Below, one piece after another: positions 1 to 64,000 of a stretch of DNA of 64,000 bases. The DNA is from an uncultured Anaerolineae bacterium. Lineage in GTDB: Bacteria > Chloroflexota > Anaerolineae > Anaerolineales > Villigracilaceae. The notes below the pieces were generated by a model, which was given only the letters and a program-made list of their open reading frames with translations, was not told the DNA's origin and did not search any database. Both the position numbers and the translations under genes were made by a program. Within the stretch, counting starts at the first letter, position 1. Every line of letters begins with the position of its first letter. The stretch lies in the NCBI GenBank assembly GCA_903875215.1, contig CAIQVH010000010.1, forward strand, positions 1-64,000, in the 5' to 3' direction.

Positions 1-1125
1 ACCAGCCCCACCGATCAGGATGACGCGCTCAACTGGCTCGAAGCCCTGGCCATGAAACAGGGCGCCAAACCAGAAGAACTGATCACCCAGCCCGAGCAAC
101 GCAGCGAAGAAATCCCCGACTGGGTCAACCAGCTGGGCGAAACAGCCGCAGAAGAAACCCAGCCGCCAGCCGCCGAAACCACCCACGGAGAGAGTCCGGC
201 ACTGACAACCACTGAAGCCTGGCTGGCCGACCTTGAAAAACCGGTTGAGCAGCCATCCACCCCAATGCCCTGGGAACAGGAAGCACCCCTTGAAGCCGAT
301 CTGGAACTTCCCTGGGAACCGCCCGCCGCCCCACCGCAGGTGGACGAAAAGGCCGTTGAACCATTCCCCTGGGAACAACCCGACGAGGAAAAAACAGAAA
401 CGACCCCGCCGTGGGAAACCGCTCCCGAACTGCTGGGCGCCGAAACACCCGCTCAGGAACCCGGAGGCACAGTTGCACCACCCACTCCTCCTGCAGCAGA
501 GAGCGATGTAGACGAATGGTTAAGGACTCTGAATAACGAGCCGCCTGCGCCACAGGCCGAACCACAGCCTGAACCGGCGGCCAATACCGATCTACCCAAT
601 TGGCTGCAGGATATGTCGGCCGATGAGCAAATTCCGCAGCCGGCCCAGGTTTCGGAGTGGCTACCGGTTGAAGAAATTTCGGTTGAACCAGCCCCAGCGG
701 CAGAAGAGAGCCCGATCGATACCGCCCCCGCAGCCCTGACGGCGGAAAGCCCACTCAGCGAGTCAACTGCTCCGCTGCCAGACGCCGAAACCCCGCCGAA
801 TCCCGCTCCCACGCCTGAGGCTGCCTCCTCCCCGTTTAATTTCCGTCCGCTGGCAGGGGTGAGCGAAAAAGATGCGGCCCCGCTCTTGCAGGCACGCGCC
901 GCGCTGCTTTCCATGTCGCTAGTAGAAGCAATGGGAGAATACGAAAAAGTAATTAAGAAGGGCAAACTGCTGGAGGAAATCATCTACGATCTTAAAGAAG
1001 TGATCGACAAGCTCACCGAGGATACGGTAGTCTGGCAGGCGCTGGGAGATGCTTACATGCGGGCTAACCGCCTGCAAGAAGCACTGGATGCCTACAACAA
1101 GGCCGAAGAAAACATCAGCAAGTAG
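1..1125 (+). CDS. Acidic, Pro-rich Trp-motif protein with C-terminal TPR-like helices (5' end outside window)
   Basis: The frame is open from base 2-3 of the window with no start in front, so the first ATG at 52 is internal and the N-terminus is missing. About 290 residues are low-complexity, acidic and rich in Pro, Glu and Ala. Two short motifs recur: a [DNE]-W-[LV]-x-x-[LM] type (ALNWLEAL, PDWVNQL, EAWLADL, DEWLRTL, PNWLQDM) and a P-W-E type (MPWEQE, LPWEPP, FPWEQP, PPWETA). The last roughly 80 residues turn helical and end in a TPR-like repeat (VVWQALGDAYMRANRLQEALDAY). This looks like a disordered scaffold carrying repeated Trp peptide motifs on a TPR module. The function is unknown. A strong terminator follows the stop codon. 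Confidence 0.75.
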   Translation, partial: TSPTDQDDALNWLEALAMKQGAKPEELITQPEQRSEEIPDWVNQLGETAAEETQPPAAETTHGESPALTTTEAWLADLEKPVEQPSTPMPWEQEAPLEADLELPWEPPAAPPQVDEKAVEPFPWEQPDEEKTETTPPWETAPELLGAETPAQEPGGTVAPPTPPAAESDVDEWLRTLNNEPPAPQAEPQPEPAANTDLPNWLQDMSADEQIPQPAQVSEWLPVEEISVEPAPAAEESPIDTAPAALTAESPLSESTAPLPDAETPPNPAPTPEAASSPFNFRPLAGVSEKDAAPLLQARAALLSMSLVEAMGEYEKVIKKGKLLEEIIYDLKEVIDKLTEDTVVWQALGDAYMRANRLQEALDAYNKAEENISK

Positions 1126-1130
1126 CACAA

Positions 1131-1162
1131 TGGAGCGGGGAGAACCCCGCTCCACTTTTTTG
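1131..1162 (+). terminator. Intrinsic terminator after the Trp-motif/TPR gene
   Basis: A perfect 10-bp stem (TGGAGCGGGG / CCCCGCTCCA) with a four-base AGAA loop is followed by C and a run of six T. It lies 5 bases after the stop at 1125. Confidence 0.9.
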
Positions 1163-1165
1163 TTA

Positions 1166-1174
1166 TGGTACAAT
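1166..1174 (+). promoter_or_regulatory. Extended -10 promoter element for ndk
   Basis: TGGTACAAT matches an extended -10 (TGn plus TACAAT) directly after the upstream terminator and 33 bases before the chosen ndk start. No convincing -35 is seen, as is usual for extended -10 promoters. Confidence 0.5.
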
Positions 1175-1207
1175 CGGGCGCGGTATTTCAAGTTCATGGA
1201 GGCAAAA

Positions 1208-1660
1208 GTGGAACGTTCTCTCGTATTGGTCAAACCCGATGGTGTACAGCGGGGCCTGGTTGGCGAGGTGATTGCCCGTCTGGAGCGCCGCGGGCTGCGC
1301 CTGGTGGCCGCCAAATTCATGCAAGTCAGCCAGGAACTGGCTGAAGAACACTATGCCGTGCATAAAGGCAAAGGCTTTTATGCCGGTCTGATCGAATACA
1401 TCACCTCTGCGCCGGTGATGGCCATGGTCTGGGAAGGCCCGAACGCGGTGGCCGCTATCCGCCAGACGATGGGCGCCACCCGCCCATGGGAAGCTGCGCC
1501 CGGTACCATCCGCCACGATTTCGCGCTGGAAGTGGGACGCAACATCACCCATGCCTCAGACAGCGCCGAAAACGGCGAGAAGGAAGCCGCGCTGTGGTTC
1601 AAAGCCGGAGAGCTGGTTTCCTGGGGTCGCGAGATCGACCGCTGGATTTTTGAAAAATAG
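1208..1660 (+). CDS. ndk: Nucleoside diphosphate kinase
   Basis: The protein has 150 residues, the usual NDK length. The enzyme transfers the gamma phosphate of ATP to other (d)NDPs through a phosphohistidine. The N-terminus reads MERSLVLVKPDGV with Lys9, the nucleotide-site residues lie in GATRPWEAAPGTIR, and the catalytic His is His115 in NITHASDS (most families have HGSDS). GTG at 1208 is chosen because GGAGG lies five bases in front; an in-frame ATG at 1196 would overlap that ribosome-binding site. The gene is monocistronic, between two terminators, and convergent with rsfS. Confidence 0.97.
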   Translation: MERSLVLVKPDGVQRGLVGEVIARLERRGLRLVAAKFMQVSQELAEEHYAVHKGKGFYAGLIEYITSAPVMAMVWEGPNAVAAIRQTMGATRPWEAAPGTIRHDFALEVGRNITHASDSAENGEKEAALWFKAGELVSWGREIDRWIFEK

Positions 1661-1674
1661 CCGTTTCCCCTGCA

Positions 1675-1711
1675 CAAAAACGCCCCGTGAATTTCTGCGG
1701 GGCGTTTTTTG
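1675..1711. terminator. Bidirectional terminator between ndk and rsfS
   Basis: The stem AACGCCCCG / CGGGGCGTT is flanked by five A on the left and six T on the right, so it can serve both convergent genes. Confidence 0.88.
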
Positions 1712-1726
1712 TTTCGGAACCGAATT

Positions 1727-2071
1727 TTATTGCAAGCGCAGGAGAACTTTTCCTTCTTTCCAGAGCTCTTCGAGCCGGTAGTAATCCCTGGTTTCCGGGG
1801 CAAAGACGTGCACGACCACTGACCCAAAGTCGACAATCACCCAGCCGCCGGCGGAATCACCTTGCTTGTGGCCCCGGATATTCTGTTTTTCACGGACTTT
1901 GTCCAGCACACCATTAGCCAGGCCATCCAGCATGCGGTCAGAAGTACCGGTACAAATGACGAAATAATCGGTAAACATGGCGATTTTTTGCAGATCGAGC
2001 AGAAGAATATTTTCGCCCTTTTTCTCTTCAAGGGCGTCGACGATGGTATGAGCAAGTTCTAATGGGTTCAA
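1727..2071 (-). CDS. rsfS: Ribosomal silencing factor RsfS (YbeB/Iojap)
   Basis: The 114-residue protein matches the RsfS family throughout, including DYFVICTGTSDRML, the HKQGD segment and GWVIVDFGSVVVHVF. The family binds ribosomal protein uL14 and blocks 30S-50S joining when nutrients are scarce. The start is TTG at 2071, preceded by GAGG at a spacing of five; no in-frame ATG is available upstream. It is the last gene of a minus-strand group with thpR and the receiver gene. Confidence 0.95.
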   Translation of the reverse strand: MNPLELAHTIVDALEEKKGENILLLDLQKIAMFTDYFVICTGTSDRMLDGLANGVLDKVREKQNIRGHKQGDSAGGWVIVDFGSVVVHVFAPETRDYYRLEELWKEGKVLLRLQ

Positions 2072-2114
2072 GCATGCCTCGGTTCTGGGGAAATTCGGGC
2101 GCGCGGAAGAAGCT

Positions 2115-2690
2115 TCAGCGGAGCGGCGCGCTGTTCAGGCGGGTATATACTGGTCCGCCGGGGTTCAAGTCGCTTTTATAAAGGTGGACGGCCCGGGCGG
2201 TGAAGGTGCCAAAGTCGCCGGAGGCAGCCTTCTCAAGCAGACTACGCAGAGTTTGCAGTTCGGCGGCGCCGGCCTGTTCGCGGACACGGCCAATCGTCAG
2301 GTGCGGCGAGAAGGGCCTGGTTTCAGCGGCATATCCCAGGCGGGCGGCAGCAGATTCAATCTGGCTTTGCAGACGAAGCAATTGCGGCGGAATAATCAGC
2401 CCGGCCCAAATGACCCGCGGCTGGCGCGGATTGGGAAAACATCCCAGGTTTTTCACGGAAATATCAAATGGCGGGTGATGTTCGCATTCGGCAGCCAGCC
2501 CGGCCGAGAGATGTTCCAGGTTGGCCGGAGAGACTTCTCCCAGGAATTTTAACGTCAGGTGAATATTCTCTGGCGCGACCCAGCGAACCGTATGCCCGGT
2601 CTCTTTTCGCAGGCTGGCAGTAACCGTGGAAATCGACTGAATGACTTCGGGAGGAATATCGAGGGCGATAAAAGCGCGCAGCAAGCTCAT
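2115..2690 (-). CDS. thpR: RNA 2',3'-cyclic phosphodiesterase (2H phosphoesterase)
   Basis: This 191-residue protein has the two HxTx signatures of the 2H family, HLTL near residue 45 and HLTI near residue 130, plus the FIALDIP N-terminus and the LYKSDL...GPVY C-terminus seen in ThpR/LigT. Members open 2',3'-cyclic phosphates on RNA ends. The in vivo role is not settled. The start lies six bases after the upstream receiver-domain gene, so the two are probably co-transcribed. Confidence 0.93.
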   Translation of the reverse strand: MSLLRAFIALDIPPEVIQSISTVTASLRKETGHTVRWVAPENIHLTLKFLGEVSPANLEHLSAGLAAECEHHPPFDISVKNLGCFPNPRQPRVIWAGLIIPPQLLRLQSQIESAAARLGYAAETRPFSPHLTIGRVREQAGAAELQTLRSLLEKAASGDFGTFTARAVHLYKSDLNPGGPVYTRLNSAPLR

Positions 2691-2696
2691 ACAGGC

Positions 2697-3080
2697 TCAA
2701 CGCTGGTTGAGAAGTACCTTTTCGACGGCCTGCTTCAAATCCTGAAAACCGACCGGCTTGGTGAGATAAACCGAGGCGCCCGCATCCAGGCCGTACTGAA
2801 TGTCGATGGGCAGAGATTTGGCAGAGACAACGATGACTGGAATGGAGGCCAGCCTTGGTTCGCGGCGCATGAATTTAAGCACTTCCAGTCCGGAGACATC
2901 CGGCATCATCACATCCAGAATGACGACATCGGGCAATTCCCTGGCAATCAGGCTGATGGCGGGGGTGCTTGAGTGGCTTTTGATGACCGTGAAACCATTC
3001 ACGCGCATCATTTCGGCAAACATTTCCGCGGCATCGACTTCATCTTCGACAACGATTACGGTTTTTTGCTTATCTGCCAT
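2697..3080 (-). CDS. Single-domain response regulator (receiver only)
   Basis: The 127 residues form one CheY-like receiver domain with no output domain. The acidic pocket is VVEDE near the N-terminus, the phospho-accepting Asp is in VVILDVMMPD, the conserved Ser/Thr is in IVVSAKS, and the Lys is in YLTKPV. ATG at 3080 is preceded by GGAG at a spacing of six; a longer reading from 3131 lacks this. No kinase lies nearby, so the partner is unknown. Confidence 0.9.
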   Translation of the reverse strand: MADKQKTVIVVEDEVDAAEMFAEMMRVNGFTVIKSHSSTPAISLIARELPDVVILDVMMPDVSGLEVLKFMRREPRLASIPVIVVSAKSLPIDIQYGLDAGASVYLTKPVGFQDLKQAVEKVLLNQR

Positions 3081-3151
3081 GCAATCTCCACAAAGATGAC
3101 TAAAAATAGCATACTTGGAAAGAAAAAACAAGGGGTTTGCGGGCAGAGGAT

Positions 3152-3190
3152 ATAAAAAGACCGGGCACGGCGTATGCCTCGGTCTTTACT
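3152..3190 (-). terminator. Terminator of the tRNA-Val transcript
   Basis: On the minus strand AAAGACCG pairs with CGGTCTTT, with an inner GGCA/TGCC, followed by TTTTTA. It lies just past the 3' end of the tRNA gene. Confidence 0.8.
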
Positions 3191-3197
3191 GGCGGTG

Positions 3198-3271
3198 TGG
3201 GCGCGAAGGGACTCGAACCCCTGACCTCATGTGTGTGATACATGCGCTCTAACCAACTGAGCTACGCGCCC
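3198..3271 (-). tRNA. tRNA-Val (anticodon CAC)
   Basis: The minus strand folds as a full cloverleaf: acceptor GGGCGCG/CGCGCCC, D-arm GCTCAGTTGGTTAGAGC, anticodon stem CATGT/ACATG with loop ATCACAC (U33, anticodon CAC), and T-arm AGGGG-TTCGAGT-CCCCT. The discriminator is A. CCA is not encoded. The tRNA reads GUG valine codons. Confidence 0.96.
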
Positions 3272-3284
3272 ATAACGGTTGGGG

Positions 3285-3313
3285 ATTATAGTCCAGCCAG
3301 GCAGGTTTGACAA
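3285..3313 (-). promoter_or_regulatory. Sigma-70-type promoter of tRNA-Val
   Basis: On the minus strand TTGTCA (3308-3313) and TATAAT (3285-3290) are separated by exactly 17 bases. The -10 box ends 13 bases before the mature tRNA 5' end. Confidence 0.85.
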
Positions 3314-3331
3314 GGCCAAAAATCATCGCTT

Positions 3332-4537
3332 TTAAGGCGGCGGCAAATACAGCCACGGGTTGACTTTGCTGTATTGGGTATGCATCAATTCAAAGTGCAG
3401 ATGCGAACCGCTGGAACGGCCGGTGCTGCCGATGGTGCCCATGACTGTGCCCTGATCCACGCTTTGGCCACAAACCACGGCGATGCTGTTCAGGTGGGCA
3501 TACAAAGACTGCCAGCCGTTGCCATGATCCACCATGAGCATGTTGCCATAACCCCAGTCGTTCCAGCCGGAATATACGATCACCCCAGCATCGGATGCAT
3601 AGACCGGCTCACCCGTATTGCCGGCAATATCAATCCCGCGATGATTGGTCTCGGGAGAATAATCAAAGCCAGACAGGTAGTGTTTGTTGGCAGGCCAGTA
3701 AAAAACCCCCAAACCCACCGCGCCATCTGCCACCTGGCCGCAGGAGCCAGCGCCCAGCACGCGCGCAACCGCCGGATTCTGACGGGTAACGCCGACAGGC
3801 GCGCTCCAGGATGTATACGGGCGCCATCCGCCGGGGACAACCAGCCAGGTGCCAGGCTCGATATTGGGGTTGGAAAAATCGCCAATCGTGGCAAGGTCCA
3901 GTCCATTCAAGGGGTAATTGATGATGTCTTCCGGTTTGACATTCAAGCCCTTGGCCACACCGTTCAAGCCATCGCCAGCCTGCCACTCATAATAATATCC
4001 ATCCACCGGCAAAATATTCAATTCTGCGCCAATGGAGAGATTGTGGGGATCATCGCGCAACGTGTAATAATTGCCAAACATGATGGTCTCAGGCTTGAGA
4101 TTGAATTTTTCAGCTATGCCGATCACGGTATCGCCCTTGGCAATGGTGTACTTGATGATTTCCTGCCGGGGGCGGGCCGGAATGTTGGTATGAAAACTGG
4201 CCTGACGGTTGATTCCAAAACTTTCCGCAACCTGGGCAGGCATGGCAGCCAATTCGACTGGCGGCGTGGGCGTAGGCTGGGCCGCCTGGGCATTGGTAGC
4301 CGAAGTGTTCAGCACCGCTGATTTGAAAAAAGCTTGTAGCACCCCGACCACCACCAAAATCAAAGTAAAGGTAAGAACTGCCGTGCCCAAACGGGCAAAA
4401 GTTTCCCCCAGGCCCAATTGAGCCAGGAATTCAAACCAGTTCCTGCCGGCGCGTCCAGCGTTCCCAGAAGCGGGCTTTTGCCGGACGGTTTTTTCCCCTT
4501 CCGGGTCTGGTGCAGCGTGTTGCGACTCATCCATCAT
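3332..4537 (-). CDS. Membrane-anchored LysM / peptidase M23 protein
   Basis: The protein has 401 residues. A short charged cytoplasmic stretch is followed by one membrane segment (about residues 50-72, LTFTLILVVVGVLQAFF), a Thr/Pro linker, a LysM-like region (IKYTIAKGDTVIGIAEKFN) with a second degenerate repeat, then a C-terminal M23 domain with the zinc ligands in NHRGIDIAG and the HLHFEL motif. Such proteins cut or regulate peptidoglycan or other envelope polymers outside the membrane. The LysM part probably holds it to glycan. A -10 box lies eight bases before the ATG, so the mRNA may be leaderless. Confidence 0.9.
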   Translation of the reverse strand: MMDESQHAAPDPEGEKTVRQKPASGNAGRAGRNWFEFLAQLGLGETFARLGTAVLTFTLILVVVGVLQAFFKSAVLNTSATNAQAAQPTPTPPVELAAMPAQVAESFGINRQASFHTNIPARPRQEIIKYTIAKGDTVIGIAEKFNLKPETIMFGNYYTLRDDPHNLSIGAELNILPVDGYYYEWQAGDGLNGVAKGLNVKPEDIINYPLNGLDLATIGDFSNPNIEPGTWLVVPGGWRPYTSWSAPVGVTRQNPAVARVLGAGSCGQVADGAVGLGVFYWPANKHYLSGFDYSPETNHRGIDIAGNTGEPVYASDAGVIVYSGWNDWGYGNMLMVDHGNGWQSLYAHLNSIAVVCGQSVDQGTVMGTIGSTGRSSGSHLHFELMHTQYSKVNPWLYLPPP

Positions 4538-4545
4538 AAGAAAAC

Positions 4546-4551
4546 ATCATA
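4546..4551 (-). promoter_or_regulatory. -10 element just before the M23 gene
   Basis: Minus-strand TATGAT lies eight bases from the ATG at 4537, with no Shine-Dalgarno sequence between, which suggests a leaderless transcript. Confidence 0.4.
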
Positions 4552-4583
4552 ACATGCGAAAAATGGAGCGTCAAGTTACGGCA

Positions 4584-5843
4584 TCAGGCCACCCGCTGGC
4601 GGATTTCTGGGTGCCGGACCTGAATAAGCGTCACCGCAAACAGGCAGGTCACTGCAGAAACCAGCGCCGCAGTCGGGAAGCCCCAGTTTTGCGCCATCCA
4701 ACCTATGATCAGACTGCCAAACGGCGCCACGCCCTGCAAACCCCACAGGTAAGTGCTGAAGACCCTGCCACGCAAATCATCTGGCACTTCCAGCTGGATG
4801 AGAGTATTCATGGTTGCCAACATGGTAACAGTGCCCCAGCCGACCAGCATGATTAACATTGCAGTCAATGTCACCAGCCGCGAGGCCGAAAGAAAGATCA
4901 GGCTGACGATAAATGTATATTGTCCTAGGGTCAGAATCCAGCCTTTGCGTTTGATTTCAACCGAGGCGAGCGTGATTGCAGCGAATAAAGCGCCCACGCC
5001 CTGAGCCGTGTATAGCAGGCTGTTGCGTGCCGCCCGACTGGCCTCTGTATCTGCCAGCTGGGCCAGAACATCACGGGCAATCACGGGAATCTGCTGAAGC
5101 AGGGGAAAACCGATCAGACCGACGATGCCGGCCATCAGGATGATCATGCCTACGATCGGGGTGGCGCGGATATAACGCTGCCCGGCCTGGAACTCCTCCA
5201 CCAGATTTCGCTTTTCATCTCTGACTGGAACTTTGAACGGGACCTGGACAAACAACAGGCCGAAAATGACAAACAGGTAGCTAAAGCCGTTGGCCAAAAA
5301 CGCCCAACCTTCGCCATTTTTCTGGATAAAGATCAGAAACGGGGCAACGATGGAGGGCCCTATGACGCGCGCGGCGTTGAAAATGGTCGATTGCAGGGCA
5401 ATGGCATTCGGGAGACGGTCCTTGCCTACCAGTTCGATCAACATGGCCTGCCGGGCAGTAATTTCAATGGCATTGGCTACGCCCAAAATGAAAGCGAGGG
5501 CCATGATATGCCAGATTTGGATTCTGCCAGTCAGGGCCAGGAAGGCCAGCGAAAAAGCCTGGAACATCATGATGGACTGTAGAAAGATGACGGTTTTGCG
5601 CTTATCGAGACGTTCGACCAACACACCGGCCGGAAGCGCCAGCAGCAGGGTGGGCAATGCGCTGGAAAAACCGATCAGTCCGAGGTCAAAGGGCCGGCCG
5701 GAGATGCGGTAGGCCAGGTAGGGCTGGGTGACGCTCTGCATCCAGGTGCCAATCAGGGAGATGAATTGGCCGACCCAAAAGATGGCAAAGTTGCGGGATT
5801 GCAACGCCGGGTACCGGTTGGCGATGAATTCTTTGAATTTCAT
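4584..5843 (-). CDS. MFS exporter (MFS_3 / EntS-like)
   Basis: This 419-residue protein has about twelve hydrophobic segments. The N-terminus FAIFWVGQFISLIGTWMQ and the loop LVERLDKRKTV are typical of the MFS_3 branch (enterobactin exporter-like), which mostly exports drugs or small metabolites. The substrate cannot be told. The start overlaps the SRAP gene stop by four bases (ATGA), so the two are translated from one message. Confidence 0.88.
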   Translation of the reverse strand: MKFKEFIANRYPALQSRNFAIFWVGQFISLIGTWMQSVTQPYLAYRISGRPFDLGLIGFSSALPTLLLALPAGVLVERLDKRKTVIFLQSIMMFQAFSLAFLALTGRIQIWHIMALAFILGVANAIEITARQAMLIELVGKDRLPNAIALQSTIFNAARVIGPSIVAPFLIFIQKNGEGWAFLANGFSYLFVIFGLLFVQVPFKVPVRDEKRNLVEEFQAGQRYIRATPIVGMIILMAGIVGLIGFPLLQQIPVIARDVLAQLADTEASRAARNSLLYTAQGVGALFAAITLASVEIKRKGWILTLGQYTFIVSLIFLSASRLVTLTAMLIMLVGWGTVTMLATMNTLIQLEVPDDLRGRVFSTYLWGLQGVAPFGSLIIGWMAQNWGFPTAALVSAVTCLFAVTLIQVRHPEIRQRVA

Positions 5844-6523
5844 AGGTTGGGCAGGGACCGGGGTGTGAGCAGTTCGGGCCGGTCGTTGGCCGGGCTGTTG
5901 ACCAGGGTGGAAACCGGATAGGCGGCCATTTCATCCGCCGGGTAAGGGTCCAGCCAGCGTTGCAGGGTTTCTGGTTTTTGCGGGGCAGGGTCCAACCAGG
6001 CCGGGTAGGCGGCAGGCGGGAGGATGACGGGCATGCGATTGTGCAGGGATGCCATGAGCAGGTTGGGGGTGGTGGTGATGATGGCGCAGGTTTTTAGTTG
6101 GGAGCCGTCTGGGGCGTGCCATTCATCCCATAGGCCGGCAAAGGCGAAGGGGCGTCTGGTTTTGAGGTGGATGTAGTAGGGGGTTTTGATGGCTGTGCCG
6201 GGTTGGGATTGCCATTCGTAAAATCCATCTGCGAAGATCAGGCAGCGTTTGTACTTGTAGCTGCCGCGGAAGGAGGGTTTTTCGGCCAGGGTTTCAGCGC
6301 GAGCATTGATCAGCTGGGTGGCGATGGATGGATCCCTGGCCCAGGAGGGAATCAAGCCCCAGAGAAAGTGATCGGCGGCGGAGCGTTGGTCGTTGGGAAG
6401 AACCAGAACCGGCTGGGAAGGGGCAATGTTGAAGCGTGGCTGGGGTGCCAGGGGAAAGGAAAACTGCGGGAAAACAGCTTGCAAGTCACCAGGGTCTACG
6501 GTTAATGTGAAACGTCCGCACAT
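5840..6523 (-). CDS. SRAP-domain protein (YedK/HMCES family)
   Basis: The 227 residues start MCGRFT, giving the catalytic Cys2 exposed after Met removal. The family's Asn in PRFNIAPSQ, the Glu in FADGFYEWQ and the His in SLHNRMPVIL are all present. SRAP proteins form a thiazolidine crosslink with abasic sites in single-stranded DNA and protect them from breakage. It is upstream of, and overlaps, the MFS gene; a functional link between the two is not obvious. Confidence 0.95.
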   Translation of the reverse strand: MCGRFTLTVDPGDLQAVFPQFSFPLAPQPRFNIAPSQPVLVLPNDQRSAADHFLWGLIPSWARDPSIATQLINARAETLAEKPSFRGSYKYKRCLIFADGFYEWQSQPGTAIKTPYYIHLKTRRPFAFAGLWDEWHAPDGSQLKTCAIITTTPNLLMASLHNRMPVILPPAAYPAWLDPAPQKPETLQRWLDPYPADEMAAYPVSTLVNSPANDRPELLTPRSLPNL

Positions 6524-6534
6524 GTGTGCCTCGC

Positions 6535-7884
6535 TTATTTCTTTTTGGGGGTGGGAGTGGGGTCATACCCGATGGGCGTGGGGGTCAGGGTGACATGGCG
6601 CAGCGGGGTGTAAAAATTGAAGTCAATTTCTTCATCACCCGTGCTGATGGTGCTGGCGGGATTGATGACCTGATAAAAGGTGACACCTGGCTGCAAGGCA
6701 ATGGGCTGGCCCTGATCGTCGATCAGTAAAATGGGCTGGTCGAGCCTGTCGCGCAGCCAGTCGCCGAGGATCATGCGGCCTTCCCGGAAGATGTAGGCGG
6801 GACCATTGCCGGTCAGGGTGATATTGAAGACCTGGTCGGCGCGGTCATATTCGTTATTGAAGTTATGGGGGACAATCAGCTCGACAACGTTCTGGGTGGT
6901 AAGTTGTTCACCGGTGAGATGGTCGATGTGCGGCTGGTAGATTTCGTCGACGGTGAAAGCGCTGGCTTCGCCGGCGTCTGAATAGCGCCGGTAAAGCTGC
7001 AGACCGGGGTCATATTCCCAGTAGTTGTAGCTGTAGATGGAGTAGTGGTTGGAGATTTTGTAAATGGCGGGGTAGTTTTCGGGGCGCAGAAGCGGCCCAA
7101 AGTTGGTCAGGCGCAAATCCTGGCGCGAGTTATCTGACAGCTTGGGGCCAACCCCGGCTGTGTTGACGAACACATTGTTGTAGCCTTTGATGTTCGTATC
7201 GCGGCAGAGCGGCGGGCAGTAATCATCGCGCGGGATGAATAACAGGGAGTGTAAATCGCTCTCGTAGAGATATTTTTCGACGCGCTCATCGGCGTTGGCG
7301 AAAACGAGCGAAGAATGGTACATCCGCATGATGTGTTCATCAAAGTAGCGGCCAGAACGCACCGGGCCAGCGCGTTCGGCGTCCTGACCGTAGAAAACGG
7401 CGATGAAACGCGTCAGACCGTCTTCGATGTAATACTCAAAGGCCACGTCGGCGCGGCTCAGACCAGATTGGTAGGCACGCACAGAACGCGGGAAGTTGGT
7501 AATTTTAACTGCCACGGGACGCCGGTCGAGCAGTTCGTCGGCAGCCGGGTAGGTGCCTGTGAGCGGATCGCCGTCTTGAACCGCATAAAATTGCGGGGCA
7601 GTGGTGGGGAAAGGCGTTATTGGGGTGGGAGAAGGCTGGGTGGCGGTTGGAGAAACCGGCCGGGCAGTGGCAGATGGCAGATAGATGATGGGGCGGGCCG
7701 GGGTGAAGGTCCAGGTCGGAAAAGCATGGCTGGGGCTGGGGACAGGAGTCAACCCTTGCGGATTTTCCTCGGGAGCAGCAGGCAGGCGATTGACATTTAA
7801 GACCAAAACGGCCAGGAGCACACCAGCCGCCAGGATGCCCATCCAGATGACCAGCGCAAATGTTTTGAGCCGTGACACTTTCAT
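6535..7884 (-). CDS. DUF3048 (YerB-like) membrane-anchored protein
   Basis: The protein has 449 residues. One N-terminal membrane segment (about residues 9-30) is followed by a Pro/Thr/Ser linker to about residue 95, then the DUF3048 region (RRPVAVKITNFPRSVR, LTRFIAVFYGQDAERAGPVR) and its C-terminal part. Bacillus YerB is a lipoprotein of unknown function; here there is no lipobox Cys, so anchoring is by the uncleaved helix. TATAAT lies seven bases before the ATG. It is divergent from the complex-I-like cluster. Confidence 0.88.
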   Translation of the reverse strand: MKVSRLKTFALVIWMGILAAGVLLAVLVLNVNRLPAAPEENPQGLTPVPSPSHAFPTWTFTPARPIIYLPSATARPVSPTATQPSPTPITPFPTTAPQFYAVQDGDPLTGTYPAADELLDRRPVAVKITNFPRSVRAYQSGLSRADVAFEYYIEDGLTRFIAVFYGQDAERAGPVRSGRYFDEHIMRMYHSSLVFANADERVEKYLYESDLHSLLFIPRDDYCPPLCRDTNIKGYNNVFVNTAGVGPKLSDNSRQDLRLTNFGPLLRPENYPAIYKISNHYSIYSYNYWEYDPGLQLYRRYSDAGEASAFTVDEIYQPHIDHLTGEQLTTQNVVELIVPHNFNNEYDRADQVFNITLTGNGPAYIFREGRMILGDWLRDRLDQPILLIDDQGQPIALQPGVTFYQVINPASTISTGDEEIDFNFYTPLRHVTLTPTPIGYDPTPTPKKK

Positions 7885-7891
7885 TCAAAGG

Positions 7892-7897
7892 ATTATA
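7892..7897 (-). promoter_or_regulatory. -10 box seven bases from the yerB-like ATG
   Basis: A perfect minus-strand TATAAT with no ribosome-binding site between it and the ATG at 7884. The mRNA is predicted to start at or next to the start codon. Confidence 0.6.
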
Positions 7898-7922
7898 ACC
7901 GCTTTGCCAGTCGCAAACCTGA

Positions 7923-7928
7923 TAAAAT
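7923..7928 (+). promoter_or_regulatory. -10 box nine bases from the first complex-I-like gene
   Basis: TAAAAT is followed by nine bases and ATG at 7938, again without a Shine-Dalgarno sequence. It is divergent from the yerB-like promoter; the two -10 boxes are only 25 bases apart. Confidence 0.4.
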
Positions 7929-7937
7929 ACGGTACCC

Positions 7938-9551
7938 ATGACTGTCCTGATTACACCGGCCCTGTTATTTATCGCTTCGCTGACCCTGGCTGCCCTGCAG
8001 ATATTTCTCCGCCAGGCAGAGCTCTCCAGCACCAGTTTGCGGATGTTTCCGCGCGCCTCAGCCCTGGCCTGGCTGACGGCCGCCTTCGGAGCCTTGCTGG
8101 CGTGGGGAAGTGTTTTCTTCTGGCAGGTGGAACAGAGCAAAACCATTGACCTGTTACCCTGGGCCCCCGTGACCCTTTTCAATGCTGCTCCCAGCCTGCG
8201 AGCTGATTCTTACGCATGGGTCTACGCTCTCAGCCTGGGCGCCCTGGCAGCAGCGGTCATCCTGACCTCGCCGGCGCGAATGACCCGGCTCAGCCCAATC
8301 TCCTGGATCAGTTCGCTGATCCTGGCCATGGTCGCCTGCCTGGCCTTGATTGCAGACAACATCCTGGCCCTGGTGCTGGTCTGGACAGCCCTCGACATCC
8401 TGGAAATCTTGAACACCCTGCGCCTGGCCGAGACGCCCGCCATGAGCGAACGGGCAGCAATTACCTTTTCCTCTCGTGCCGCCGGAACCGGGATTGCCTT
8501 ATGGGCCAACCTGCTGGGCAATGTTGCCGGCCAGTCTGGTTCGCTCGCTTTCACCCCTGCCCCGGCACGGATATTTCTCCTGCTGGCCGTGGCATTGCGC
8601 CTGGGCGTATTCCCACTGCACCTGGCCTACCCCCTCGACCGCGGCTTTCGGCGCGGCTTCGGCACCTCACTGCGGCTGACACTCGCCGCCACCAGCCTGG
8701 TGGTTTTGGCGCGTATCCCGGCCGGATTGGTAGTGGATCCCGCCTACCAACCTGTTTTGCTGGCAGTCGTGGCGCTTGGGGCACTTTACGCCGGCTGGAA
8801 GTGGTTGTTCATTCCCGATGAGATTTCCGCCCGCCCATATTGGATCATCGGTATGGGCGCGCTCTCTTTGGCCGCAGCGCTGCGCGGCAGCCCGGAGGGA
8901 AGCGCCGCCTGGGGCGCGACGCTGGTCTTGTTCGGTGGCTTATCCTTCCTCTACTCCGCCCGACACGTCTGGTTCACTCGTCTGTTTGCAGGCCTGTCTC
9001 TCCTGCTTTTTACCCTGCCTTATACAATGACCGCTACCGGCTGGATGGGAAATATGCCCTACCCGGCCATCTTCTGGCCCATTTTCCTGATTGCCCACAG
9101 CCTGCTAATTGCCGGCTACCTACGGCATCTTTTCCGCCCCGGAGACCTGTCCTTCAGCGATCTGCCGCGCTGGGCGCAGGCCGCTTACCCACTCGGTCTC
9201 AGCATCTTTGTCATCACCCTGCTCGTCGCCAGCTGGTGGGGCTGGAACGGCAGCCGCCAGACCGGCAACTGGCCGGTCAGCCTGATTCTGCTGGTCGTGG
9301 CCGGCATCCTGGGTATACTTTTCCTGCGCCTGCGAAAACTTCTCATCACACCAACCAGCCAGGGATTCGTCTCCACCACGCCAACCCCGGTTACTTTGGC
9401 GCAAAGTACACTGGCCAGCCTGTTTTGGGGGCTCTATCGCCTGCTGGGCCGCGTAACCGGCTACATCTCCAGCCTGATGGAAGGCGATGGCGGCCTGCTT
9501 TGGACATTATTATTACTGGTGCTGTTCATCAGCATCTTGAAAGGCCGCTAA
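7938..9551 (+). CDS. Diverged complex-I antiporter-like membrane subunit
   Basis: This 537-residue, very hydrophobic protein has about 14 helices and resembles NuoL/M/N-type proton-channel subunits. The segment ALRLGVFPLHLAYP lines up with the NuoN TM7 motif FKxSxxPFHxW, but the channel Lys is replaced by Arg; the His after PL is kept. An acidic pair sits in WTALDILEIL, near where the TM5 Glu is expected. It is the first gene of a tight trio and overlaps the next gene by one base (TAATG). No NuoA-K core or peripheral-arm gene is in the window. Whether it pumps ions is unknown. Confidence 0.72.
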   Translation: MTVLITPALLFIASLTLAALQIFLRQAELSSTSLRMFPRASALAWLTAAFGALLAWGSVFFWQVEQSKTIDLLPWAPVTLFNAAPSLRADSYAWVYALSLGALAAAVILTSPARMTRLSPISWISSLILAMVACLALIADNILALVLVWTALDILEILNTLRLAETPAMSERAAITFSSRAAGTGIALWANLLGNVAGQSGSLAFTPAPARIFLLLAVALRLGVFPLHLAYPLDRGFRRGFGTSLRLTLAATSLVVLARIPAGLVVDPAYQPVLLAVVALGALYAGWKWLFIPDEISARPYWIIGMGALSLAAALRGSPEGSAAWGATLVLFGGLSFLYSARHVWFTRLFAGLSLLLFTLPYTMTATGWMGNMPYPAIFWPIFLIAHSLLIAGYLRHLFRPGDLSFSDLPRWAQAAYPLGLSIFVITLLVASWWGWNGSRQTGNWPVSLILLVVAGILGILFLRLRKLLITPTSQGFVSTTPTPVTLAQSTLASLFWGLYRLLGRVTGYISSLMEGDGGLLWTLLLLVLFISILKGR

Positions 9552-10141
9552 TGCCTTCCTTCATCCCCTGGAGCGCAGTGACACTGCTGGTGATAACCTC
9601 CCTCGGCCTGCTCGTCAGCCGCGAATGGCGCTGGAGCCTGGCCCTGCTCGCCGGGCAGTATTTTGCCGCCTTCTGGCTGACCTATACCCGCTGGCCGCTC
9701 ACAATGGCCGCCACCCAGTTGGTCACCGGCTGGATGGCCGCCGCCATGCTGGGAATGTCCCTGATCCATACCTCGGCCGGATCAGCCGAGGAGAGCTCCT
9801 GGCCGCAAGGCAGCGGCTTCCGCTTGTTCGCCGCCGGGCTGGTATTGATTGCCGTGTTCGCATCCGCCCCGAATATCGCTGCCTGGCAACCCGGCATCGG
9901 CCTGCCACTCGTCACGGGCGCGTTCATCCTGATCGCCCTTGGGCTGCTCCACCTTGGCATGACCGCCCACCCGCTGCAGATCATCCTCGGCCTGCTCACC
10001 CTCCTGCTTGGGTTTGTAACCATCTTTTCCGCCATCGAAAACTCCATACTGGTCGCCGGCCTGCTCAGCACCGTCAACCTCAGTCTGGCCCTGACCGGCT
10101 GTTATCTGCTGGCCCTAAAAACCCAGGAGACCCAGGCATGA
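9551..10141 (+). CDS. Polytopic membrane protein of the complex-I-like trio
   Basis: The 196 residues form about six membrane helices. The position between two antiporter-like genes, and the C-terminal helix pair with an acidic residue (IFSAIENSILVAGLL, then STVNLSLALTG), recall NuoK/MrpC/HyfE-like small subunits. The similarity is weak, and this is a guess from size, topology and context. It overlaps its neighbours by one base (upstream) and four bases (ATGA, downstream), so all three are translationally coupled. Confidence 0.6.
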   Translation: MPSFIPWSAVTLLVITSLGLLVSREWRWSLALLAGQYFAAFWLTYTRWPLTMAATQLVTGWMAAAMLGMSLIHTSAGSAEESSWPQGSGFRLFAAGLVLIAVFASAPNIAAWQPGIGLPLVTGAFILIALGLLHLGMTAHPLQIILGLLTLLLGFVTIFSAIENSILVAGLLSTVNLSLALTGCYLLALKTQETQA

Positions 10142-11538
10142 ACGCACCCATCGTCTGGATCCTGATCCCGCTCGGGCTGGCCGCCTTGCTCCTGCTCCTG
10201 CCCGGCACCCGCCTGCTCTCTTCCCTGGGAACAATCATAGCGCTGACACTCGCCGGGCTGGCCTACTGGCTGCCACCCGATACCGCCCTGCGCATTGGTT
10301 CCCTTTCGCTGCGGATTGACTCCACCCTCACCCTGTTTGGCCGCCAGCTTACCCTGGGCGCCTCCGACCAGACCTTGCTTATCCTTGTCTATGGAATGGC
10401 CGCCTTCTGGTTTTTCGGCACTCTAGCCCTCGGCAACTCCAGACAGATCGTCTCTCTGGGTCTGGCCATCACAGCCCTGTTGGTAGCCTCTCTGGCCATC
10501 CATCCCTTCCTCTACGCCGCACTGCTGATCGAAATCGCCATCCTCGTATGCGTCCCCCTGCTGACCCAGCCCGGAGAACAACCCGGCCGCGGTTTGATCC
10601 GCTTCGTCATCTACCAAACCCTGGCCATGCCATTAATCCTGTTTGCCGGATTCTTACTTTCAGGCGTGGAAACCGGCCCCAGCGACGTGAGCCTGATCAC
10701 CCAATCAGCCGCCCTGCTGGCTTTCGGGTTCGCCTTCCTGCTGGCTGTTTTCCCCCTCTATTCCTGGATCCCGCTGCTGGCTGAAGAAGTGCCCCTATAC
10801 AGGCTGGGCTTCATCCTGACTCTCTTCCCCACCTTTGGTCTGGTATTTGGCCTGACCTTTATTGACCACTACCCCTGGCTGCGAGATTCTGCTCAACTTG
10901 GCCCGGCGCTCCAAACTGTCGGCCTGCTCACCTGCGTTTCTGCAGGAATATGGGCTGCATTTCAACGTCACCTTGGGCGCATGGCTGCTTACGGCGCCAT
11001 CGCAGAAACCGGCGTTTCATTGCTTGCCATCAGCCTGGCCGATCGATCAGTTGGTCTACAAATTCTATTTTATCTCCTCATCCCGCGTGCCCTGGCCCTC
11101 GGCGTCTGGATGATGTCCGCCACCATCCTGACACTACACACCAAAGACCTGAGTTTCCGCGCCCTGCAAGGCACAGCCCGCCAATTCCCCGTAGCAACGG
11201 CCGGAATCATCATTGCCAACCTGACCCTGGCTGGCACCCCGCTCTTCGCCACCTTCCCCGTCCGCCAGGCCTTATGGGAAAAACTGGCCGCGCAGTCCAT
11301 CCCCGCTGCGCTCTGGTTTAGCCTGGCCAGCCTGGGATTATGGGCCGGCGCGCTCCGCTCCCTGGCCGTACTCACCATGGCCCCCGAAAACACGCCCTGG
11401 GTTTCCCGCGAAACATGGGAACAGCGCCTGCTGATCCTCCTCGGCCTGATTGGGCTTGGGATCCTTGGGCTATTACCACAATGGGCGCAGCCACTCCTGG
11501 CCAGCCTGCCCACCTTGTTTGAACATCTCAGCAAATAA
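10138..11538 (+). CDS. NuoN/NuoM-like membrane subunit lacking the TM7 lysine
   Basis: The 466 residues form about 13-14 helices. GFAFLLAVFPLYSWIP aligns with the NuoN TM7 motif, where the essential Lys is now Leu and the following His is Tyr. The TM5-type Glu is kept in LLIEIAILV. The region GTPLFATFPVRQAL matches the TM12 GTP...GK motif with Arg in place of Lys. It is therefore an antiporter-like subunit with an altered proton path. It is the last gene of the trio. Confidence 0.75.
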   Translation: MNAPIVWILIPLGLAALLLLLPGTRLLSSLGTIIALTLAGLAYWLPPDTALRIGSLSLRIDSTLTLFGRQLTLGASDQTLLILVYGMAAFWFFGTLALGNSRQIVSLGLAITALLVASLAIHPFLYAALLIEIAILVCVPLLTQPGEQPGRGLIRFVIYQTLAMPLILFAGFLLSGVETGPSDVSLITQSAALLAFGFAFLLAVFPLYSWIPLLAEEVPLYRLGFILTLFPTFGLVFGLTFIDHYPWLRDSAQLGPALQTVGLLTCVSAGIWAAFQRHLGRMAAYGAIAETGVSLLAISLADRSVGLQILFYLLIPRALALGVWMMSATILTLHTKDLSFRALQGTARQFPVATAGIIIANLTLAGTPLFATFPVRQALWEKLAAQSIPAALWFSLASLGLWAGALRSLAVLTMAPENTPWVSRETWEQRLLILLGLIGLGILGLLPQWAQPLLASLPTLFEHLSK

Positions 11539-11558
11539 CGCCCGGTCAGGCCGGTTTT

Positions 11559-11589
11559 CCCCGCCACAATTCAGCGGGGTTGATATAAT
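11559..11589 (+). promoter_or_regulatory. Hairpin and -10 box between the membrane trio and the coiled-coil gene
   Basis: CCCCGC (11559-11564) pairs with GCGGGG (11574-11579), ending the trio transcript weakly because no T run follows. TATAAT at 11584-11589 is a likely -10 for the coiled-coil/selB operon. No clear -35 is seen. Confidence 0.45.
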
Positions 11590-11620
11590 CAACAACGCGA
11601 CCCCAACGCTGGAGAAAAAT

Positions 11621-12799
11621 ATGGAACTCGAAGAACTCAGCAAACGTCTCGACTGGTTGGAAAAAGAACACCGCAAAGATCACATCACCATTGCAGACCA
11701 GCAGGAAAAACTGGCCGCCTACGAAAACACCTTCACCATCCTGCAAACCCAACTCAAAGACATCAGCAGTGACATTTCGCGCTACGCATCCACCGCTGCC
11801 CGCCTCGACCAGTTCGATACCATGGTCAGTCTATATCGCGCAGAAGTTACCCGTCTGATAGACGAAGTCGAGAAACGGCGCATAAAACACGAAAAAGACG
11901 TCGAAGACCGCCGCCGCATCGAATTGGACAACATGAACAAGTCCATTCTCGAGGTTCGCAACTCCATGGAAGCCATGGGCGAATTGCGCCGCGGCCTGCT
12001 GGCCCGAATTGAAGAAGATGCCCGGCTCGGACGCGCCATCGCTGAACTCGAAAAGAAAAACAGCGAATTCACACGCGTCGACGATGAAATGCGCCGCACA
12101 CTCCGCCTTGCCGACGAATTACACAAACAAGACGCCAAACGCATTACCGATATCCAGGGCGAACTGGCCGCCATCCGCAAACGCGCCGAAGACGCCCGCG
12201 AGCGTGCCGACCTCAACACCGACTCCGTCCGCCAAATCGACGCCCGCCTCAACGAACTGATGGCTTCCGAAACCGACCGCCGCATCTCGCAGATGAGCTT
12301 CATCGAAGCCCAAAATCTCGCCCAGGTCGACCGCGATCGCACCTGGAAAGAAATCCAGCAGCGCTTTGAAACCTTCACCCGCCAGACCTCCAACCTCGAC
12401 CAGCAGCTGCTCACCATCGACGAAACTCAGCGCTCCGTCAAACGCTCACAGGAAGCATTCGACGACATGAACCAACGCATCGAGCGGCGCATCAACGAAA
12501 TTACCGAAATCCAGCGCCTCGCCGAAGACCGTTTCCGCCAGGAATGGGTAACCTTCAAAGCTGACGACCAGAAACGCTGGACCAATTACACCCTCACCCA
12601 GGACGAACTCAGCAAAGACTTCCGCACCGAACTGGAAAAAATCAACCAGCGCATCGCCGCCCTAAACGACCTTAACCAATCCATGCAAGACCTGCTTCAG
12701 CAAACCACAGAAGCCACTGAAACCCAACTGCAGGAATTGATGAACTGGGCGCACGAATTTTTGACCAACTACGAACGCATCATGGGACGGAAAAAATAA
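11621..12799 (+). CDS. Long coiled-coil protein of unknown function
   Basis: The 392 residues are nearly all charged heptad-type helix (for example EELSKRLDWLEKEHRK and RINEITEIQRLAEDR). There is no membrane segment, signal peptide or catalytic motif. ATG at 11621 is chosen because GGAG lies seven bases in front and TATAAT 32 bases in front; an earlier in-frame ATG lies inside the upstream gene. The stop is three bases before selB. It may be structural or a scaffold. Confidence 0.82.
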   Translation: MELEELSKRLDWLEKEHRKDHITIADQQEKLAAYENTFTILQTQLKDISSDISRYASTAARLDQFDTMVSLYRAEVTRLIDEVEKRRIKHEKDVEDRRRIELDNMNKSILEVRNSMEAMGELRRGLLARIEEDARLGRAIAELEKKNSEFTRVDDEMRRTLRLADELHKQDAKRITDIQGELAAIRKRAEDARERADLNTDSVRQIDARLNELMASETDRRISQMSFIEAQNLAQVDRDRTWKEIQQRFETFTRQTSNLDQQLLTIDETQRSVKRSQEAFDDMNQRIERRINEITEIQRLAEDRFRQEWVTFKADDQKRWTNYTLTQDELSKDFRTELEKINQRIAALNDLNQSMQDLLQQTTEATETQLQELMNWAHEFLTNYERIMGRKK

Positions 12800-12802
12800 A
12801 CG

Positions 12803-14695
12803 ATGCGCGTCATTGGCACCGCCGGTCATGTTGACCATGGGAAATCCACCCTCATCTCCGCCCTGACCGGCGTTCATCCCGACCGCCTGAAAGAAGAGCA
12901 ACAGCGCGAGATGACCATCGAGCTCGGCTTCGGCTGGCTGACTCTCCCCGACGGCCAGGAAATCGGTCTCGTTGACGTTCCCGGCCACCGCGATTTCATC
13001 GGCAACATGCTGGCTGGCGCCGGCGGCCTGGATGCCGCCCTACTCGTCATCGCCGCCGATGAAGGCGTCATGCCCCAAACCCGCGAACACCTCGCCATCC
13101 TGGACCTGCTTCAAATCCCCCAGGGACTGATCGTCCTCACCAAAACAGACTTGATCGACGACCCCGACTGGTTGGATCTCGTGGAAGCTGATATCCGCGC
13201 CCTCCTGGCTGGCACGATGATGGAAACAGCCCCCTGCGTGCGCGTCTCAGCCCGCACCGGCTCCGGGCTGGGCGACCTGACCCGCGCACTGACGGAAATC
13301 CTGTCCCACGCTCCTGCCCGCCTCGACCTCGGCCGGCCGCGCCTGCCCATCGACCGGGTTTTCTCAATGCCCGGCTTCGGTACAGTCGTAACCGGTACCC
13401 TGAGCGATGGCCACCTGAGCCTCGGCGAGGAAATCGAGATACTGCCTTCCGGTCAAAGAGGACGCCTGCGCGGCCTGCAAACCCACAAACAAAAAACCGA
13501 GACCGCACTGCCCGGCAGCCGCACCGCCGCAAACCTTTCCGGCCTGGCTGTAGATCAAATCTCGCGCGGCGAAGTGCTCGTCACACCTGGCCACTACCAG
13601 CCCACCCAGCGGATCGATGCGCGCCTGCGCCTTTTGCCAGAGGTTGCCGGCCCGCTCAAACACGGCACCGATGTAAAAATTTTTCTCGGCGCCGCGGAAA
13701 GCCATGCCACCGTGCGCCTGCTCGGCGCTGAAACACTTGCCCCCGGCGAACTGGGCTGGATCCAGCTCGAATTGCGCGATCCGCTCGTCTGCATGCGCGG
13801 CGACCGGTACATCCTGCGGCGGCCATCACCCTCCGAAACGCTGGGAGGCGGCCAGGTCATCGACCCGCACCCGACCCAGCGCCATAAGCGCTTCGACGCA
13901 CAGCTGATTTCCGGGTTGGAGGCGCTCGAGCGCGGCACCCCGGCTGAAGTGTTGTTTTTGGCGGCCACCAGCCTGGGCGCTGCCACAGCCCGCGAAACGG
14001 TCAGCAAGGCGCGGCTGGAGATTGAATCCGCCGCCCAGGCCCTGACCGAGTGCCTGGCATCCGGCTTATTAATCCCCCTCGAATCCGGCCCGATATCTCC
14101 CTCCGCCGATGTGTTGCTGGCCGCCCAGCCTTACTGGCAGGCGCTGAAAGCTTCCTTGCTGCAGACGGTCAGCGCCTACCATGCAACCTTCCCCTTAAAA
14201 AGGGGAATCCCACGCGAAGAGTTGAAAAGCCGTCTGAAGCTGACCCAACGACTGTTCAATGCCGCCCTCAGCAAGCTCGACCTGGCTGAAAGCGGCGCGT
14301 GGTTGGCGCTGCCGGAACATGTTGTCCGTTTTTCAGCGGCACAGCAGGCACAGGTGAATGCCCTGTTGCGCCGGTTCATCGCCGCGCCTTATGCGCCACC
14401 CTCCCCCAAGGAGTGCCAGAATGAAATCGGCGAGGAGATATACGCCGCTCTGCTTGAAATGGGGCAGCTCGTACAGGTCTCGCCTGAGGTGGCCTTCCGC
14501 CGGGAGGATTATGACGACATGGTTGCGCAAGTGCGCAGTCTGCTGCTGGCACGCGGCCAGGTGACTGCCGCCGAAGTGCGTGATTTGTTCGGCACCAGCC
14601 GGAAATATGCGCTGGGTTTACTTGAGCATCTGGATGCAATTGGCGTTACAATACGGGCTGGAGATTTGCGCATGCTGAAAAATGGTCAGGCCTAA
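12803..14695 (+). CDS. selB: Selenocysteine-specific elongation factor SelB
   Basis: The protein has 630 residues. The GTPase signatures are GTAGHVDHGKSTL (P-loop), DVPGHRDF (G3) and TKTDL (G4), followed by the SelB-type domain 2 (MPGFGTVVTGTL), domain 3 and four winged-helix units that end with TSRKYALGLLEHLD. SelB delivers Sec-tRNA to UGA codons marked by a SECIS hairpin. It shows that the organism probably makes selenoproteins, although no selA, selC, selD or clear in-frame-UGA gene is in the window. It is co-transcribed with the coiled-coil gene. Confidence 0.96.
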   Translation: MRVIGTAGHVDHGKSTLISALTGVHPDRLKEEQQREMTIELGFGWLTLPDGQEIGLVDVPGHRDFIGNMLAGAGGLDAALLVIAADEGVMPQTREHLAILDLLQIPQGLIVLTKTDLIDDPDWLDLVEADIRALLAGTMMETAPCVRVSARTGSGLGDLTRALTEILSHAPARLDLGRPRLPIDRVFSMPGFGTVVTGTLSDGHLSLGEEIEILPSGQRGRLRGLQTHKQKTETALPGSRTAANLSGLAVDQISRGEVLVTPGHYQPTQRIDARLRLLPEVAGPLKHGTDVKIFLGAAESHATVRLLGAETLAPGELGWIQLELRDPLVCMRGDRYILRRPSPSETLGGGQVIDPHPTQRHKRFDAQLISGLEALERGTPAEVLFLAATSLGAATARETVSKARLEIESAAQALTECLASGLLIPLESGPISPSADVLLAAQPYWQALKASLLQTVSAYHATFPLKRGIPREELKSRLKLTQRLFNAALSKLDLAESGAWLALPEHVVRFSAAQQAQVNALLRRFIAAPYAPPSPKECQNEIGEEIYAALLEMGQLVQVSPEVAFRREDYDDMVAQVRSLLLARGQVTAAEVRDLFGTSRKYALGLLEHLDAIGVTIRAGDLRMLKNGQA

Positions 14696-14749
14696 CGCTG
14701 CAATCCGCCAACCTGACTTCCCCGGTCCACTTCTCTTCCATGGAGCCTC

Positions 14750-15211
14750 ATGACTTTCGACCCAACCTTGATGACAAGCGTTTTACTGATCGCCACCGCC
14801 TTTGGCGGGGCATTCCTGGCCGCCCTCTGGCTGGCGCTGGTGATCTGGACCTGGCGCGACATCCGCAGCCGCGCGCGCGACCCGCTGGCGCAGGTGCTGG
14901 CCGTGCTGGTGGTGGCCGCCCTCAACCTGCCCGGCGTACTGGTCTACATCATTCTGAGACCCGCTCGCACTTTGGAAGAAGAGTACCAGCGCACCCTCGA
15001 AGAAGAATCACTGCTTGCCACCATTGAAGACCAGGCGCTCTGCCCGGGCTGCGAACGGCGTGTGAAGGACGAATGGCAGGTCTGCCCGAATTGCCATACA
15101 AAATTAAAAAAAACCTGTCAGAACTGTGGAAAATTAATGGAACTACCCTGGAACATCTGCCCGCACTGCGGCACACCCGCGCCCGGCGTCAAAAGAGAAG
15201 TGGAAAATTGA
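14750..15211 (+). CDS. Two-helix membrane protein with double zinc ribbon
   Basis: The 153 residues have two membrane segments in the first 70, a short charged linker, then two zinc ribbons built from four CxxC pairs (CPGC, CPNC, CQNC, CPHC). The architecture is like DZANK-type or PLDc_N-plus-ribbon proteins of unknown role. GGAG lies five bases before the ATG. It is followed by a very strong terminator. Confidence 0.85.
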   Translation: MTFDPTLMTSVLLIATAFGGAFLAALWLALVIWTWRDIRSRARDPLAQVLAVLVVAALNLPGVLVYIILRPARTLEEEYQRTLEEESLLATIEDQALCPGCERRVKDEWQVCPNCHTKLKKTCQNCGKLMELPWNICPHCGTPAPGVKREVEN

Positions 15212-15226
15212 TTCCCCCACACAAAA

Positions 15227-15265
15227 AGTCACACAGCCAGCCTGGCGCTGGCTGTGTGACTTTTA
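15227..15265 (+). terminator. Strong intrinsic terminator
   Basis: A 14-bp perfect stem (AGTCACACAGCCAG / CTGGCTGTGTGACT) is followed by TTTTATAA, 15 bases after the zinc-ribbon gene. Confidence 0.93.
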
Positions 15266-15350
15266 TAAATTCAGCCCCCTTTTGCCTCATCATCCCCGCT
15301 GGATAGATAACCAAATCATAATAAAGCCCAAAAAAGACGTAACTTTTAAG

Positions 15351-15361
15351 TATAATTGACG
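15351..15361 (+). promoter_or_regulatory. Promoter elements of the TSP3-repeat gene
   Basis: TATAAT (15351-15356) is directly joined to TTGACG (15356-15361) in an AT-rich stretch. Either TATAAT is the -10, or TTGACG is a -35 used with TATCGT 17 bases downstream. The AT-rich leader runs to an AAGGAG ribosome-binding site. Confidence 0.4.
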
Positions 15362-15405
15362 ACATTATAGGTGTTATTTATCGTATTCTAATTTAAGGAG
15401 AGAAA

Positions 15406-15933
15406 ATGAAGACAAACCCCCGCTTGATGATTTCAACCATCACCATTTTAGGTTTTTTACTTGGCGCCGGATTGTCCACCACACCCGCATCTGCTGCAGC
15501 GCCCGGCCCCAACTGGCAACCTGCCCAAAAAAGTTTCCTCCTGGCCAGCGGGATTGATTCTGATCATGATGGCCTGACCGATGCCCAGGAACGTCTGTGC
15601 GGAACAAATCCCAAGCTGGCAGACAGCAACCGCAACGGCCTCCCCGACGGATTGGAAGACACCGACCACGACGGACTCAGCAACAGCCGGGAAGCCAGCC
15701 TGGGAACGGGATGCAAAACGAAAGACACTGACCACGATGGTCTGTCTGACGGTGCAGAAATTTCACGAGGCATCAATCCATTGAATAAAGATTCGGATGG
15801 GGATGGCCGCTCCGACGGCGATGAAATCAACAAATACCACAGCAACCCATCCAGCCCTGATTCAAGTTCATCAGGGAGCAGTTCCTCGCACCCAGAGAAC
15901 GAAACCGAGCATCCGGAAAGCGACCATCACTAA
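15406..15933 (+). CDS. Secreted thrombospondin type 3 repeat (calcium-binding) protein
   Basis: The 175 residues start with a signal peptide (cut likely after PASAAA). The body carries DxDxDG-type calcium loops (DSDHDGLTDAQE, DSNRNGLPDGLE, DTDHDGLSNSRE, DTDHDGLSDGAE, DSDGDGRSDGDE). The tail is a Ser-rich run and an acidic His-rich end (TEHPESDHH). Such repeats fold around Ca2+ and are common in extracellular adhesins and spacers. A good AAGGAG site precedes the ATG. There is no sorting motif, so it may be released. Confidence 0.9.
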   Translation: MKTNPRLMISTITILGFLLGAGLSTTPASAAAPGPNWQPAQKSFLLASGIDSDHDGLTDAQERLCGTNPKLADSNRNGLPDGLEDTDHDGLSNSREASLGTGCKTKDTDHDGLSDGAEISRGINPLNKDSDGDGRSDGDEINKYHSNPSSPDSSSSGSSSSHPENETEHPESDHH

Positions 15934-15953
15934 GCGTTGCGCCGCCCCCAATC

Positions 15954-15992
15954 AAATACGCGCTGCCCTGGTCAGGGCAGCGCGTATTTTTC
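15954..15992 (+). terminator. Terminator overlapping the 3' end of the PilZ gene
   Basis: The stem AAATACGCGCTGCCCTG / its complement, with a three-base loop and a T run, ends the TSP3 gene. The A run on the left lets it work for the minus strand too. The PilZ stop codon lies inside the loop (15972). Confidence 0.9.
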
Positions 15993-16316
15993 TACTATGC
16001 GTTGGAAAATCTCCCCATCACCCGAGGATATGTTCACGATTTCAAAGCCGATATTGAAACTGAACGGGTCAAGCGTATCCGGGCGGCACCACTTACTTCG
16101 TGCCTGAAAGACAATATGCGTCTTCGGTGAAACATCACTGGTCAGCTCCACTCGCAGGCGCATCTCCTTATCCTCAGGCCAGGCCTGAGAAGAATCCAGG
16201 CGGAAACCGCGCGGCGTAATATCAGCCAGGTATCCCACCGTTTGCTGATTCGCATCTTCCAAAACGCGCATGTAGTAACAGAAGTTTCGGCGCTTAATAG
16301 CTCTGCGTTCTGACAT
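15972..16316 (-). CDS. PilZ-domain protein (putative c-di-GMP binder)
   Basis: The 114 residues hold a single PilZ domain: the RRAIKRR arginine patch near the N-terminus and the DITPRGFRL strand (variant of D/NxSxxG). PilZ domains bind cyclic di-GMP; the Ser of the second motif is replaced by Thr-Pro, so binding may be altered. ATG at 16316 is chosen because AAAGGA lies eight bases in front; the ATG at 16325 would touch that site. The last codons are encoded in an arm of the terminator that serves the opposite gene. Confidence 0.85.
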   Translation of the reverse strand: MSERRAIKRRNFCYYMRVLEDANQQTVGYLADITPRGFRLDSSQAWPEDKEMRLRVELTSDVSPKTHIVFQARSKWCRPDTLDPFSFNIGFEIVNISSGDGEIFQRIVEKYALP

Positions 16317-16348
16317 GGCACCCATCCTTTGCTAAAGAAGACACTCTT

Positions 16349-16354
16349 AGTATA
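16349..16354 (-). promoter_or_regulatory. -10 box of the PilZ gene
   Basis: Minus-strand TATACT lies 32 bases before the PilZ ATG. No good -35 is seen. Confidence 0.35.
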
Positions 16355-16393
16355 GGACAAGCAGCCCGAAAGTACAATCACCCAATCTGCGAT

Positions 16394-17551
16394 TCAATCC
16401 AATTTAAGAATATGCGTCAAAATCGTCGCACCGCTGCCGCCGATATTCTGGGCCATACCCAGCCGCGCGCCCGTCACCTGCGTCGCGCCACATTCGCCAC
16501 GCAGCTGCTGGATCACCTCTACGATTTGATACATCCCCGTCGCGCCAACCGGGTGACCGCGGGCTTTCAAACCGCCGCGCGTGCAGATGGGAATCCGCCC
16601 CGAAATCTGGATCTCGTTTTCCAGGCCAAGTCGTACACCCTGGCCTCGTTCCGCAAAACCGCACGCCTCCAGGGAAAGCGCAGACATGATCGAAAACGCA
16701 TCATGCAACTCAAAAAGATCCAGCTCCTGCGGCCCGATCCCGGCCATCTGGTAAGCCCGCCGCGCCGATTGGTAGGCCGCCGACAGGAACAACGGATCGC
16801 GGCGGCTGTGCACCGCAATCGAATCAGTCGCCGAAGCAGAACCCGCTACCAGCACGCGAGGTTTCCCCGGCCGGGCAGAAAGCTTCTCAGCCGGGACCAG
16901 GATGACGGCGGCGGCGCCATCCCCCACCGGCGAAGCATCCAACAAATTGATGGGAGTCGCCACCATCGAAGATTTCTCAAATTGCTCCAGCGTGATCCGG
17001 TCTCGCAGACGCGCAAACGGATTATGTAGCGCATTCGCGTGCGCATTGATCGAAAATGGCGCAAAATCGGCATGCTTCCAGCCGAATTCATACATATAAC
17101 GGCGCATCACCAGCGCATTCAAGCCAACAAAGGAGACACCCTGCTCGACTTCATAATCGGCGTCGGCGGCGGTGGCCAGGGCGGCAGTGATATCATGACC
17201 GGCCTTGTCGGTCATTTTTTCCACGCCAAGTGCAATGGCCACGTCCACTTCGCCCGCGGCGACGGCCATTAAGGCCGCGCGGAAAGCCGCCGCGCCTGAA
17301 GCGCAGGCTGCCTCCACTTTGACAGCTTCCTTGTGCCACATCCCAGCCCAATCTGAGAAAAAGGTACCCAGTTGATTCTGGCCGCTGATTAAAGGGGAAA
17401 GCATGTTGCCGACAAAAAGCGCATCCGCTTTGTCAATGCCAGCATCCGCGAGAGCGGCGAAGATCGCCTCGCCGCCAATTTCGCGCAAGGATTTGTCCCA
17501 CTGCTCATCAATTTTCGTCTGGCCAATGCCCAGGACAGCTACCGGTCGCAT
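16394..17551 (-). CDS. Thiolase-family acetyl-CoA acyltransferase (SCP-x type)
   Basis: The 385 residues form a thiolase fold: nucleophile Cys in VEAACASGAAA, FELHDAFSIM, and the C-terminal RGHPVGATG. The second active-site Cys motif of classic degradative thiolases is replaced by LGMAQNIGGSGA, as in SCP-x and archaeal acetoacetyl-CoA thiolases. Those partners often travel with a DUF35 OB-fold protein, which is absent here. It may act in beta-oxidation or isoprenoid precursor supply. The gene is monocistronic, with GGAG 11 bases from the ATG. Confidence 0.88.
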   Translation of the reverse strand: MRPVAVLGIGQTKIDEQWDKSLREIGGEAIFAALADAGIDKADALFVGNMLSPLISGQNQLGTFFSDWAGMWHKEAVKVEAACASGAAAFRAALMAVAAGEVDVAIALGVEKMTDKAGHDITAALATAADADYEVEQGVSFVGLNALVMRRYMYEFGWKHADFAPFSINAHANALHNPFARLRDRITLEQFEKSSMVATPINLLDASPVGDGAAAVILVPAEKLSARPGKPRVLVAGSASATDSIAVHSRRDPLFLSAAYQSARRAYQMAGIGPQELDLFELHDAFSIMSALSLEACGFAERGQGVRLGLENEIQISGRIPICTRGGLKARGHPVGATGMYQIVEVIQQLRGECGATQVTGARLGMAQNIGGSGATILTHILKLD

Positions 17552-17710
17552 AAAATCATCGCTCCATAGAAACGTTACTCAACTGTTATGTGTTGCCAGG
17601 ATCAAAGGACATCCTGTGCGCGTATCAGGCGATTTTGTGCCCAAAATCTTGGTTAAGTTGTTCAACAGTTTGATTTTAACGATTGTTTCTGTCAGGAACT
17701 ATCCAATCCG

Positions 17711-19627
17711 CTATTCACGCGGACGTCTGCCGCGCCACCAGAGCCAGCCAAGCAGAACAAAGCCCAGCAATAAACTCGCAGCGCAGAGTACCGCCAAACC
17801 GCTGCCTCCCAGCAAACCCCAGAACGCCAAACGCGACCGGCCCTGCGCCGCAGTCTGCGCATCTGGCGCGACTTCGAAGCTCAGGTAGGCCGCCCTGTCA
17901 ATTGCCTGCCCCTGGGTGGTTTTTCCTGCCAACAAAACTGAGACGGAATACAACCCGGGCGCGGACGGCTGGTATATGGCCGTGAATTGCTCCCCGGCGG
18001 AATCCAACTGCACGGTTTCCAGGCCTCCATCCGGCCTGCGAATCAGCGCCTGGGCTGAATCAACGCTCACGATCTGGCCGGCCGCCAGCAGCCGGGCAGA
18101 AATGCTGACCGGTTGTCCCAACTCCGGGATGGTTGGATTGGTCTGGGCTTCCAGCGTTGCTCCACCAGTATAGCGAGCAGTCAGGGCAAAATCGGCCCCG
18201 CTGGCAGGGGTTTCTGCGGTCGTCATCAACTTGACTACCCAGGCGCCCGGTTTGGGTTTGGCAAACCCATAGCCGAGATAAATCAACATGGCCGGATCCT
18301 CCACCTGTATCAGGCCGTTTTTCTGCGGATCGAGCTGGATGACTTTTCCGCTGGCGCCACGCACTTCAATCTGGAGCGAATGCGAGGCGTCATACAGGTT
18401 GAAGCTGGCCAGCGCTACTTCCGGGTCAATGGGTACGGTGATTTCCTGGGTTTCGCCCGGGTTGAGGTGCCCGGTAAAGGCACGGCTGAACTGCTCCGGC
18501 GCCGATGTCTGCGCGGCGGCAGCCGGGTCGGAACGCGGCTCAAAGGCCTGGGGAGCGGATTGCAGAAGTCCCTTGACGGCTTCAGAAAAGACGGCCGGAT
18601 TGGCGGTCAGGTCGCCATGAATGGTCGGGATCCTGGCGATGCTATCGAGAGGGATGGATGTCGCGCTGTCGAAACCCACCACCGTGTCGGATGGGACGTT
18701 GGTGCAGGGACTGGAGATCGGCTCGAGCAGGCGGGTCCCCGCCACAAGATGAAACGGCACACCCCGGCGATGAGTGATCTGCTGATTGAAGACTCCATCC
18801 ATGTAGGACGGCTGAATCTCGATCGAGGCGGGCAATAAATATCCCAACGCGGCCAGCGGAAAAACGCAGGCCGACCCTGATTGGGGCGTCCCCAGAAAAA
18901 TCAACTGGGCCACGTTGTCGGTCTGCATCACGCGATCGAGATAATAGCGTGAGATCATCCCGCCCATGCTGTGCACCAGCAGATCAACCTGTTCCGCGCC
19001 TGTCTTCTGCTGCACGGCGGCAATATACTCGCCCAAGATTGCCGCATTCTGGGCGATGGAATTGGTCGGCTGCGCCGGCTGGGCCGGATCGCCGGTGTTG
19101 AGCACACCCGGAAACTGACCATCGCCAACAGCAAACCCCTGCAGCCCCAGCGAGGCCAGGTAGCCACCGGGCCCCAGATAGGCCTGCCAGGTTTCCCAAC
19201 TGGAGATGAATCCATGCACCATGACGACCGGGCGCGGCGCAATCTGCAAAGCCGCCTCGCCTGGCAGCTTTTGGCCATTGACCCGGGCCGTCACCACCCG
19301 CCCGGGCGCGGCTACACCACCCGGCAGCCAGTACCACCCCAGGGCCGGGAACAGGTCGCTCAGGCAAGAGTCCTCGCCCGCCGAAACGGTACAGGCGGCC
19401 ACAGGTTGATCCAGCCCTTCGAGATGAAATTCCACCGGCGCAGCCTGCTCGGTTCTGACGGGCAAAGTCGCCCGCAGCTGAATCGAATCTCCATCCGTAA
19501 TCCGGCTGCGGAGGCGTCCATCCCGCCCGAGCACGCTCACCCCGCCCGCAGTCTGCCCGCTGGCCGGGGGCAGACCCGCAAAAAGGAATATCACCACCAG
19601 GGAAAAGGTTAAGATCAATCGCCGCAT
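17711..19627 (-). CDS. Surface-anchored alpha/beta hydrolase (lipase/esterase-like)
   Basis: The 638 residues begin with a signal peptide (about 1-25) and an Ig-like stretch. The hydrolase domain follows (about residues 130-350), with the oxyanion segment VMVHGFISSWETW and nucleophile Ser in LVHSMGGMISRYYL. Beta-rich domains come next, then a C-terminal membrane helix and RRGRRPRE anchor (last 35 residues). It is thus held outside the cell. The class includes secreted lipases and PGAP1-like esterases; the substrate is unknown. GGAGG lies five bases before the ATG. Confidence 0.87.
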   Translation of the reverse strand: MRRLILTFSLVVIFLFAGLPPASGQTAGGVSVLGRDGRLRSRITDGDSIQLRATLPVRTEQAAPVEFHLEGLDQPVAACTVSAGEDSCLSDLFPALGWYWLPGGVAAPGRVVTARVNGQKLPGEAALQIAPRPVVMVHGFISSWETWQAYLGPGGYLASLGLQGFAVGDGQFPGVLNTGDPAQPAQPTNSIAQNAAILGEYIAAVQQKTGAEQVDLLVHSMGGMISRYYLDRVMQTDNVAQLIFLGTPQSGSACVFPLAALGYLLPASIEIQPSYMDGVFNQQITHRRGVPFHLVAGTRLLEPISSPCTNVPSDTVVGFDSATSIPLDSIARIPTIHGDLTANPAVFSEAVKGLLQSAPQAFEPRSDPAAAAQTSAPEQFSRAFTGHLNPGETQEITVPIDPEVALASFNLYDASHSLQIEVRGASGKVIQLDPQKNGLIQVEDPAMLIYLGYGFAKPKPGAWVVKLMTTAETPASGADFALTARYTGGATLEAQTNPTIPELGQPVSISARLLAAGQIVSVDSAQALIRRPDGGLETVQLDSAGEQFTAIYQPSAPGLYSVSVLLAGKTTQGQAIDRAAYLSFEVAPDAQTAAQGRSRLAFWGLLGGSGLAVLCAASLLLGFVLLGWLWWRGRRPRE

Positions 19628-19650
19628 AGTTCCTCCAGGTTATTGGCATA

Positions 19651-19656
19651 ATTATA
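19651..19656 (-). promoter_or_regulatory. -10 box of the anchored hydrolase gene
   Basis: Minus-strand TATAAT lies 23 bases before the ATG at 19627, in the divergent spacer with the short-chain dehydrogenase. Confidence 0.5.
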
Positions 19657-19753
19657 TGGTTTCAGGGAACCTTTTTGTGGTGATTTTTCTTATCATCCCG
19701 GGCGAATTTTTGGTAAACTTTCCCCAAGATTTGGATTGTTGAAAGAGGCTGCC

Positions 19754-20521
19754 ATGCAGATTGAAGGAAAAAACATCGTCCTGACCGGCGCCGGTTCGGG
19801 GATAGGGCGCGCGCTGTTGGAATTGCTGGCGCAGTTTCCGGCCCGCATCCTGGCCGTGGATCAGGATGCCCTGCGCCTGGAAGATTTGCCCGCCGGCCAG
19901 GCCCACATTGAAAAGCACGTATGCGACCTGGGCAAGCCCGAGGCAGTGGATGGCATGTTCGCGGCGGCGCTTGATCTCCTGGGCGGGGTGGACCTGCTGA
20001 TTGCCAATGCCGGGTTTGCGTATTACGAAAAAATCGAGACGGCCGATTGGGCGCATATCGAGCAGATATTCCGGGTAAATGTCATCTCCACATTGTACGC
20101 GCTCGAAAAAATGCAACTGCTCAACGCGGGGCGGCCCTACAAAGTGGTGATTACCGCCTCAGCGATGAGTTACGTCGGGCTGCCCGGATACGCCCTCTAC
20201 AGCTCAACCAAAAGCGCGCTACACCGCTTTGCGGAATCCTACCGCTTCGAGTTAGAAGATCCCAACAAGCTGATGCTGGTTTACCCGATCGGGACACGCA
20301 CCCGTTTCTTTGGCACCGCTTCCGCTGCACATCCCGCGCCACAAACCTGGCCGACGCAAAGTGCAGAGCAAGTGGCGCGGGCCATGCTGCATGGCATCCA
20401 GCGTGACAGCCGGTCAGTATTTCCGTTTGGTGCTTTTCGGCTGTTTTTGGCCCTGCCTTTTCTGATCCCCATCGAACAGGCCATCGAAGCCTGGCGGCTG
20501 AGAAAATGGCTGCAGAGATAA
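19754..20521 (+). CDS. Short-chain dehydrogenase/reductase
   Basis: The 255 residues are a Rossmann-fold SDR: TGAGSGIGRAL (TGxxxGxG) for NAD(P), LIANAGFAYYE (NAG), and the catalytic Ser-Tyr-Lys in ITASAMSYVG and YALYSSTKSALHR. The hydrophobic C-terminus suggests membrane contact, as in DltE-like and lipid-acting SDRs. ATG at 19754 is chosen for the GAAAGAGG site in front; an in-frame TTG at 19736 is not needed. The substrate is unknown. Confidence 0.9.
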   Translation: MQIEGKNIVLTGAGSGIGRALLELLAQFPARILAVDQDALRLEDLPAGQAHIEKHVCDLGKPEAVDGMFAAALDLLGGVDLLIANAGFAYYEKIETADWAHIEQIFRVNVISTLYALEKMQLLNAGRPYKVVITASAMSYVGLPGYALYSSTKSALHRFAESYRFELEDPNKLMLVYPIGTRTRFFGTASAAHPAPQTWPTQSAEQVARAMLHGIQRDSRSVFPFGAFRLFLALPFLIPIEQAIEAWRLRKWLQR

Positions 20522-20553
20522 GAAAAAAGAGACTGCGCCTGCGCGCAGTCTCT
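20521..20553 (-). terminator. Terminator of the acyl-CoA decarboxylase operon
   Basis: An 11-bp stem (AGAGACTGCGC / GCGCAGTCTCT) with a T run only on the minus-strand side (TTTTTT), just after the stop of the beta-subunit gene. Confidence 0.85.
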
Positions 20554-20574
20554 CTGAGATGACGGGGGTTATCC

Positions 20575-21726
20575 TTAGCCGATACCCAAAATCTTGCTGA
20601 CAATCGCCAGCAACACCCCACCGGCAATTACCGAGCCCAGTTGGCCGGCGGTATTGGAGCCCATGGCGTGCATCAAAATGAAATTATCCGGATCTTCTTC
20701 CAGGGCAGCGCGCGCCGAAAGGCGCCCAGCCATGGGGAAAGCGCTGATGCCACAAGCGCCGATCAACGGGTTGATTTTGCCTCCACTCAGGAAGGCCATC
20801 AGCTTGCCAAATAATAGCCCTGCCACGGTATCCAAAATGAACGCCAACAATCCGAGCGCCATGATGCCCAACGTACGCCACTGGAACCCGGTCAGCGGAT
20901 CAAAGATGAACTTTTCGGCGGTCATAGTCGCACCAATCGCAAGGCCAAGAAAGAGGGTGGCCACATTGATCAGTTCATTCTGCGCCGCCTTGCTCAACCG
21001 ATCGACCACACCCGCCTCGCGCAGCAGATTGCCAAGCATGAGCGCCGCAATCAGCGGAGCCGCGGCCGGGGCAATCAGGCTGACTGCCACCGTCACGATA
21101 ACTGGAAAGGCCACAACCACAGTATTTGAAACCGGCACAGGCGCATATTCCATGCGAATCAGGCGCTCCTGGCGGGTGGTCATCAGCTTCATGATGGGCG
21201 GCTGGATGATTGGGATCAGGCTCATGTAAGAATAGGCAGCCACCGCAATCGGGCCGAGCAGGTCAGGCGCTAACTTGGATGTGACAAAAATGGCGGTCGG
21301 GCCATCAATCGCGCCGATCACACCGATCGAAGCGGCTTCGTTCAACTTGAAGCCGAGCACGGTCGCCAGGATCAAGGCGCCAAAAATGCCAAACTGACCC
21401 GCCGCGCCAAGCAACACCATTCTGGGTTGCGCCAACAGCGGGCGAAAGTCAATCATCGCGCCCACGCCGATAAAAATCACCAGCGGAAATAACTCGGTCT
21501 TAATCCCGGCGTCATAAATAACCTTGAGAAAACTTTCGGGGTTATAAACCGACATGCCGAGGTTTGCCAGAATGCAGCCAAAGCCAATTGGCAGCAGCAG
21601 TACCGGCTCGTACTCTTTTGCCACCGCCAGGTAGATCAACACGCCACCAATAATCAGCATGACAAGGTTGGCCCAGCCGAATTGCAAACCGCCAAAAACG
21701 CTCAAAAGCAGTTCGCCCAGGTTCAT
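20575..21726 (-). CDS. mmdB: Na+-translocating decarboxylase, beta subunit
   Basis: The 383-residue membrane protein matches the OadB/GcdB/MmdB family: GAMIDFRPLLAQPR, the conserved GAIDGPTAIFV segment that carries the Asp of the sodium path, and GKLMAFLSGGKINPLIG. It decarboxylates carboxybiotin and exports Na+. ATG overlaps the biotin-carrier stop by four bases, and a terminator follows. It is the last gene of the four-gene operon. Confidence 0.95.
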   Translation of the reverse strand: MNLGELLLSVFGGLQFGWANLVMLIIGGVLIYLAVAKEYEPVLLLPIGFGCILANLGMSVYNPESFLKVIYDAGIKTELFPLVIFIGVGAMIDFRPLLAQPRMVLLGAAGQFGIFGALILATVLGFKLNEAASIGVIGAIDGPTAIFVTSKLAPDLLGPIAVAAYSYMSLIPIIQPPIMKLMTTRQERLIRMEYAPVPVSNTVVVAFPVIVTVAVSLIAPAAAPLIAALMLGNLLREAGVVDRLSKAAQNELINVATLFLGLAIGATMTAEKFIFDPLTGFQWRTLGIMALGLLAFILDTVAGLLFGKLMAFLSGGKINPLIGACGISAFPMAGRLSARAALEEDPDNFILMHAMGSNTAGQLGSVIAGGVLLAIVSKILGIG

Positions 21727-22145
21727 GCCTCAAACTCCACCAGCGCCTGTTTGTGTGCCACCGTTTGCCCGGCGCTGGCCAGCACCGCCTTGACAACGCC
21801 ATCGCGCACCGAGCGGATGCTGTTCTTCATTTTCATCGCTTCGATGACCAGGATCACCTGCCCTGCTTCGACTTCTTCCCCCGGCCTGACAAAGACTTCC
21901 ACCAGGGTACCCGGCAGCGGGGCGATCAGGACATTGCCACTACCGTTGGTGCTGGAAGGCGCTGCCGCAGCGAGATGCTTTTTCTCGGCAACCGGGGCGG
22001 AAGCAGGCAGAGCGGCCGGCACGACTCCCGTTTCAGGGCTGACTTCAAACACCTCGCCATTGACGCGGGCGATAATCGGGCGCGTGTTCAGGTCCTCGAT
22101 ATCGACTGCAAAGGTTTGCTCGCCAATTTTGACGGTATATTTCAT
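21723..22145 (-). CDS. mmdC: Biotin carrier subunit of the Na+-pump decarboxylase
   Basis: The 140 residues have an N-terminal beta domain, an Ala/Pro-rich hinge (about 45-70), and a biotinyl domain with EAMKM at residues 102-106, so biotin would sit on Lys105. It shuttles CO2 from the carboxyltransferase to the membrane beta subunit. It overlaps both neighbours by four bases (ATGA), so translation of the operon is coupled. Confidence 0.95.
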   Translation of the reverse strand: MKYTVKIGEQTFAVDIEDLNTRPIIARVNGEVFEVSPETGVVPAALPASAPVAEKKHLAAAAPSSTNGSGNVLIAPLPGTLVEVFVRPGEEVEAGQVILVIEAMKMKNSIRSVRDGVVKAVLASAGQTVAHKQALVEFEA

Positions 22146-22468
22146 CTGCGTTTGCCTTTCTCATACAACTGACGGGAACGGGTACCAAGCTGCCAGGCGC
22201 TGACCAAAGGCGTGGGCGGCGTGGGCAGCGGGTGTGCCGAAGAGAGTTCCTGCTCGGCGAGGGCGATCGCCACCGCTGCGGCAGCTGCCTGGGCCGGGAG
22301 ATCGCTATCTCCTGCCTCGGCAGGTAGCGGAACGAATTCATCGGGTTCTTCTTTGGCGGGTAACGCTGTCAGCGCAGCCATCATCCACCACAGGAGAATG
22401 ATCGCTGCAAAGGTAATCCCCATGCCAACAGCAGTAACGATCAGAGAGTTGACCAGGTTTTCTGTCAT
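22142..22468 (-). CDS. OadG-like small subunit of the Na+-pump decarboxylase
   Basis: The 108 residues have one N-terminal membrane helix (about 8-30) and a long Ala/Pro-rich cytoplasmic tail, the layout of OadG/MmdD subunits that hold the complex together. Sequence in this family is poorly conserved, so the call rests on topology and on its place between mmdA and the biotin carrier. It overlaps the biotin-carrier start by four bases and starts two bases after the mmdA stop. Confidence 0.8.
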   Translation of the reverse strand: MTENLVNSLIVTAVGMGITFAAIILLWWMMAALTALPAKEEPDEFVPLPAEAGDSDLPAQAAAAAVAIALAEQELSSAHPLPTPPTPLVSAWQLGTRSRQLYEKGKRR

Positions 22469-22470
22469 GG

Positions 22471-24024
22471 TTACACCGGGATGTTGCCGTGTTTTCGCGG
22501 CGGCGCAGGCGCATACTTATCGCGCAGGGCGGCCAGGGCGGCGATGATCTTCGGGCGTGATTCTTTCGGCTCGATGATGTCATCCACGTACCCGGCGGAA
22601 GCAGCGTAATAGGGATTGCCAAATTTTTCCCGATACTCGTCAGCCAAGCGCTTACGCTCGGCAGCCGGGTCAGGGGCTGATTCGATTTGTTTCTTAAATA
22701 GAATGTTGGCCGCGCCTTCCGCGCCCAAAACAGCGATTTCAGCACTTGGCCAGGCAAAGGTCATATCGGTGCCAAGATATTTGCTCGACATGACAACATA
22801 AGCGCCCCCGTAAGCCTTGCGGGTGATGATCGTCACCTTAGGCACGGTCGCATTTGAGTAGGCGTAAAGCAATTTTGCACCATGACGAATGATACCGCCA
22901 TGTTCCTGCGCAATACCGGGCAAAAACCCGGGCGAATCGACAAATGTCACCAGGGGAATATTGAAGCAGTCACACATCATCACGAAGCGGGTCATTTTGT
23001 CACTGGCGTCAATATCGATCACGCCAGCCATCACCGCCGGTTCCTGCGCCACAATCCCTACGCTGTACCCGCCAATGCGCGCCAGACCTACAATGGCATT
23101 CCGCGCCCAATCGGGCTGAATTTCGAGGAAACTGCCCTGATCGATGACTTTCTCTATGACCTGGTGCATCACATACGGCTGGGACGGATCCACCGGCACC
23201 ATCGTATTCAAGCTTTCGTCCATGCGTCCCGGTTCATCGCCCGATTGGGCAAACGGCGGGTTTTCGATATTATTCGACGGCAAGTAAGACAAAAACCGGC
23301 GCACCGTCTTAAGCGCTTCCTGCTCACTTTTCACTGCCACATGTGCCACACCGCTGACCGACATGTGAATATCACTCCCGCCGAGCGATTCCGAGTCCAC
23401 CACCTCCCCCGTCACCGCCTTGATGACATCCGGCCCGGTCAGGAACATGAACGACTGCTTCTCGACCATCACAATCAAGTCCTGCAACGCCGGCGAATAC
23501 GCCGCGCCACCCGCGCATGGCCCCAACATGACCGAAATCTGCGGAATGACGCCGGAAAATTGGGCATTGCGACGGAAAATTTCGGCATAACCCCCGAGCG
23601 CCTTGACACCTTCTTGAATGCGCGCCCCGCCCGAATCGAGCAACCCAATACAAGGAGCGCCATTGCGCAGAGCCAGGTCCATCACCCGGCAAATTTTATG
23701 GCTCTGCATCTCCGAAAGCGTCCCGCCAAAAATGGTGAAATCCTGGGCATACACATAAACTGTGCGCCCATCAATCAATCCATACCCGGTCACCACCCCA
23801 TCGCCAAGGAATTTCTCGGCTGCCATGCTCATATCATCGGCATGGCTGGTAATAAACGGCTCCAATTCGTTGAACGTGCCCGAGTCCAACAGCGCTTCAA
23901 CCCGCTCGCGCGCCGTCAACTTGCCCTTGGCATGCTGTTTGGCAATGCGATCTACGCCGCCACCCACACGAGCCCTGGCTCGCACAGCACGCAGTTCTAA
24001 AATCCTGGGATCTTCTTCTGGCAT
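22471..24024 (-). CDS. mmdA: Methylmalonyl-CoA decarboxylase alpha subunit (carboxyltransferase)
   Basis: The 517 residues match the acyl-CoA carboxyltransferase family (about 515): GLLDSGGARIQEGVKALGGY, GPCAGGAAYSPAL, FVDSPGFLPGIAQEHGGIIRHGAK and KAYGGAYVVMSSK. Alone it could be the beta chain of propionyl-CoA carboxylase, but the following three pump subunits point to methylmalonyl-CoA decarboxylase, which turns decarboxylation into a Na+ gradient. ATG at 24024 is chosen for AAGGA at a spacing of seven; an upstream in-frame start at 24060 lacks a site. Confidence 0.92.
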   Translation of the reverse strand: MPEEDPRILELRAVRARARVGGGVDRIAKQHAKGKLTARERVEALLDSGTFNELEPFITSHADDMSMAAEKFLGDGVVTGYGLIDGRTVYVYAQDFTIFGGTLSEMQSHKICRVMDLALRNGAPCIGLLDSGGARIQEGVKALGGYAEIFRRNAQFSGVIPQISVMLGPCAGGAAYSPALQDLIVMVEKQSFMFLTGPDVIKAVTGEVVDSESLGGSDIHMSVSGVAHVAVKSEQEALKTVRRFLSYLPSNNIENPPFAQSGDEPGRMDESLNTMVPVDPSQPYVMHQVIEKVIDQGSFLEIQPDWARNAIVGLARIGGYSVGIVAQEPAVMAGVIDIDASDKMTRFVMMCDCFNIPLVTFVDSPGFLPGIAQEHGGIIRHGAKLLYAYSNATVPKVTIITRKAYGGAYVVMSSKYLGTDMTFAWPSAEIAVLGAEGAANILFKKQIESAPDPAAERKRLADEYREKFGNPYYAASAGYVDDIIEPKESRPKIIAALAALRDKYAPAPPRKHGNIPV

Positions 24025-24285
24025 GACATATCCTTTTGAAAACTTTGTGAAATCAATCACAATAAGTATAGTGCGCCCACTCGCCAGTTACCAGTGATAC
24101 CCGTCAGATGAAAGTCACATGACGTACTAAAAAAACTATGATGAGTGTCAGATTAATCTGATGAATAGGGGTCCGGGTCAAGCTGGTTCTGCTCCCGCAA
24201 CTCAGGCATCCCCCCCGCCTGAGCAAAACAACGCGTCGCCCCGAAGCCGGTCTGACCGTTAAGAGAGATAATCGAAACGACCGGA
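24025..24285. promoter_or_regulatory. Spacer between mmdA and the GT-C gene; possible mmd promoter
   Basis: Minus-strand TATACT at 24065-24070 is a candidate -10, 40 bases before mmdA. The rest (24075-24285) shows no gene, tRNA or convincing terminator. Confidence 0.3.
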
Positions 24286-26319
24286 CTACGGCCCGCACTG
24301 TAAATCATCACGCACACCCTGCAAAGCCGCCAGCCCGGCACTATCGGGCACCTCGCGCCCAATCCGCTGCCACAGCGCGCACAGCGTAGGACGCATGACC
24401 TCTTTCGAGAATTTATACGTCTCCCTGGTCAGCTTGCGGGCCTCACTCCACTGGCCGGTATGGGCATATGCTTCAATGAACACAAAATTCTCCAGCGGAT
24501 CATTGGGCCGGTCGCCGAGCGCCTGGGCCTGCTGATACAGCTTCAACACTTCGCCCCAATCGCCAGACTGACGGGACAGCTCGGCCTTAGAAAAATAATA
24601 GCACCAGCCCTGCGAAATTTCGGGAGAAAAATAGTCGGGTAAAGTGACCGTATGATCTGCGCTGATCAGGGCCGGGCGGCTGAGAAACGCTGCATCCCGC
24701 AATTCCGGCGGAATCAGCTTGTTGAGCGGGTCAATCTCCGGGTCAAGGACGCGGAAACAAGCGGGAGGAGCAAAATTGACCACGATCATTTGCGAGGTGT
24801 TGCCATGAAATGTCGTCGCCAGGTAATTCTGATCAAACTCGCGGCCAGCTTCGAGCGTTTCACCCAGGGCGCGGCCTTCCTGGGCGCGTACCGAGGCAAA
24901 GTACAGGATGGTGTCCATTTTGCCGTAAGGAGAATATATCCAATTCAGCGGGCCGGAGAGCGAATTATCACTAAAAACGGTCACCGGCAGATCGTTGGAG
25001 ATGACCGTGGTGCCCGCTTGAAGGGAGGGCGCGCGCCAGGACATCTGCCAGAAAAAGGCGCGCGCCATGTCCCAATCGCGCCGGTAGGTGGCGTTGGTCT
25101 GGAATTGCTTGCCCACCGAAAACCCAACCAGCAGCGCCAGCAGAGTCAGCTGAAGGCGGGGCTTTTTCTCCAACAGATTGAGCAGGGCGGCCAGCATCAG
25201 GCTGGAACCGAGCATGAAGGGCAGCGTAAAGCGGTCAACAGAGAAGTGCAGTTGGGGCAGGGTGCGTTCGCCAACCAGCCAGAAGGCCCCTCCCCCCAGC
25301 AGCCAGGCGCAAAAGCCCAACAGCAGGGAGGCGTGTGGAAGCTGTACTTCTGAGAAATGCGCGGCATATCTTCGAAAGTAGAGACCGGCCAGCAGGGTGG
25401 TGACCAGGGCCAGGGCAAAGGCTCCGATGGCGGTATACAGGCCGAGGGTGGCAAGATTGACCGGCTCAAAGGGGAAGAGCCAGGCATGGGGGACCGATTC
25501 CCAAAAGGCGCGCAGCATGTTCCAGAGTAGTTTTCCCAGGCCTGTAAAGAAATTGGCTTTCAGGTCAACCAGGGTCTGGTAGCTGTAGCTGGCGTTCTGG
25601 TTCTTAAAGAACAAGGCGCGCCACATGGTGACGGCGAGGAAGGTGAACAGGTAGGGCAGGTAAATCCGTAACAGACTCCAGGCTTGCGCCGCCAGCCTGG
25701 GCCGTCCCGACCAGCGGCGTTCTGAGATTGGAAGCAGATACCAGAAGAGGATCAGACGAAAGAATTCGAGAAAGTAGAAGTATTCCATCGTTAGCAGGTT
25801 GACGATGGAAAGCAGCAGGGCGGCGACGTGCAACGGCCAGCTTTTCCGCTGAACGGCGAGAAGACTCAGAGAAAGGGATAAAAGAAAGGCACTGAAGACG
25901 ATGTAAAAGTGGGTGTACATCAGCGCGATGTAGTTTTGCCCCAGGCCGGGGTAAACGAGAAAAAGGGTGGCGGCCCACAGCGGCAGTTTGGATTGAGGCC
26001 AGAGCTGGCGGAAGATTTGCCAGACGAGCAGGGCTGTCAGCCAGCGGGTGAACACCATAGACAGCTGCCAGATCCATGGATGCGGGCCGATGAGCGGAAG
26101 CAGCGCCTGGTACAGCAAGCCCCAGAACGGTCGGCTGGTGGAGAAGGTTTTTGTCAGAGCGGCAGGGCCGAGGCGGTAGTAGATCCACGTCCAGGGGGCT
26201 TCATCCCAATAGAAGCCGCGTTCCCAAAAGAAGAGGGCGTAGGTCAGAATCGAAAGCAGAAGAAGGAAGAGAGCGGGGTGGAGCAAGAAAGAGGCCAGGC
26301 GGGAGGTTTTTGAACGCAT
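24286..26319 (-). CDS. Large polytopic membrane protein, GT-C glycosyltransferase-like
   Basis: The 677 residues have about eleven membrane helices in the first 420 and a soluble C-terminal part. The first outer loop carries an acidic pair followed by Trp/Tyr residues (YWDEAPWTWIYYRLG), as in GT-C enzymes that use polyprenyl-linked sugars. The C-terminal region has helices of TPR type. ATG at 26319 lies five bases after the GNAT stop; ATG at 26355 is an alternative that would overlap it. Function is inferred from topology and from neighbours acting on surface glycan. Confidence 0.65.
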   Translation of the reverse strand: MRSKTSRLASFLLHPALFLLLLSILTYALFFWERGFYWDEAPWTWIYYRLGPAALTKTFSTSRPFWGLLYQALLPLIGPHPWIWQLSMVFTRWLTALLVWQIFRQLWPQSKLPLWAATLFLVYPGLGQNYIALMYTHFYIVFSAFLLSLSLSLLAVQRKSWPLHVAALLLSIVNLLTMEYFYFLEFFRLILFWYLLPISERRWSGRPRLAAQAWSLLRIYLPYLFTFLAVTMWRALFFKNQNASYSYQTLVDLKANFFTGLGKLLWNMLRAFWESVPHAWLFPFEPVNLATLGLYTAIGAFALALVTTLLAGLYFRRYAAHFSEVQLPHASLLLGFCAWLLGGGAFWLVGERTLPQLHFSVDRFTLPFMLGSSLMLAALLNLLEKKPRLQLTLLALLVGFSVGKQFQTNATYRRDWDMARAFFWQMSWRAPSLQAGTTVISNDLPVTVFSDNSLSGPLNWIYSPYGKMDTILYFASVRAQEGRALGETLEAGREFDQNYLATTFHGNTSQMIVVNFAPPACFRVLDPEIDPLNKLIPPELRDAAFLSRPALISADHTVTLPDYFSPEISQGWCYYFSKAELSRQSGDWGEVLKLYQQAQALGDRPNDPLENFVFIEAYAHTGQWSEARKLTRETYKFSKEVMRPTLCALWQRIGREVPDSAGLAALQGVRDDLQCGP

Positions 26320-26324
26320 ACGAG

Positions 26325-26951
26325 TTAAACTTGAGCAGTTTTGATGAGAGAACATTCCATGCGATGACGGTGAAAGGTGCCTTCGGAAAATGTCCGGATG
26401 ATTTGGAAGCCGGCCCGGGTGTAGAGCCGGATGGCGGCGGTGTTTTCGGTTTCGACACTGAGAACAATGGAGGTATATCCCGCCTGGCGGGCTTGTTCCA
26501 TGAATGCGTTGAGCAGGGTTTTTCCCAGGCCCTGCCCCTGGGCGTGAAGGGCAACTCCGATAAAAGTCAACTCAATCTGGCCTGGGGAAATCAGGTTGGC
26601 CTCGGAGGTAGAAAGGATGGAGCGCGACAGATTGAGCAAAACGCCAGGCTGGGCCACGCCCAGCCGAATCATTTGTGCGATGAACCAAATGGGATGGGAA
26701 CGGCTGAGTCGAGAGTAGAGAGCAGAGGGATCCGGGCTGCCGATGGCCCAGCCACCCAATTGACCCGCAGGGCTTAGGACACAGAAACAGATGACGGCCG
26801 GGTCGGTTTGAGCCAGTTGATAATAACGGCGCACCACCGGCCCGCCCAGATCGGCCAGCAGGGTGTGCATGACGGCGCAGTGCATGGAGGTCAGTTGCTC
26901 CAGGCCGGATGCATCGAGTTGGGAGAGGGGAATCAGGGTGGTTTCGATCAA
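26325..26951 (-). CDS. GNAT-family N-acetyltransferase
   Basis: The 208 residues end in a GNAT fold: the acetyl-CoA motif VALHAQGQGLGKTLL, then NTAAIRLYTRAGF. The first 100 residues are extra to the minimal domain. TTG at 26951 is chosen because GGAG lies five bases in front; another in-frame TTG at 26975 has no site. It sits between the FemAB-like and GT-C genes, so it may acetylate a sugar or amino group of a surface polymer. Confidence 0.8.
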   Translation of the reverse strand: MIETTLIPLSQLDASGLEQLTSMHCAVMHTLLADLGGPVVRRYYQLAQTDPAVICFCVLSPAGQLGGWAIGSPDPSALYSRLSRSHPIWFIAQMIRLGVAQPGVLLNLSRSILSTSEANLISPGQIELTFIGVALHAQGQGLGKTLLNAFMEQARQAGYTSIVLSVETENTAAIRLYTRAGFQIIRTFSEGTFHRHRMECSLIKTAQV

Positions 26952-26979
26952 AGAATCTCCAAATCGCGGCTGCAAATGC

Positions 26980-28026
26980 TCAGGCCAGGCCCCGAATCAA
27001 ATAGGGGCCAAGCTGACGAACAATAAAAGCGGGGAGTCTCTTCCAGGCGGCGATAGCAAGGGCAAATTTGGGGTTTTTCTGATTGAGAGCCGGTAGCTCC
27101 ACCCCAGGACGGAGAGCGTACCAGTAAGCAAGCGGCTGGCGACGGGGTTTCCACTTCATTTTGAAGGTTTCGTTGCCAGAGCCTACCAGGCTGCGGCCAA
27201 TATCGAACACGCGCAGGCCTCGGCGTGCATAGCGTTCGATGACCTGCCAGTAGAGAAATTCTCCGGCATAATCGGAGCGGTAGGCACGCAGCAGGTTGGC
27301 GTGCAGGTTGGTGACGGTGGTTCCATGCAGGATGAAAACGCCTGCTCCAACCAGCTGGCCTTGCGGGCTGTAGACGACTGCAAATTCCAGGGTTTCGCCC
27401 AGCGAGACGGCCATGGCGTGCAGATAATTTTTGGCATGATAGGGCGAGCCAAGTTCGTGCATGGAGCACGCCAGGGCTTCGTAGGCGTCATCGAGCAGGT
27501 CGAGGCCGCCAAAGCGAATGGTAAAACCCTTTTTGAGGGATTTGCGGATGTGGTTGCGGTGGTCGGAGCTGAAACCAGCCAGCAGGCTTTCCAGGTCGGA
27601 GGTCAAATCCATCAGGTATGTATAATAAACGGGATGTTGAATCCAGCCTTCGGGAGGGGTTGAGTCGGGGCCGGCGTCGAAGCGCAGGTTGGCATAATCT
27701 ACCTGCAAGTCTGCGGCCAGGCGGCGGGCTTCGGTCAATAACAGGTCGCGGGAAGGTTGATCGGCGCTGGCAAATCCGCCGTAGGAACCGAAAGGCGAGG
27801 TGGCGAGGAAATTCCCAAAAAGTGGATGCCGGATATGGGTCAGCGCCAGCAAGCCGGTGACGATTCCTTCCTTTTCCGTCTCAAAGCGGTACACGGGGAA
27901 CTGGTAGACGCGGTGAATAAAATTCGTCCAGCTGTCTAGCGCAGTAAAGGTGGCCAGGTCGGTCAGCGCGGCGGGCCAATTGGCAGGTTCATCGGGGGCA
28001 AGGCGGCGCAGGCGCAGTTCAGGCAT
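26980..28026 (-). CDS. FemAB-like peptidyl/acyl transferase
   Basis: The 348 residues match the double-GNAT FemAB-related family often found with exopolysaccharide loci: SSDHRNHIRKSLKKGF, the LRAYRSDYAGEFLYWQVIE segment and FDIGRSLVGSGNETFKMKW. Such proteins are thought to attach amino acids or acyl groups to cell-surface molecules. GGAG lies seven bases before the ATG. It overlaps the deacetylase gene end by eight bases, so it is in one operon with it. Confidence 0.85.
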   Translation of the reverse strand: MPELRLRRLAPDEPANWPAALTDLATFTALDSWTNFIHRVYQFPVYRFETEKEGIVTGLLALTHIRHPLFGNFLATSPFGSYGGFASADQPSRDLLLTEARRLAADLQVDYANLRFDAGPDSTPPEGWIQHPVYYTYLMDLTSDLESLLAGFSSDHRNHIRKSLKKGFTIRFGGLDLLDDAYEALACSMHELGSPYHAKNYLHAMAVSLGETLEFAVVYSPQGQLVGAGVFILHGTTVTNLHANLLRAYRSDYAGEFLYWQVIERYARRGLRVFDIGRSLVGSGNETFKMKWKPRRQPLAYWYALRPGVELPALNQKNPKFALAIAAWKRLPAFIVRQLGPYLIRGLA

Positions 28027-28858
28027 GGGTGGTCTCCTCGATGTACGTCAGGAGCGGGGAAACGGGGAAATTTTTCAGCAAGTTTTTCAGGAAGCTGGAT
28101 TTTGGCAGGGTAAAAGGGTAAAGAAGCGGGTGGGTGAGCAGATCCCGGCCGAGGCGGGTGAGAAATGCCTCCGGGCGGATGAGTTCGTAGGGATGCAGAA
28201 TGATGACTGGGCTGAGTCCGGTGCGTAATTCCCGTTCAAGGATTTTTAAAATCAGGTCGGGGATCAGGCCGATCATAAAACTGGAGCCATAGGGCACTTC
28301 GCCCCCAGCCAGAAGGCCCGCAGAGAAATGTCGCGGGGCGACAAGTGTGGCAGGCCGGCGCGAGATTGAGAGGGTGCTGACGGGTAATTCCCACAGGCCA
28401 TGACGGATGTGTAGATTGCCGCTGGGAGCATAAAGGGAGGAGCTATACATCAAGCCGGCTTCTTTGAGCAGTGGATATGCCGCCTCGCGGATTCCGACCA
28501 TCGGTGCGCGATAACCACGAACCTGATAGCGGGCGCGCCATGCGGCGGAGGCCTCCAGGTCCCGGGAGAGTTCGCGCTCATCCACAAGCGGGCGGTGAAG
28601 CTGGCAGTGCAGGCCAAGTTCATGCCCGGCGGCGACTATTTTTTGCGGAATTTCAGGGTACCAGTCCGCGATTTCGCCAACCAGGTAAATGCTGGCTTTG
28701 GCTTCACCCAGGCTGGCCAGGATGGGGTCGAGAGCGTGCCGGGTGAAACCGCCGTCAAGTTCCCGGCGTTGGTCAGGATCGCGCCAGGAGTCGTAACGGC
28801 GCGTCAGGGCAAACCAGGGTTCGTAGTCAAGGCTGAGTAAAACGCGGGGTTCAGACAT
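28019..28858 (-). CDS. Polysaccharide deacetylase (NodB/CE4-like)
   Basis: The 279 residues keep key CE4 positions: catalytic Asp in SLDYEPW, His in HELGLHCQLHRP, Arg in RGYRAPM and His in ILHPYEL. This layout resembles the deacetylases linked to FemAB-like proteins in exopolysaccharide clusters. It would remove acetyl groups from a surface polysaccharide. ATG at 28858 has no ribosome-binding site but a perfect TATAAT nine bases upstream, so a leaderless mRNA is likely. Confidence 0.87.
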   Translation of the reverse strand: MSEPRVLLSLDYEPWFALTRRYDSWRDPDQRRELDGGFTRHALDPILASLGEAKASIYLVGEIADWYPEIPQKIVAAGHELGLHCQLHRPLVDERELSRDLEASAAWRARYQVRGYRAPMVGIREAAYPLLKEAGLMYSSSLYAPSGNLHIRHGLWELPVSTLSISRRPATLVAPRHFSAGLLAGGEVPYGSSFMIGLIPDLILKILERELRTGLSPVIILHPYELIRPEAFLTRLGRDLLTHPLLYPFTLPKSSFLKNLLKNFPVSPLLTYIEETTHA

Positions 28859-28867
28859 CGAGGGTGA

Positions 28868-28873
28868 ATTATA
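28868..28873 (-). promoter_or_regulatory. -10 box nine bases from the deacetylase ATG
   Basis: Minus-strand TATAAT lies between the preceding terminator and the ATG at 28858. It is predicted to give a leaderless transcript for the deacetylase-FemAB-GNAT-GT operon. Confidence 0.6.
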
Positions 28874-28876
28874 AAC

Positions 28877-28919
28877 AATAAAGCGCGAGGAGTGCCCGGA
28901 TTGGCAAAACTCCTCGCGC
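28877..28919 (-). terminator. Terminator before the glycan operon
   Basis: An 11-bp stem (GCGCGAGGAGT / ACTCCTCGCGC) is followed on the minus strand by TTTATT. It ends the transcript of the 84-residue membrane protein gene. Confidence 0.8.
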
Positions 28920-28955
28920 CTGTAGCTTGGCTGGGTCAAAAAGTTGGCTGGTAGT

Positions 28956-29210
28956 TTATTCCCCGCCGCCAGATGCGCCAACAAAAGACAGGACAACGCC
29001 CAAGACGATTGCGCCAGTCCACAAGTACATCCAGGTTTTCAATTTCAGCTCTTCCTTGCCAATGTGCTGCCAACCCCAGATGAACGTATACAGCATGCAA
29101 ATAAAGCCCAGAATTCCTTTTAGAAAACCCTCAGACTGAAAGAGCTTGATCAAAACCACAACACCTGCCAGCCAGGCAATTGCACCACCAACGATTTGCA
29201 TAGTTCCCAT
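28956..29210 (-). CDS. Small three-helix membrane protein
   Basis: The 84 residues have three hydrophobic segments (about 8-22, 30-47, 60-78) and end in a Gly-rich tail (GASGGGE). No family is recognised. AAGGAG lies eight bases before the ATG. It follows the DUF2752 gene by 33 bases and has its own terminator, so both are probably co-transcribed. Confidence 0.75.
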   Translation of the reverse strand: MGTMQIVGGAIAWLAGVVVLIKLFQSEGFLKGILGFICMLYTFIWGWQHIGKEELKLKTWMYLWTGAIVLGVVLSFVGASGGGE

Positions 29211-29243
29211 GGTTCATTCTCCTTAAGAATTAGTGATTTGGAT

Positions 29244-29684
29244 TTAGACGATCCCAGCCAAACGGACGCTCCAATATAGGAGCAACAAAACCAGAAACCA
29301 GGCCGTGATTCCGGTTTGTTTTTCAAATTTTTCAATCCATGCTATGGACAAGGTGCGCTCCCGCTCTGGCAGCAACAAAACAACGGCCATCACAGAAAAA
29401 GCAAAAACAAAATACGGCGCAAAAGCATGGGTGTGAAACGAAGCTGCCCAGTCCCCGCGGGCCAATTGCCCGATGGCAGTAGTCAGCCCGCAACCAGGGC
29501 AGGGAATGCCAAAAATATTCTTGATAGGACAGGCCCAGGTAGGAAGATCCGCCAGGTGCAGACCCAATTGCAATGCCGCGGCACCAACAATCGCCAAACC
29601 TTCGGGGCGATTTTGAAGCAGCGATGCAAAAGCAGGAGCATACCAAGCTTTTTGGAAATCCATTATATGGATTGCGCCTATCAT
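29244..29684 (-). CDS. DUF2752 membrane protein
   Basis: The core motif CPIKNIFGIPCPGCGLTTA followed by ARGDWAASFHTH is the DUF2752 signature, with three Cys and helices on both sides (146 residues). Function of the family is unknown. The start is uncertain: ATG at 29684 has TATAAT twelve bases upstream; ATG at 29663 is an alternative. Neither has a Shine-Dalgarno sequence. An in-frame opening further upstream is unlike the family. Confidence 0.8.
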   Translation of the reverse strand: MIGAIHIMDFQKAWYAPAFASLLQNRPEGLAIVGAAALQLGLHLADLPTWACPIKNIFGIPCPGCGLTTAIGQLARGDWAASFHTHAFAPYFVFAFSVMAVVLLLPERERTLSIAWIEKFEKQTGITAWFLVLLLLYWSVRLAGIV

Positions 29685-29696
29685 GAGTAATTGGAT

Positions 29697-29702
29697 ATTA
29701 TA
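29697..29702 (-). promoter_or_regulatory. -10 box of the DUF2752 gene
   Basis: Minus-strand TATAAT lies twelve bases before ATG 29684. A second TATAAT lies at 29708-29713. Confidence 0.45.
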
Positions 29703-29846
29703 TATCTGATTATAACACGGACTCTCAAGAAACTCGGGCGCAAAATCAGCAAATGGGACTACCCAGGCTGGCGCATTGTTGCACGATTTCCCCATTTCTG
29801 CCCTTCTCTATGTAAGGGAGGCTGAATGTGAAAGCCGAGAAAATAA

Positions 29847-29881
29847 AAAAGGACCTTATCGAGGTGCAATAAGGTCCTTTT
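29847..29881. terminator. Terminator of the agmatine/carbamate kinase transcript
   Basis: A 13-bp stem (AAAAGGACCTTAT / ATAAGGTCCTTTT), flanked by A and T runs, lies 28 bases past the carbamate kinase stop. Confidence 0.9.
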
Positions 29882-29908
29882 CACCAGGGCGGGCTGGCCG
29901 CCCTCGAA

Positions 29909-30871
29909 TCAGCCCTGAGAAATCCAGGTGCCGGTCTCGCCTTTCAGGGCACGGCCCAGGTTTTCGGGATTGGTGATCAGCGCCTTTCCTTGCGGGTTGG
30001 CTTCCAGGAACCAGATAACTGCCTGGATCTTGGGCGCCATCGAACCCTTTGCAAAGTGCGTACCTTCGGCCAGATATTTTTTGGCTTCCGAGAGGGTGAT
30101 ATTATCGAGCCATTTCTGCTCGGGCTTGCCAAAGTTAACCGCCACTTTTTCAACTGCTGTCGAAATGACGAATAAATCAGCCTTGATTTCCCGCGCCAAC
30201 AAAGACGAGGCAAAATCCTTGTCAATCACCGCGGCCACACCTTCATAGTTGCCATCTCCCGGATCAATCACCGGAATGCCGCCACCGCCCACAGTTACGG
30301 TGACAATGCCAACGTCCAGCAGGGTTTGCACAGTCTCCAACTCGACAATTTCCTTCGGCAGCGGAGATGCAACCACGCGACGCCAACCGCGCCCGGCATC
30401 CTCCACCACGCTCCAGCCTTGCTCGGTCTGCCGGCGCCTGGCTTCGGCTTCATCCATGAAACTGCCAATCGGCTTGGTTGGGTTCTTAAAAGCCGGGTCA
30501 TTGCGATCCACCAGCGTCTGGGTAATGACCGTAACAACCTTCTTCTTGATTTTGCGTTGGTACAGGATATTTTGCAGATTTTGTTGCAAAGCATAGCCAA
30601 TCGCGCCCTGACTGTCGGCTCCGCACACATCCAGCGGAATTTCATGCATCCCGGCAGTTTTTGCAGCGATTTCAGAGCGGCGCAAAATATACCCAACCTG
30701 CGGCCCATTTCCATGGCCAATGGCCACTTCCCAGCCCTGTTCAATCATATCCGCAATGTGCATGCAGGTTTCCTTGGCCGCCTGATACTGGCTGTCCACG
30801 GTAACCCGCTTATCATCCTTGATCAAAGAATTGCCACCGATGGCAATCACAGCGAGTTTTTTTTGTGTCAT
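29909..30871 (-). CDS. arcC: Carbamate kinase (AguC/ArcC)
   Basis: The 320 residues match carbamate kinase throughout: IAIGGNSLI, GWEVAIGHGNGPQVGYILRR, VTVGGGGIPV, AVIDKDFASSLLA and FAKGSMAPKIQA. It converts carbamoyl phosphate and ADP to ATP, CO2 and ammonia. It is the last gene of the agmatine cluster, but an 88-base gap before it holds a palindromic operator and a separate promoter, so it can also be made alone. The YgeW-like carbamoyltransferase 7 kb upstream is a second possible source of carbamoyl phosphate. AGGAG lies six bases before the ATG. Confidence 0.97.
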   Translation of the reverse strand: MTQKKLAVIAIGGNSLIKDDKRVTVDSQYQAAKETCMHIADMIEQGWEVAIGHGNGPQVGYILRRSEIAAKTAGMHEIPLDVCGADSQGAIGYALQQNLQNILYQRKIKKKVVTVITQTLVDRNDPAFKNPTKPIGSFMDEAEARRRQTEQGWSVVEDAGRGWRRVVASPLPKEIVELETVQTLLDVGIVTVTVGGGGIPVIDPGDGNYEGVAAVIDKDFASSLLAREIKADLFVISTAVEKVAVNFGKPEQKWLDNITLSEAKKYLAEGTHFAKGSMAPKIQAVIWFLEANPQGKALITNPENLGRALKGETGTWISQG

Positions 30872-30897
30872 GGGTTCTCCTAAAATAGAATAGGGTG

Positions 30898-30939
30898 GTT
30901 AAATTTGTCAGACAAATTGTATCTTAATGACGGAAACAA
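30898..30939 (-). promoter_or_regulatory. Promoter and palindromic operator of carbamate kinase
   Basis: AATTTGTC-A-GACAAATT (30902-30918) is a perfect palindrome with 8-base arms and contains the FadR/GntR consensus TNGTNNNACNA. On the minus strand TACAAT overlaps its upstream edge, with TTTACT 17 bases further up, so a bound repressor would cover the start site. The same 13-base core GGTTAAATTTGTC recurs at 45072, before the 8-oxoguanine deaminase gene. Confidence 0.7.
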
Positions 30940-30959
30940 GTAAACGGTCAAATCTGGAA

Positions 30960-32045
30960 TCAGGGTTGCTGCTGCGTGATGCAGTGGATATTTCCCCCAC
31001 CGAGCAGGATTTCGCGTGCCTGAACGCCAACCACCCGCCGCTCTGGCAGCAAACCCTGAAGCATTGCCAATGCTGCCGCGTCAAGGGGATCCCCAAAGGT
31101 CGGAACAATCGCGCCGCCATTGCAAAAATAGAAATTAACGTAGGAGGCAGCCATGCGATCGCCGGCTGCGCGCGGGAGCGTGCCGTCCACCGCATCAACG
31201 CCCTCGGCTTCTTCCGGAGAAATCAAAATGGGGGCGGGCTGCTGGATTTTGTGGACGGTCAGATGCCGCCCGCGAGCGTCGGTCTGCGTCATAAGGTAGT
31301 CGTAAGCTTCGGCAGAACGCTCGTATTGCGGGTCAGATTTGTCATCCGACCAGGTCAGCGCAATCATGCCGGGGCGCAGGAAACAGGCCAGGTTGTCCAC
31401 GTGGCCGGTGGTCTCGTCGTGGAAGACGCCGCGCGGAATCCAGAGTACTTTTTCAACGTTGAGATACTCTTTCAGGTGAGTTTCGATCTCCACCTGTGAC
31501 AAATCCGGGTTGCGGCCCGGGCTGAGGAGACATTCGGCGGTGGTTAAGCACGTGCCTTCACCATCGACATGGATGGAGCCGCCTTCGAGAACGAGCGGGG
31601 CCTTGTAGCGGTCAACGCGCTCCAATTCCAGAACTTTCCCGGCGACTGCTTCATCCCAATCCCAGGGGAAGTACAGGCCGTTGAACAGACCGCCCCAGGC
31701 ATTGAAAGTCCAGTCGATACCGCGCACAGTTTTGCCGTTCGTGATAAAGCTCGGGCCGCAGTCGCGCATCCAGGCGTCGTTGTTGGAGATTTCCACCACG
31801 CGAATATGCGCCGGGAGCATCTGGCGGGCATTCATGTACTGGGTGTGATTGACACCCATCGTCACAGGTTCAAACTGCGCGATGGCGCTGGCCACGGCGA
31901 CAAAAGCTTTTTGCGCCGGCTTGCCGCCCAGCCGCCAGTTGTCGGGGCGCTGCGGCCAGAGCATCCAGGTGCCTGTGTGACGGGAAAATTCAGCGGGCAT
32001 GCCAAAGCCATCAGCCCGAGGGGTAGATTCAAGAGTTTGGGACAT
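30960..32045 (-). CDS. aguA: Agmatine deiminase
   Basis: The 361 residues match AguA of firmicutes closely: [54 protein letters not shown] and [15 protein letters not shown] with the catalytic Cys355. It turns agmatine into N-carbamoylputrescine and ammonia. Gene order ptcA-aguD-aguA-arcC is that of the Enterococcus and Lactococcus agmatine clusters. A GGAG site precedes the ATG. Confidence 0.97.
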
Positions 32046-32096
32046 TATTTCATCTCCTGCAGAGACACCCCTTGGGATGCCCCAGCAACCCGTGGG

Positions 32097-33473
32097 TCAC
32101 CGTTTTGATCCCAACAATAAGATTTCACCAATCACAATCGTCACTGACACACCTGCCAGCACCGGCATGGCATAGGTCCAATCAACCGGCTGACCCGGCA
32201 CCCAGATGAAGAACAGAATTGCCTGGATGATAAAAATTTCGCAGACCGCGGCGATAATGGTTGCAAGTGGCATCCCGCCCGGGATACGGAAAGGACGATT
32301 AAGACTGGCATCGATGCGGCGCAGTTTCAGGAAGGCTGGGAACAGCGCCAGGTAAGGCAGCAAGAAGATGATTGACGAGAAAGCGAACAATGTCCAGAAT
32401 AGGTCTTCATTGGAGCCTGCCATAAAGCCATAAACCAACAGGACGAGACTCGAAATGGCACCCGTCAGCAAGTAGGCACCCACGGGCGTCTGGTTGACCG
32501 GATGCAGTTTTCCAAATACCGCGGGCAGTTCGCCTTCCGCAGCGGCTTCGGCGGCGGTGCGGTTGGCGCCCATCGTCCAGGTAACCATGTTGGCCAAAAA
32601 AGTATACAATGCGCCGATTCCCAGTACGGTGACGGCAAGTCCGCCCAGCCCAGAATCTCCAAGAATCGCTTTGAGCGTGTCAATGATGCCCGAGACAAGT
32701 CCCAGTTGGTCGAGCGGGAGAGCCAGCAGAATGCCCACGGTAGCGAGAATGTAGAAAAATGCGATCAAAGCACCGGCGGTTAGAATCGCCGAGAGAATAT
32801 CCCTGCCTGGGTTTTCCATCTCTTCTGCCGCTCCGGACATCAATTCAAAACCCATAAAGTTATAGACAATCACCGGCAGAAACGCCAGGCCGGCATCCCA
32901 GCTGGGCAGCATGGCTTTAAACGAGAGGTCGTTGGCAACGCCATTGCGAACCGCGTAGACGATCCCGCCGACTCCCAGCACCAGCATAATGGCTACCTTG
33001 ATGAACGCACCCACGTTCGGCACCCACTTGCCTGCCTGGAGGGTGATCGTACCAATCCAGACGGTCAGCCAGGTCATCAGGACACCAACCCCTATCTGAA
33101 GCCAGAGTGACATATCGGGAAAGAACATCTGGGCAAAGATACCCGCGAACAGAATGTAAACCGAGGGCATCCAGAGCGCAACGTTGATCCAGTAGTACCA
33201 GGTGGAACGCGCCGCCCATTTTTCGCCAAAGGCGCGTTTGATCCAGACGTACAGGCCGCCCTGTTCGGTGTAAGTGGTGCCCAATTCGGCAGTCACCAGG
33301 CCGTATGGGATGAAGAAGAAAAAGAGAGTCAGAATCCACCACGAGATGGTCGATGCTCCGATCGAAGCGGAGGCCGCCAATGTGTCGATCACGATAATCG
33401 CACAGACGGTGAAAAGGGTCATATCGAGGCTCTTCAGGACTTTCTTGAAGCCCTTTTGCGTTTTTACAGACAT
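32097..33473 (-). CDS. aguD: APC-superfamily transporter, likely agmatine/putrescine antiporter
   Basis: The 458 residues form about twelve helices with the APC-type first helix (CAIIVIDTLAASASIGAS) and YTEQGGLYVWIKRAFGEKWAA. The position between ptcA and aguA is exactly that of the agmatine/putrescine exchanger AguD. Exchange of agmatine for putrescine would close the pathway without energy cost. Specificity is inferred from context. AAAGGA lies seven bases before the ATG. Confidence 0.88.
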   Translation of the reverse strand: MSVKTQKGFKKVLKSLDMTLFTVCAIIVIDTLAASASIGASTISWWILTLFFFFIPYGLVTAELGTTYTEQGGLYVWIKRAFGEKWAARSTWYYWINVALWMPSVYILFAGIFAQMFFPDMSLWLQIGVGVLMTWLTVWIGTITLQAGKWVPNVGAFIKVAIMLVLGVGGIVYAVRNGVANDLSFKAMLPSWDAGLAFLPVIVYNFMGFELMSGAAEEMENPGRDILSAILTAGALIAFFYILATVGILLALPLDQLGLVSGIIDTLKAILGDSGLGGLAVTVLGIGALYTFLANMVTWTMGANRTAAEAAAEGELPAVFGKLHPVNQTPVGAYLLTGAISSLVLLVYGFMAGSNEDLFWTLFAFSSIIFLLPYLALFPAFLKLRRIDASLNRPFRIPGGMPLATIIAAVCEIFIIQAILFFIWVPGQPVDWTYAMPVLAGVSVTIVIGEILLLGSKR

Positions 33474-33506
33474 GTCGGAAATCCTTTCTTGACGGTCAGG
33501 CGGTGA

Positions 33507-34529
33507 TTACTTGACCAGGTTGGGGGCGTTCAGGAAATTTTCAATCTGTCCCTTGTGGAAAGCTTTCAGTTCTTCGGAAGGACGCTTGAGGCGCGGGTAG
33601 ATAAAATACACCAACAAACCTTTTTCAGCATGCAAACGATTTTCGGATTGATCGAAAATGATCGAGCGCGGGTGATCCATCACCTCGTCGGTGGCTTCGA
33701 CGCCGCGCGAAGCCGGCAAGTTGTGCATAAATTTACAGTGCGCCGGGGCTTGGTTGAACAGATCGAGATTGACCTGGTAGGTTGGCATAAAAGCGGCGCG
33801 GCGCTCGGGAATCTGGTCTTCCTGGCCCACCCACCACCAAAGGTCGGTATAGACAAAATCGGCATTTTTCACTGCGGCGATCGGGTCTTCGGTGATCGTG
33901 ATGCTGCCACCGGAAACGGCGCAGTTTTCCTGGGCCCAGTTGACCCATTCTACGGGTGCCTGATATTTCTTGGGCGCAGCATGCGTGAAATTCATCCCCA
34001 GTCTGGTGCACATCAACATCAGGGACGAGAGCACATTCGTGGCATCGCCGATAAAGGTGACATTCAAATCTTCAAGTTTTTTGCCAGCTGGCATGTGCTC
34101 GAGCATGGTTGTCGCGTCGCAAACCACCTGGGTCGGATGGTTGTAATCGGTCAGCCCGTTGAAAACCGGCACTTCGGCATGCTTGGCCAGTTCGGTAACG
34201 GTGCTGTGCTTGAGCGCGCGGCAAAAGACCGCATCACACATCCGCGAGAGGACTTTGGCGGTGTCGTACATGGATTCGCGCACGCCCAGGTGGATTTCGC
34301 CTGGCTTTAGATACAGCGCGTGGCCGCCGAGTTCGGTCATGGCAACTTCGAAGGAGACGCGCGTGCGCGTGGAGGGTTCCTCGAAAATCATCGCCAGCGA
34401 AGCGCCTTCGAGCAACTTGGGCGTACAGCCCTGCTTATCGGCGGCCTTGATCTTGCGGGTCAGTTCGATCATGTCGAGCAGTTCTTGCTTGCTGAAATCC
34501 TGCGTATCAATGAAATGGCGGACGGTCAT
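33507..34529 (-). CDS. ptcA: Putrescine carbamoyltransferase (with altered HCLP motif)
   Basis: The 340 residues match PTC rather than ornithine carbamoyltransferase: EEPSTRTRVSFEVAM, GLTDYNHPTQ, FIGDATNV, the extended C-terminal helix, and the PTC-like segment NLPASRGVEATDEVM. It splits N-carbamoylputrescine with phosphate to putrescine and carbamoyl phosphate. The usual HCLP motif reads HNLP: residue 270 is Asn (codon AAC at 33720-33722), two base changes away from Cys. ATG at 34529 is chosen for AAGGAAAG in front. First gene of the agmatine operon. Confidence 0.93.
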   Translation of the reverse strand: MTVRHFIDTQDFSKQELLDMIELTRKIKAADKQGCTPKLLEGASLAMIFEEPSTRTRVSFEVAMTELGGHALYLKPGEIHLGVRESMYDTAKVLSRMCDAVFCRALKHSTVTELAKHAEVPVFNGLTDYNHPTQVVCDATTMLEHMPAGKKLEDLNVTFIGDATNVLSSLMLMCTRLGMNFTHAAPKKYQAPVEWVNWAQENCAVSGGSITITEDPIAAVKNADFVYTDLWWWVGQEDQIPERRAAFMPTYQVNLDLFNQAPAHCKFMHNLPASRGVEATDEVMDHPRSIIFDQSENRLHAEKGLLVYFIYPRLKRPSEELKAFHKGQIENFLNAPNLVK

Positions 34530-34562
34530 GGGCTCTTTCCTTTCCAGGTTACAAAAGCAATT

Positions 34563-34606
34563 GTTCCGTTTAGGAACTACGTCATTCCGATTACGCATTC
34601 ATTATA
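34563..34606 (-). promoter_or_regulatory. ptcA promoter and inverted repeat
   Basis: Minus-strand TATAAT (34601-34606) is a clear -10. Between it and the ribosome-binding site, GTTCC-gttta-GGAAC (34563-34577) is a 15-base inverted repeat that could bind the nearby Lrp-type regulator. Confidence 0.45.
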
Positions 34607-34744
34607 CAATTTCCCAGTAGCCAACAATAGTGATAAATGTCATAATTCCAGCGAAACATCAAAAACCCCGGCTGTCCCCCTGTTCCGTTGCCTGGCACTG
34701 ATTCCCAACCGGCCTGACCCCGCTATATCCGTTTCGACATTCTC

Positions 34745-34783
34745 TTTAAAAATTCGAACCGCCCCGTTTAAGCGAGGCGGTTT
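34745..34783 (-). terminator. Terminator of the Lrp-type regulator gene
   Basis: On the minus strand AACCGCC pairs with GGCGGTT (34757-34782), followed after CGAA by five T. The rest of the 34614-34812 spacer shows no gene. Confidence 0.7.
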
Positions 34784-34812
34784 CAACGCGTTATCAGTTT
34801 CTGGCGGTCAAT

Positions 34813-35298
34813 TCATTCCAGCCCGAAATCAGCCTTGGGCGGCATCCACTCGTCAATATTGCGCAGAATACGCGGAACAAGCGCGTAGCGCGTGACATTT
34901 ACACCCGGCAAACTGGCGAGCGTGCGACGGATAAATTCGCGCAGCGCATCGTTATCTTTAAAACGCGCCTCCAGCGACACATCGTTAGTGCCCTGACCAT
35001 ACGCAACATAGGTTACTTCAGGCATCGCCATCAGGGTTTTGATGATTTCTTCCTCATGCGCCGGGTCAACTTCGAGAAAAATATCGGCAGCGGTAACATA
35101 GCCAAAGGCCGGTGGGTTGAGAACGGCGCTCAGGCGGATGACATCATCCTCCATCAGCCGGTCAATGCGCTTGCGGATGGTGCGCTCATTGGCGCCCGTC
35201 TGTCGCGCAATTTCAGAAGCCGCCAGGCGGGCATTGCCATGCAAGGCCTGGATGATGTCATAATCCAGTTTGTCGAGCAGGATTTTTCGCGGAGGCAT
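34813..35298 (-). CDS. Lrp/AsnC-family transcriptional regulator
   Basis: The 161 residues have an N-terminal helix-turn-helix of the AsnC type (LDKLDYDIIQALHGNARLA, then TGANERTIRKRIDRL) and a C-terminal RAM ligand domain with YVAYGQGTNDVSLEAR. Such proteins sense amino acids or related amines. It lies 284 bases upstream of ptcA on the same strand, where firmicute clusters have the LuxR-type AguR, so it is the natural candidate for agmatine control. ATG at 35298 is the start that fits the family length. Confidence 0.88.
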   Translation of the reverse strand: MPPRKILLDKLDYDIIQALHGNARLAASEIARQTGANERTIRKRIDRLMEDDVIRLSAVLNPPAFGYVTAADIFLEVDPAHEEEIIKTLMAMPEVTYVAYGQGTNDVSLEARFKDNDALREFIRRTLASLPGVNVTRYALVPRILRNIDEWMPPKADFGLE

Positions 35299-35347
35299 AG
35301 GTCGCTTTCGGTAACAAGTCTGGCCAAAATTGTAACACCGAAACCCG

Positions 35348-36262
35348 CTAACTACCCAAGACGCAGTCTGCCAGGAAGGCATCCACCTGAGCCTCGTAAG
35401 CCATGGGCGCGCTGAAAAACGCCTCGGCATGATCGGCATTGGGGGCCAGGTACAAAACCCGCCGCCCAGCCGTTTTGGCTTCAAACAGCGCCACACTCAT
35501 CCGCGCCGGGGTAAACTGGTCGTTCGCACCATGCGTAAACAGGATCGGAACCTGCAGAGAAGCGGCATCCCGCAGCGGGGAGATATCGCCGAAGGCCATC
35601 CCGGTTAACCATTTCGACCAGAGAGACGCCAGCGGCAGCAGAGGAAAGGCCGGGAGGTGGTAATCGAGATTGAGATGATACGCCAGCAAATCCATCAGGT
35701 CGGAGAAACAGCAATCGCAGATGAGAAAATCCACACCCAAAGTTTCCGCCGCGCACTGCAGCCCGATCGCCGCCCCATAGGATTCACCCAGCACACCCAC
35801 CGCGCCGCCGTTTCCTGTCTTTTCCCGCACCCAGGTGAGCCAGGCCGCCAGATCGTGCTTCTCGTAATAGCCAAAGGTGCTCCAACGCCCACCGCTGCGC
35901 CCGTGATTGCGATGGTCATAGAGCAATACATTGAAGCCGCGCCGGCGGAAGATGTTGACATATTTGACTGAACCAAACAGAGTGTAGGTAATGCCATGTG
36001 CAATGATGACAGACTTTGTTGCGCCAGGAATTGGCAGGTAAACCCCAAAAAGGTCGTACCCGTAGGGCGATTTGATGGTAACTTCTTGTTTCTTCCAGGA
36101 GAGCCACTCCGTTTCATCCATACGCCCTGTTTCAATTTCTATTCGATATGTTTCTTCCACGCTGCAGCATTTGGGCTGTACCACTCGCAGGGCAAAATAA
36201 AGGCCCGCCGCCAGGAGGACGAACCATATGAAGGCGAGAAAAAGCAGGAAAAAAGGTATCAC
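35348..36262 (-). CDS. Membrane-anchored alpha/beta hydrolase
   Basis: The 304 residues start with one membrane helix (about 5-28). The hydrolase core has VIIAHGITYTLFG, YDHRNHGRSGG, nucleophile Ser in GVLGESYGAA, the acid in THGANDQFTP and His in APNADHAEAF. It resembles YkpA/BAAT-like serine hydrolases of unknown substrate. The start is GTG at 36262 without a strong site. Forty-nine bases separate it from the Lrp gene. Confidence 0.85.
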   Translation of the reverse strand: MIPFFLLFLAFIWFVLLAAGLYFALRVVQPKCCSVEETYRIEIETGRMDETEWLSWKKQEVTIKSPYGYDLFGVYLPIPGATKSVIIAHGITYTLFGSVKYVNIFRRRGFNVLLYDHRNHGRSGGRWSTFGYYEKHDLAAWLTWVREKTGNGGAVGVLGESYGAAIGLQCAAETLGVDFLICDCCFSDLMDLLAYHLNLDYHLPAFPLLPLASLWSKWLTGMAFGDISPLRDAASLQVPILFTHGANDQFTPARMSVALFEAKTAGRRVLYLAPNADHAEAFFSAPMAYEAQVDAFLADCVLGS

Positions 36263-36275
36263 GGGTTGTCAGCCT

Positions 36276-36307
36276 TCAAAAAAGTGGAGCGGCAAGCCGC
36301 TCCACTT
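36276..36307 (-). terminator. Terminator of the sugar-symporter gene
   Basis: AAGTGGAGCGGC pairs with GCCGCTCCACTT, with a T run on the minus-strand side, between the MFS stop (36312) and the hydrolase start. Confidence 0.85.
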
Positions 36308-36311
36308 CAAC

Positions 36312-37721
36312 CTACTCCACCAGTTTATAGCCCTGAGATTCAAGATATTTGCGTTCTTTATCCTTATGGATCTCAGCCAATCTGGCTTTGATCCCCAACC
36401 AATGCGCGCCATCAAGCGGGTACCAGTGCAAGGCCACAAAGGAGAGAAACAGCAAAATCCCTGGCACCAGCACCCAGCCCATCAATATTCCGGTTTCAGC
36501 ACTGGCCGATTGGAGACCCTTGCCAAGGGCCTGATCATAGCCCCAGGCGGTCATCAGAGTCAACATCACCCACTGCGCAATGCTGATAGCCGGCTTGGTG
36601 ATGAAGCTATTGACCCCGGCATACATCCCTTCCCGGCGCAGGCCGGTCCGATGCTCATCCATGTCAACCACGTCGCCGTTCATCATTGGAATCAAATACA
36701 TACCCCCCGCAAAGCCAATTCCAAATAAGAAAAAGCCCAGCGTGGCCGGAATTGTGCTTTTCCCAAACAAAACAACGATGAAGCAACCCAACGCAAACGC
36801 CAGGCTGAACAAACGCGTACTGAGCTTAACCCCCCAGGGCTCACGGCGATTAATCCACAGGAATACGCCGCTAACAATGCCAAGCGCCAGCGCCACATAC
36901 AAGGGTGTGCGGGTTACATCGACCTCATCAAAGTAATACCACAAGCCCTGCATCAGCGAAGTCTGGACGAAGATGATGGTGAAGCTGATCACTTCAAAAA
37001 TGACAAATGAACGGTTGCTGAAGCACTGCAGCAGGGCGCTAAAAAAGCCCGGCTGTTCATCTTCCTGGGTGTAATGTTTCTCTTTGTAGAAGAATGTGCT
37101 GAAGTAGATGATCAAACCCATCCCGATTGAAAAAAGAATCATGAACCAACGGAAAAAGCTGATTCCCGCTAAATCACCCACTTCAGGCTTGATCGTTCCC
37201 TCGATGGCCACTGGAACTACGATGGTAAAAACCATGAAGATGATCTTCCAGACAAAAATGCTCGAACGGGCTTTGTTCGAGATGGCCACCTCGTACGGCA
37301 TGATGTACAGGCTGGTGGCAATGGCCGTATACAGGCTGTCATACACGAACAACGCCAGGAGCATCTGGATGAACAGCCCGATCTGGGTATTCATCCCCGG
37401 AAGATCCAGCCAGAACAGGATAAAACTCAGGACGAAGATTGGCGTACCGTAACGAATGTAGGGAATCCGGCGCCCGAGCTTGCTCTTGGTGCGGTCGCTG
37501 ATATAGCCAAAGAGCGGATCATTGACCGCATTCCAGATGCCAAACAGCAACCAGACAATGCCGGTATAGTAGGTCGACAGGCCGCGCAGATTGACGAAAT
37601 AATACGTCAACGCGCCAGCCGCCACCAGCGCTTGCAGGATGGCGACCGAAGCGTCAGCCAGCGAAATCCAGATACGGCTGGCAAGGGGAACACGTTCTTC
37701 TTGCAGAGCGGAAGTGGTCAT
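36312..37721 (-). CDS. MFS symporter of the glycoside-pentoside-hexuronide (GPH) type
   Basis: The 469 residues have twelve helices and the GPH signatures: FGIWNAVNDPLFGYISDRTKSK near the N-terminus (conserved Asn-Asp pair) and FFLFGIGFAGGMYLIPMMNGD later. The family moves glycosides with H+ or Na+. ATG at 37721 is chosen for AGGAG seven bases in front. Its link to the surrounding nitrogen genes is unclear; it has its own promoter, a near-perfect palindrome and a terminator. Confidence 0.87.
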   Translation of the reverse strand: MTTSALQEERVPLASRIWISLADASVAILQALVAAGALTYYFVNLRGLSTYYTGIVWLLFGIWNAVNDPLFGYISDRTKSKLGRRIPYIRYGTPIFVLSFILFWLDLPGMNTQIGLFIQMLLALFVYDSLYTAIATSLYIMPYEVAISNKARSSIFVWKIIFMVFTIVVPVAIEGTIKPEVGDLAGISFFRWFMILFSIGMGLIIYFSTFFYKEKHYTQEDEQPGFFSALLQCFSNRSFVIFEVISFTIIFVQTSLMQGLWYYFDEVDVTRTPLYVALALGIVSGVFLWINRREPWGVKLSTRLFSLAFALGCFIVVLFGKSTIPATLGFFLFGIGFAGGMYLIPMMNGDVVDMDEHRTGLRREGMYAGVNSFITKPAISIAQWVMLTLMTAWGYDQALGKGLQSASAETGILMGWVLVPGILLFLSFVALHWYPLDGAHWLGIKARLAEIHKDKERKYLESQGYKLVE

Positions 37722-37759
37722 AATCATTCTCCTGGCAATGGGGATTGAGATACCTACAT

Positions 37760-37788
37760 ATTGTAATCGATTTGGTGTGACCGGTAAC
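37760..37788 (-). promoter_or_regulatory. Promoter and palindrome before the GPH symporter gene
   Basis: Minus-strand TACAAT (37760-37765) is a likely -10. GTGACCGGTAAC (37777-37788) is a 12-base near-perfect palindrome centred on CCGG at the -35 position, the style of LacI-type operators. No LacI gene is in the window. Confidence 0.35.
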
Positions 37789-37798
37789 ATCGTCCACA

Positions 37799-37838
37799 AA
37801 AAAAGTGACAGTCACCTGGCGGGTGACTGTCACTTTTG
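37799..37838. terminator. Terminator of the YgeW-like gene
   Basis: A 16-bp perfect stem (AAAAGTGACAGTCACC and its complement) with a TGGC loop and a T run on the minus-strand side, just after the stop codon at 37845. Confidence 0.92.
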
Positions 37839-37844
37839 GAATGG

Positions 37845-38834
37845 TTAGGCCATTGTCAGCGCCATGACCGCTTTCTGGGCGTGCAGGCGGTTCTCGGCTT
37901 CATCAAAGACCACGGACTGCGGGCCATCGAGCACACTGGAGGTGACTTCGATATCGCGGTCGGCGGGCAGCGGGTGCATGTAAATCGCGCCGGGCTTGGC
38001 CACCTTCAACTTGTCGTCGTCCATCAGCCAGTTCTTGTACATATCCTGGAGTTTCTTGCCTTCGACCTTGTCGGTGGTGGTCAGCAGCGGGCCCCAAGAC
38101 TTGGCGTAAATCACATCGGCATCCTCGCAGGCTTCCTTCATGCCATCTTTGGTGTCGATGATTTCGAAGTTGGTGCCAGCCAGGCGAGCCTGTTCCTTGG
38201 CCTGTTCAACGATTTCGGGCATGAGCGGGAATTCGGGCGGGTAAGCCAGGGTGACATCCATGCCGAAGCGCGGCATCTGCAGAATCAGCGACTGCGGCAC
38301 GGAAATGGGCTTGAGATACGAAGCGGCATAAGCCCACGAAACGACGATTTTCTTCTTGCGCAGGTCTTTGCCCTTCTTTTCCATGATGGTCATCAGGTCG
38401 GCCAAGCACTGGAAGGGGTGGTAGACATCGCACTGCATGTTCAGGACGGGGGTGCGGCTGGATTTTGCAACCGCATTCAGGTATTTGTTGCCGTCGCCAT
38501 AGTCGCAGTGGCGGATGGCAATACCGTCAAAATAGCGGCCAAAGATTTCGCCGATCTCGACCGGGGTGTCGCCGTGCGAAATCTGGGTGGTGTTGCTGTC
38601 GATGAAAGCGCCGTGACCACCGAGCTGGGCCATCCCGGCTTCAAACGAGCCGCGGGTGCGGGTGGATGAGAAGAAGAACAGCATGGCGAGAACCTTATCG
38701 CGCAGGTAGGGATGCGGTTCGCCGAGCGCGCGCTTGCGTTTGAGGTCCCAGGCTACTTCGAGAACGGTTTCGACTTCTTCTTTGGTGAAGTCAAGGTCGC
38801 CGATAAAATCACGGCCACGGAAGTTGGTTTGCAT
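37845..38834 (-). CDS. ygeW: YgeW-like (knotted) carbamoyltransferase
   Basis: The 329 residues form an aspartate/ornithine carbamoyltransferase fold of the knotted YgeW/acetylornithine branch: FFFSSTRTRGSFEAGM for carbamoyl phosphate, MQCDVYHPFQ, and the characteristic SWAYAASYLKPISVPQ followed by RFGMDVTLAYPPEF. The C-terminal motif is HPLP, not HCLP. In gut bacteria YgeW acts with YgeY and ArcC in anaerobic purine breakdown. The natural substrate here is unproven. GGAG lies ten bases before the ATG. Confidence 0.88.
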   Translation of the reverse strand: MQTNFRGRDFIGDLDFTKEEVETVLEVAWDLKRKRALGEPHPYLRDKVLAMLFFFSSTRTRGSFEAGMAQLGGHGAFIDSNTTQISHGDTPVEIGEIFGRYFDGIAIRHCDYGDGNKYLNAVAKSSRTPVLNMQCDVYHPFQCLADLMTIMEKKGKDLRKKKIVVSWAYAASYLKPISVPQSLILQMPRFGMDVTLAYPPEFPLMPEIVEQAKEQARLAGTNFEIIDTKDGMKEACEDADVIYAKSWGPLLTTTDKVEGKKLQDMYKNWLMDDDKLKVAKPGAIYMHPLPADRDIEVTSSVLDGPQSVVFDEAENRLHAQKAVMALTMA

Positions 38835-38860
38835 TTTGAACTACTCCTTTTTTTGTATTT

Positions 38861-38908
38861 GGTTATCCGGTTTTCCGGTTAGACCGTTGTCCGGTTATCA
38901 AAACCGGA
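38861..38908. repeat. Short CCGGTT direct repeats
   Basis: The spacer upstream of the ygeW-like gene holds four close copies of a GGTTATCCGGTT / TTCCGGTTA unit and an AAACCGG inverse copy. This is a small low-complexity repeat of unknown role. Confidence 0.5.
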
Positions 38909-38931
38909 GGACGGGAAAACAGGTGAACTTT

Positions 38932-39450
38932 TTAGACACGTAATGCTTCTGCAGAAACAAATTTGCCGCCATCCCAGGCCAGGCGAACGCCTTCGCAGCA
39001 TTCGCAATAGTCGCCCAGGGTGGTATGGTCAAAGTCTGGCAGACAGGCCACGGCGCTGATTTCCACCACGCCGCCATGGTTAATCACGAGAGCGGAACCA
39101 AGTTCGGGCAGCGATTCTGCCAGTTGGGTGTAGAAAACAGCGAGGCGTCGGGCGTAGGAAAAGGTAGCGCCTCCTCGCTTGTACGCTGCCGCATAATCGG
39201 TAAAACTAGCCGGCCAGGGGCATTCCATCTCCACACCATCCCCACAGGTGGCGAGCTGTGGGTTTTGCTCATCCACTTTGCAGCCCATCGCTTCGGCGGT
39301 CTGGATGGCGCGTGGAATGGGGCTGGTGACGACGCGGTCAAATGGGCCTGTCTCCTCGCCGATCAGGCGGGCGAGCAACACACCCTGTTCGGACAAGTCC
39401 TGGCCGGGTTTGTTGCGGATGGAGTGGCGGCGGATTTCGATGGTTTTCAT
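38932..39450 (-). CDS. Histidine phosphatase superfamily protein
   Basis: The 172 residues have the phosphatase layout: the catalytic motif RRHSIRN (RHG is usual; here RHS), TSPIPRAIQTAEAM with the second Arg, the acid in the middle, and the late NHGGVVE His. Members remove phosphates from sugars, nucleotides or proteins. There is no Shine-Dalgarno sequence before ATG 39450, and short repeats flank the gene on both sides, so it may be a late insertion into the purine cluster. Confidence 0.82.
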   Translation of the reverse strand: MKTIEIRRHSIRNKPGQDLSEQGVLLARLIGEETGPFDRVVTSPIPRAIQTAEAMGCKVDEQNPQLATCGDGVEMECPWPASFTDYAAAYKRGGATFSYARRLAVFYTQLAESLPELGSALVINHGGVVEISAVACLPDFDHTTLGDYCECCEGVRLAWDGGKFVSAEALRV

Positions 39451-39516
39451 GTGGTAATTGGTAAATGGTAAATGGTGCTTGGCGCAATAATTACTAATCG
39501 CCAATTACTATTTACT
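39451..39516. repeat. Low-complexity GGTAAATGGT repeat
   Basis: GGTAATTGGTAAATGGTAAATGG is followed by inverted relatives (AATTACTAATCGCCAATTACTATTTACTT). It fills the spacer between the phosphatase and ygeY genes. Confidence 0.45.
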
Positions 39517-40713
39517 TTAAGCAATCAGACTGGCTAACACCGCATAAAACTCGGTGGATTTGACCATATCCGCCAGGTTGACGCTGTCGCGGACGGTGTG
39601 GGCGGTTTCTTCGTCGCCGGGGCCGAAGCCGATGGAGGCGATGCCGGCTTTACCAGCCCAGTAAATGCCATTCGTGGAGAAATTCCACTTGCCAGAGGGG
39701 GCATCTTCCAGCCCGATGGCGACGCGGGCTTTTTGACCGGCTTCCACCAGCGGGTGGGTTTCTTCATAGGCCCAGGCGGGGAAATATTTATCAACCGGGA
39801 AGACAAATCCGGTGTAGGAGGGGTCATCGTAGAAGAGTTCCTCCACTTTGACGGTGTCTTTAAATTCGGCGGGAATCAAATCTTCCACCTGTTTCTTGAC
39901 CGCTTCTTTGGTCTCGCCAAAGGTCATGCGCCGGTCGATGAAAATCACGGCTTCGTCGGGGACGGCGTTGATGCTGGGGGTCTGGACATGCAGGTCGCTG
40001 ACGGTGATCTTGCCGTGGCCGAGGAAGGGATGGTCGCCGAGCTGCGGTTCCAGGTCGCGGATTCCGGCGATGACCGGCAGCAGCTTATAAATGGCGTTAT
40101 CGCCGAGGTGATTGCTGGCAGCGTGAGCCGATTTGCCCTTGGCGGTGACTTTCATCTCCAGGCGGCCTTTGTGACCACGATAGACGTTCATTTTGGTCGG
40201 CTCGCCGATGCAGACGAAGTCGGGGCGGATACCGGGGTCAACTTCGACGAAGGTGTTGGGGGCGATGCCGTCACACCATTCTTCCATGTTGCCGAAGTAG
40301 TAGGCCGTCCAGCCTTCGAGCAAGCCCAGGTCGCGGGCAATCGCCAGGCCGTAGATCATGCCAGGGGTGGAGTTTTTCTCATCGCAGGCGCCGCGCGCAT
40401 ACAGGACGCCATCTTCGACCTTGCCGATGAACGGGTCCCACTGCCACTCGGAGCGGTCGCCGACGCCGACGGTGTCGATGTGCGAATCGAACACGATGGT
40501 GCGCGGGCCGTTGCCGATGCGCCCGATGGTATTGCCCATCTTGTCGAAACGGACTTCGTCATAGCCCAGTTTGCGCATCTCGGCCTGGATGCGCTCGCCC
40601 ACCGGGCCAATCTGCGAATCCATGCTGGGAATGGCGCATATTTCGCGCATGAATTTGATGATGTCGTCTTTCGACGCGGCCACACGGGCCTGGATTTCTT
40701 GTACTTTGGTCAT
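39517..40713 (-). CDS. ygeY: YgeY-family M20 hydrolase
   Basis: The 398 residues are an M20 metallohydrolase: FDSHIDTVG (first His/Asp), GACDEKNSTPG, GNMEEWCDG (catalytic Glu pair) and the C-terminal His in ETAHTVRDS. The dimerisation lid carries GHKGRLEMKV and GKSAHAASNHLGDNA. This is the pattern of YgeY, the hydrolase found with YgeW in the selenium/purine cluster of gut bacteria. AGGAG lies before the ATG. It may open an amide product of purine cleavage. Confidence 0.92.
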   Translation of the reverse strand: MTKVQEIQARVAASKDDIIKFMREICAIPSMDSQIGPVGERIQAEMRKLGYDEVRFDKMGNTIGRIGNGPRTIVFDSHIDTVGVGDRSEWQWDPFIGKVEDGVLYARGACDEKNSTPGMIYGLAIARDLGLLEGWTAYYFGNMEEWCDGIAPNTFVEVDPGIRPDFVCIGEPTKMNVYRGHKGRLEMKVTAKGKSAHAASNHLGDNAIYKLLPVIAGIRDLEPQLGDHPFLGHGKITVSDLHVQTPSINAVPDEAVIFIDRRMTFGETKEAVKKQVEDLIPAEFKDTVKVEELFYDDPSYTGFVFPVDKYFPAWAYEETHPLVEAGQKARVAIGLEDAPSGKWNFSTNGIYWAGKAGIASIGFGPGDEETAHTVRDSVNLADMVKSTEFYAVLASLIA

Positions 40714-40796
40714 TTATTTCTCCTCTTTACGGTTTCATTTGTTGAAAGCGGCCCGGTCTGGCGGATTGGGTTGAGACCGGCTGCTTGCGACCTGAG

Positions 40797-41513
40797 TTAT
40801 GAGCTTTCCACCCGCCGGACAATGTGAAATTTGAAATAACCGGGGACGAAATAGCTGTGTGAGTAATCAACCACTTTGCCCGAAGCTGTGAAAAGCCGTG
40901 CAGAAAAGTAGAGCAGAACGTCGCCGCGCTGAATTTCGAGCATTTTGGCCACTTCGGCGGTGGCGTTGGTGGCGGTGATATCGGTGCGGCTGACCGTCAA
41001 CGGGTCGCCGCGCTGGATGAGATAATCGAGTACGGATCCGCTGAATTTGGTTGCCAGTTCTTCAGCGTGGAGAATCTCCTCGGGCAGCGTATCCACCAGA
41101 TAGGCAACCGGGCGCGAGGCGGCGCGCATGATGCGAGCCACGCGTACCAGGTTGGTAGCGGGGGCAACGTTCAGCGTGGCGGCATAGGCTTCATCGGCTT
41201 GGATTTGCGTCACCACCACTTCGCCAGGGCTGACATCCAGGCTGGTGCGGCGGGCAAGGGTCAGCATGCTTTCAAGAACTTCCAGCCCGCTTTCCATCAC
41301 CGGCGGCTGGCCGACGACGTATGTTCCAGCGCCCTGCCGGCGCCGGATCAGGCCCTGGGCTTCAAAGGTGCGCATTGCTTCACGCAAGGTGGCGCGACTG
41401 ACGCCCAAATCGGCGGCCAAATCCGGTTCGGAGGGCAGGCGCGAACCAGGCGCGGATTTGGCAATCAGCGCAGCCAGGTCGGCCTGCAAGCGTTGGAAAG
41501 GAAAATGGGGCAT
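40797..41513 (-). CDS. GntR-family regulator, FadR-like HTH with UTRA domain
   Basis: The 238 residues start with a winged helix (LPSEPDLAADLGVSRATLRE, then AMRTFEAQGLIRRRQGAGTYV). The recognition helix with LREAM is FadR-like. The C-terminal two thirds look like a UTRA ligand domain of the HutC type, ending YSHSYFVPGYFKFHI. It lies inside the purine-type cluster and is the likely reader of the two FadR-type palindromes at 30902 and 45077. A GGAG site lies before the ATG. The ligand is unknown; a purine or its breakdown product is a reasonable guess. Confidence 0.9.
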   Translation of the reverse strand: MPHFPFQRLQADLAALIAKSAPGSRLPSEPDLAADLGVSRATLREAMRTFEAQGLIRRRQGAGTYVVGQPPVMESGLEVLESMLTLARRTSLDVSPGEVVVTQIQADEAYAATLNVAPATNLVRVARIMRAASRPVAYLVDTLPEEILHAEELATKFSGSVLDYLIQRGDPLTVSRTDITATNATAEVAKMLEIQRGDVLLYFSARLFTASGKVVDYSHSYFVPGYFKFHIVRRVESS

Positions 41514-41553
41514 ACCTTACTCCAGGAAGCAACGAAATCTACGTGCCAAAAAA

Positions 41554-43323
41554 TTACTCCAGCACCGGGACGAATGAGAATTTCAACACATCCACCAAGC
41601 CCTTGTCAGAAATGCGCAATTCGGGGATGACGACCAGGGCCAGAAGCGCCATCTGCATATTGGGGCTGTTGAGCGTACACCCACAAGCCTGGAAACCGGC
41701 CAGAACCGTGGCGGCCTTTTCGGCGACTTTTTGGACCGATTCATTGGACATCAATCCGGCGATGGGCAGCTGTACTTCGCCGATAATGACTCCATCGCGA
41801 ACAACCACCTGCCCGCCGCCGGTTTCGCCCAGCCGGTTGGCAGCCTGCGCCATGCAGTCTTCATCGGTGCCAATGATAATCATCTGGTGACAGTCATGAG
41901 CCACGGTGGTGGCAAGCGCACAGCGCCCTTGCAGCCCAAAACCAGAAACCAGCGCGACCTGCTTATCACCTGTGGCGCGATGGCGCTCCAGTAGCGCAAT
42001 TTTTGCCACATCCCGGGAGGCATCTGCCTTGATTTCGCCATTGACCGGCTCGAATTCGAACATCAGATGCCGGGTGGGGGCCTGGTTTTCGATGATACCG
42101 ATCACATGCGCAGTCACCCTGGATTTTTGATTCTCCACCGGGATGCGAAAATCATCCGCCGTCAATTTGCGCGCCAGTTTGACGCTGTTCATAGCCCAGG
42201 CCGGGTAAGGATAAGCGGGCTGTTCCACACACCACTGGCCGTTTTCTGCAATGACCTGGCCCCGGGCAATGACCACATCGGCAGAAAAAGCGTGCAAATC
42301 GCTCACCAGCAGCACGTCGGCCCAGCGGCCGGGGGCAATCTGGCCCATCTCGCGGCTGACGCCGAAGTGGTCCGCGGTGTTAATCGTCGCCATCTGGATG
42401 GCCAGGATGGGCGCCAGGCCCTGCGCAATGGCGTGACGCAGTACGCGATCCATGTGGCCGTCATAGGCCAGCGTGGCCGCATGAGAATCATCCGTGCAAA
42501 GCAGGAAATGACGCGGGTCAAGGCCCTGCCCAGTGACGGCTTTGACCTGAGTGGCAACGTCATGCCAGGAGGAGCCGTAGCGCATCATCACCTTCATTCC
42601 CTGGCGGGCACGCGCAACCGCATCCTGGACATTGGTCCCTTCATGGTCATCTTCAGCACCACCCGCGGCGTACGCATGGAACGGCAACCCCAGGTCGGGG
42701 CTGGCGTAATGCCCGCCGATGGTTTTGCCGGCATGGTGCGTCAGGTGCATTTCCTCGTGCATTTTGTCATCCGCAGCGACCACGCCGGGGAAGTTCATCA
42801 TCTCGCCCAACCCAATGATGCCCGGCCAGGTCATGGCCTCGGCCACATCCGCCGGACCAAGCGCCGCGCCAGGCGTTTCGAGCCCCGGCGCGCTCGGCAC
42901 GCAGGACGGCACCTGCACAAACACGTGCACCGGCTGGCGCGCAGCCTCATCCACCATCAACTTGACACCCTTCAAACCGAAAACATTCGCAATCTCATGC
43001 GGATCAACAAACATGCCAGTCGTACCGCGCGGAGCCACGGCACGCACAAACTCGGTTACCGTCACCATTCCGCTTTCAACGTGCATGTGCGCATCCAGCA
43101 GGCCGGGTACCAGGTAACGCCCCTGCGCATCCAGGACGCGCGTCTGCCGGCCGATTGTATGCCCGGCATCTTCACCTACATAAGCAATATGACCATCCAC
43201 AATGGCAATATCCATGTGCGGAATGATTTCACCGGTCTGCACACACACCCACTGCCCATTTCGAATCACCAGGTCGGCGGGCGTGCGCCCCATGCTCACG
43301 TTAACAAGTGTCTGAGAAAGCAT
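41554..43323 (-). CDS. ade: Adenine deaminase
   Basis: The 589 residues match bacterial adenine deaminase (amidohydrolase): LLDAHMHVESGMVT, FVDPHEIANVFG, the HHAGKTIGGHYASPD segment, LCTDDSHAATL, and the C-terminal region GRCALATTVAHDCHQMI. It turns adenine into hypoxanthine and ammonia with a divalent metal pair. GGAG lies six bases before the ATG. It is 40 bases upstream of the GntR gene and in one operon direction with the 8-oxoguanine deaminase. Confidence 0.96.
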   Translation of the reverse strand: MLSQTLVNVSMGRTPADLVIRNGQWVCVQTGEIIPHMDIAIVDGHIAYVGEDAGHTIGRQTRVLDAQGRYLVPGLLDAHMHVESGMVTVTEFVRAVAPRGTTGMFVDPHEIANVFGLKGVKLMVDEAARQPVHVFVQVPSCVPSAPGLETPGAALGPADVAEAMTWPGIIGLGEMMNFPGVVAADDKMHEEMHLTHHAGKTIGGHYASPDLGLPFHAYAAGGAEDDHEGTNVQDAVARARQGMKVMMRYGSSWHDVATQVKAVTGQGLDPRHFLLCTDDSHAATLAYDGHMDRVLRHAIAQGLAPILAIQMATINTADHFGVSREMGQIAPGRWADVLLVSDLHAFSADVVIARGQVIAENGQWCVEQPAYPYPAWAMNSVKLARKLTADDFRIPVENQKSRVTAHVIGIIENQAPTRHLMFEFEPVNGEIKADASRDVAKIALLERHRATGDKQVALVSGFGLQGRCALATTVAHDCHQMIIIGTDEDCMAQAANRLGETGGGQVVVRDGVIIGEVQLPIAGLMSNESVQKVAEKAATVLAGFQACGCTLNSPNMQMALLALVVIPELRISDKGLVDVLKFSFVPVLE

Positions 43324-43338
43324 TTTTTCTCCCGTTTT

Positions 43339-43647
43339 TCAGGCTTGCGCCAAAATGACATAAAACAGCGATAACACCAGCAGATAATACGGCAAGGCTA
43401 CCAGCCAGCACAGCATCTCATGTCCGCGTGAGAGCAAAAATCCGGCTCCAAACAAAAACAGTGGCGCCAGGAAAACCGGCGAACTGACCACCGGGAACCC
43501 GCTCAGGAACCAACACGGTCCAAACGCCAGGACCGCTGCCACCACGAGGAACTGGTACTTGTTTCTGAACAAACCCATTCCGCTGATGACAACCGAGGCC
43601 AAAATGGCCGGCCAACCGAAAAAGAGTGTGACAACGACATCGAGCAT
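43339..43647 (-). CDS. Small four-helix membrane protein between the two deaminases
   Basis: The 102 residues are almost fully hydrophobic with about four helices and no recognised family. The start is four bases after the 8-oxoguanine deaminase stop and the end is 15 bases before adenine deaminase, so it is co-transcribed with both. It could help purine uptake or be an accessory of an unseen transporter. This is a guess from position. Confidence 0.65.
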   Translation of the reverse strand: MLDVVVTLFFGWPAILASVVISGMGLFRNKYQFLVVAAVLAFGPCWFLSGFPVVSSPVFLAPLFLFGAGFLLSRGHEMLCWLVALPYYLLVLSLFYVILAQA

Positions 43648-43651
43648 GGAT

Positions 43652-45052
43652 CTAGCTCGAAACCAGCCGTTTCGCCGCCTGGTTATGGCGCGAGGTTAAT
43701 TCAGCCTCATTCACACTGACCAGCGACCCCTCGCGCACTACGAACTTCCCACCGACCACGGTGTAATCCACGCGCACCGGCTGGCAAAAGACAACCGCCG
43801 CAACCGGATCATGCACCGCGCCGCCCGAAAAATCGAGCCGGTTGAGATCAACGGCAAAGAAATCACCACATTTGCCTTTTTCCAGGCTGCCAATGTCGGT
43901 GCGGCCCAGCACTGCCGCGCCGCCGCGTGTGCCCAGCCAGAGCGCTTCGCGTGCCGTCATCAGTTTGCGGTTGGGGTCATTGGAAAGCGAGTAGCCGGTG
44001 ATGCCTTCCTTCAGGCGCGAAAGCAGCATTGCCTGGCGAACTTCCGCCAACAGGTGCGAGCCGTCATTCGACGCGGAACCATCCACGCCCAGGCCGACGT
44101 TGACTCCGGCGGCCAGATATTCTTTAACCGGGGCAATGCCAGAGGCCAGACGCATGTTCGAAGTCGGGCAGTGCGCCACCCCGCAGTGATGACGGGCAAA
44201 GACACCAATTTCCTCGGCGTTGACATAGACCGAGTGCGCAAACCAAACATCGCCGCCGACCCAATCGACAGATTGCATGTACCCGACCGGGCGATAGCCG
44301 AATTTCTGCAGGCAAAACTGCTCTTCGTCCTCGGTTTCTGCCAGGTGGGTGTGCAGATGCACGCCATATTGGCGGGCCAGTTTGGCCGATTCGCGCATCA
44401 GGTCACCGGTAACGCTGAATGGGGAGCAGGGTGCCAGGACGATGCGCGTCATGGCGCCGGGTTTGGGGTCGTGGTAGCGCTCAATCAGGCGTACGGAATC
44501 GGCCAAGATGGCCGATTCGCTATCGGTAACGGAATCTGGCGGCAGCCCGCCTTTGGATTCGCCCAAGGACATAGAGCCGCGCGAGGCGTGGAGGCGGACT
44601 CCGATGGAGAGGCCGGCTTCAATTTCATCATCCAGCCGGGAGCCGTTGGGAAAGAGGTAAAGGTGGTCGGAAGCAGTGGTACAGCCCGAGAGGGCCAGCT
44701 CGGAGAGGGCGGTCTGCGTGGAGGTGTAGATGTCATCGGGCGTCAGTCGCGCCCAGATCGGGTAGAGCGTTTTCAGCCAGTTGAACAAGTTGGCGTTCTG
44801 CGCAGCCGGGACGGCGCGCGTGAGGGTCTGGTAGAAGTGATGGTGAGTGTTCACCAGGCCCGGCAGGACAAGATGGCCGGAAAGGTCGAGAGTTTCATCG
44901 GCCTGCTCGGCCAGGGCGGCCAACGGCAGGGAGGCCATGGGGCCAATCTGTTCGATGAAGCCGTCGCGGATAAAAAGGCCACCATCCGGGATCTCGGTCT
45001 GGTGGTTGTCCATGGTGACAAGATAGGCGTGTTTGATGAAAAGTGTGGTCAT
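43652..45052 (-). CDS. 8-oxoguanine deaminase (amidohydrolase)
   Basis: The 466 residues match bacterial 8-oxoguanine deaminase: the metal motif GLVNTHHHFYQTLTRA, the family-specific FNWLKTLYPIWARLTP, SRGSMSLGESKGGLPPD, HTHLAET, AHCPTSNMRLASG and GVDGSASND. It removes the amino group of 8-oxoguanine to give urate and probably accepts related purines. SsnA-like enzymes are relatives but have a different N-terminal motif. It is the first gene of the purine cluster, with a palindromic operator at its promoter and no strong ribosome-binding site. Confidence 0.92.
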   Translation of the reverse strand: MTTLFIKHAYLVTMDNHQTEIPDGGLFIRDGFIEQIGPMASLPLAALAEQADETLDLSGHLVLPGLVNTHHHFYQTLTRAVPAAQNANLFNWLKTLYPIWARLTPDDIYTSTQTALSELALSGCTTASDHLYLFPNGSRLDDEIEAGLSIGVRLHASRGSMSLGESKGGLPPDSVTDSESAILADSVRLIERYHDPKPGAMTRIVLAPCSPFSVTGDLMRESAKLARQYGVHLHTHLAETEDEEQFCLQKFGYRPVGYMQSVDWVGGDVWFAHSVYVNAEEIGVFARHHCGVAHCPTSNMRLASGIAPVKEYLAAGVNVGLGVDGSASNDGSHLLAEVRQAMLLSRLKEGITGYSLSNDPNRKLMTAREALWLGTRGGAAVLGRTDIGSLEKGKCGDFFAVDLNRLDFSGGAVHDPVAAVVFCQPVRVDYTVVGGKFVVREGSLVSVNEAELTSRHNQAAKRLVSS

Positions 45053-45071
45053 AGGAGTGGGGGTGAAAATG

Positions 45072-45119
45072 GGTTAAATTTGTCTGACAACTTCTATAGT
45101 TTAGCAGAAAGGCATAGAC
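45072..45119 (-). promoter_or_regulatory. Promoter and palindromic operator of the purine cluster
   Basis: AATTTGTC-T-GACAACTT (45077-45093) has one mismatch between 8-base arms and contains TTGTCTGACAA. GGTTAAATTTGTC (45072-45084) is identical to the stretch at 30898. On the minus strand TTGTCT and TATAGA are 17 bases apart, with the operator directly downstream of the -10. Confidence 0.7.
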
Positions 45120-45213
45120 AAGTCAATCCACTTCGGGGTGAATTGAAAAACCTGTCCGCATTCAAAAAACAGTGGTAAAAGAGGAAGGTCAATAAAACAC
45201 AGGAGAGAAAAAT

Positions 45214-45549
45214 ATGCTAACCCCCTCTGGATTGGAATACACCGAAACCGTCGCCGGAATGGGCGAACCGGCCGAGGCCGGAAAAACCGTCCGCGTGCAT
45301 TACACCGGCAAACTGACAAATGGCAAGGTTTTCGACAGCTCGTACACACGCGGCGAGCCGATCGAGTTCAAACTCGGCGCCGGGCGCGTGATCAAAGGCT
45401 GGGATGAAGGCATCGCGCTGATGAAGGTAGGCGGCAAGGCGACCTTGACCATCCCGCCGCAGCTGGGATATGGCGAGCGCGGCGCGGGCGGCGTGATTCC
45501 ACCCAACGCCACGCTGGTTTTTGATGTTGAACTTGTCAGCGTGAAATAA
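45214..45549 (+). CDS. FKBP-type peptidyl-prolyl isomerase
   Basis: The 111 residues are one FKBP domain: [55 protein letters not shown]. The active-site aromatic and Asp positions are kept. There is no signal peptide, so it acts in the cytoplasm to speed proline isomerisation in folding. GGAG precedes the ATG. The gene is monocistronic with its own terminator. Confidence 0.96.
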
Positions 45550-45566
45550 CCGCTTTCGGAGTGTTA

Positions 45567-45606
45567 TACAAAACCTCCCGCCCCACCCGGCGGGAGGTTT
45601 TGCGTA
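45567..45606 (+). terminator. Terminator after the FKBP gene
   Basis: A 14-bp stem (CAAAACCTCCCGCC / GGCGGGAGGTTTTG) at 45569-45602. Confidence 0.85.
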
Positions 45607-45680
45607 TTTTCCTGATACAATCAGTCAGATTATCAGTAAGTCTATTTCAATCCCCCGACTGCTGAAGACAAGGAAACTCT

Positions 45681-46922
45681 GTGAATTTTAACCAGTTCAA
45701 ACTGGATTCCCGCCTGATGGCGGGAATCAACCGGGCCGGGTACAGCGAAGCCACCCCCATCCAGATCGCCGCCATCCCCGCCGCCCTGGAAGGCAAGGAT
45801 ATCATCGGCACCGCCCAAACCGGCACCGGAAAAACCGCCACCTTCGTGCTGCCCATCCTCAACAAACTGCTCAACGGCCCGCGCAACCTGGCGCGCGCCT
45901 TAATTGTCACCCCCACCCGCGAACTTGCCGAACAGATCAACGACAACATCCGCACCCTCAGCGCTGGCACCGGCCTGCGCTCAATCACCGTCTACGGCGG
46001 CGTCGGGGCCGGGCCGCAGGTCAAAGCGCTCAAAAGCGGCGTGGAAATCCTGGTTGCCTGCCCCGGGCGTCTGCTCGACCTGGCCGCCCAACGCTATGCC
46101 CGCCTGGAAACCATCGAAATCCTGGTTCTGGACGAAGCCGACCGCATGTTCGACATGGGATTCCTGCCCGATGTGCGCCGCATCGTCAAACTGCTCCCCA
46201 CCCGGCGCCAGACCATGCTCTTTTCAGCGACTTTCCCCGCCGAAGTGGAAAAACTCGCCGCCGAAACACTGACCACGCCCGAGCGGATTGCCGTTGGTCT
46301 GGCTCGGCCGGCCCATACCGTTACCCATGCTTTATATCCCGTTCCCAAGCACCTCAAAACCGCGCTGACCTTTGACATTCTCAAACGCACCGACACCAAC
46401 TCGGTGCTGATCTTCACCCGCACCCGACACCGCGCCCAGGCCCTGGCACAAAAACTGGGCCGGGAGGGCTACCGCGTCACCAGCCTGCACTCCGACCGGA
46501 CACAAGGCCAGCGCCAGAATGCGCTCAACGGCTTCCGCAGCGGCCACTTCCAAATCATGGTCGCCACCGACATCGCCGCCCGCGGCCTGGACGTGGACAG
46601 CATCTCGCACGTCATCAACTTCGACATGCCCGATACCCCCGACGCCTACATCCACCGCATCGGGCGCACCGGGCGCGCCGAACGCAGCGGCGACGCCTTC
46701 ACCCTCGTCACGCCAGAAGATGACGACATGGTGCGCGAACTCGAAAAAATCATGGAACAAAAACTCCCGCGCGAGTTTCTCCCCGATTTCAACTACAACG
46801 TCGCCGCACCGCCCGCGCAAACTGGCCAGCCCGCCCCGCGCGGCCCGCGCACCGCACCGCACCACCCCTCCAACACACACCATACCCCTCCGCACCCGCG
46901 CTTCGGCCCCAAAAAACGCTGA
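45681..46922 (+). CDS. DEAD-box ATP-dependent RNA helicase (RhlE-like)
   Basis: The 413 residues have all helicase motifs: Q-motif YSEATPIQIAAIP, Walker A AQTGTGKT, DEAD in VLDEADRMFDMGF, SATFP, and HRIGRTGRAER. A short basic Pro-rich tail (residues 380-413) follows, as in RhlE/CshA enzymes that unwind RNA in ribosome assembly or decay. The start is GTG at 45681 with AAGGA at a spacing of seven. Confidence 0.95.
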   Translation: MNFNQFKLDSRLMAGINRAGYSEATPIQIAAIPAALEGKDIIGTAQTGTGKTATFVLPILNKLLNGPRNLARALIVTPTRELAEQINDNIRTLSAGTGLRSITVYGGVGAGPQVKALKSGVEILVACPGRLLDLAAQRYARLETIEILVLDEADRMFDMGFLPDVRRIVKLLPTRRQTMLFSATFPAEVEKLAAETLTTPERIAVGLARPAHTVTHALYPVPKHLKTALTFDILKRTDTNSVLIFTRTRHRAQALAQKLGREGYRVTSLHSDRTQGQRQNALNGFRSGHFQIMVATDIAARGLDVDSISHVINFDMPDTPDAYIHRIGRTGRAERSGDAFTLVTPEDDDMVRELEKIMEQKLPREFLPDFNYNVAAPPAQTGQPAPRGPRTAPHHPSNTHHTPPHPRFGPKKR

Positions 46923-46924
46923 CC

Positions 46925-46950
46925 GGCTTTCCCCCATTGGGGGGAAAGCC
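46925..46950 (+). terminator. Hairpin after the helicase gene
   Basis: GGCTTTCCCCC pairs with GGGGGGAAAGCC around ATT. There is no T run, so termination would be weak. Confidence 0.4.
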
Positions 46951-47004
46951 CTCACAAGCCATTATCATTCCCGGCGGAAATTCACCAACCCAGGAAAAAC
47001 CACG

Positions 47005-47784
47005 ATGAAACCCGCCCACCTTATCATCACCTGCCTGCTGCTCGGCGGCGCGATGCAAAGCTGCCACCTCCCCACCCAACCGCCGCCACCAGCCACCCTC
47101 CAGGCGACCAGCCTCGTCACCCCGCAGCCCGCCACCGCAACCCGCCCACCCGCCAGCCCCAGTTTGCCACCCAGCGCCACGCCAATACCCAGCGCCACGG
47201 TCACTATCACGGCCACGGCACTGCCCAGCCCCACCTACGCCCTACTGCGCGGCACCGTTAACGTTGACAAAGTCAGCTGCCGCTACGGCCCCGGCGCCAT
47301 GTACCTTTACCTGTACGGCATGGTCAAAGGCGCCACGCAAGACATCCTCGGACGAAACGACAACGGCACCTGGTTGCTGACACAATCTCACGGCGACGTA
47401 TTGACCTGCTGGGTCAAGACCGACCTGCTCAGCATCAACGGCGACCCCCAGACCGCACCCATCGTCCCGCCCGATGAATATAACTTGCCAAAATCTCCCT
47501 TCTACGGGCCGCTGACCAACGTCCACGCCAGCCGCACCGGGAACCAGGTCACCATCTCCTGGAGTGCACTCATCCTGCGCGCCGGCGACGACTCACTTCA
47601 AACGCCCTACGTACTCCAGCTCTGGCTCTGCCAGGATGGCCAGCTAACCCTGACCTCGCTCGGCTCATACGAAACAATCATCAACGTCACCGACCAACCC
47701 GGCTGCCCGGCAGCCTCCCATGGACGCATCACCGCCGCCGAAAAACACGGATATACGAAATTTGTCGAGATTCCGTGGCCCTGA
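47005..47784 (+). CDS. Secreted SH3-like protein, possible lipoprotein
   Basis: The 259 residues start with a hydrophobic signal ending GGAMQSC. Cys20 could be lipidated, although M-Q-S-C is a poor lipobox. A Pro/Thr/Ser spacer (about 21-75) leads to an SH3-like repeat (VSCRYGPGAMYLYLYGM, then GNDNGTWLL-type strands) and a C-terminal beta domain. Such domains bind cell-wall peptides or glycan. AGGAAAA precedes ATG 47005; the long open frame upstream overlaps the helicase and is a shadow. Confidence 0.8.
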   Translation: MKPAHLIITCLLLGGAMQSCHLPTQPPPPATLQATSLVTPQPATATRPPASPSLPPSATPIPSATVTITATALPSPTYALLRGTVNVDKVSCRYGPGAMYLYLYGMVKGATQDILGRNDNGTWLLTQSHGDVLTCWVKTDLLSINGDPQTAPIVPPDEYNLPKSPFYGPLTNVHASRTGNQVTISWSALILRAGDDSLQTPYVLQLWLCQDGQLTLTSLGSYETIINVTDQPGCPAASHGRITAAEKHGYTKFVEIPWP

Positions 47785-47847
47785 GCCCTTGCCCCTCTCC
47801 CCATCCACGCTTATACTGACCAAACTCACGGAGAAATCACATAAAGC

Positions 47848-49542
47848 ATGACACACTCCAAACGCTGGAACATCTCACCGCCCCTCAGCAGTGACGCCAA
47901 AGCCGAATTAAAGGTCTTCCCCGAAATCCTGCAACAGCTCCTGTTCAATCGCGGCTACGCCACCGAATCCGCCGCCCGCGCCTACCTGCGCGCTGAAGTC
48001 CCCTTCAACACCGAGCCCCTGCAATTGCTTGGCATGGAAACTGCCCTTGCCCGCATCCGCCAGGCCCTGGCCAACGGCGAACCCATCGCCATCTACGGCG
48101 ATTATGACGTAGATGGGGTGACCGCCACCGCCCTGCTCGTCCAAACCCTGCGCGCCATGGGTGGGCAGGTACGCGGCTACATCCCCAACCGTTTCGAAGA
48201 AGGGTACGGCCTGAACACCGATGCCTTCGACACACTCAAAGCCGAAGGCGTCCGGCTCGTTATCAGCGTAGATTGTGGAATCCGCTCACCCGCCGAAGCC
48301 GCCCACGCCCGGAAAATCGGCCTCGACCTGATCATCTCCGACCACCACCACCCCGACGCCGATCTGCCCGATGCCCTGGCAGTGATCAACCCCAAGCAGC
48401 CAGGCGACAGCTACCCCGATAAAGACCTGGCCGGTGTGGGTGTGGCTTACAAAATCGCCCAGGCGCTGGCGCCCGCCCCCGAATTGCTCGAAAACCTGCT
48501 CGACCTGGTCGCCCTCGGCACCGTCGCCGACCTGGCGCCGCTGACCGGGGAAAATCGGATGCTCGTCCGCCAGGGTCTGAAGAAAATCCGCAACACCACC
48601 CGCCAGGGATTATTCGCGCTGGCCAACGTCGCCGAAATGGCCCTGCCCAAGACCACCGCCATTAACATCGGCTTCGTGCTCGGCCCGCGCCTGAACGCCG
48701 CCGGGCGGTTGGAATCAGCCCAAGCCGCCCTCGACTTGTTGACCACCGCAGACATCTTTACCGCTGGACAGCTGGCCTTGAAGCTCGACCAACAAAACCG
48801 CGATCGACAGACCCTGACACGCAAAATTCAAGAACAGGCTGAAAAAATGGCCCTGCAGGATTATTCCGGCGCACATCTGCTCTTCGCCATCGATCCGGAA
48901 TTCAACTCGGGCGTAGTGGGGCTGGCCGCTTCACGCCTGGTGGAGACATTTTACCGGCCAGCGGCGGTCGGCCAGGTGGGAGAGGAAACCACGCGCTGTT
49001 CGTGCCGCTCGATCCCTGAATTTCACATCACCGATGCGCTGGATCAGTGTAAAGATTTGCTAATCCGCCACGGCGGACATGCCGCCGCCGCGGGATTTAC
49101 CGTAAGGAACGATAATTTACCCGCCTTAAAGGAACGCCTGCAAGAAATCGCCCGCCAGCAACTGGACGGAATGGAACTGCGCCCGACCTTGAGCGCCGAC
49201 CTGGAAGTTTCGCTCTCGGACATGAACAGTGAAGTGTTGAAATACCTGGAATACTTGCAACCAACCGGATATGGCAACCAGGAGGCGGTCTTTGTAAGTC
49301 GAAATTTGACCGTCAAGAGCAGCCGCGCCGTCGGGGCGGAGGGGAAACACCTGAAGCTGACCGTCAGCGATGGGCGCACCAGCTTCGATGCAATCGGCTT
49401 CCGGCTTGGGCAACGCTTGTCGGAATTTTCTCCGGGCGCCAGGGTGGATGCGTTGTATGCCTTTGAAAGCAATGAATTCAACGGGCGGGTCAGCCTGCAA
49501 TTGAACCTGAAGGATATCAAACCAGCCGGGCTGTCCGATTAA
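47848..49542 (+). CDS. recJ: Single-stranded-DNA-specific exonuclease RecJ
   Basis: The 564 residues match RecJ (about 570): YGDYDVDGVTATALL, SVDCGIRS, SDHHHPD (DHH), PRLNAAGRL, then the DHHA1 part with CRSIPEFHITDAL and RHGGHAAAAGF, and an OB-fold C-terminus. It degrades single-stranded DNA 5' to 3' in recombination and repair. The ribosome-binding site is weak (GGAG 14 bases from ATG). Confidence 0.96.
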   Translation: MTHSKRWNISPPLSSDAKAELKVFPEILQQLLFNRGYATESAARAYLRAEVPFNTEPLQLLGMETALARIRQALANGEPIAIYGDYDVDGVTATALLVQTLRAMGGQVRGYIPNRFEEGYGLNTDAFDTLKAEGVRLVISVDCGIRSPAEAAHARKIGLDLIISDHHHPDADLPDALAVINPKQPGDSYPDKDLAGVGVAYKIAQALAPAPELLENLLDLVALGTVADLAPLTGENRMLVRQGLKKIRNTTRQGLFALANVAEMALPKTTAINIGFVLGPRLNAAGRLESAQAALDLLTTADIFTAGQLALKLDQQNRDRQTLTRKIQEQAEKMALQDYSGAHLLFAIDPEFNSGVVGLAASRLVETFYRPAAVGQVGEETTRCSCRSIPEFHITDALDQCKDLLIRHGGHAAAAGFTVRNDNLPALKERLQEIARQQLDGMELRPTLSADLEVSLSDMNSEVLKYLEYLQPTGYGNQEAVFVSRNLTVKSSRAVGAEGKHLKLTVSDGRTSFDAIGFRLGQRLSEFSPGARVDALYAFESNEFNGRVSLQLNLKDIKPAGLSD

Positions 49543-49581
49543 AATAATTGGCGGATGAGAGTTTCTCATCCGCCAATTATT
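49541..49581. terminator. Long bidirectional terminator, recJ / crp-like gene
   Basis: An almost perfect 19-bp stem (AAATAATTGGCGGATGAGA and its complement) with flanking A and T runs. The crp-like stop codon (49577-49579) is within it. Confidence 0.9.
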
Positions 49582-50293
49582 TTGTTGGCCAGGGTGAATT
49601 CCAGGGCTGCGCCCATTGCTGAAGAACTTCATTATCCTTGATCAGAATGCGGCGGTTCTCCACGTCAATTGCACCGGAGCGCTCCAGCTCGCGCAGGGCA
49701 CGCGCCACCACCTCGCGGACGGTGCCAAGCCGCGCGGCCAGTTGATCTTGCGTCCAACGCGCGTTGGTCTCGCCGCGTAATTCTTCAGCCGGAATTTCGC
49801 TGATCAGGCGCGCCAGGCGATGCGGGATCTGAAAAAAAGCCATTTCGCTGACGTTCTTGACCAGGTGGCGCATCATGCGCGCCAGGTTTTGGACGGTTTT
49901 TTGCATAAATTCGGGATCAGTGCGCATCAAGTTCTGGACGGCGGCGGAATCAACGACCCAGACGTTGGTCGATTCGAGCGCTTCGACGTTGACGGGGTTA
50001 ATGCCGCCATCAAATACCGGGACTTCGTTGCACGTGTCACCTTCCTGCAGGACCCGAATGATGTACTGGCGGCCTTGCGGAGATATGCGGAAAAGCTTCA
50101 GGCTGCCGGTCTGAATAATGTGCAGGCCGGCACAGGGATCGCCTTCCCAGAAGAGGATTTCGCCGCGTTCATAGCCGCGCAGGGTAGTGGCGGCTGCCAG
50201 GGTTTGCAGGGATGTTTCACGCAGGCCCTGAAAGAATATATTGGTCTGAAGAAAAGGGAGCTTTTCAGCCGGGTCTACACTGAGGTGTTGCAT
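49577..50293 (-). CDS. Crp/Fnr-family transcription regulator
   Basis: The 238 residues have an N-terminal cyclic-nucleotide-binding fold (GEILFWEGDPCAGLHIIQTG, then SLKLFRIS) and a C-terminal winged helix (WTQDQLAARLGTVREVVARALRELERSGAI). There is no N-terminal Cys cluster, so it is not an oxygen-sensing Fnr. The ligand is unknown. TACAAT lies six bases before the ATG, suggesting a leaderless message. It is convergent with recJ and divergent from the lysC leader. Confidence 0.93.
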   Translation of the reverse strand: MQHLSVDPAEKLPFLQTNIFFQGLRETSLQTLAAATTLRGYERGEILFWEGDPCAGLHIIQTGSLKLFRISPQGRQYIIRVLQEGDTCNEVPVFDGGINPVNVEALESTNVWVVDSAAVQNLMRTDPEFMQKTVQNLARMMRHLVKNVSEMAFFQIPHRLARLISEIPAEELRGETNARWTQDQLAARLGTVREVVARALRELERSGAIDVENRRILIKDNEVLQQWAQPWNSPWPTK

Positions 50294-50299
50294 ACTTGC

Positions 50300-50305
50300 A
50301 TTGTA
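50300..50305 (-). promoter_or_regulatory. -10 box six bases from the crp-like ATG
   Basis: Minus-strand TACAAT with no ribosome-binding site between it and ATG 50293. Confidence 0.5.
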
Positions 50306-50447
50306 CCTGAAATCAGACAGTTTACGTCAATTAATCGGCGGCGGGCGTCAGCGGGTGTTTTTTTTCAGCTGCCGCAAAGGCCTGTGAACCGAGTCAGGTT
50401 CCAGGGCTGGCAAGGCTGAAGGTGTGGACTTTCCCTGGATTTTATGC

Positions 50448-50476
50448 TTGACGGATGCAAATCGCGGTGTTATAAC
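50448..50476 (+). promoter_or_regulatory. Promoter of the aspartate kinase leader
   Basis: TTGACG (50448-50453) and TATAAC (50471-50476) are exactly 17 bases apart. The predicted start is at or close to the leader-peptide ATG at 50487. The remaining spacer from 50294 to 50447 shows nothing else. Confidence 0.75.
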
Positions 50477-50486
50477 TGCGCGCAAT

Positions 50487-50564
50487 ATGAACCCGACTGC
50501 AGCGCTGCTGACCCTGACTACCAGCCCCTCCCGAGCAATCGGCGGGGTTTTGGTGTTTGGATAA
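50487..50564 (+). CDS. Candidate Thr-containing leader peptide for aspartate kinase
   Basis: A 25-codon frame, ATG to TAA, starts ten bases after the -10 box. It contains a Thr-rich run (LLTLTT, codons ACC-CTG-ACT-ACC) and a later AIGGVLV stretch. Size, place between promoter and terminator, and Thr content fit a leader peptide of the thrL kind, in a route that makes Thr. It has no Shine-Dalgarno sequence and would be read from the 5' end of the mRNA. Its expression is unproven. Confidence 0.45.
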   Translation: MNPTAALLTLTTSPSRAIGGVLVFG

Positions 50565-50626
50565 GAGCAGCCGGAAGGCCGGATCGTCCACACAACGCCC
50601 TGCAAAACCGCAGGGCGTTTTTTTTG
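50526..50626 (+). terminator. Candidate attenuator: upstream hairpin plus terminator before lysC
   Basis: A first hairpin pairs CCCC (50526-50529 area) with GGGG (50544-50547 area) and is followed by TTTT. A second, strong one pairs AACGCCCTGC (50594-50603) with GCAGGGCGTT (50610-50619), followed by a run of T. The 3' arm of the first (GCGGGGTTTTG) can instead pair with CAAAACCGC (50603-50611) and would break the terminator. Confidence 0.6.
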
Positions 50627-50643
50627 CTTCTAAGGAGAATTGT

Positions 50644-52077
50644 ATGACGGATAAAGCATCGAAAACCCTGGTGATGAAGTTCGGCGGTACATCGGTCGGG
50701 TCGATACAGGCCATGGCCGGGGCGGTGCAGATTGTGAGGGAGTCCTGTGCCGGGTGGCCGCGCGTAGTGGTGGTGACTTCGGCGCTTTCGGGTGTGACCA
50801 ATCTGTTATTAGAAAGCGCCGAGCACGCGGTGCGTGGCGATACAAGCCTGCTCGGCGAGGCCGAGCAGGCTTTGCTGAGCACCCATGCGGCGATTGCTGC
50901 CCAGTTGGTGCCGGACGCAACCCGCCGCGCCGCCGTCCTGGACGAGATTGCCAGGCTGATCCACTCGTTCGTGGAATTATGCCAGGCGATCTCGGTGCTG
51001 GGAGAATCAACCCCGCGAGCGCTGGACGCGGTGGCCTCGCTGGGTGAGCGAATGAGTGTGCGCCTGCTAGCGGCCGCCCTCGAGAGTGCCGGGATTCCGG
51101 CCAGGGCGGTGGAGGCGAGTGAGCTGATCGTAACCGATAACCGCTTCCAGAGCGCGCACCCAGATTTTGCGCTGACGACAGCTGCCACACGCCGGGGCCT
51201 GCTTCCGCTGCTGGAAGCCGGCCTGGTGCCGGTGGTGACCGGCTTCATGGGAGCGACGCGCGAGGGCGTGGTGACCACGCTGGGGCGCGGCGGCAGCGAT
51301 TATTCGGCCGGGATTCTGGGCGCGGTGTTGCCCGCCGATGACGTCTGGATCTGGACGGATGTGGATGGGGTGATGACTGCCGATCCGCGCATGGTGCCCG
51401 AGGCGCAGACTCTGCCGCAGATTTCGTATGGTGAAATCGCGGAGCTGGCGTATTTTGGGGCGAAGGTACTGCATCCGAAGACCATCCGCCCGGTGGTGGA
51501 AGCGGGGATCGGCCTGCGCATTTGTAATACGTTCAACCCGGCGCACCCCGGCACGCGCCTGGTGGCGAATGCCCAAATCGAACAGCCCCAAAAAGGCGAG
51601 AAGGTGGTCAAAGCGGTGACGGCCATCCGCAAACAGCGCCTGGTGACGATTGAAGGGCGCGGGATGTTGGGCGTGCCCGGTGTGGCGGCGCGCACCTTCG
51701 CCGCAGTTGCCTCGACAGGCACCAGCGTCCCGCTGATCACACAGGCCTCCTCCGAGCAATCGATCTGTTTTTCGGTGCCGGGCGAATCGGCTGAGGCAGT
51801 GCTCAATGCGCTGGAACAGGTCTTTGCGACCGAGATTGCCCAACGCGATATTGACCGCGTCTGGACGGGCGAGGAGGTCGCCATCATCACGGTCGTCGGG
51901 CACGGCACACGCAACACGCCCGGCGTGGCCGGAGAAATCTTCACCCGGCTGGGCAAAGCCGACATCAACGTGCTGGCAATTGCGCACGGGTCTTCGGATG
52001 TCTCGATCAGCATGGTCGTCAATTCTGCCGAAGCAGAAAAAGCGGTCAAGGCGCTGCACGAACTGGTTGTGCGCTGA
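50644..52077 (+). CDS. lysC: Aspartate kinase (monofunctional, tandem ACT domains)
   Basis: The 477 residues have the kinase signature VMKFGGTSVGSIQ, GFMGATREGVVTTLGRGGSDYSA and WTDVDGVMTADPR, then two ACT domains (about residues 310-477, VTIEGRGMLGVPGVAARTF and ITVVGHGTRNTPGVAGEIF). It phosphorylates aspartate as the first step to Lys, Met and Thr. The long form resembles the Thr-sensitive kinase part of ThrA. ATG at 50644 follows AAGGAG. It is followed by asd after 45 bases. Confidence 0.95.
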   Translation: MTDKASKTLVMKFGGTSVGSIQAMAGAVQIVRESCAGWPRVVVVTSALSGVTNLLLESAEHAVRGDTSLLGEAEQALLSTHAAIAAQLVPDATRRAAVLDEIARLIHSFVELCQAISVLGESTPRALDAVASLGERMSVRLLAAALESAGIPARAVEASELIVTDNRFQSAHPDFALTTAATRRGLLPLLEAGLVPVVTGFMGATREGVVTTLGRGGSDYSAGILGAVLPADDVWIWTDVDGVMTADPRMVPEAQTLPQISYGEIAELAYFGAKVLHPKTIRPVVEAGIGLRICNTFNPAHPGTRLVANAQIEQPQKGEKVVKAVTAIRKQRLVTIEGRGMLGVPGVAARTFAAVASTGTSVPLITQASSEQSICFSVPGESAEAVLNALEQVFATEIAQRDIDRVWTGEEVAIITVVGHGTRNTPGVAGEIFTRLGKADINVLAIAHGSSDVSISMVVNSAEAEKAVKALHELVVR

Positions 52078-52122
52078 CCCTGCAGCCTGTTGCAAAATTC
52101 AAATCAAAAAACCGGAGTTATG

Positions 52123-53175
52123 ATGAAACCCATCCCCGTTGCAATTCTCGGCGCGACCGGCTCGGTCGGCCAACGTTTTCTTGCCCTGCTCGATAATCAC
52201 CCGATGTTCAAGGTCGTGGCGCTGGCCGCCAGCGACCGCTCGGAAGGCAAACCCTACGGCCAGGCCTGCCGCTGGATCCTGGCTGACCCGATGCCGGCCT
52301 GGGCGAGTGAAATGACCCTGCTGCCTGCCGAACCACAGGCCCTGCAAGCGGCGCGCATCGTCTTTTCGGCCCTGCCTGCCGAACAGGCAAAAACCCTCGA
52401 ACCAGAATTTGCCCGCGCCGGATTCGCCGTTTGCTCAAACGCTTCCTCCTACCGGCGCGAAAGCGACGTTCCCCTGCTGCTGCCCGAAGTCAACGCCGAC
52501 CACATCCAGCTGGTACGCGCCCAACGACTGGCGCGCGGCTGGCAGGGCTGCATCCTGACCAACCCCAACTGCACCAGCACCGGGCTGACGGTGGCGCTCA
52601 AGGCGCTGGATCAGGCCTTCGGGTTGAAGCGAGCCTTCGTCGTCTCGCTGCAGGCGCTTTCGGGAGCGGGCTATCCGGGCGTGTCGTCGCTGGATATCCT
52701 GGATAACGTCATCCCCAACATCGGCGGCGAGGAGGAAAAAGTGGAATGGGAGCCGCGAAAAATGCTGGGGCAGCTGGAAAATGACGCCATCCGGCTGGCG
52801 GAGGTGAGATTTTCTGCCCACACCAACCGGGTCGCTGTGGTGGATGGGCATACCGTCTGCGTCAGCGTGGAACTGGGCCAGGAGGCCACCCCCGAGCAGG
52901 CCTGCCGCGCCCTAAGCAGTTACCAGGCTCCAGCCGCCGCCCGAAACCTGCCTTCCACGCCCGACCCGGTCATCGTCGTGCGTGACGAAACCGACCGCCC
53001 TCAACCGCGTCTCGACCGACTGACCGGCGGCGGCATGACAACCGTCGTCGGGCGGGTGCGGCCCGATCCGCTGCTGCATCTCAAATTTGTGGTGCTTTCG
53101 CACAACACCATCCGCGGCGCGGCAGGCGGCTCCATTTATAACGCCGAGCTGCTGGTGCGGGAGAATTTGCTTTAA
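52123..53175 (+). CDS. asd: Aspartate-semialdehyde dehydrogenase
   Basis: The 350 residues have the NADP site ILGATGSVGQRFL, the active Cys in ILTNPNCTSTGL, and SAHTNRVAVVDGH. The spacing and C-terminus fit the archaeal/fungal-type ASADH branch. It reduces aspartyl phosphate to the semialdehyde, the next step after the upstream kinase. ATG 52123 is five bases after GGAG; the ATG three bases earlier is too close. Confidence 0.95.
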   Translation: MKPIPVAILGATGSVGQRFLALLDNHPMFKVVALAASDRSEGKPYGQACRWILADPMPAWASEMTLLPAEPQALQAARIVFSALPAEQAKTLEPEFARAGFAVCSNASSYRRESDVPLLLPEVNADHIQLVRAQRLARGWQGCILTNPNCTSTGLTVALKALDQAFGLKRAFVVSLQALSGAGYPGVSSLDILDNVIPNIGGEEEKVEWEPRKMLGQLENDAIRLAEVRFSAHTNRVAVVDGHTVCVSVELGQEATPEQACRALSSYQAPAAARNLPSTPDPVIVVRDETDRPQPRLDRLTGGGMTTVVGRVRPDPLLHLKFVVLSHNTIRGAAGGSIYNAELLVRENLL

Positions 53176-53179
53176 TCAA

Positions 53180-53212
53180 AACGGGGCGAGCCAGGTGGCC
53201 CGCCCCGTTCTT
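53180..53212. terminator. Terminator between asd and the phosphoribosyltransferase gene
   Basis: AACGGGGCG pairs with CGCCCCGTT (53180-53209), followed by CTTCTT; it can act for both converging genes. Confidence 0.7.
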
Positions 53213-53222
53213 CTTGATTGTG

Positions 53223-53744
53223 TCACTGCCGGTCTGTCTCGCCGAGTAGAACACGGTCCGAGCCGCGATCCACCTCCCAGGGGTAAATGACGTGCGAGGA
53301 GGTCACGTCGGCGTAGTAATCCGGGCGCAGGGAACCGAACAGACTGCGGTATGGGTTGAAGTGCAGCACACAGGTCTGCGGAAAGCCGCCCGCCGCTGAG
53401 ACGCGGTTTTTCACGGCAGTGATCGTCCGCCCGGAACCCCAGACATCGTCCACGATCAGGGTGACGCGGGCGCGCAGTTTGTCTTCGGCGGGAAATTGGA
53501 TGAACTCAGGCCAGGCCATCAGCTTTTGGTCACGGCTGGCTTCAAAGGGGAAATCGACCGCGGCGGTCAGGACGTGGGTGATGCCCATGGCCTCGGCCAG
53601 CAATCCACCGGGGATGATTCCACCGCGGGTGATCATGACCATGGCGTCAAAATCGTGCTTGAATTGTGGGACGAGTTTATCAATCAGGCGATCTATTTCA
53701 TCCCAGGAAATAAACTGGCGGCGGGGAGTGGTGGAGGGCTGCAT
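53223..53744 (-). CDS. Type I phosphoribosyltransferase
   Basis: The 173 residues have the PRPP loop VTLIVDDVWGSGRTI and MVMITRGGIIPGGLLAE, the layout of xanthine/hypoxanthine-type salvage enzymes. The base specificity is not certain. The start ATG 53744 is separated by one base from the stop of the upstream membrane gene (TAATATG), so translation is coupled; a TTG reading from 53762 is less likely. Confidence 0.85.
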   Translation of the reverse strand: MQPSTTPRRQFISWDEIDRLIDKLVPQFKHDFDAMVMITRGGIIPGGLLAEAMGITHVLTAAVDFPFEASRDQKLMAWPEFIQFPAEDKLRARVTLIVDDVWGSGRTITAVKNRVSAAGGFPQTCVLHFNPYRSLFGSLRPDYYADVTSSHVIYPWEVDRGSDRVLLGETDRQ

Positions 53745-53745
53745 A

Positions 53746-54627
53746 TTAATATCCAAGTGCAACGGCCAGCGGGGCCGGTGCGGAGATGCTCTGGCCGGCA
53801 GTTTCCACTCCGCGCGCCCACAGGTACAGGCAGGTGTGGTAAGCAGTGGCTGTATAGGTCGAGATGACGCTGGCGGCCATGAAAAAAATTGAAGCGGTGA
53901 AAATGCCCAGCAGCACGGCGAGCACGGTGATGAGCGTCGAGCTTCCGGCCAGGCTGATCAGGAGGAAGGAGGTTCCCAATCCGAGGCCCAATCCAATGAG
54001 GGTGAGGATAAATCCAACCAGGCCGGTGACCCAGCGCACGCCGACAGTGCTGATACCGATCAGCAGCAGGTTGTTTTTGGCGATGTACGTGGCACGCTTG
54101 AGACCATCCTTCAGGCCAACGTCTTCAATTACCATGATTGGCAGGACGAGGTAGGTCGCTTCAGTCCAGAGGGTTTGGATCAGGCTGGCCAGTTGTTCGC
54201 GGAAAAAATTGCGGCTGCGGCCATTGCCCCTGACCATGTTCTGAAGGATGTTGACCAGTGTGGAGGCGGCTGCCAGGGTGAGAATATCCAGCCAATCCCG
54301 GCGCACCACCGCCCAGGCTTTGTCCATGCGGCCATCCCCTTCGGAGAGATAACCAAAGATCAGGTAAATCGTCATGGCCGAGAAAATGTATGTGACGGCG
54401 TATTGGGCAAAGACCAGCAGCGCGCCCAGCACGCCGAGCACAATGCGACCCAGCAGACTTTCAAAGCCAAAAACCAGCGCGGCCAGAATGATGGGTACCG
54501 CGCCGATGCAAGTGATGACGAAACCCATCACCAGCGCGTAGAGCGAGGGCTTGATCAGGTCACCGTCGGCAAAAGCCATCTTCCAGGCCTGCATGAGGAA
54601 ATTCCAACCACGGGAAAACGATTGCAT
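53746..54627 (-). CDS. DUF6159-like polytopic membrane protein
   Basis: The 293 residues have about six helices. The starts SFSRGWNFLMQAWKMAFAD and the later VIEDVGLKDGLKRATYIAKNN are typical of the DUF6159 family, whose function is unknown. GGAG lies before the ATG. It is 34 bases downstream of nothing but the end of priA's region, on the same strand as priA and the phosphoribosyltransferase. Confidence 0.75.
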   Translation of the reverse strand: MQSFSRGWNFLMQAWKMAFADGDLIKPSLYALVMGFVITCIGAVPIILAALVFGFESLLGRIVLGVLGALLVFAQYAVTYIFSAMTIYLIFGYLSEGDGRMDKAWAVVRRDWLDILTLAAASTLVNILQNMVRGNGRSRNFFREQLASLIQTLWTEATYLVLPIMVIEDVGLKDGLKRATYIAKNNLLLIGISTVGVRWVTGLVGFILTLIGLGLGLGTSFLLISLAGSSTLITVLAVLLGIFTASIFFMAASVISTYTATAYHTCLYLWARGVETAGQSISAPAPLAVALGY

Positions 54628-54661
54628 GTGTATCTCCGATCGCTTGTGAAGTTCAGCAAGA

Positions 54662-57118
54662 TTATAGCAAACTCTGGGGATTTACTTCAATACGCCAGCC
54701 TGCCAGGTCGGGGGAATTTCGCAACATCGAGAGCGGATCCGTCCCGCGGATGACCACCTGCCAGCGATAAACATCTTCGACTCTGGCAAAAAAACAGGGC
54801 GCCGGGCCAATCAGCTCAGTTTGAATGCGCTTTTCGGAGGCAATCTGCCCAGCCAGGCGCGCGGCCAGGGTGCGGGCTTCCTTTTCGGCCTGCTGGGGGT
54901 CGCGGTGACGAAATTCCAGCCGCACCAGGCGGGTAAACGGCGGGTAGCCCAACCGCCGCCGGTTGGCCAACTCCAGCCGGTAAAAACCGTCATAATCATG
55001 TTTGGCCGCCGCCTGGATCAGCGCATGCCCGGGCATGAAAGTCTGTAAAACCACCTTGCCGCCGCGCGCCGACCGCCCGGCGCGCCCGGCCACCTGCGTC
55101 AACAATTGAAAAGCTCGCTCCCCGGCCAGCGGGTCGGGCAGGGCCAGACCCACATCCGCCAGCACGATCCCAACCAGCGTCACCAGCGGCAGATCCAGCC
55201 CTTTGGCCAACATCTGCGTCCCGACCAGGATATCGGCCTGGTGATTGGCAAAATGGGTCAGGATCATATCGTGCGCATCCTTCTCGCGCGTGGTTTCCCA
55301 ATCCCAGCGCAGCACACGCGCCGCCGGAAAAAGCGCCTCGATCTCACTCTGCACCTTCTCGCTGCCCAGTCCGTAAGCGCGGATATTCTTATCCCCGCAC
55401 TGCGGGCAGGTTTGCGGCATGCGCCGCGCGGTGCCGCAGCGATGACACTGCAAATCATTCGTGCCGGCATGCCAGGTTAGCGGCGTCTCACAATGCGGAC
55501 ACCTGGCTACATCACCGCAAGCGCGGCAAAACACATACGTCGCCGTGCCGCGCCGGTTTAAGTACAGGATGGCCTGCTCGCCACGCTCAAGCGTCTCGGA
55601 AACGGATTCGAGCAGTTCGCGGCTGAAAATGCCGCGGTTGCCGTTTTTCAACTCCTCGCGCAGATCGACAATGGAGACGGGCGGCAGCCCGCCCTGCATG
55701 CCGTTGACCGTTTCTGCGCCTGTCACCCGCCCGGTCAGCTCCAGCAAGCGAATCTGCCCGGCCTCCGCCTGGTAGCGCATCTCGACCGGCGGGGTTGCAC
55801 TCCCCAGCACACACACCGCGCCGGAAAGCCGGGCATACGAGCGCGCCGCATCCACCGTCGAATAACACGGCGGCTCCGACTGATGATAGGCCCCATCGTG
55901 ACATTCATCCACCACGATCAACCCAACATCCGGCAGGGGCGAAAAAAGCGCTGAGCGCGGCCCAATGACCAGCTTCAGCAGCCCGGCGCGGGCGCGCCGC
56001 CAGGTATCATAGCGCTCTCCATCTGAAAGACGCGAATGAACCAATCCCACCTGGCCGGGGAAACGCGCCAGGAAGCGCCGCACCGTCTGCGGAGTCAGCG
56101 CAATTTCAGGAACCAGTACCAACACTGTTCGCCCATGTCGAATAGCCTCGGCGGCGGCACGCAAATAGATTTCCGTCTTGCCTGACCCGGTAATGCCGTG
56201 CAACAAAAAATCTGCCGGGCTGGAGGGCGCCCGGGCCAGAGCGTTTTCAATCTCGGCCAACGCAGCAGACTGTTCGCCGGTCAACGCAATTACGCGGCTG
56301 GCGAGGTCCGGTTCGTGGGTTTCCATCCGCTCCAGGGGGTCGCGCCAGATTTCGCTTTCAAACAGGCGAATCAGTCCGCGTTCCTCGAGTTCCTGCAAAT
56401 CGGCCAGGTTGCAGCCCGCCGCAGCATAGACCCAGGTGATATTGACTGGCTCCGGTTCGCGGATGAGAAAACGCAAGGCGGCCTGGCGGCGCCCCAGCGT
56501 AGCTTCGGTCTTGCCCAAAATGGGCATCTCCGCTTCAGCCTGGGCCGGCGGCACCGCCAGCTGCGCCATGCGGATGAATTTTGGCCGCACCGAAGGCGGC
56601 GGCAGGACAGATTGCTTGCGCAGCAGGCCGCGCCGCACCAGCTGGTCGGCGGTCTTGCGCCATTCCAGCGGGCCAAAATGCCGGTCAATCTGCCGCCCGC
56701 GCAACGGGTTGCGCTCCTGAAGCAGTGCCAGAAGTCGTTTTTCCGTCTGGCCCTGCGAATCTGGCGCAGGCGCGCACAGGGTGTAAAGCACGTCGGCCTG
56801 CTTGCCCAAGCCGGCCGGCAGGAACAACCCGATCAGCGCCGAAAGAGGGTTGAGCGTCTCTTGCGAAAGCTGGCGCGCCAGGGCAATCTGCGGCGCGGTC
56901 AACACCGGCTGAGGGTCGAGGATCTCCAAAATTGGCCTGGGATTGACCACCGCGGGAACAGCCAGAGCCTCCAGGATCACGCCCTGAACCGTCTGCGCCC
57001 CAAACAGCACGCTGACCAGCTGCCCGGTGACCACCCGCCCGGCCAGGGCAGGCGGCACGGCATAATCAAATTCGCCTGAAACCGCCGGGAGATTGACCGC
57101 AACACGCACAAAAGTCAT
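54662..57118 (-). CDS. priA: Primosomal replication protein N' (PriA helicase)
   Basis: The 818 residues have the N-terminal 3'-DNA-binding domain, Walker A GITGSGKTEIYLRAA, a motif II reading VVDECHDGAYHQ (DEEH is usual), the zinc module with CRACG, CPHC, CHRCG and CPQCG, and the C-terminal helicase half with GTQMLAKGLDLP and VAGRAGRSARGG. It restarts stalled forks. TATAAT lies six bases before the ATG, so the mRNA is likely leaderless. Confidence 0.96.
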   Translation of the reverse strand: MTFVRVAVNLPAVSGEFDYAVPPALAGRVVTGQLVSVLFGAQTVQGVILEALAVPAVVNPRPILEILDPQPVLTAPQIALARQLSQETLNPLSALIGLFLPAGLGKQADVLYTLCAPAPDSQGQTEKRLLALLQERNPLRGRQIDRHFGPLEWRKTADQLVRRGLLRKQSVLPPPSVRPKFIRMAQLAVPPAQAEAEMPILGKTEATLGRRQAALRFLIREPEPVNITWVYAAAGCNLADLQELEERGLIRLFESEIWRDPLERMETHEPDLASRVIALTGEQSAALAEIENALARAPSSPADFLLHGITGSGKTEIYLRAAAEAIRHGRTVLVLVPEIALTPQTVRRFLARFPGQVGLVHSRLSDGERYDTWRRARAGLLKLVIGPRSALFSPLPDVGLIVVDECHDGAYHQSEPPCYSTVDAARSYARLSGAVCVLGSATPPVEMRYQAEAGQIRLLELTGRVTGAETVNGMQGGLPPVSIVDLREELKNGNRGIFSRELLESVSETLERGEQAILYLNRRGTATYVFCRACGDVARCPHCETPLTWHAGTNDLQCHRCGTARRMPQTCPQCGDKNIRAYGLGSEKVQSEIEALFPAARVLRWDWETTREKDAHDMILTHFANHQADILVGTQMLAKGLDLPLVTLVGIVLADVGLALPDPLAGERAFQLLTQVAGRAGRSARGGKVVLQTFMPGHALIQAAAKHDYDGFYRLELANRRRLGYPPFTRLVRLEFRHRDPQQAEKEARTLAARLAGQIASEKRIQTELIGPAPCFFARVEDVYRWQVVIRGTDPLSMLRNSPDLAGWRIEVNPQSLL

Positions 57119-57124
57119 GCGATG

Positions 57125-57130
57125 ATTATA
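57125..57130 (-). promoter_or_regulatory. -10 box six bases from the priA ATG
   Basis: A perfect minus-strand TATAAT; no ribosome-binding site lies between it and the ATG at 57118. Confidence 0.55.
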
Positions 57131-57229
57131 AGCGCTAACCCCGGCTCCGGTTCATCCCGGATGACAGCCCGGCGAAAGTCAAATCGGCCCGGCGCCACAT
57201 TGGCAGCCAACCCCGCCAGGGAATGCCTG

Positions 57230-57235
57230 TATAAT
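57230..57235 (+). promoter_or_regulatory. -10 box of the FAD oxidoreductase gene
   Basis: TATAAT lies 80 bases before the GTG at 57316. No clear -35 is seen. Confidence 0.35.
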
Positions 57236-57315
57236 CGTGCCAGACTACCAGCGGATGACCGCGCAATACCGGGGACCGGCTGGCAAAATCGATAAAGAAT
57301 GGAACGCATTGAGCA

Positions 57316-58830
57316 GTGGCACAACAGGCAGGGTCTTCTTCAATCATCATCATCGGCGCGGGAATGGCAGGATTAACGGCTGCCCTGCACCTGGCCGAGC
57401 GTGGTTTGAATCCGCTGGTGATCGAAGCGCATGAACGGTTCGTCGGCGGGCGTCTGGCCGGCGGTGAGACAATCGAGATTCAAGGGGCCAGCTTCCGGCT
57501 GGAACATGGTGTGCATGGCATCTGGGCACCGTATGTCAATTTCCAGGCCATGTTGGCGCGGAATCAGATTTTGCCGGCAACCCACGCAGCGCAGGAAGAA
57601 ACCTGGATCTACAACCATCACGGGCACATCCGCCGGGCCGAAGTCGGACGCGCCATCCGCACGAGCTGGTTTCCAGCGCCTTTGCACTATCTGCAACTTT
57701 TTTTCAGCCCGCGCTTCCTGGCCATGCTCGACCTGCGTGATTGGGCTTCGTTGTTCAACGTCTGGGCGGGGTTGGTGATGGGTGTGGGCGTCGACCCGTT
57801 TGGAGAGAATCAACCGCTGGCCGGGCTGACACTCGGTGAAAGTACGCGCCGCTGGTCACCAGCGTTGAAGGCTTTTTTTCTCGGCCTGGCGCGAAACGGC
57901 CTTTCAGCACATCCAGACGAAGTCCCACTGGCAGGTTTTCTGGCCTTTTTACGCTTTTACACGCTGCTGCGGCGCGATTCGTGGAACTTCAGCTACCTGC
58001 CAGAGGAGGCCGGCGCCGCGGTCACGGAACGGATGGCAGAGCGGGTGCAAAGCCTGGGCGGCATACTCTGCAGCGGGAAACGGGTGGAGCGGCTGACGAA
58101 AGACGCAGCCGGCTGGACGGTCTACAGCGGCGAGGAGTCTTTCACCGCCGCGCAGGTAATTTTGGCGGTGGAATCTGCTGCGGCGCAGAATATCCTGAAA
58201 CAAAGTTTCGGGCGCGAGGATTTGTTTTTTCCACGCTCGCTGGCTAACGCAGTGGTGCGCTTGTGGTTTGACGCGCAGCCGCGTCGCAGCGCGGAGGCCG
58301 GCATTTTTACGGGCGATGTTATTCTGCATAACTATTTCTGGCTCGACCGGCTGTACGACCCGTACCGGCGCTGGGCCGCCAAGAACGGCGGCAGCTGCGT
58401 GGAGGCGCATATTTATGGCCCGCCAGAAGTACTGGCCCAACCCGATGCCGTATTGATTGCGCAGGCCATCCAGGATGTGACGCAAGCCTGGCCCGAGTTA
58501 CGCGGGCACCGCCTGGGACAGCATTTGCAGCGCAACCCGGCGACGCACACGCTGCCAGCCATCGGCCCGGCAGAGCGGCACCTGGGCACGCAAACGCCCT
58601 GGGCAGGCCTGTTTTGCGCCGGAGATTGGGTGCGGCATACGTCACCCGCGTTTTTCGTGGAGCGGGCTGTCGTGACGGGGATGGCTGCCGCCAACGAGGT
58701 GCTGAAATCACGCGGGCTGGAACCCTGGCCGCTGCTCGAAGCCCTGCCGCCCGAGCCTCTGGCGGCCTGGATCGAGCGGCTGATGCGCGCCGGGCGGCGC
58801 CAGCGCCGCTCGCAGCGCAATCCAAACTAA
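57316..58830 (+). CDS. FAD-dependent oxidoreductase (amine oxidase / desaturase type)
   Basis: The 504 residues begin with the FAD Rossmann motif IIIIGAGMAGLTAALHLAERG followed by VIEAHERFVGGRL, and end with LFCAGDWVRHTSPAFFVERAVVTGMAAAN, the C-terminal FAD contact of the phytoene desaturase / amine oxidase group. The substrate is unknown; carotenoid or isoprenoid oxidation is possible. The start is GTG 57316 with only a weak site; no better in-frame start is present. It is divergent from priA. Confidence 0.88.
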   Translation: MAQQAGSSSIIIIGAGMAGLTAALHLAERGLNPLVIEAHERFVGGRLAGGETIEIQGASFRLEHGVHGIWAPYVNFQAMLARNQILPATHAAQEETWIYNHHGHIRRAEVGRAIRTSWFPAPLHYLQLFFSPRFLAMLDLRDWASLFNVWAGLVMGVGVDPFGENQPLAGLTLGESTRRWSPALKAFFLGLARNGLSAHPDEVPLAGFLAFLRFYTLLRRDSWNFSYLPEEAGAAVTERMAERVQSLGGILCSGKRVERLTKDAAGWTVYSGEESFTAAQVILAVESAAAQNILKQSFGREDLFFPRSLANAVVRLWFDAQPRRSAEAGIFTGDVILHNYFWLDRLYDPYRRWAAKNGGSCVEAHIYGPPEVLAQPDAVLIAQAIQDVTQAWPELRGHRLGQHLQRNPATHTLPAIGPAERHLGTQTPWAGLFCAGDWVRHTSPAFFVERAVVTGMAAANEVLKSRGLEPWPLLEALPPEPLAAWIERLMRAGRRQRRSQRNPN

Positions 58831-58834
58831 GTCT

Positions 58835-58872
58835 GCCGAATTGAGCAGCCCCCTGGCTCCACTCAATTCGGC
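58835..58872 (+). terminator. Hairpin after the FAD oxidoreductase gene
   Basis: GCCGAATTGAG pairs with CTCAATTCGGC (11 bp). The T run is missing, so it may be a weak or factor-aided terminator. Confidence 0.45.
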
Positions 58873-58907
58873 TTGAGAAAGAACCGCGCTCAACCCTGGA
58901 GGAACCC

Positions 58908-60035
58908 ATGCTGAATTTTGATGCCCACCTGCCGGAAATGCTGGCGATGCTGAAAACACTGGTTGAAACCGAATCGCCTTCCCATGACAAAGCCGCCGTA
59001 GACCGGGTCGGCGCGCTCGTGGCGCAGGAATGCCGCCGGCTGGGCGCAACCGTGGAGCTGGTACCCAATGCTGAAACCGGCGACCATGTCATCGCGCGCT
59101 GGAATCCTGTTCCAGCCGGGGAAAAGCGTGGGGAAATTGTCCTGATGCATCACATGGATACCGTCTTTCCGCTCGGCACGCTGGCGCGCATGCCCTTCCA
59201 CACCCAGGCAGAAAAAACCTTCGGCCCGGGCGTGCTCGATATGAAAGGCGGCATTGTCATCACACTGACGGCGATTGCCGCGCTACACCAGGCCGGAGAG
59301 CTGACACGGCCCATCACCGCCCTGTTCACCTCAGACGAGGAGATCGGCAGCGGCACCTCGCGGGCGCTGATCGAGCGGCTCGCGCGCCAATCGGATTTGG
59401 TGCTGGTGATGGAATCGGGGCTGGTGGATAGCTCTCTGAAGACCTGGCGGAAAGGCGTGGGCGAATTTGTCGTCCGGGTGCGCGGACGGGCAGCGCACGC
59501 CGGCGGCGAACACGAAAAAGGCCGCAACGCCATCCGCGAACTGGCCCACCAGGTGCTGGAAATTGAGAAATTAACCGACTACGCCTGTGGAACAACGGTC
59601 AACGTCGGCGTAATCCACGGCGGGACGGTGACGAATGTCGTTCCGGAACTGGCCATCGCGGAAGGCGACATCCGCATCCTTGTAGCGGAAGAAGCCGGGC
59701 GAATCCGCGCAGCCTTGCAGTCGCTCAGGCCGGCTTTCCCCGATACTTCCGTAGAAGTGACGGTAGATTTCAACCGTCCACCCATGCCCTTTGGCGAAAA
59801 AAACCAGGCAGCGTTTGCCCGCGCTCAACAGATCGCTGCCACGCTCGGCGAGGAGTTAAAAGCGGGCGGCTCGGGCGGCGGATCAGATGCCAACTTCGTC
59901 GCCCCGCTGGGCGTGCCCGTGCTGGATGGATTCGGCACCATCGGCGCCGATTATCACTCCGAGCGCGAGTGGATATACACCGCCAGCCTCGCCAGCCGCG
60001 CCCAGCTGACCGCTGCGCTGCTCCGCAACTGGTAA
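58908..60035 (+). CDS. M20-family metallopeptidase (carboxypeptidase G2-like)
   Basis: The 375 residues keep the M20 metal and catalytic sites: VLMHHMDTVFP, GVLDMKGGI, TSDEEIGSGTS, the RGRAAHAGGEHEKGRNA lid, and the final His in GADYHSEREW. The group removes C-terminal residues from peptides or folates. GGAGG lies before the ATG. It is a relative of, but clearly distinct from, the YgeY protein at 39517. Confidence 0.92.
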   Translation: MLNFDAHLPEMLAMLKTLVETESPSHDKAAVDRVGALVAQECRRLGATVELVPNAETGDHVIARWNPVPAGEKRGEIVLMHHMDTVFPLGTLARMPFHTQAEKTFGPGVLDMKGGIVITLTAIAALHQAGELTRPITALFTSDEEIGSGTSRALIERLARQSDLVLVMESGLVDSSLKTWRKGVGEFVVRVRGRAAHAGGEHEKGRNAIRELAHQVLEIEKLTDYACGTTVNVGVIHGGTVTNVVPELAIAEGDIRILVAEEAGRIRAALQSLRPAFPDTSVEVTVDFNRPPMPFGEKNQAAFARAQQIAATLGEELKAGGSGGGSDANFVAPLGVPVLDGFGTIGADYHSEREWIYTASLASRAQLTAALLRNW

Positions 60036-60041
60036 ATGCAC

Positions 60042-60047
60042 TATAAT
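60042..60047 (+). promoter_or_regulatory. -10 box seven bases from the tgt ATG
   Basis: TATAAT at 60042-60047, seven bases, then ATG 60055; no Shine-Dalgarno sequence. A leaderless tgt operon message is predicted. Confidence 0.6.
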
Positions 60048-60054
60048 TCCGCCC

Positions 60055-61190
<1,136 letters not shown>

Positions 61191-61194
<4 letters not shown>

Positions 61195-61997
61195 ACCTCT
61201 TCCACGCCTTTCTGCTCGGCATCCTGCAAGGCCTGACCGAATTCATCCCGGTCTCCTCCACCGCGCATCTCCTGATCGGGCAGACCCTGCTGGGCCTGCC
61301 CGCCAACGATGCCATGTTCGCCTTCCTCGTCATTGTCCAGCTGGGAACGCTCGTCTCATTATTCATCCTCTACTGGAAAGACCTGCTGACCATTGCCCAG
61401 GCCACCCTGAACTTCCGCAGCCCCACGCCCGCCCGCAACCTGGGACTCTATCTCATTATCGCCACCATCCCGGCGCTGCTGGCCGGATACCTGCTCAAGG
61501 ATGCCGTTGAAGCCCTGTTCAAAACCCCGCTGCTCGAAGCCGCCATCCGGTTATTCACCGCTGCGCTTCTACTGGCCCTTGCCGAGCGCCTCACGCGCAA
61601 AAACCGCCAACTCGACTCGCTAACCTGGCTGGATGCGCTGCTCATCGGGCTGATGCAGATCATCGCAATCTTTCCGGGCGCCTCGCGCAGCGGCACCACC
61701 ATCAGCGGCGGCCTTTTCCGCGGCTTCGACCGCCCCTCCGCGGCGCGCTTCGCCTTCCTGATGTCCATCCCGGTCATGCTGGCCGCCGGGGCCTACGAAC
61801 TGCTCGATGTGCTCAAGCTGCCCGAACTTGCCAGTTTCCTGCCCGCCCTGGCACTTGGGTTCCTCACCGCCGCGCTGACCGGCTGGCTGGCAATTCGCTG
61901 GCTGATCAATTACATCAACAAGAACTCACTTTATCTGTTCGCCGCTTACTGCGCGGTGCTGGGAAGTCTCTGCCTGGTTTTTTATTTCCAGGCTTGA
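61191..61997 (+). CDS. uppP: Undecaprenyl-diphosphatase
   Basis: The 268 residues match BacA/UppP: GILQGLTEFIPVSSTAHL and IFPGASRSGTTISGGL, with about eight helices. It recycles the lipid carrier of peptidoglycan and glycan synthesis. Translation is coupled to tgt by overlap, and the lipoprotein gene begins three bases after its stop. Confidence 0.96.
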
Positions 61998-62000
61998 TCT

Positions 62001-62642
62001 ATGAGAACACTGTTCGTCAGCCTGCTTACCCTGCTGCTAACAGCCTGTGCCAGCACGGCCACCCCCGCGGCGGAGACACCCCCCCCGCCCATCATCAGAG
62101 TCCACGCCTCAACAGCCGCCCAGCCCTGGCTGGAACAGGTCTATGCCTGCGGGCAGACCACCCACAACCTGATCATCCTTTCCGTCTCCGAATCTGCCGC
62201 AGATGTGCGCCTGCGCGTGGGCGAGCCGCCCAGCCTGACCGGACCCGCCTACCAGATCGGCAGTGAAGATTTGCTGATCGTCACCGGACGCACAAGCCCG
62301 CTTCAGAACCTGGATGCGGCCCAGGCCCGCGCCCTGTTCTCTCAGGGTCAGGCCGGGATCCAGCTCTGGATGTATGCTTCCGGGGAAGATATTCAGCAGG
62401 TGTTCGAGCGGCAAGTCATGCAGAGTACGGGCATCCACTCCCTGGCGCGGCTGGCCGCCCATCCCCAGGAAATCCTTGGCGCGATAAATAACGATCCTGC
62501 CACCGTCGGGCTGTTGACCGGGCACTGGAAAGCCGCTTCCCTGCGGGTGATCTATACCCTTCCTGGCCTGCCGGTGCTGGCCATCCCCACCGCAGAAGTC
62601 AGCGGGGCGCTCAAAGATCTGCTGGCTTGCTTAATGGATTAG
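62001..62642 (+). CDS. Lipoprotein with PstS-like (periplasmic-binding) features
   Basis: The 213 residues start with a signal peptide and a good lipobox LLTAC (Cys16). The mature part opens IIRVHASTAAQPWLEQV and later has IVTGRTSPLQNLDAAQARALF, which recalls substrate-binding proteins of the phosphate type. The domain is shorter than full PstS, and no ABC transporter genes are near, so it may have another role. Fourth in line after tgt and uppP. Confidence 0.7.
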   Translation: MRTLFVSLLTLLLTACASTATPAAETPPPPIIRVHASTAAQPWLEQVYACGQTTHNLIILSVSESAADVRLRVGEPPSLTGPAYQIGSEDLLIVTGRTSPLQNLDAAQARALFSQGQAGIQLWMYASGEDIQQVFERQVMQSTGIHSLARLAAHPQEILGAINNDPATVGLLTGHWKAASLRVIYTLPGLPVLAIPTAEVSGALKDLLACLMD

Positions 62643-62677
62643 CCCAAAGAAGACGGGATTTTGAATACGAGGTTTTT

Positions 62678-63331
62678 TTGAAACCAAACGCCATTATTTT
62701 TGACCTGGACGGCCTGTTGATCGACTCTGAGCCGTATTGGTACGAAGCAGAACGATTATTCTTCAAAAAAGTCGGCCTTGAGCTGACCGACGAAGATTGC
62801 CTGCTCACCACCGGGATGCGCATTGATAAAGTCACCCAATACTGGTATGAACGCCGGCCCTGGCACCTGCCGCCCTCTCCCGGCCAGCTGGCAGAAGAAA
62901 TCAATGCATTTGTGATCGAGGCCATTTGCACACGCGCGGAGTTGCTGCCGGGCGCCAGGGAAGCGATACAGCTGGCGCACGGGCTGGGTTTGCCGGTCGG
63001 GTTGGCCTCTTCCTCGCACCTGAATCTGATCGAGGCGGCGTTGGATGCCTTCGACCTGCGCCGCTATTTTCACAGCGTGGCTTCTTCAGAGCAAAGCGGA
63101 TATAGCAAGCCGCATCCAGGCGTTTATCTGCTGGCTGCGGACCGACTGGGCGTGGAGCCTGATAGCTGCCTGGCGGTGGAAGATTCAGTCAACGGGCTGA
63201 TCGCCGCCAAGGCCGCGCGCATGAAGTGCCTGGTTATCCCTGGTCACGGGCTGGAAGATGATCCGCGCTTTGTGCTGGCGGATGCACGTCTCGGTTCCTT
63301 GCTGCAATTTGAAAGCGTGCTCTTGAAGTAA
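62678..63331 (+). CDS. HAD-superfamily sugar phosphatase/phosphoglucomutase-like
   Basis: The 217 residues have HAD motif I FDLDGLLIDSE, motif II GLASSSH, Lys in YSKPHPGVYL and motif IV AVEDSVNG. The cap and spacing fit the 2-deoxyglucose-6-phosphatase / beta-phosphoglucomutase subfamily. TTG at 62678 is chosen because GAGG lies five bases in front; a longer TTG reading overlaps the lipoprotein gene. It converges on the amidase gene with one base between. Confidence 0.9.
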   Translation: MKPNAIIFDLDGLLIDSEPYWYEAERLFFKKVGLELTDEDCLLTTGMRIDKVTQYWYERRPWHLPPSPGQLAEEINAFVIEAICTRAELLPGAREAIQLAHGLGLPVGLASSSHLNLIEAALDAFDLRRYFHSVASSEQSGYSKPHPGVYLLAADRLGVEPDSCLAVEDSVNGLIAAKAARMKCLVIPGHGLEDDPRFVLADARLGSLLQFESVLLK

Positions 63332-63332
63332 A

Positions 63333-64000
63333 TTACCCGCCCAGAGCCCGCTCAAAGGCCTGACCAGCGCGCAACACTCGGGCTTCAGCCCAGGCCGGGC
63401 CAACCAGCTGCAACCCAATCGGCATGCCATCCGAGGAGGTTCCACAGGGCAGGGAAAGCGCCGGGAGACCGGTCAAATTGAAGGGCGCGGTAAAACGAGT
63501 CAGGCGGGGGGCATAGGCCGCCGAATCGAGCCCTTCGATGTGGGCAGCGATTACGGCAGTGGTTGGCAGCATAAGCAGATCGTATTCCGCAAAGAACAGG
63601 TCAAAATAGCGGCGCATTTCCGCCTGGGTTCGGCGTGCCAGGGCATAGTCGGTCGAGGTAACCGCCCGGCCCTTTTCGAGCCGCTCGCGTACGTCTGCGC
63701 CAAACCAATCGGGATGCGCGGCGAGGCGATCACGATGAAAAGCCGCCGCGTCGGCCACCACCATGGTGCCATTGGCTGTCGCTGCTTCGCGCAGGCGTGG
63801 AATTTCCACTTCACGGACTTCTGCGCCCAGACTGGCAAATCGATCCGCTGCACCCCGTACCGCGGCCAACACCTCCGGTTCGCATTCTTCCACATAGCTG
63901 CCCACTGCAAACGCAACCCTCCAGCCGCGCACGCCGCCCGCGAGACCGGTCAGGTAGTCATCCACCGGGACATCCTGCGAGGCTGGATCCTGCGAATCGT
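63333..64000 (-). CDS. Amidase-signature protein, C-terminal part (runs off the window)
   Basis: The frame is open to the window end (DPASQDVPVDDYLTGLAGG at the right edge), so the N-terminus with the Ser-Ser-Lys triad is outside. The visible 222 residues show the family C-terminus: FNLTGLPALSLPCG and GMPIGLQLVGPAWAEARVL. This is the GatA/amidase fold, which cuts amides or acts in tRNA amidation; which one cannot be told. Confidence 0.85.
   Translation of the reverse strand, partial: DSQDPASQDVPVDDYLTGLAGGVRGWRVAFAVGSYVEECEPEVLAAVRGAADRFASLGAEVREVEIPRLREAATANGTMVVADAAAFHRDRLAAHPDWFGADVRERLEKGRAVTSTDYALARRTQAEMRRYFDLFFAEYDLLMLPTTAVIAAHIEGLDSAAYAPRLTRFTAPFNLTGLPALSLPCGTSSDGMPIGLQLVGPAWAEARVLRAGQAFERALGG

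Follow-up and report, generated by a model that had tools for sequence, protein, structure and literature searches.

The lysC(-asd) genes of an uncultured bacterium of the order Anaerolineales are very probably controlled by a three-helix ribosome-mediated transcription attenuator whose leader peptide is leaderless or nearly so. The locus lies in the window, by which we mean the whole 64,000-nucleotide stretch analyzed here, taken from a genome of 3.77 Mb in 38 contigs. Attenuation by leader peptides has long been known, and leaderless versions are documented in Actinobacteria. Judged by comparison among relatives, what we describe looks like a genuine Thr attenuator, conserved and with a peptide that appears leaderless, and like a piece of a seemingly wider Anaerolineales layer. 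The frame, its Thr codons, the promoter spacing, the terminator, and the antiterminator complementarity are supported by that comparison, and we infer the transcription start site, translation, termination in vivo, and the amino acid response.

The layout of the locus (50448–50643) can be read directly: a promoter, an ATG without a Shine-Dalgarno (SD) motif, a 25-codon Thr frame, a hairpin, and a terminator precede lysC. A first-pass annotation had listed the promoter, an ATG within ten bases of it, the 25-codon frame with ACC-CTG-ACT-ACC, a hairpin with TTTT, and the terminator, all of which we see in the DNA. The leader ATG at 50487 is 10 nt past the −10 hexamer, and the Thr codons of the frame begin at 50496, 50511, 50517, and 50520. 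Hairpin 1:2 occupies 50513–50560, covering the Thr codons together with the frame's 3′ half, with TTTT at 50548–50551. The features, all on the + strand, are as follows.

50448–50476, +: sigma-70-type promoter, TTGACG (50448–50453), 17 nt, and TATAAC (50471–50476); from the sequence, relatives' promoters being alike
50483–50486, +: predicted transcription start (A, 50484 or 50485), for a 5′ UTR of some 2–4 nt; placed by the distance from the −10 box
50487–50564, +: leader peptide frame of 25 codons and a stop codon, MNPTAALLTLTTSPSRAIGGVLVFG, without an SD-like motif upstream; from sequence and comparison
50511–50522, +: control codons ACC-CTG-ACT-ACC (Thr9, Leu10, Thr11, Thr12); from sequence, aligned columns 34–42
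50513–50534, +: region 1, the 5′ arm of hairpin 1:2, overlapping the Thr codons; from folding, with weak 1:2 covariation
50539–50560, +: region 2, serving hairpin 1:2 as its 3′ arm and the antiterminator as its 5′ side; from folds and duplex tests
50542–50548, +: antiterminator core GCGGGGU, partner of GCCCUGC at 50597–50603 in the terminator 5′ arm; from duplex energy and folding
50570–50579, +: small hairpin, GCC GGAA GGC, directly following the stop codon and forming the tip of the antiterminator, with counterparts in many relatives; from folding
50594–50619, +: terminator hairpin 3:4, AACGCCCTGC-AAAACC-GCAGGGCGTT; from the terminator scan and covariation
50618–50625, +: terminator T-run, where the attenuated RNA is predicted to end; from sequence
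50632–50637, +: lysC ribosome-binding site AAGGAG; from sequence
50644–52077, +: regulated gene, a lysC-like aspartate kinase of 477 aa with its ATG at 50644 (TIGR00657, 412.6 bits; cut-off 208.7)
52120–53175, +: aspartate-semialdehyde dehydrogenase, asd (TIGR00978, 418 bits; cut-off 301.2)

Further antiterminator pairs join GUGU (50553–50556) with ACAC (50590–50593) and GGAU (50559–50562) with GUCC (50586–50589). The asd gene is probably the second gene of the operon, co-transcribed with lysC. A divergent gene for a CRP/FNR-family regulator (49577–50293, − strand) adjoins the lysC leader, and a tRNA gene at 3198–3271 (− strand) is the sole Rfam match in the window at gathering score.

A generic scan of 50200–50800 called no sigma-70 promoter, the −10 box ending in C, and found one terminator where 0.8 would be expected by chance, so the single sequence is insufficient by itself. 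The RNA from 50484 to 50627 folds at −58.9 kcal/mol, compared with −44.9 ± 3.9 for shuffled versions (z −3.55), and is more stable than 200 of 200 shuffles. With four Thr residues and a longest Thr run of two, the window leader is among the poorer members of its group. Neither Thr_leader nor any other Rfam leader family was matched at gathering score in the lysC leader, and no covariance-model match to a lysine riboswitch or T-box was found upstream of lysC.

We therefore turned to relatives, and aspartate kinase was present in 41 of the 61 genomes searched, the window genome included; those with the most similar enzymes are Anaerolineae/Anaerolineales metagenome-assembled genomes of Chloroflexota. 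The 66 parsed upstream regions comprised 46 of 48 loci of one set and 20 of 30 of another, the other ten being repeated contigs; L082 and L083, matches without a gene start, were left out of the parsed set. Filtering for a promoter and an ATG frame of 18–36 aa with at least two Thr recovered the layout in 52 of the 66, which bears out the kept frame and Thr codons that the first-pass annotation had proposed to look for. The 14 without a leader by this filter were seven of the second set (L021–L025, L027, and L029) and seven of the first (L055, L062, L065, L066, L070, L071, and L081); in L070 and L071 the contig ends just 264 and 48 nt upstream of the gene. Because the filter itself demands a promoter and Thr, a shuffle control was needed: a leaderless frame with at least three Thr occurred in 52 of 65 upstream regions, versus a mean of 0.75 and a maximum of 2 over 20 dinucleotide-shuffle rounds.

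L010 repeats L047, leaving 51 distinct leaders with peptides of 22–33 aa, a span in keeping with the kept peptide length also proposed as a check. In these, the gap from the −10 box to the ATG is 10 nt in 32, 11 in nine, 8 in nine, and 9 in one, and the promoter boxes are 17 nt apart in 46, 18 in four, and 16 in one. The −35 box starts with TTGAC in 52/52 parsed leaders, and an A stands at −3 of the leader ATG in 31 of the 32 with a gap of 10. In 51/51, the 17 nt inspected ahead of the leader ATG contain no SD-like 4-mer, while an SD-like motif lies within 45 nt before the aligned aspartate kinase start in 51/51, the span differing from the leader's 17 nt; the frame thus looks leaderless and lysC leadered. 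Spacing and SD absence are compatible, in 51/51, with an AUG no more than about 5 nt from a predicted RNA start. A permissive finder detected a terminator-like hairpin and T-run after the frame in 52/52 leaders.

Thr makes up 278 of 1343 internal leader residues (20.7%) versus 6.4% in frame +1; in frame +2, Thr falls outside the eight most frequent residues. In aligned codon columns 34–42, just before the hairpin loop, Thr is found in 44, 47, and 46 of 51 leaders. The first of these three Thr columns uses all four Thr codons, with entropies of 0.14, 0.52, and 1.84 bits at codon positions 1, 2, and 3; in the third, ACC accounts for 41 leaders, and position 3 varies no more freely than position 1. 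On the whole, the aligned sequences indicate that selection acts on the amino acid and not on the RNA alone. Lys sensing was dropped as a candidate, as Lys accounts for only 52 of 1343 internal residues.

The compensating base changes that the first-pass annotation had suggested looking for are present in both the terminator and the antiterminator helices. In the terminator, 94.5% of alignment cells are paired and eight of ten pairs have changed on both sides, a result reached by 0 of 500 shuffles. The antiterminator, formed by region 2 with the terminator 5′ arm, is paired in 88.1% of cells, with 30 double-change cells versus 10.8 ± 2.5 in shuffles and a covariation of 0.259 versus 0.172 (0 of 500 shuffles as good); slid registers lower pairing to 30–54%. 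Four of its pairs have changed on both sides, a number not above shuffles (234 of 500). As the sequences are related, none of these shuffle ranks is a probability. Pairing in hairpin 1:2 reaches 79.6%, covariation there is slight, and slid controls show equally many double changes.

In 41 of 51 leaders, the pairing energy of region 2 with arm 3 and its ten preceding bases ranked in the top 10 against 200 shuffles (2 of 200 for the window); the other ten leaders fell short of that mark. Exchanging partners between genomes, many of which share sequence, weakened the duplex from −23.9 to −20.0 on average. Three order-level leaders with a different terminator arm (L026, L028, and L030) show partial complementarity within the range of shuffles (91, 23, and 117 of 200). 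If arm 4 is omitted, region 2 through arm 3 forms one long hairpin in most leaders, tipped by the post-stop hairpin. The first-pass annotation had paired GCGGGGTTTTG with CAAAACCGC as the antiterminator; both are present, but the conserved partner is the terminator 5′ arm at 50597–50603. We rejected the earlier pair as a conserved element, since its CAAAACC lies in the terminator loop here and occurs in the terminators of 0 of 51 other parsed leaders; many relatives have GGAAA-type loops.

These elements suggest a switch in which the RNA would start 2–4 nt before the AUG at 50487 and a ribosome would initiate at the 5′ end without an SD site. With ample Thr-tRNA, the ribosome would reach the stop codon at 50562 and cover region 2, and the terminator (50594–50625) would end transcription. 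With scarce Thr-tRNA, it would wait at Thr9, Thr11, or Thr12 and cover region 1. Region 2 (50542–50562), thus freed, would pair with 50586–50603, before and within the terminator 5′ arm, blocking terminator formation so that lysC is transcribed. The idea of a ribosome held at the Thr codons, already put forward from the single sequence, is therefore retained in kind, with the amendment that the antiterminator would use the 5′ arm and the bases just upstream instead of the loop and 3′ arm.

Full-length equilibrium folding failed as a model of this switch: whichever codon of the window leader the ribosome occupied, the terminator persisted, and across all leaders no more than about one-fifth of Thr positions flipped. 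A terminator that wins at full-length equilibrium implies that the switch needs co-transcriptional folding, on which known attenuators are likewise held to depend. We replaced this model with the folding of partial transcripts, in which arm 4 is not yet made and the ribosome front edge lies 12 nt from the A-site. In the window leader, the modeled probability of region 2:arm 3 pairing was 0.00 without a ribosome, 0.50 at Thr9, 0.86 at Thr11, 0.88 at Thr12, and 0.00 at the stop codon. The same model gave a value above 0.5 at one or more Thr codons in 51/51 leaders and at the stop in none, the zero at the stop arising partly by construction, as region 2 is covered there. Without any ribosome, region 2:arm 3 is already favored in 22 of 51 partial transcripts, and arm 3 of the window has a pairing probability of 0.63 when any upstream partner is counted.

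Several other explanations of the locus have to be weighed. The same attenuator might be transcribed from a start further upstream, with the peptide translated from a 5′ UTR lacking an SD motif. This is unlikely: the start site is a prediction and the generic scan called no promoter, but TTGAC and −10 boxes stand at a near-fixed distance from the ATG in 51/51 leaders that have no SD-like motif. Like spacing before most of the hisG, aroH, and argG leaders found also argues against an upstream start, a point not fully independent because the finder demands a promoter. We regard it as very unlikely that the frame encodes a small protein or a nascent-chain arrest peptide whose C-terminus (REAFVLGQK-like) outweighs codon supply. 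Many relatives do keep this C-terminal part, yet it is encoded by the same RNA as region 2, whose pairing covaries. In L026, L028, and L030, whose duplexes do not exceed shuffles, C-terminus and terminator arm alike are different. Moreover, the most conserved codons are those for Thr, with synonymous variation.

Elsewhere, lysC is a usual target of the lysine riboswitch, which would favor a riboswitch, T-box, or protein-dependent antiterminator with an incidental small frame. Such an arrangement seems exceedingly unlikely given that the leader, devoid of Rfam matches at gathering score, consists mostly of coding frame and terminator and that its Thr enrichment is frame-specific. Terminator-like sites are expected by chance in the region, and the locus could in principle combine a chance frame with the ordinary terminator of an unrelated short transcript; the conservation of the frame, the covariation, the duplex energies, and the shuffle control are all contrary, and we give this reading next to no credence. 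The preferred reading thus remains a leaderless or nearly leaderless Thr attenuator.

Most relatives may sense a second amino acid. Internal Met occurs in 48 of 51 distinct lysC leaders, the window leader not being one of them, and constitutes 101 of 1343 internal residues, versus 6 of 517 in hisG leaders and 2 of 534 in aroH leaders (Fisher p ~1e-17, relatedness ignored). Thr and Met alternate at four aligned codon columns (e.g., 24 Thr and 22 Met), and the Met codons are positioned such that a ribosome waiting at them would free region 2 (mean 0.84 in the partial-transcript model). Part of the ATG-codon conservation could stem from CCA:UGG pairing in hairpin 1:2. This pattern suggests that most relatives sense both Thr and Met, each an end product of the pathway. 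Because Met codons share the control positions in most of them, the ancestral lysC switch probably read both. The window leader has Leu (CTG) at the relatives' Met positions and no internal Met, and so only Thr would remain sensed here.

We also sampled the phylum more broadly. From 30 loci, four were already counted and one (L278) was not located, leaving 25 new aspartate kinase genes. The lysC leader was found in six, all of them in the window's own family, and in none of 19 outside the order, among the best 30 of 145 matching genomes. With six of six finds in one family and 0 of 19 outside the order, the lysC switch may be confined to Anaerolineales.

Leaderless leaders also precede other amino acid genes. 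Weak matches in relatives to an RNA model of the lysC leader (R1) revealed leaderless, codon-rich frames before hisG, aspS, thrC, and an aminotransferase gene, Phe/Tyr-containing leaders before aroH, and Arg-containing leaders before argC, with identities checked for ten downstream proteins. R1 matched 99 of 400 genomes of the order and 16 of 298 of the class. These totals are not counts of lysC leaders, because many matches precede other genes and several (L142, L147, L149, L159, L161, and L163) have no leader; with many of 40 mostly weaker or secondary matches preceding other genes, R1 was rejected as a lysC-leader census. Within the window's own genome, TTGACN-N16..18-TANNNT-N6..11-ATG occurs 37 times versus 16 for the reversed pattern, and the 28 places read include frames before hisG, aroH, argG, an aminotransferase gene, and cysK. 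Three of the own-genome leaders are listed below.

L171, G000:C3:33130: hisG leader, His-rich MKLTFSLHHHHLICPLPDRRAG with a terminator; antiterminator, 0 of 200 shuffles as good
L198, G000:C31:165618: aroH (chorismate mutase) leader MKTTFRYFAFYFYYGSRLPAAGGDA (..FAFYFYYG..)
L197, G000:C31:142172: argG leader MCSKSFPRSRRPNPLLCEKVGFFLFG; antiterminator, 0 of 200 shuffles as good

Counting leaderless frames with at least three cognate residues, own genome included, we found leaders before 23 of 28 located hisG genes (His; shuffles 0.10; L199–L227), 22 of 27 aroH genes (Phe/Tyr; shuffles 0.45; L229–L258), 20 of 26 argG genes (Arg, as PRSRRP or LPRTRRP; shuffles 0.25; L315–L341), and 18 of 29 aspS genes (Asn plus Asp; shuffles 0.45), the −35 box of the last being often poor. 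By comparison, leuA had a leaderless cognate frame in 0 of 23 upstream regions (shuffles 0.35). The leuA gene may lie inside an operon, and this result therefore shows that the finder is not free with leaders and says nothing about Leu. From 30 loci each, those excluded because they were partial, fused, or under the cut-off were L208 and L228 (hisG), L250, L255, and L257 (aroH), L333 and L342–L344 (argG), and L364 and L369–L374 (leuA); L303 (aspS) was not located.

Terminator and antiterminator tests on five own-genome leaders and two relatives gave mixed results. Besides the hisG and argG leaders listed above, the antiterminators of two Asn/Asp-rich aspS leaders of relatives, L285 and L293, were matched by 0 of 200 shuffles; similar leaders (..FANNNNNDNDD..) include L288, L292, and L311, among others. 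The own-genome aspS frame is weak, and L296 was left out of the aspS antiterminator tests. A leader rich in Asn and Asp would fit an AspRS that charges both tRNAs. The quick test yielded no convincing antiterminator for the own-genome aroH leader (121 of 200 shuffles as good) or aminotransferase leader (26 of 200), nor did it support attenuation at cysK (30 of 200).

Other frames were noted along the way. The own-genome aminotransferase leader (L192, G000:C23:59192) is leaderless, Thr/Asn-rich, and precedes a class I/II enzyme. Leaders of this type occur in relatives at L131–L133, L135, L139, L141, L143, L144, L146, L150, L153, L155, L156, L164, and L167, the enzyme family having been checked for L192 and L132 and assigned for the others from a similar downstream protein start. 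At own-genome cysK (L177, G000:C9:43875), a short leaderless frame with two Cys codons (MFFPLQCSCMRRGS) is accompanied by a long hairpin. A Thr-rich leaderless leader, MSAQITFTATTTTTTQALLGRRRVGG, precedes threonine synthase at L160 (G165:C137). L191, L193, L194, L196, and others in the own genome are longer frames (DnaJ-like and Ffh-like by eye) with an ATG 6–11 nt past TTGAC..TANNNT, which suggests ordinary leaderless mRNAs.

Taken as a whole, the survey inclines us, with some reserve, to see leaderless leaders as a standard control of amino acid supply in Anaerolineales, standing in one genome before lysC, hisG, aroH, and argG and in relatives also before aspS, with several reading two amino acids that a single enzyme makes or uses. 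To our knowledge, Thr/Met at lysC, Arg at argG, and Asn/Asp at aspS would be new attenuator specificities if true.

The E. coli thr operon attenuator (thrL-thrABC; Rfam Thr_leader) senses Thr and Ile through a leader peptide with a normal ribosome-binding site. The lysC leader is like it in having a Thr-rich peptide, mutually exclusive 1:2, 2:3, and 3:4 helices, and a terminator before an aspartate kinase gene, and most relatives would share its two-amino-acid sensing, with Met as the second amino acid. Unlike thrL, the lysC leader has an ATG predicted to lie 2–4 nt from the RNA start, no SD motif, and no match to Thr_leader.

The first-pass annotation had called leaderless attenuation of lysC unusual, and unusual it is, but it has precedent in Actinobacteria (PMC11857589, PMC8079986) and looks common in Anaerolineales. 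As described in the portions of PMC11857589 drawn on here, transcription of Corynebacterium glutamicum ilvBNC starts a single nucleotide away from the start codon of its leader, and the peptide is made without a ribosome-binding site; the system resembles the lysC leader in combining a leaderless peptide with terminator/antiterminator control. That system differs in responding to branched-chain amino acids, in belonging to Actinobacteria, and in having been shown experimentally, whereas the lysC leader is known from sequence alone. The passages of PMC8079986 covered here report leaderless leader peptides in Streptomyces lividans (trpL, leuL, ilvL, metL, and thrL), so that several leaderless amino acid leaders share one genome, as here. 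The S. lividans thrL has two Thr, but it precedes thrS and its termination is called unclear; eight leader peptides are named in those passages, none for lysC, hisG, aroH, argG, or aspS (PMC8079986). Mycobacterial poly-Cys short ORFs (Canestrari 2020, as cited by later work) are leaderless and control the downstream gene through cognate codons as here, but involve Cys and Actinobacteria.

For Chloroflexi, the part of PMC3160421 consulted predicts leaderless genes in 4 of 12 genomes, at 4.7%. Among the titles listed in the literature searched, which did not extend to subscription journals such as the one with a 2010 attenuation survey, we found no leaderless or leader-peptide attenuator of Chloroflexota, and any claim to priority would be provisional. 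The sections of PMC4833913 and PMC9413887 at hand name no Chloroflexota attenuator, and the words Chloroflexi, Chloroflexus, Roseiflexus, lysC, and threonine are absent from PMC2965389.

Together, these findings would extend leaderless attenuation from Actinobacteria to another phylum and another gene, with the lysC switch appearing as one of a set in one bacterial order. Because the peptide would start at the RNA end, such leaders may offer a clean setting in which to relate leaderless initiation to the pace of transcription. Short leader peptides presumably escape ordinary annotation, and this layer may therefore be invisible in present genome records. Such leaders would also allow amino acid regulons of largely uncultured bacteria to be predicted from the DNA sequence.
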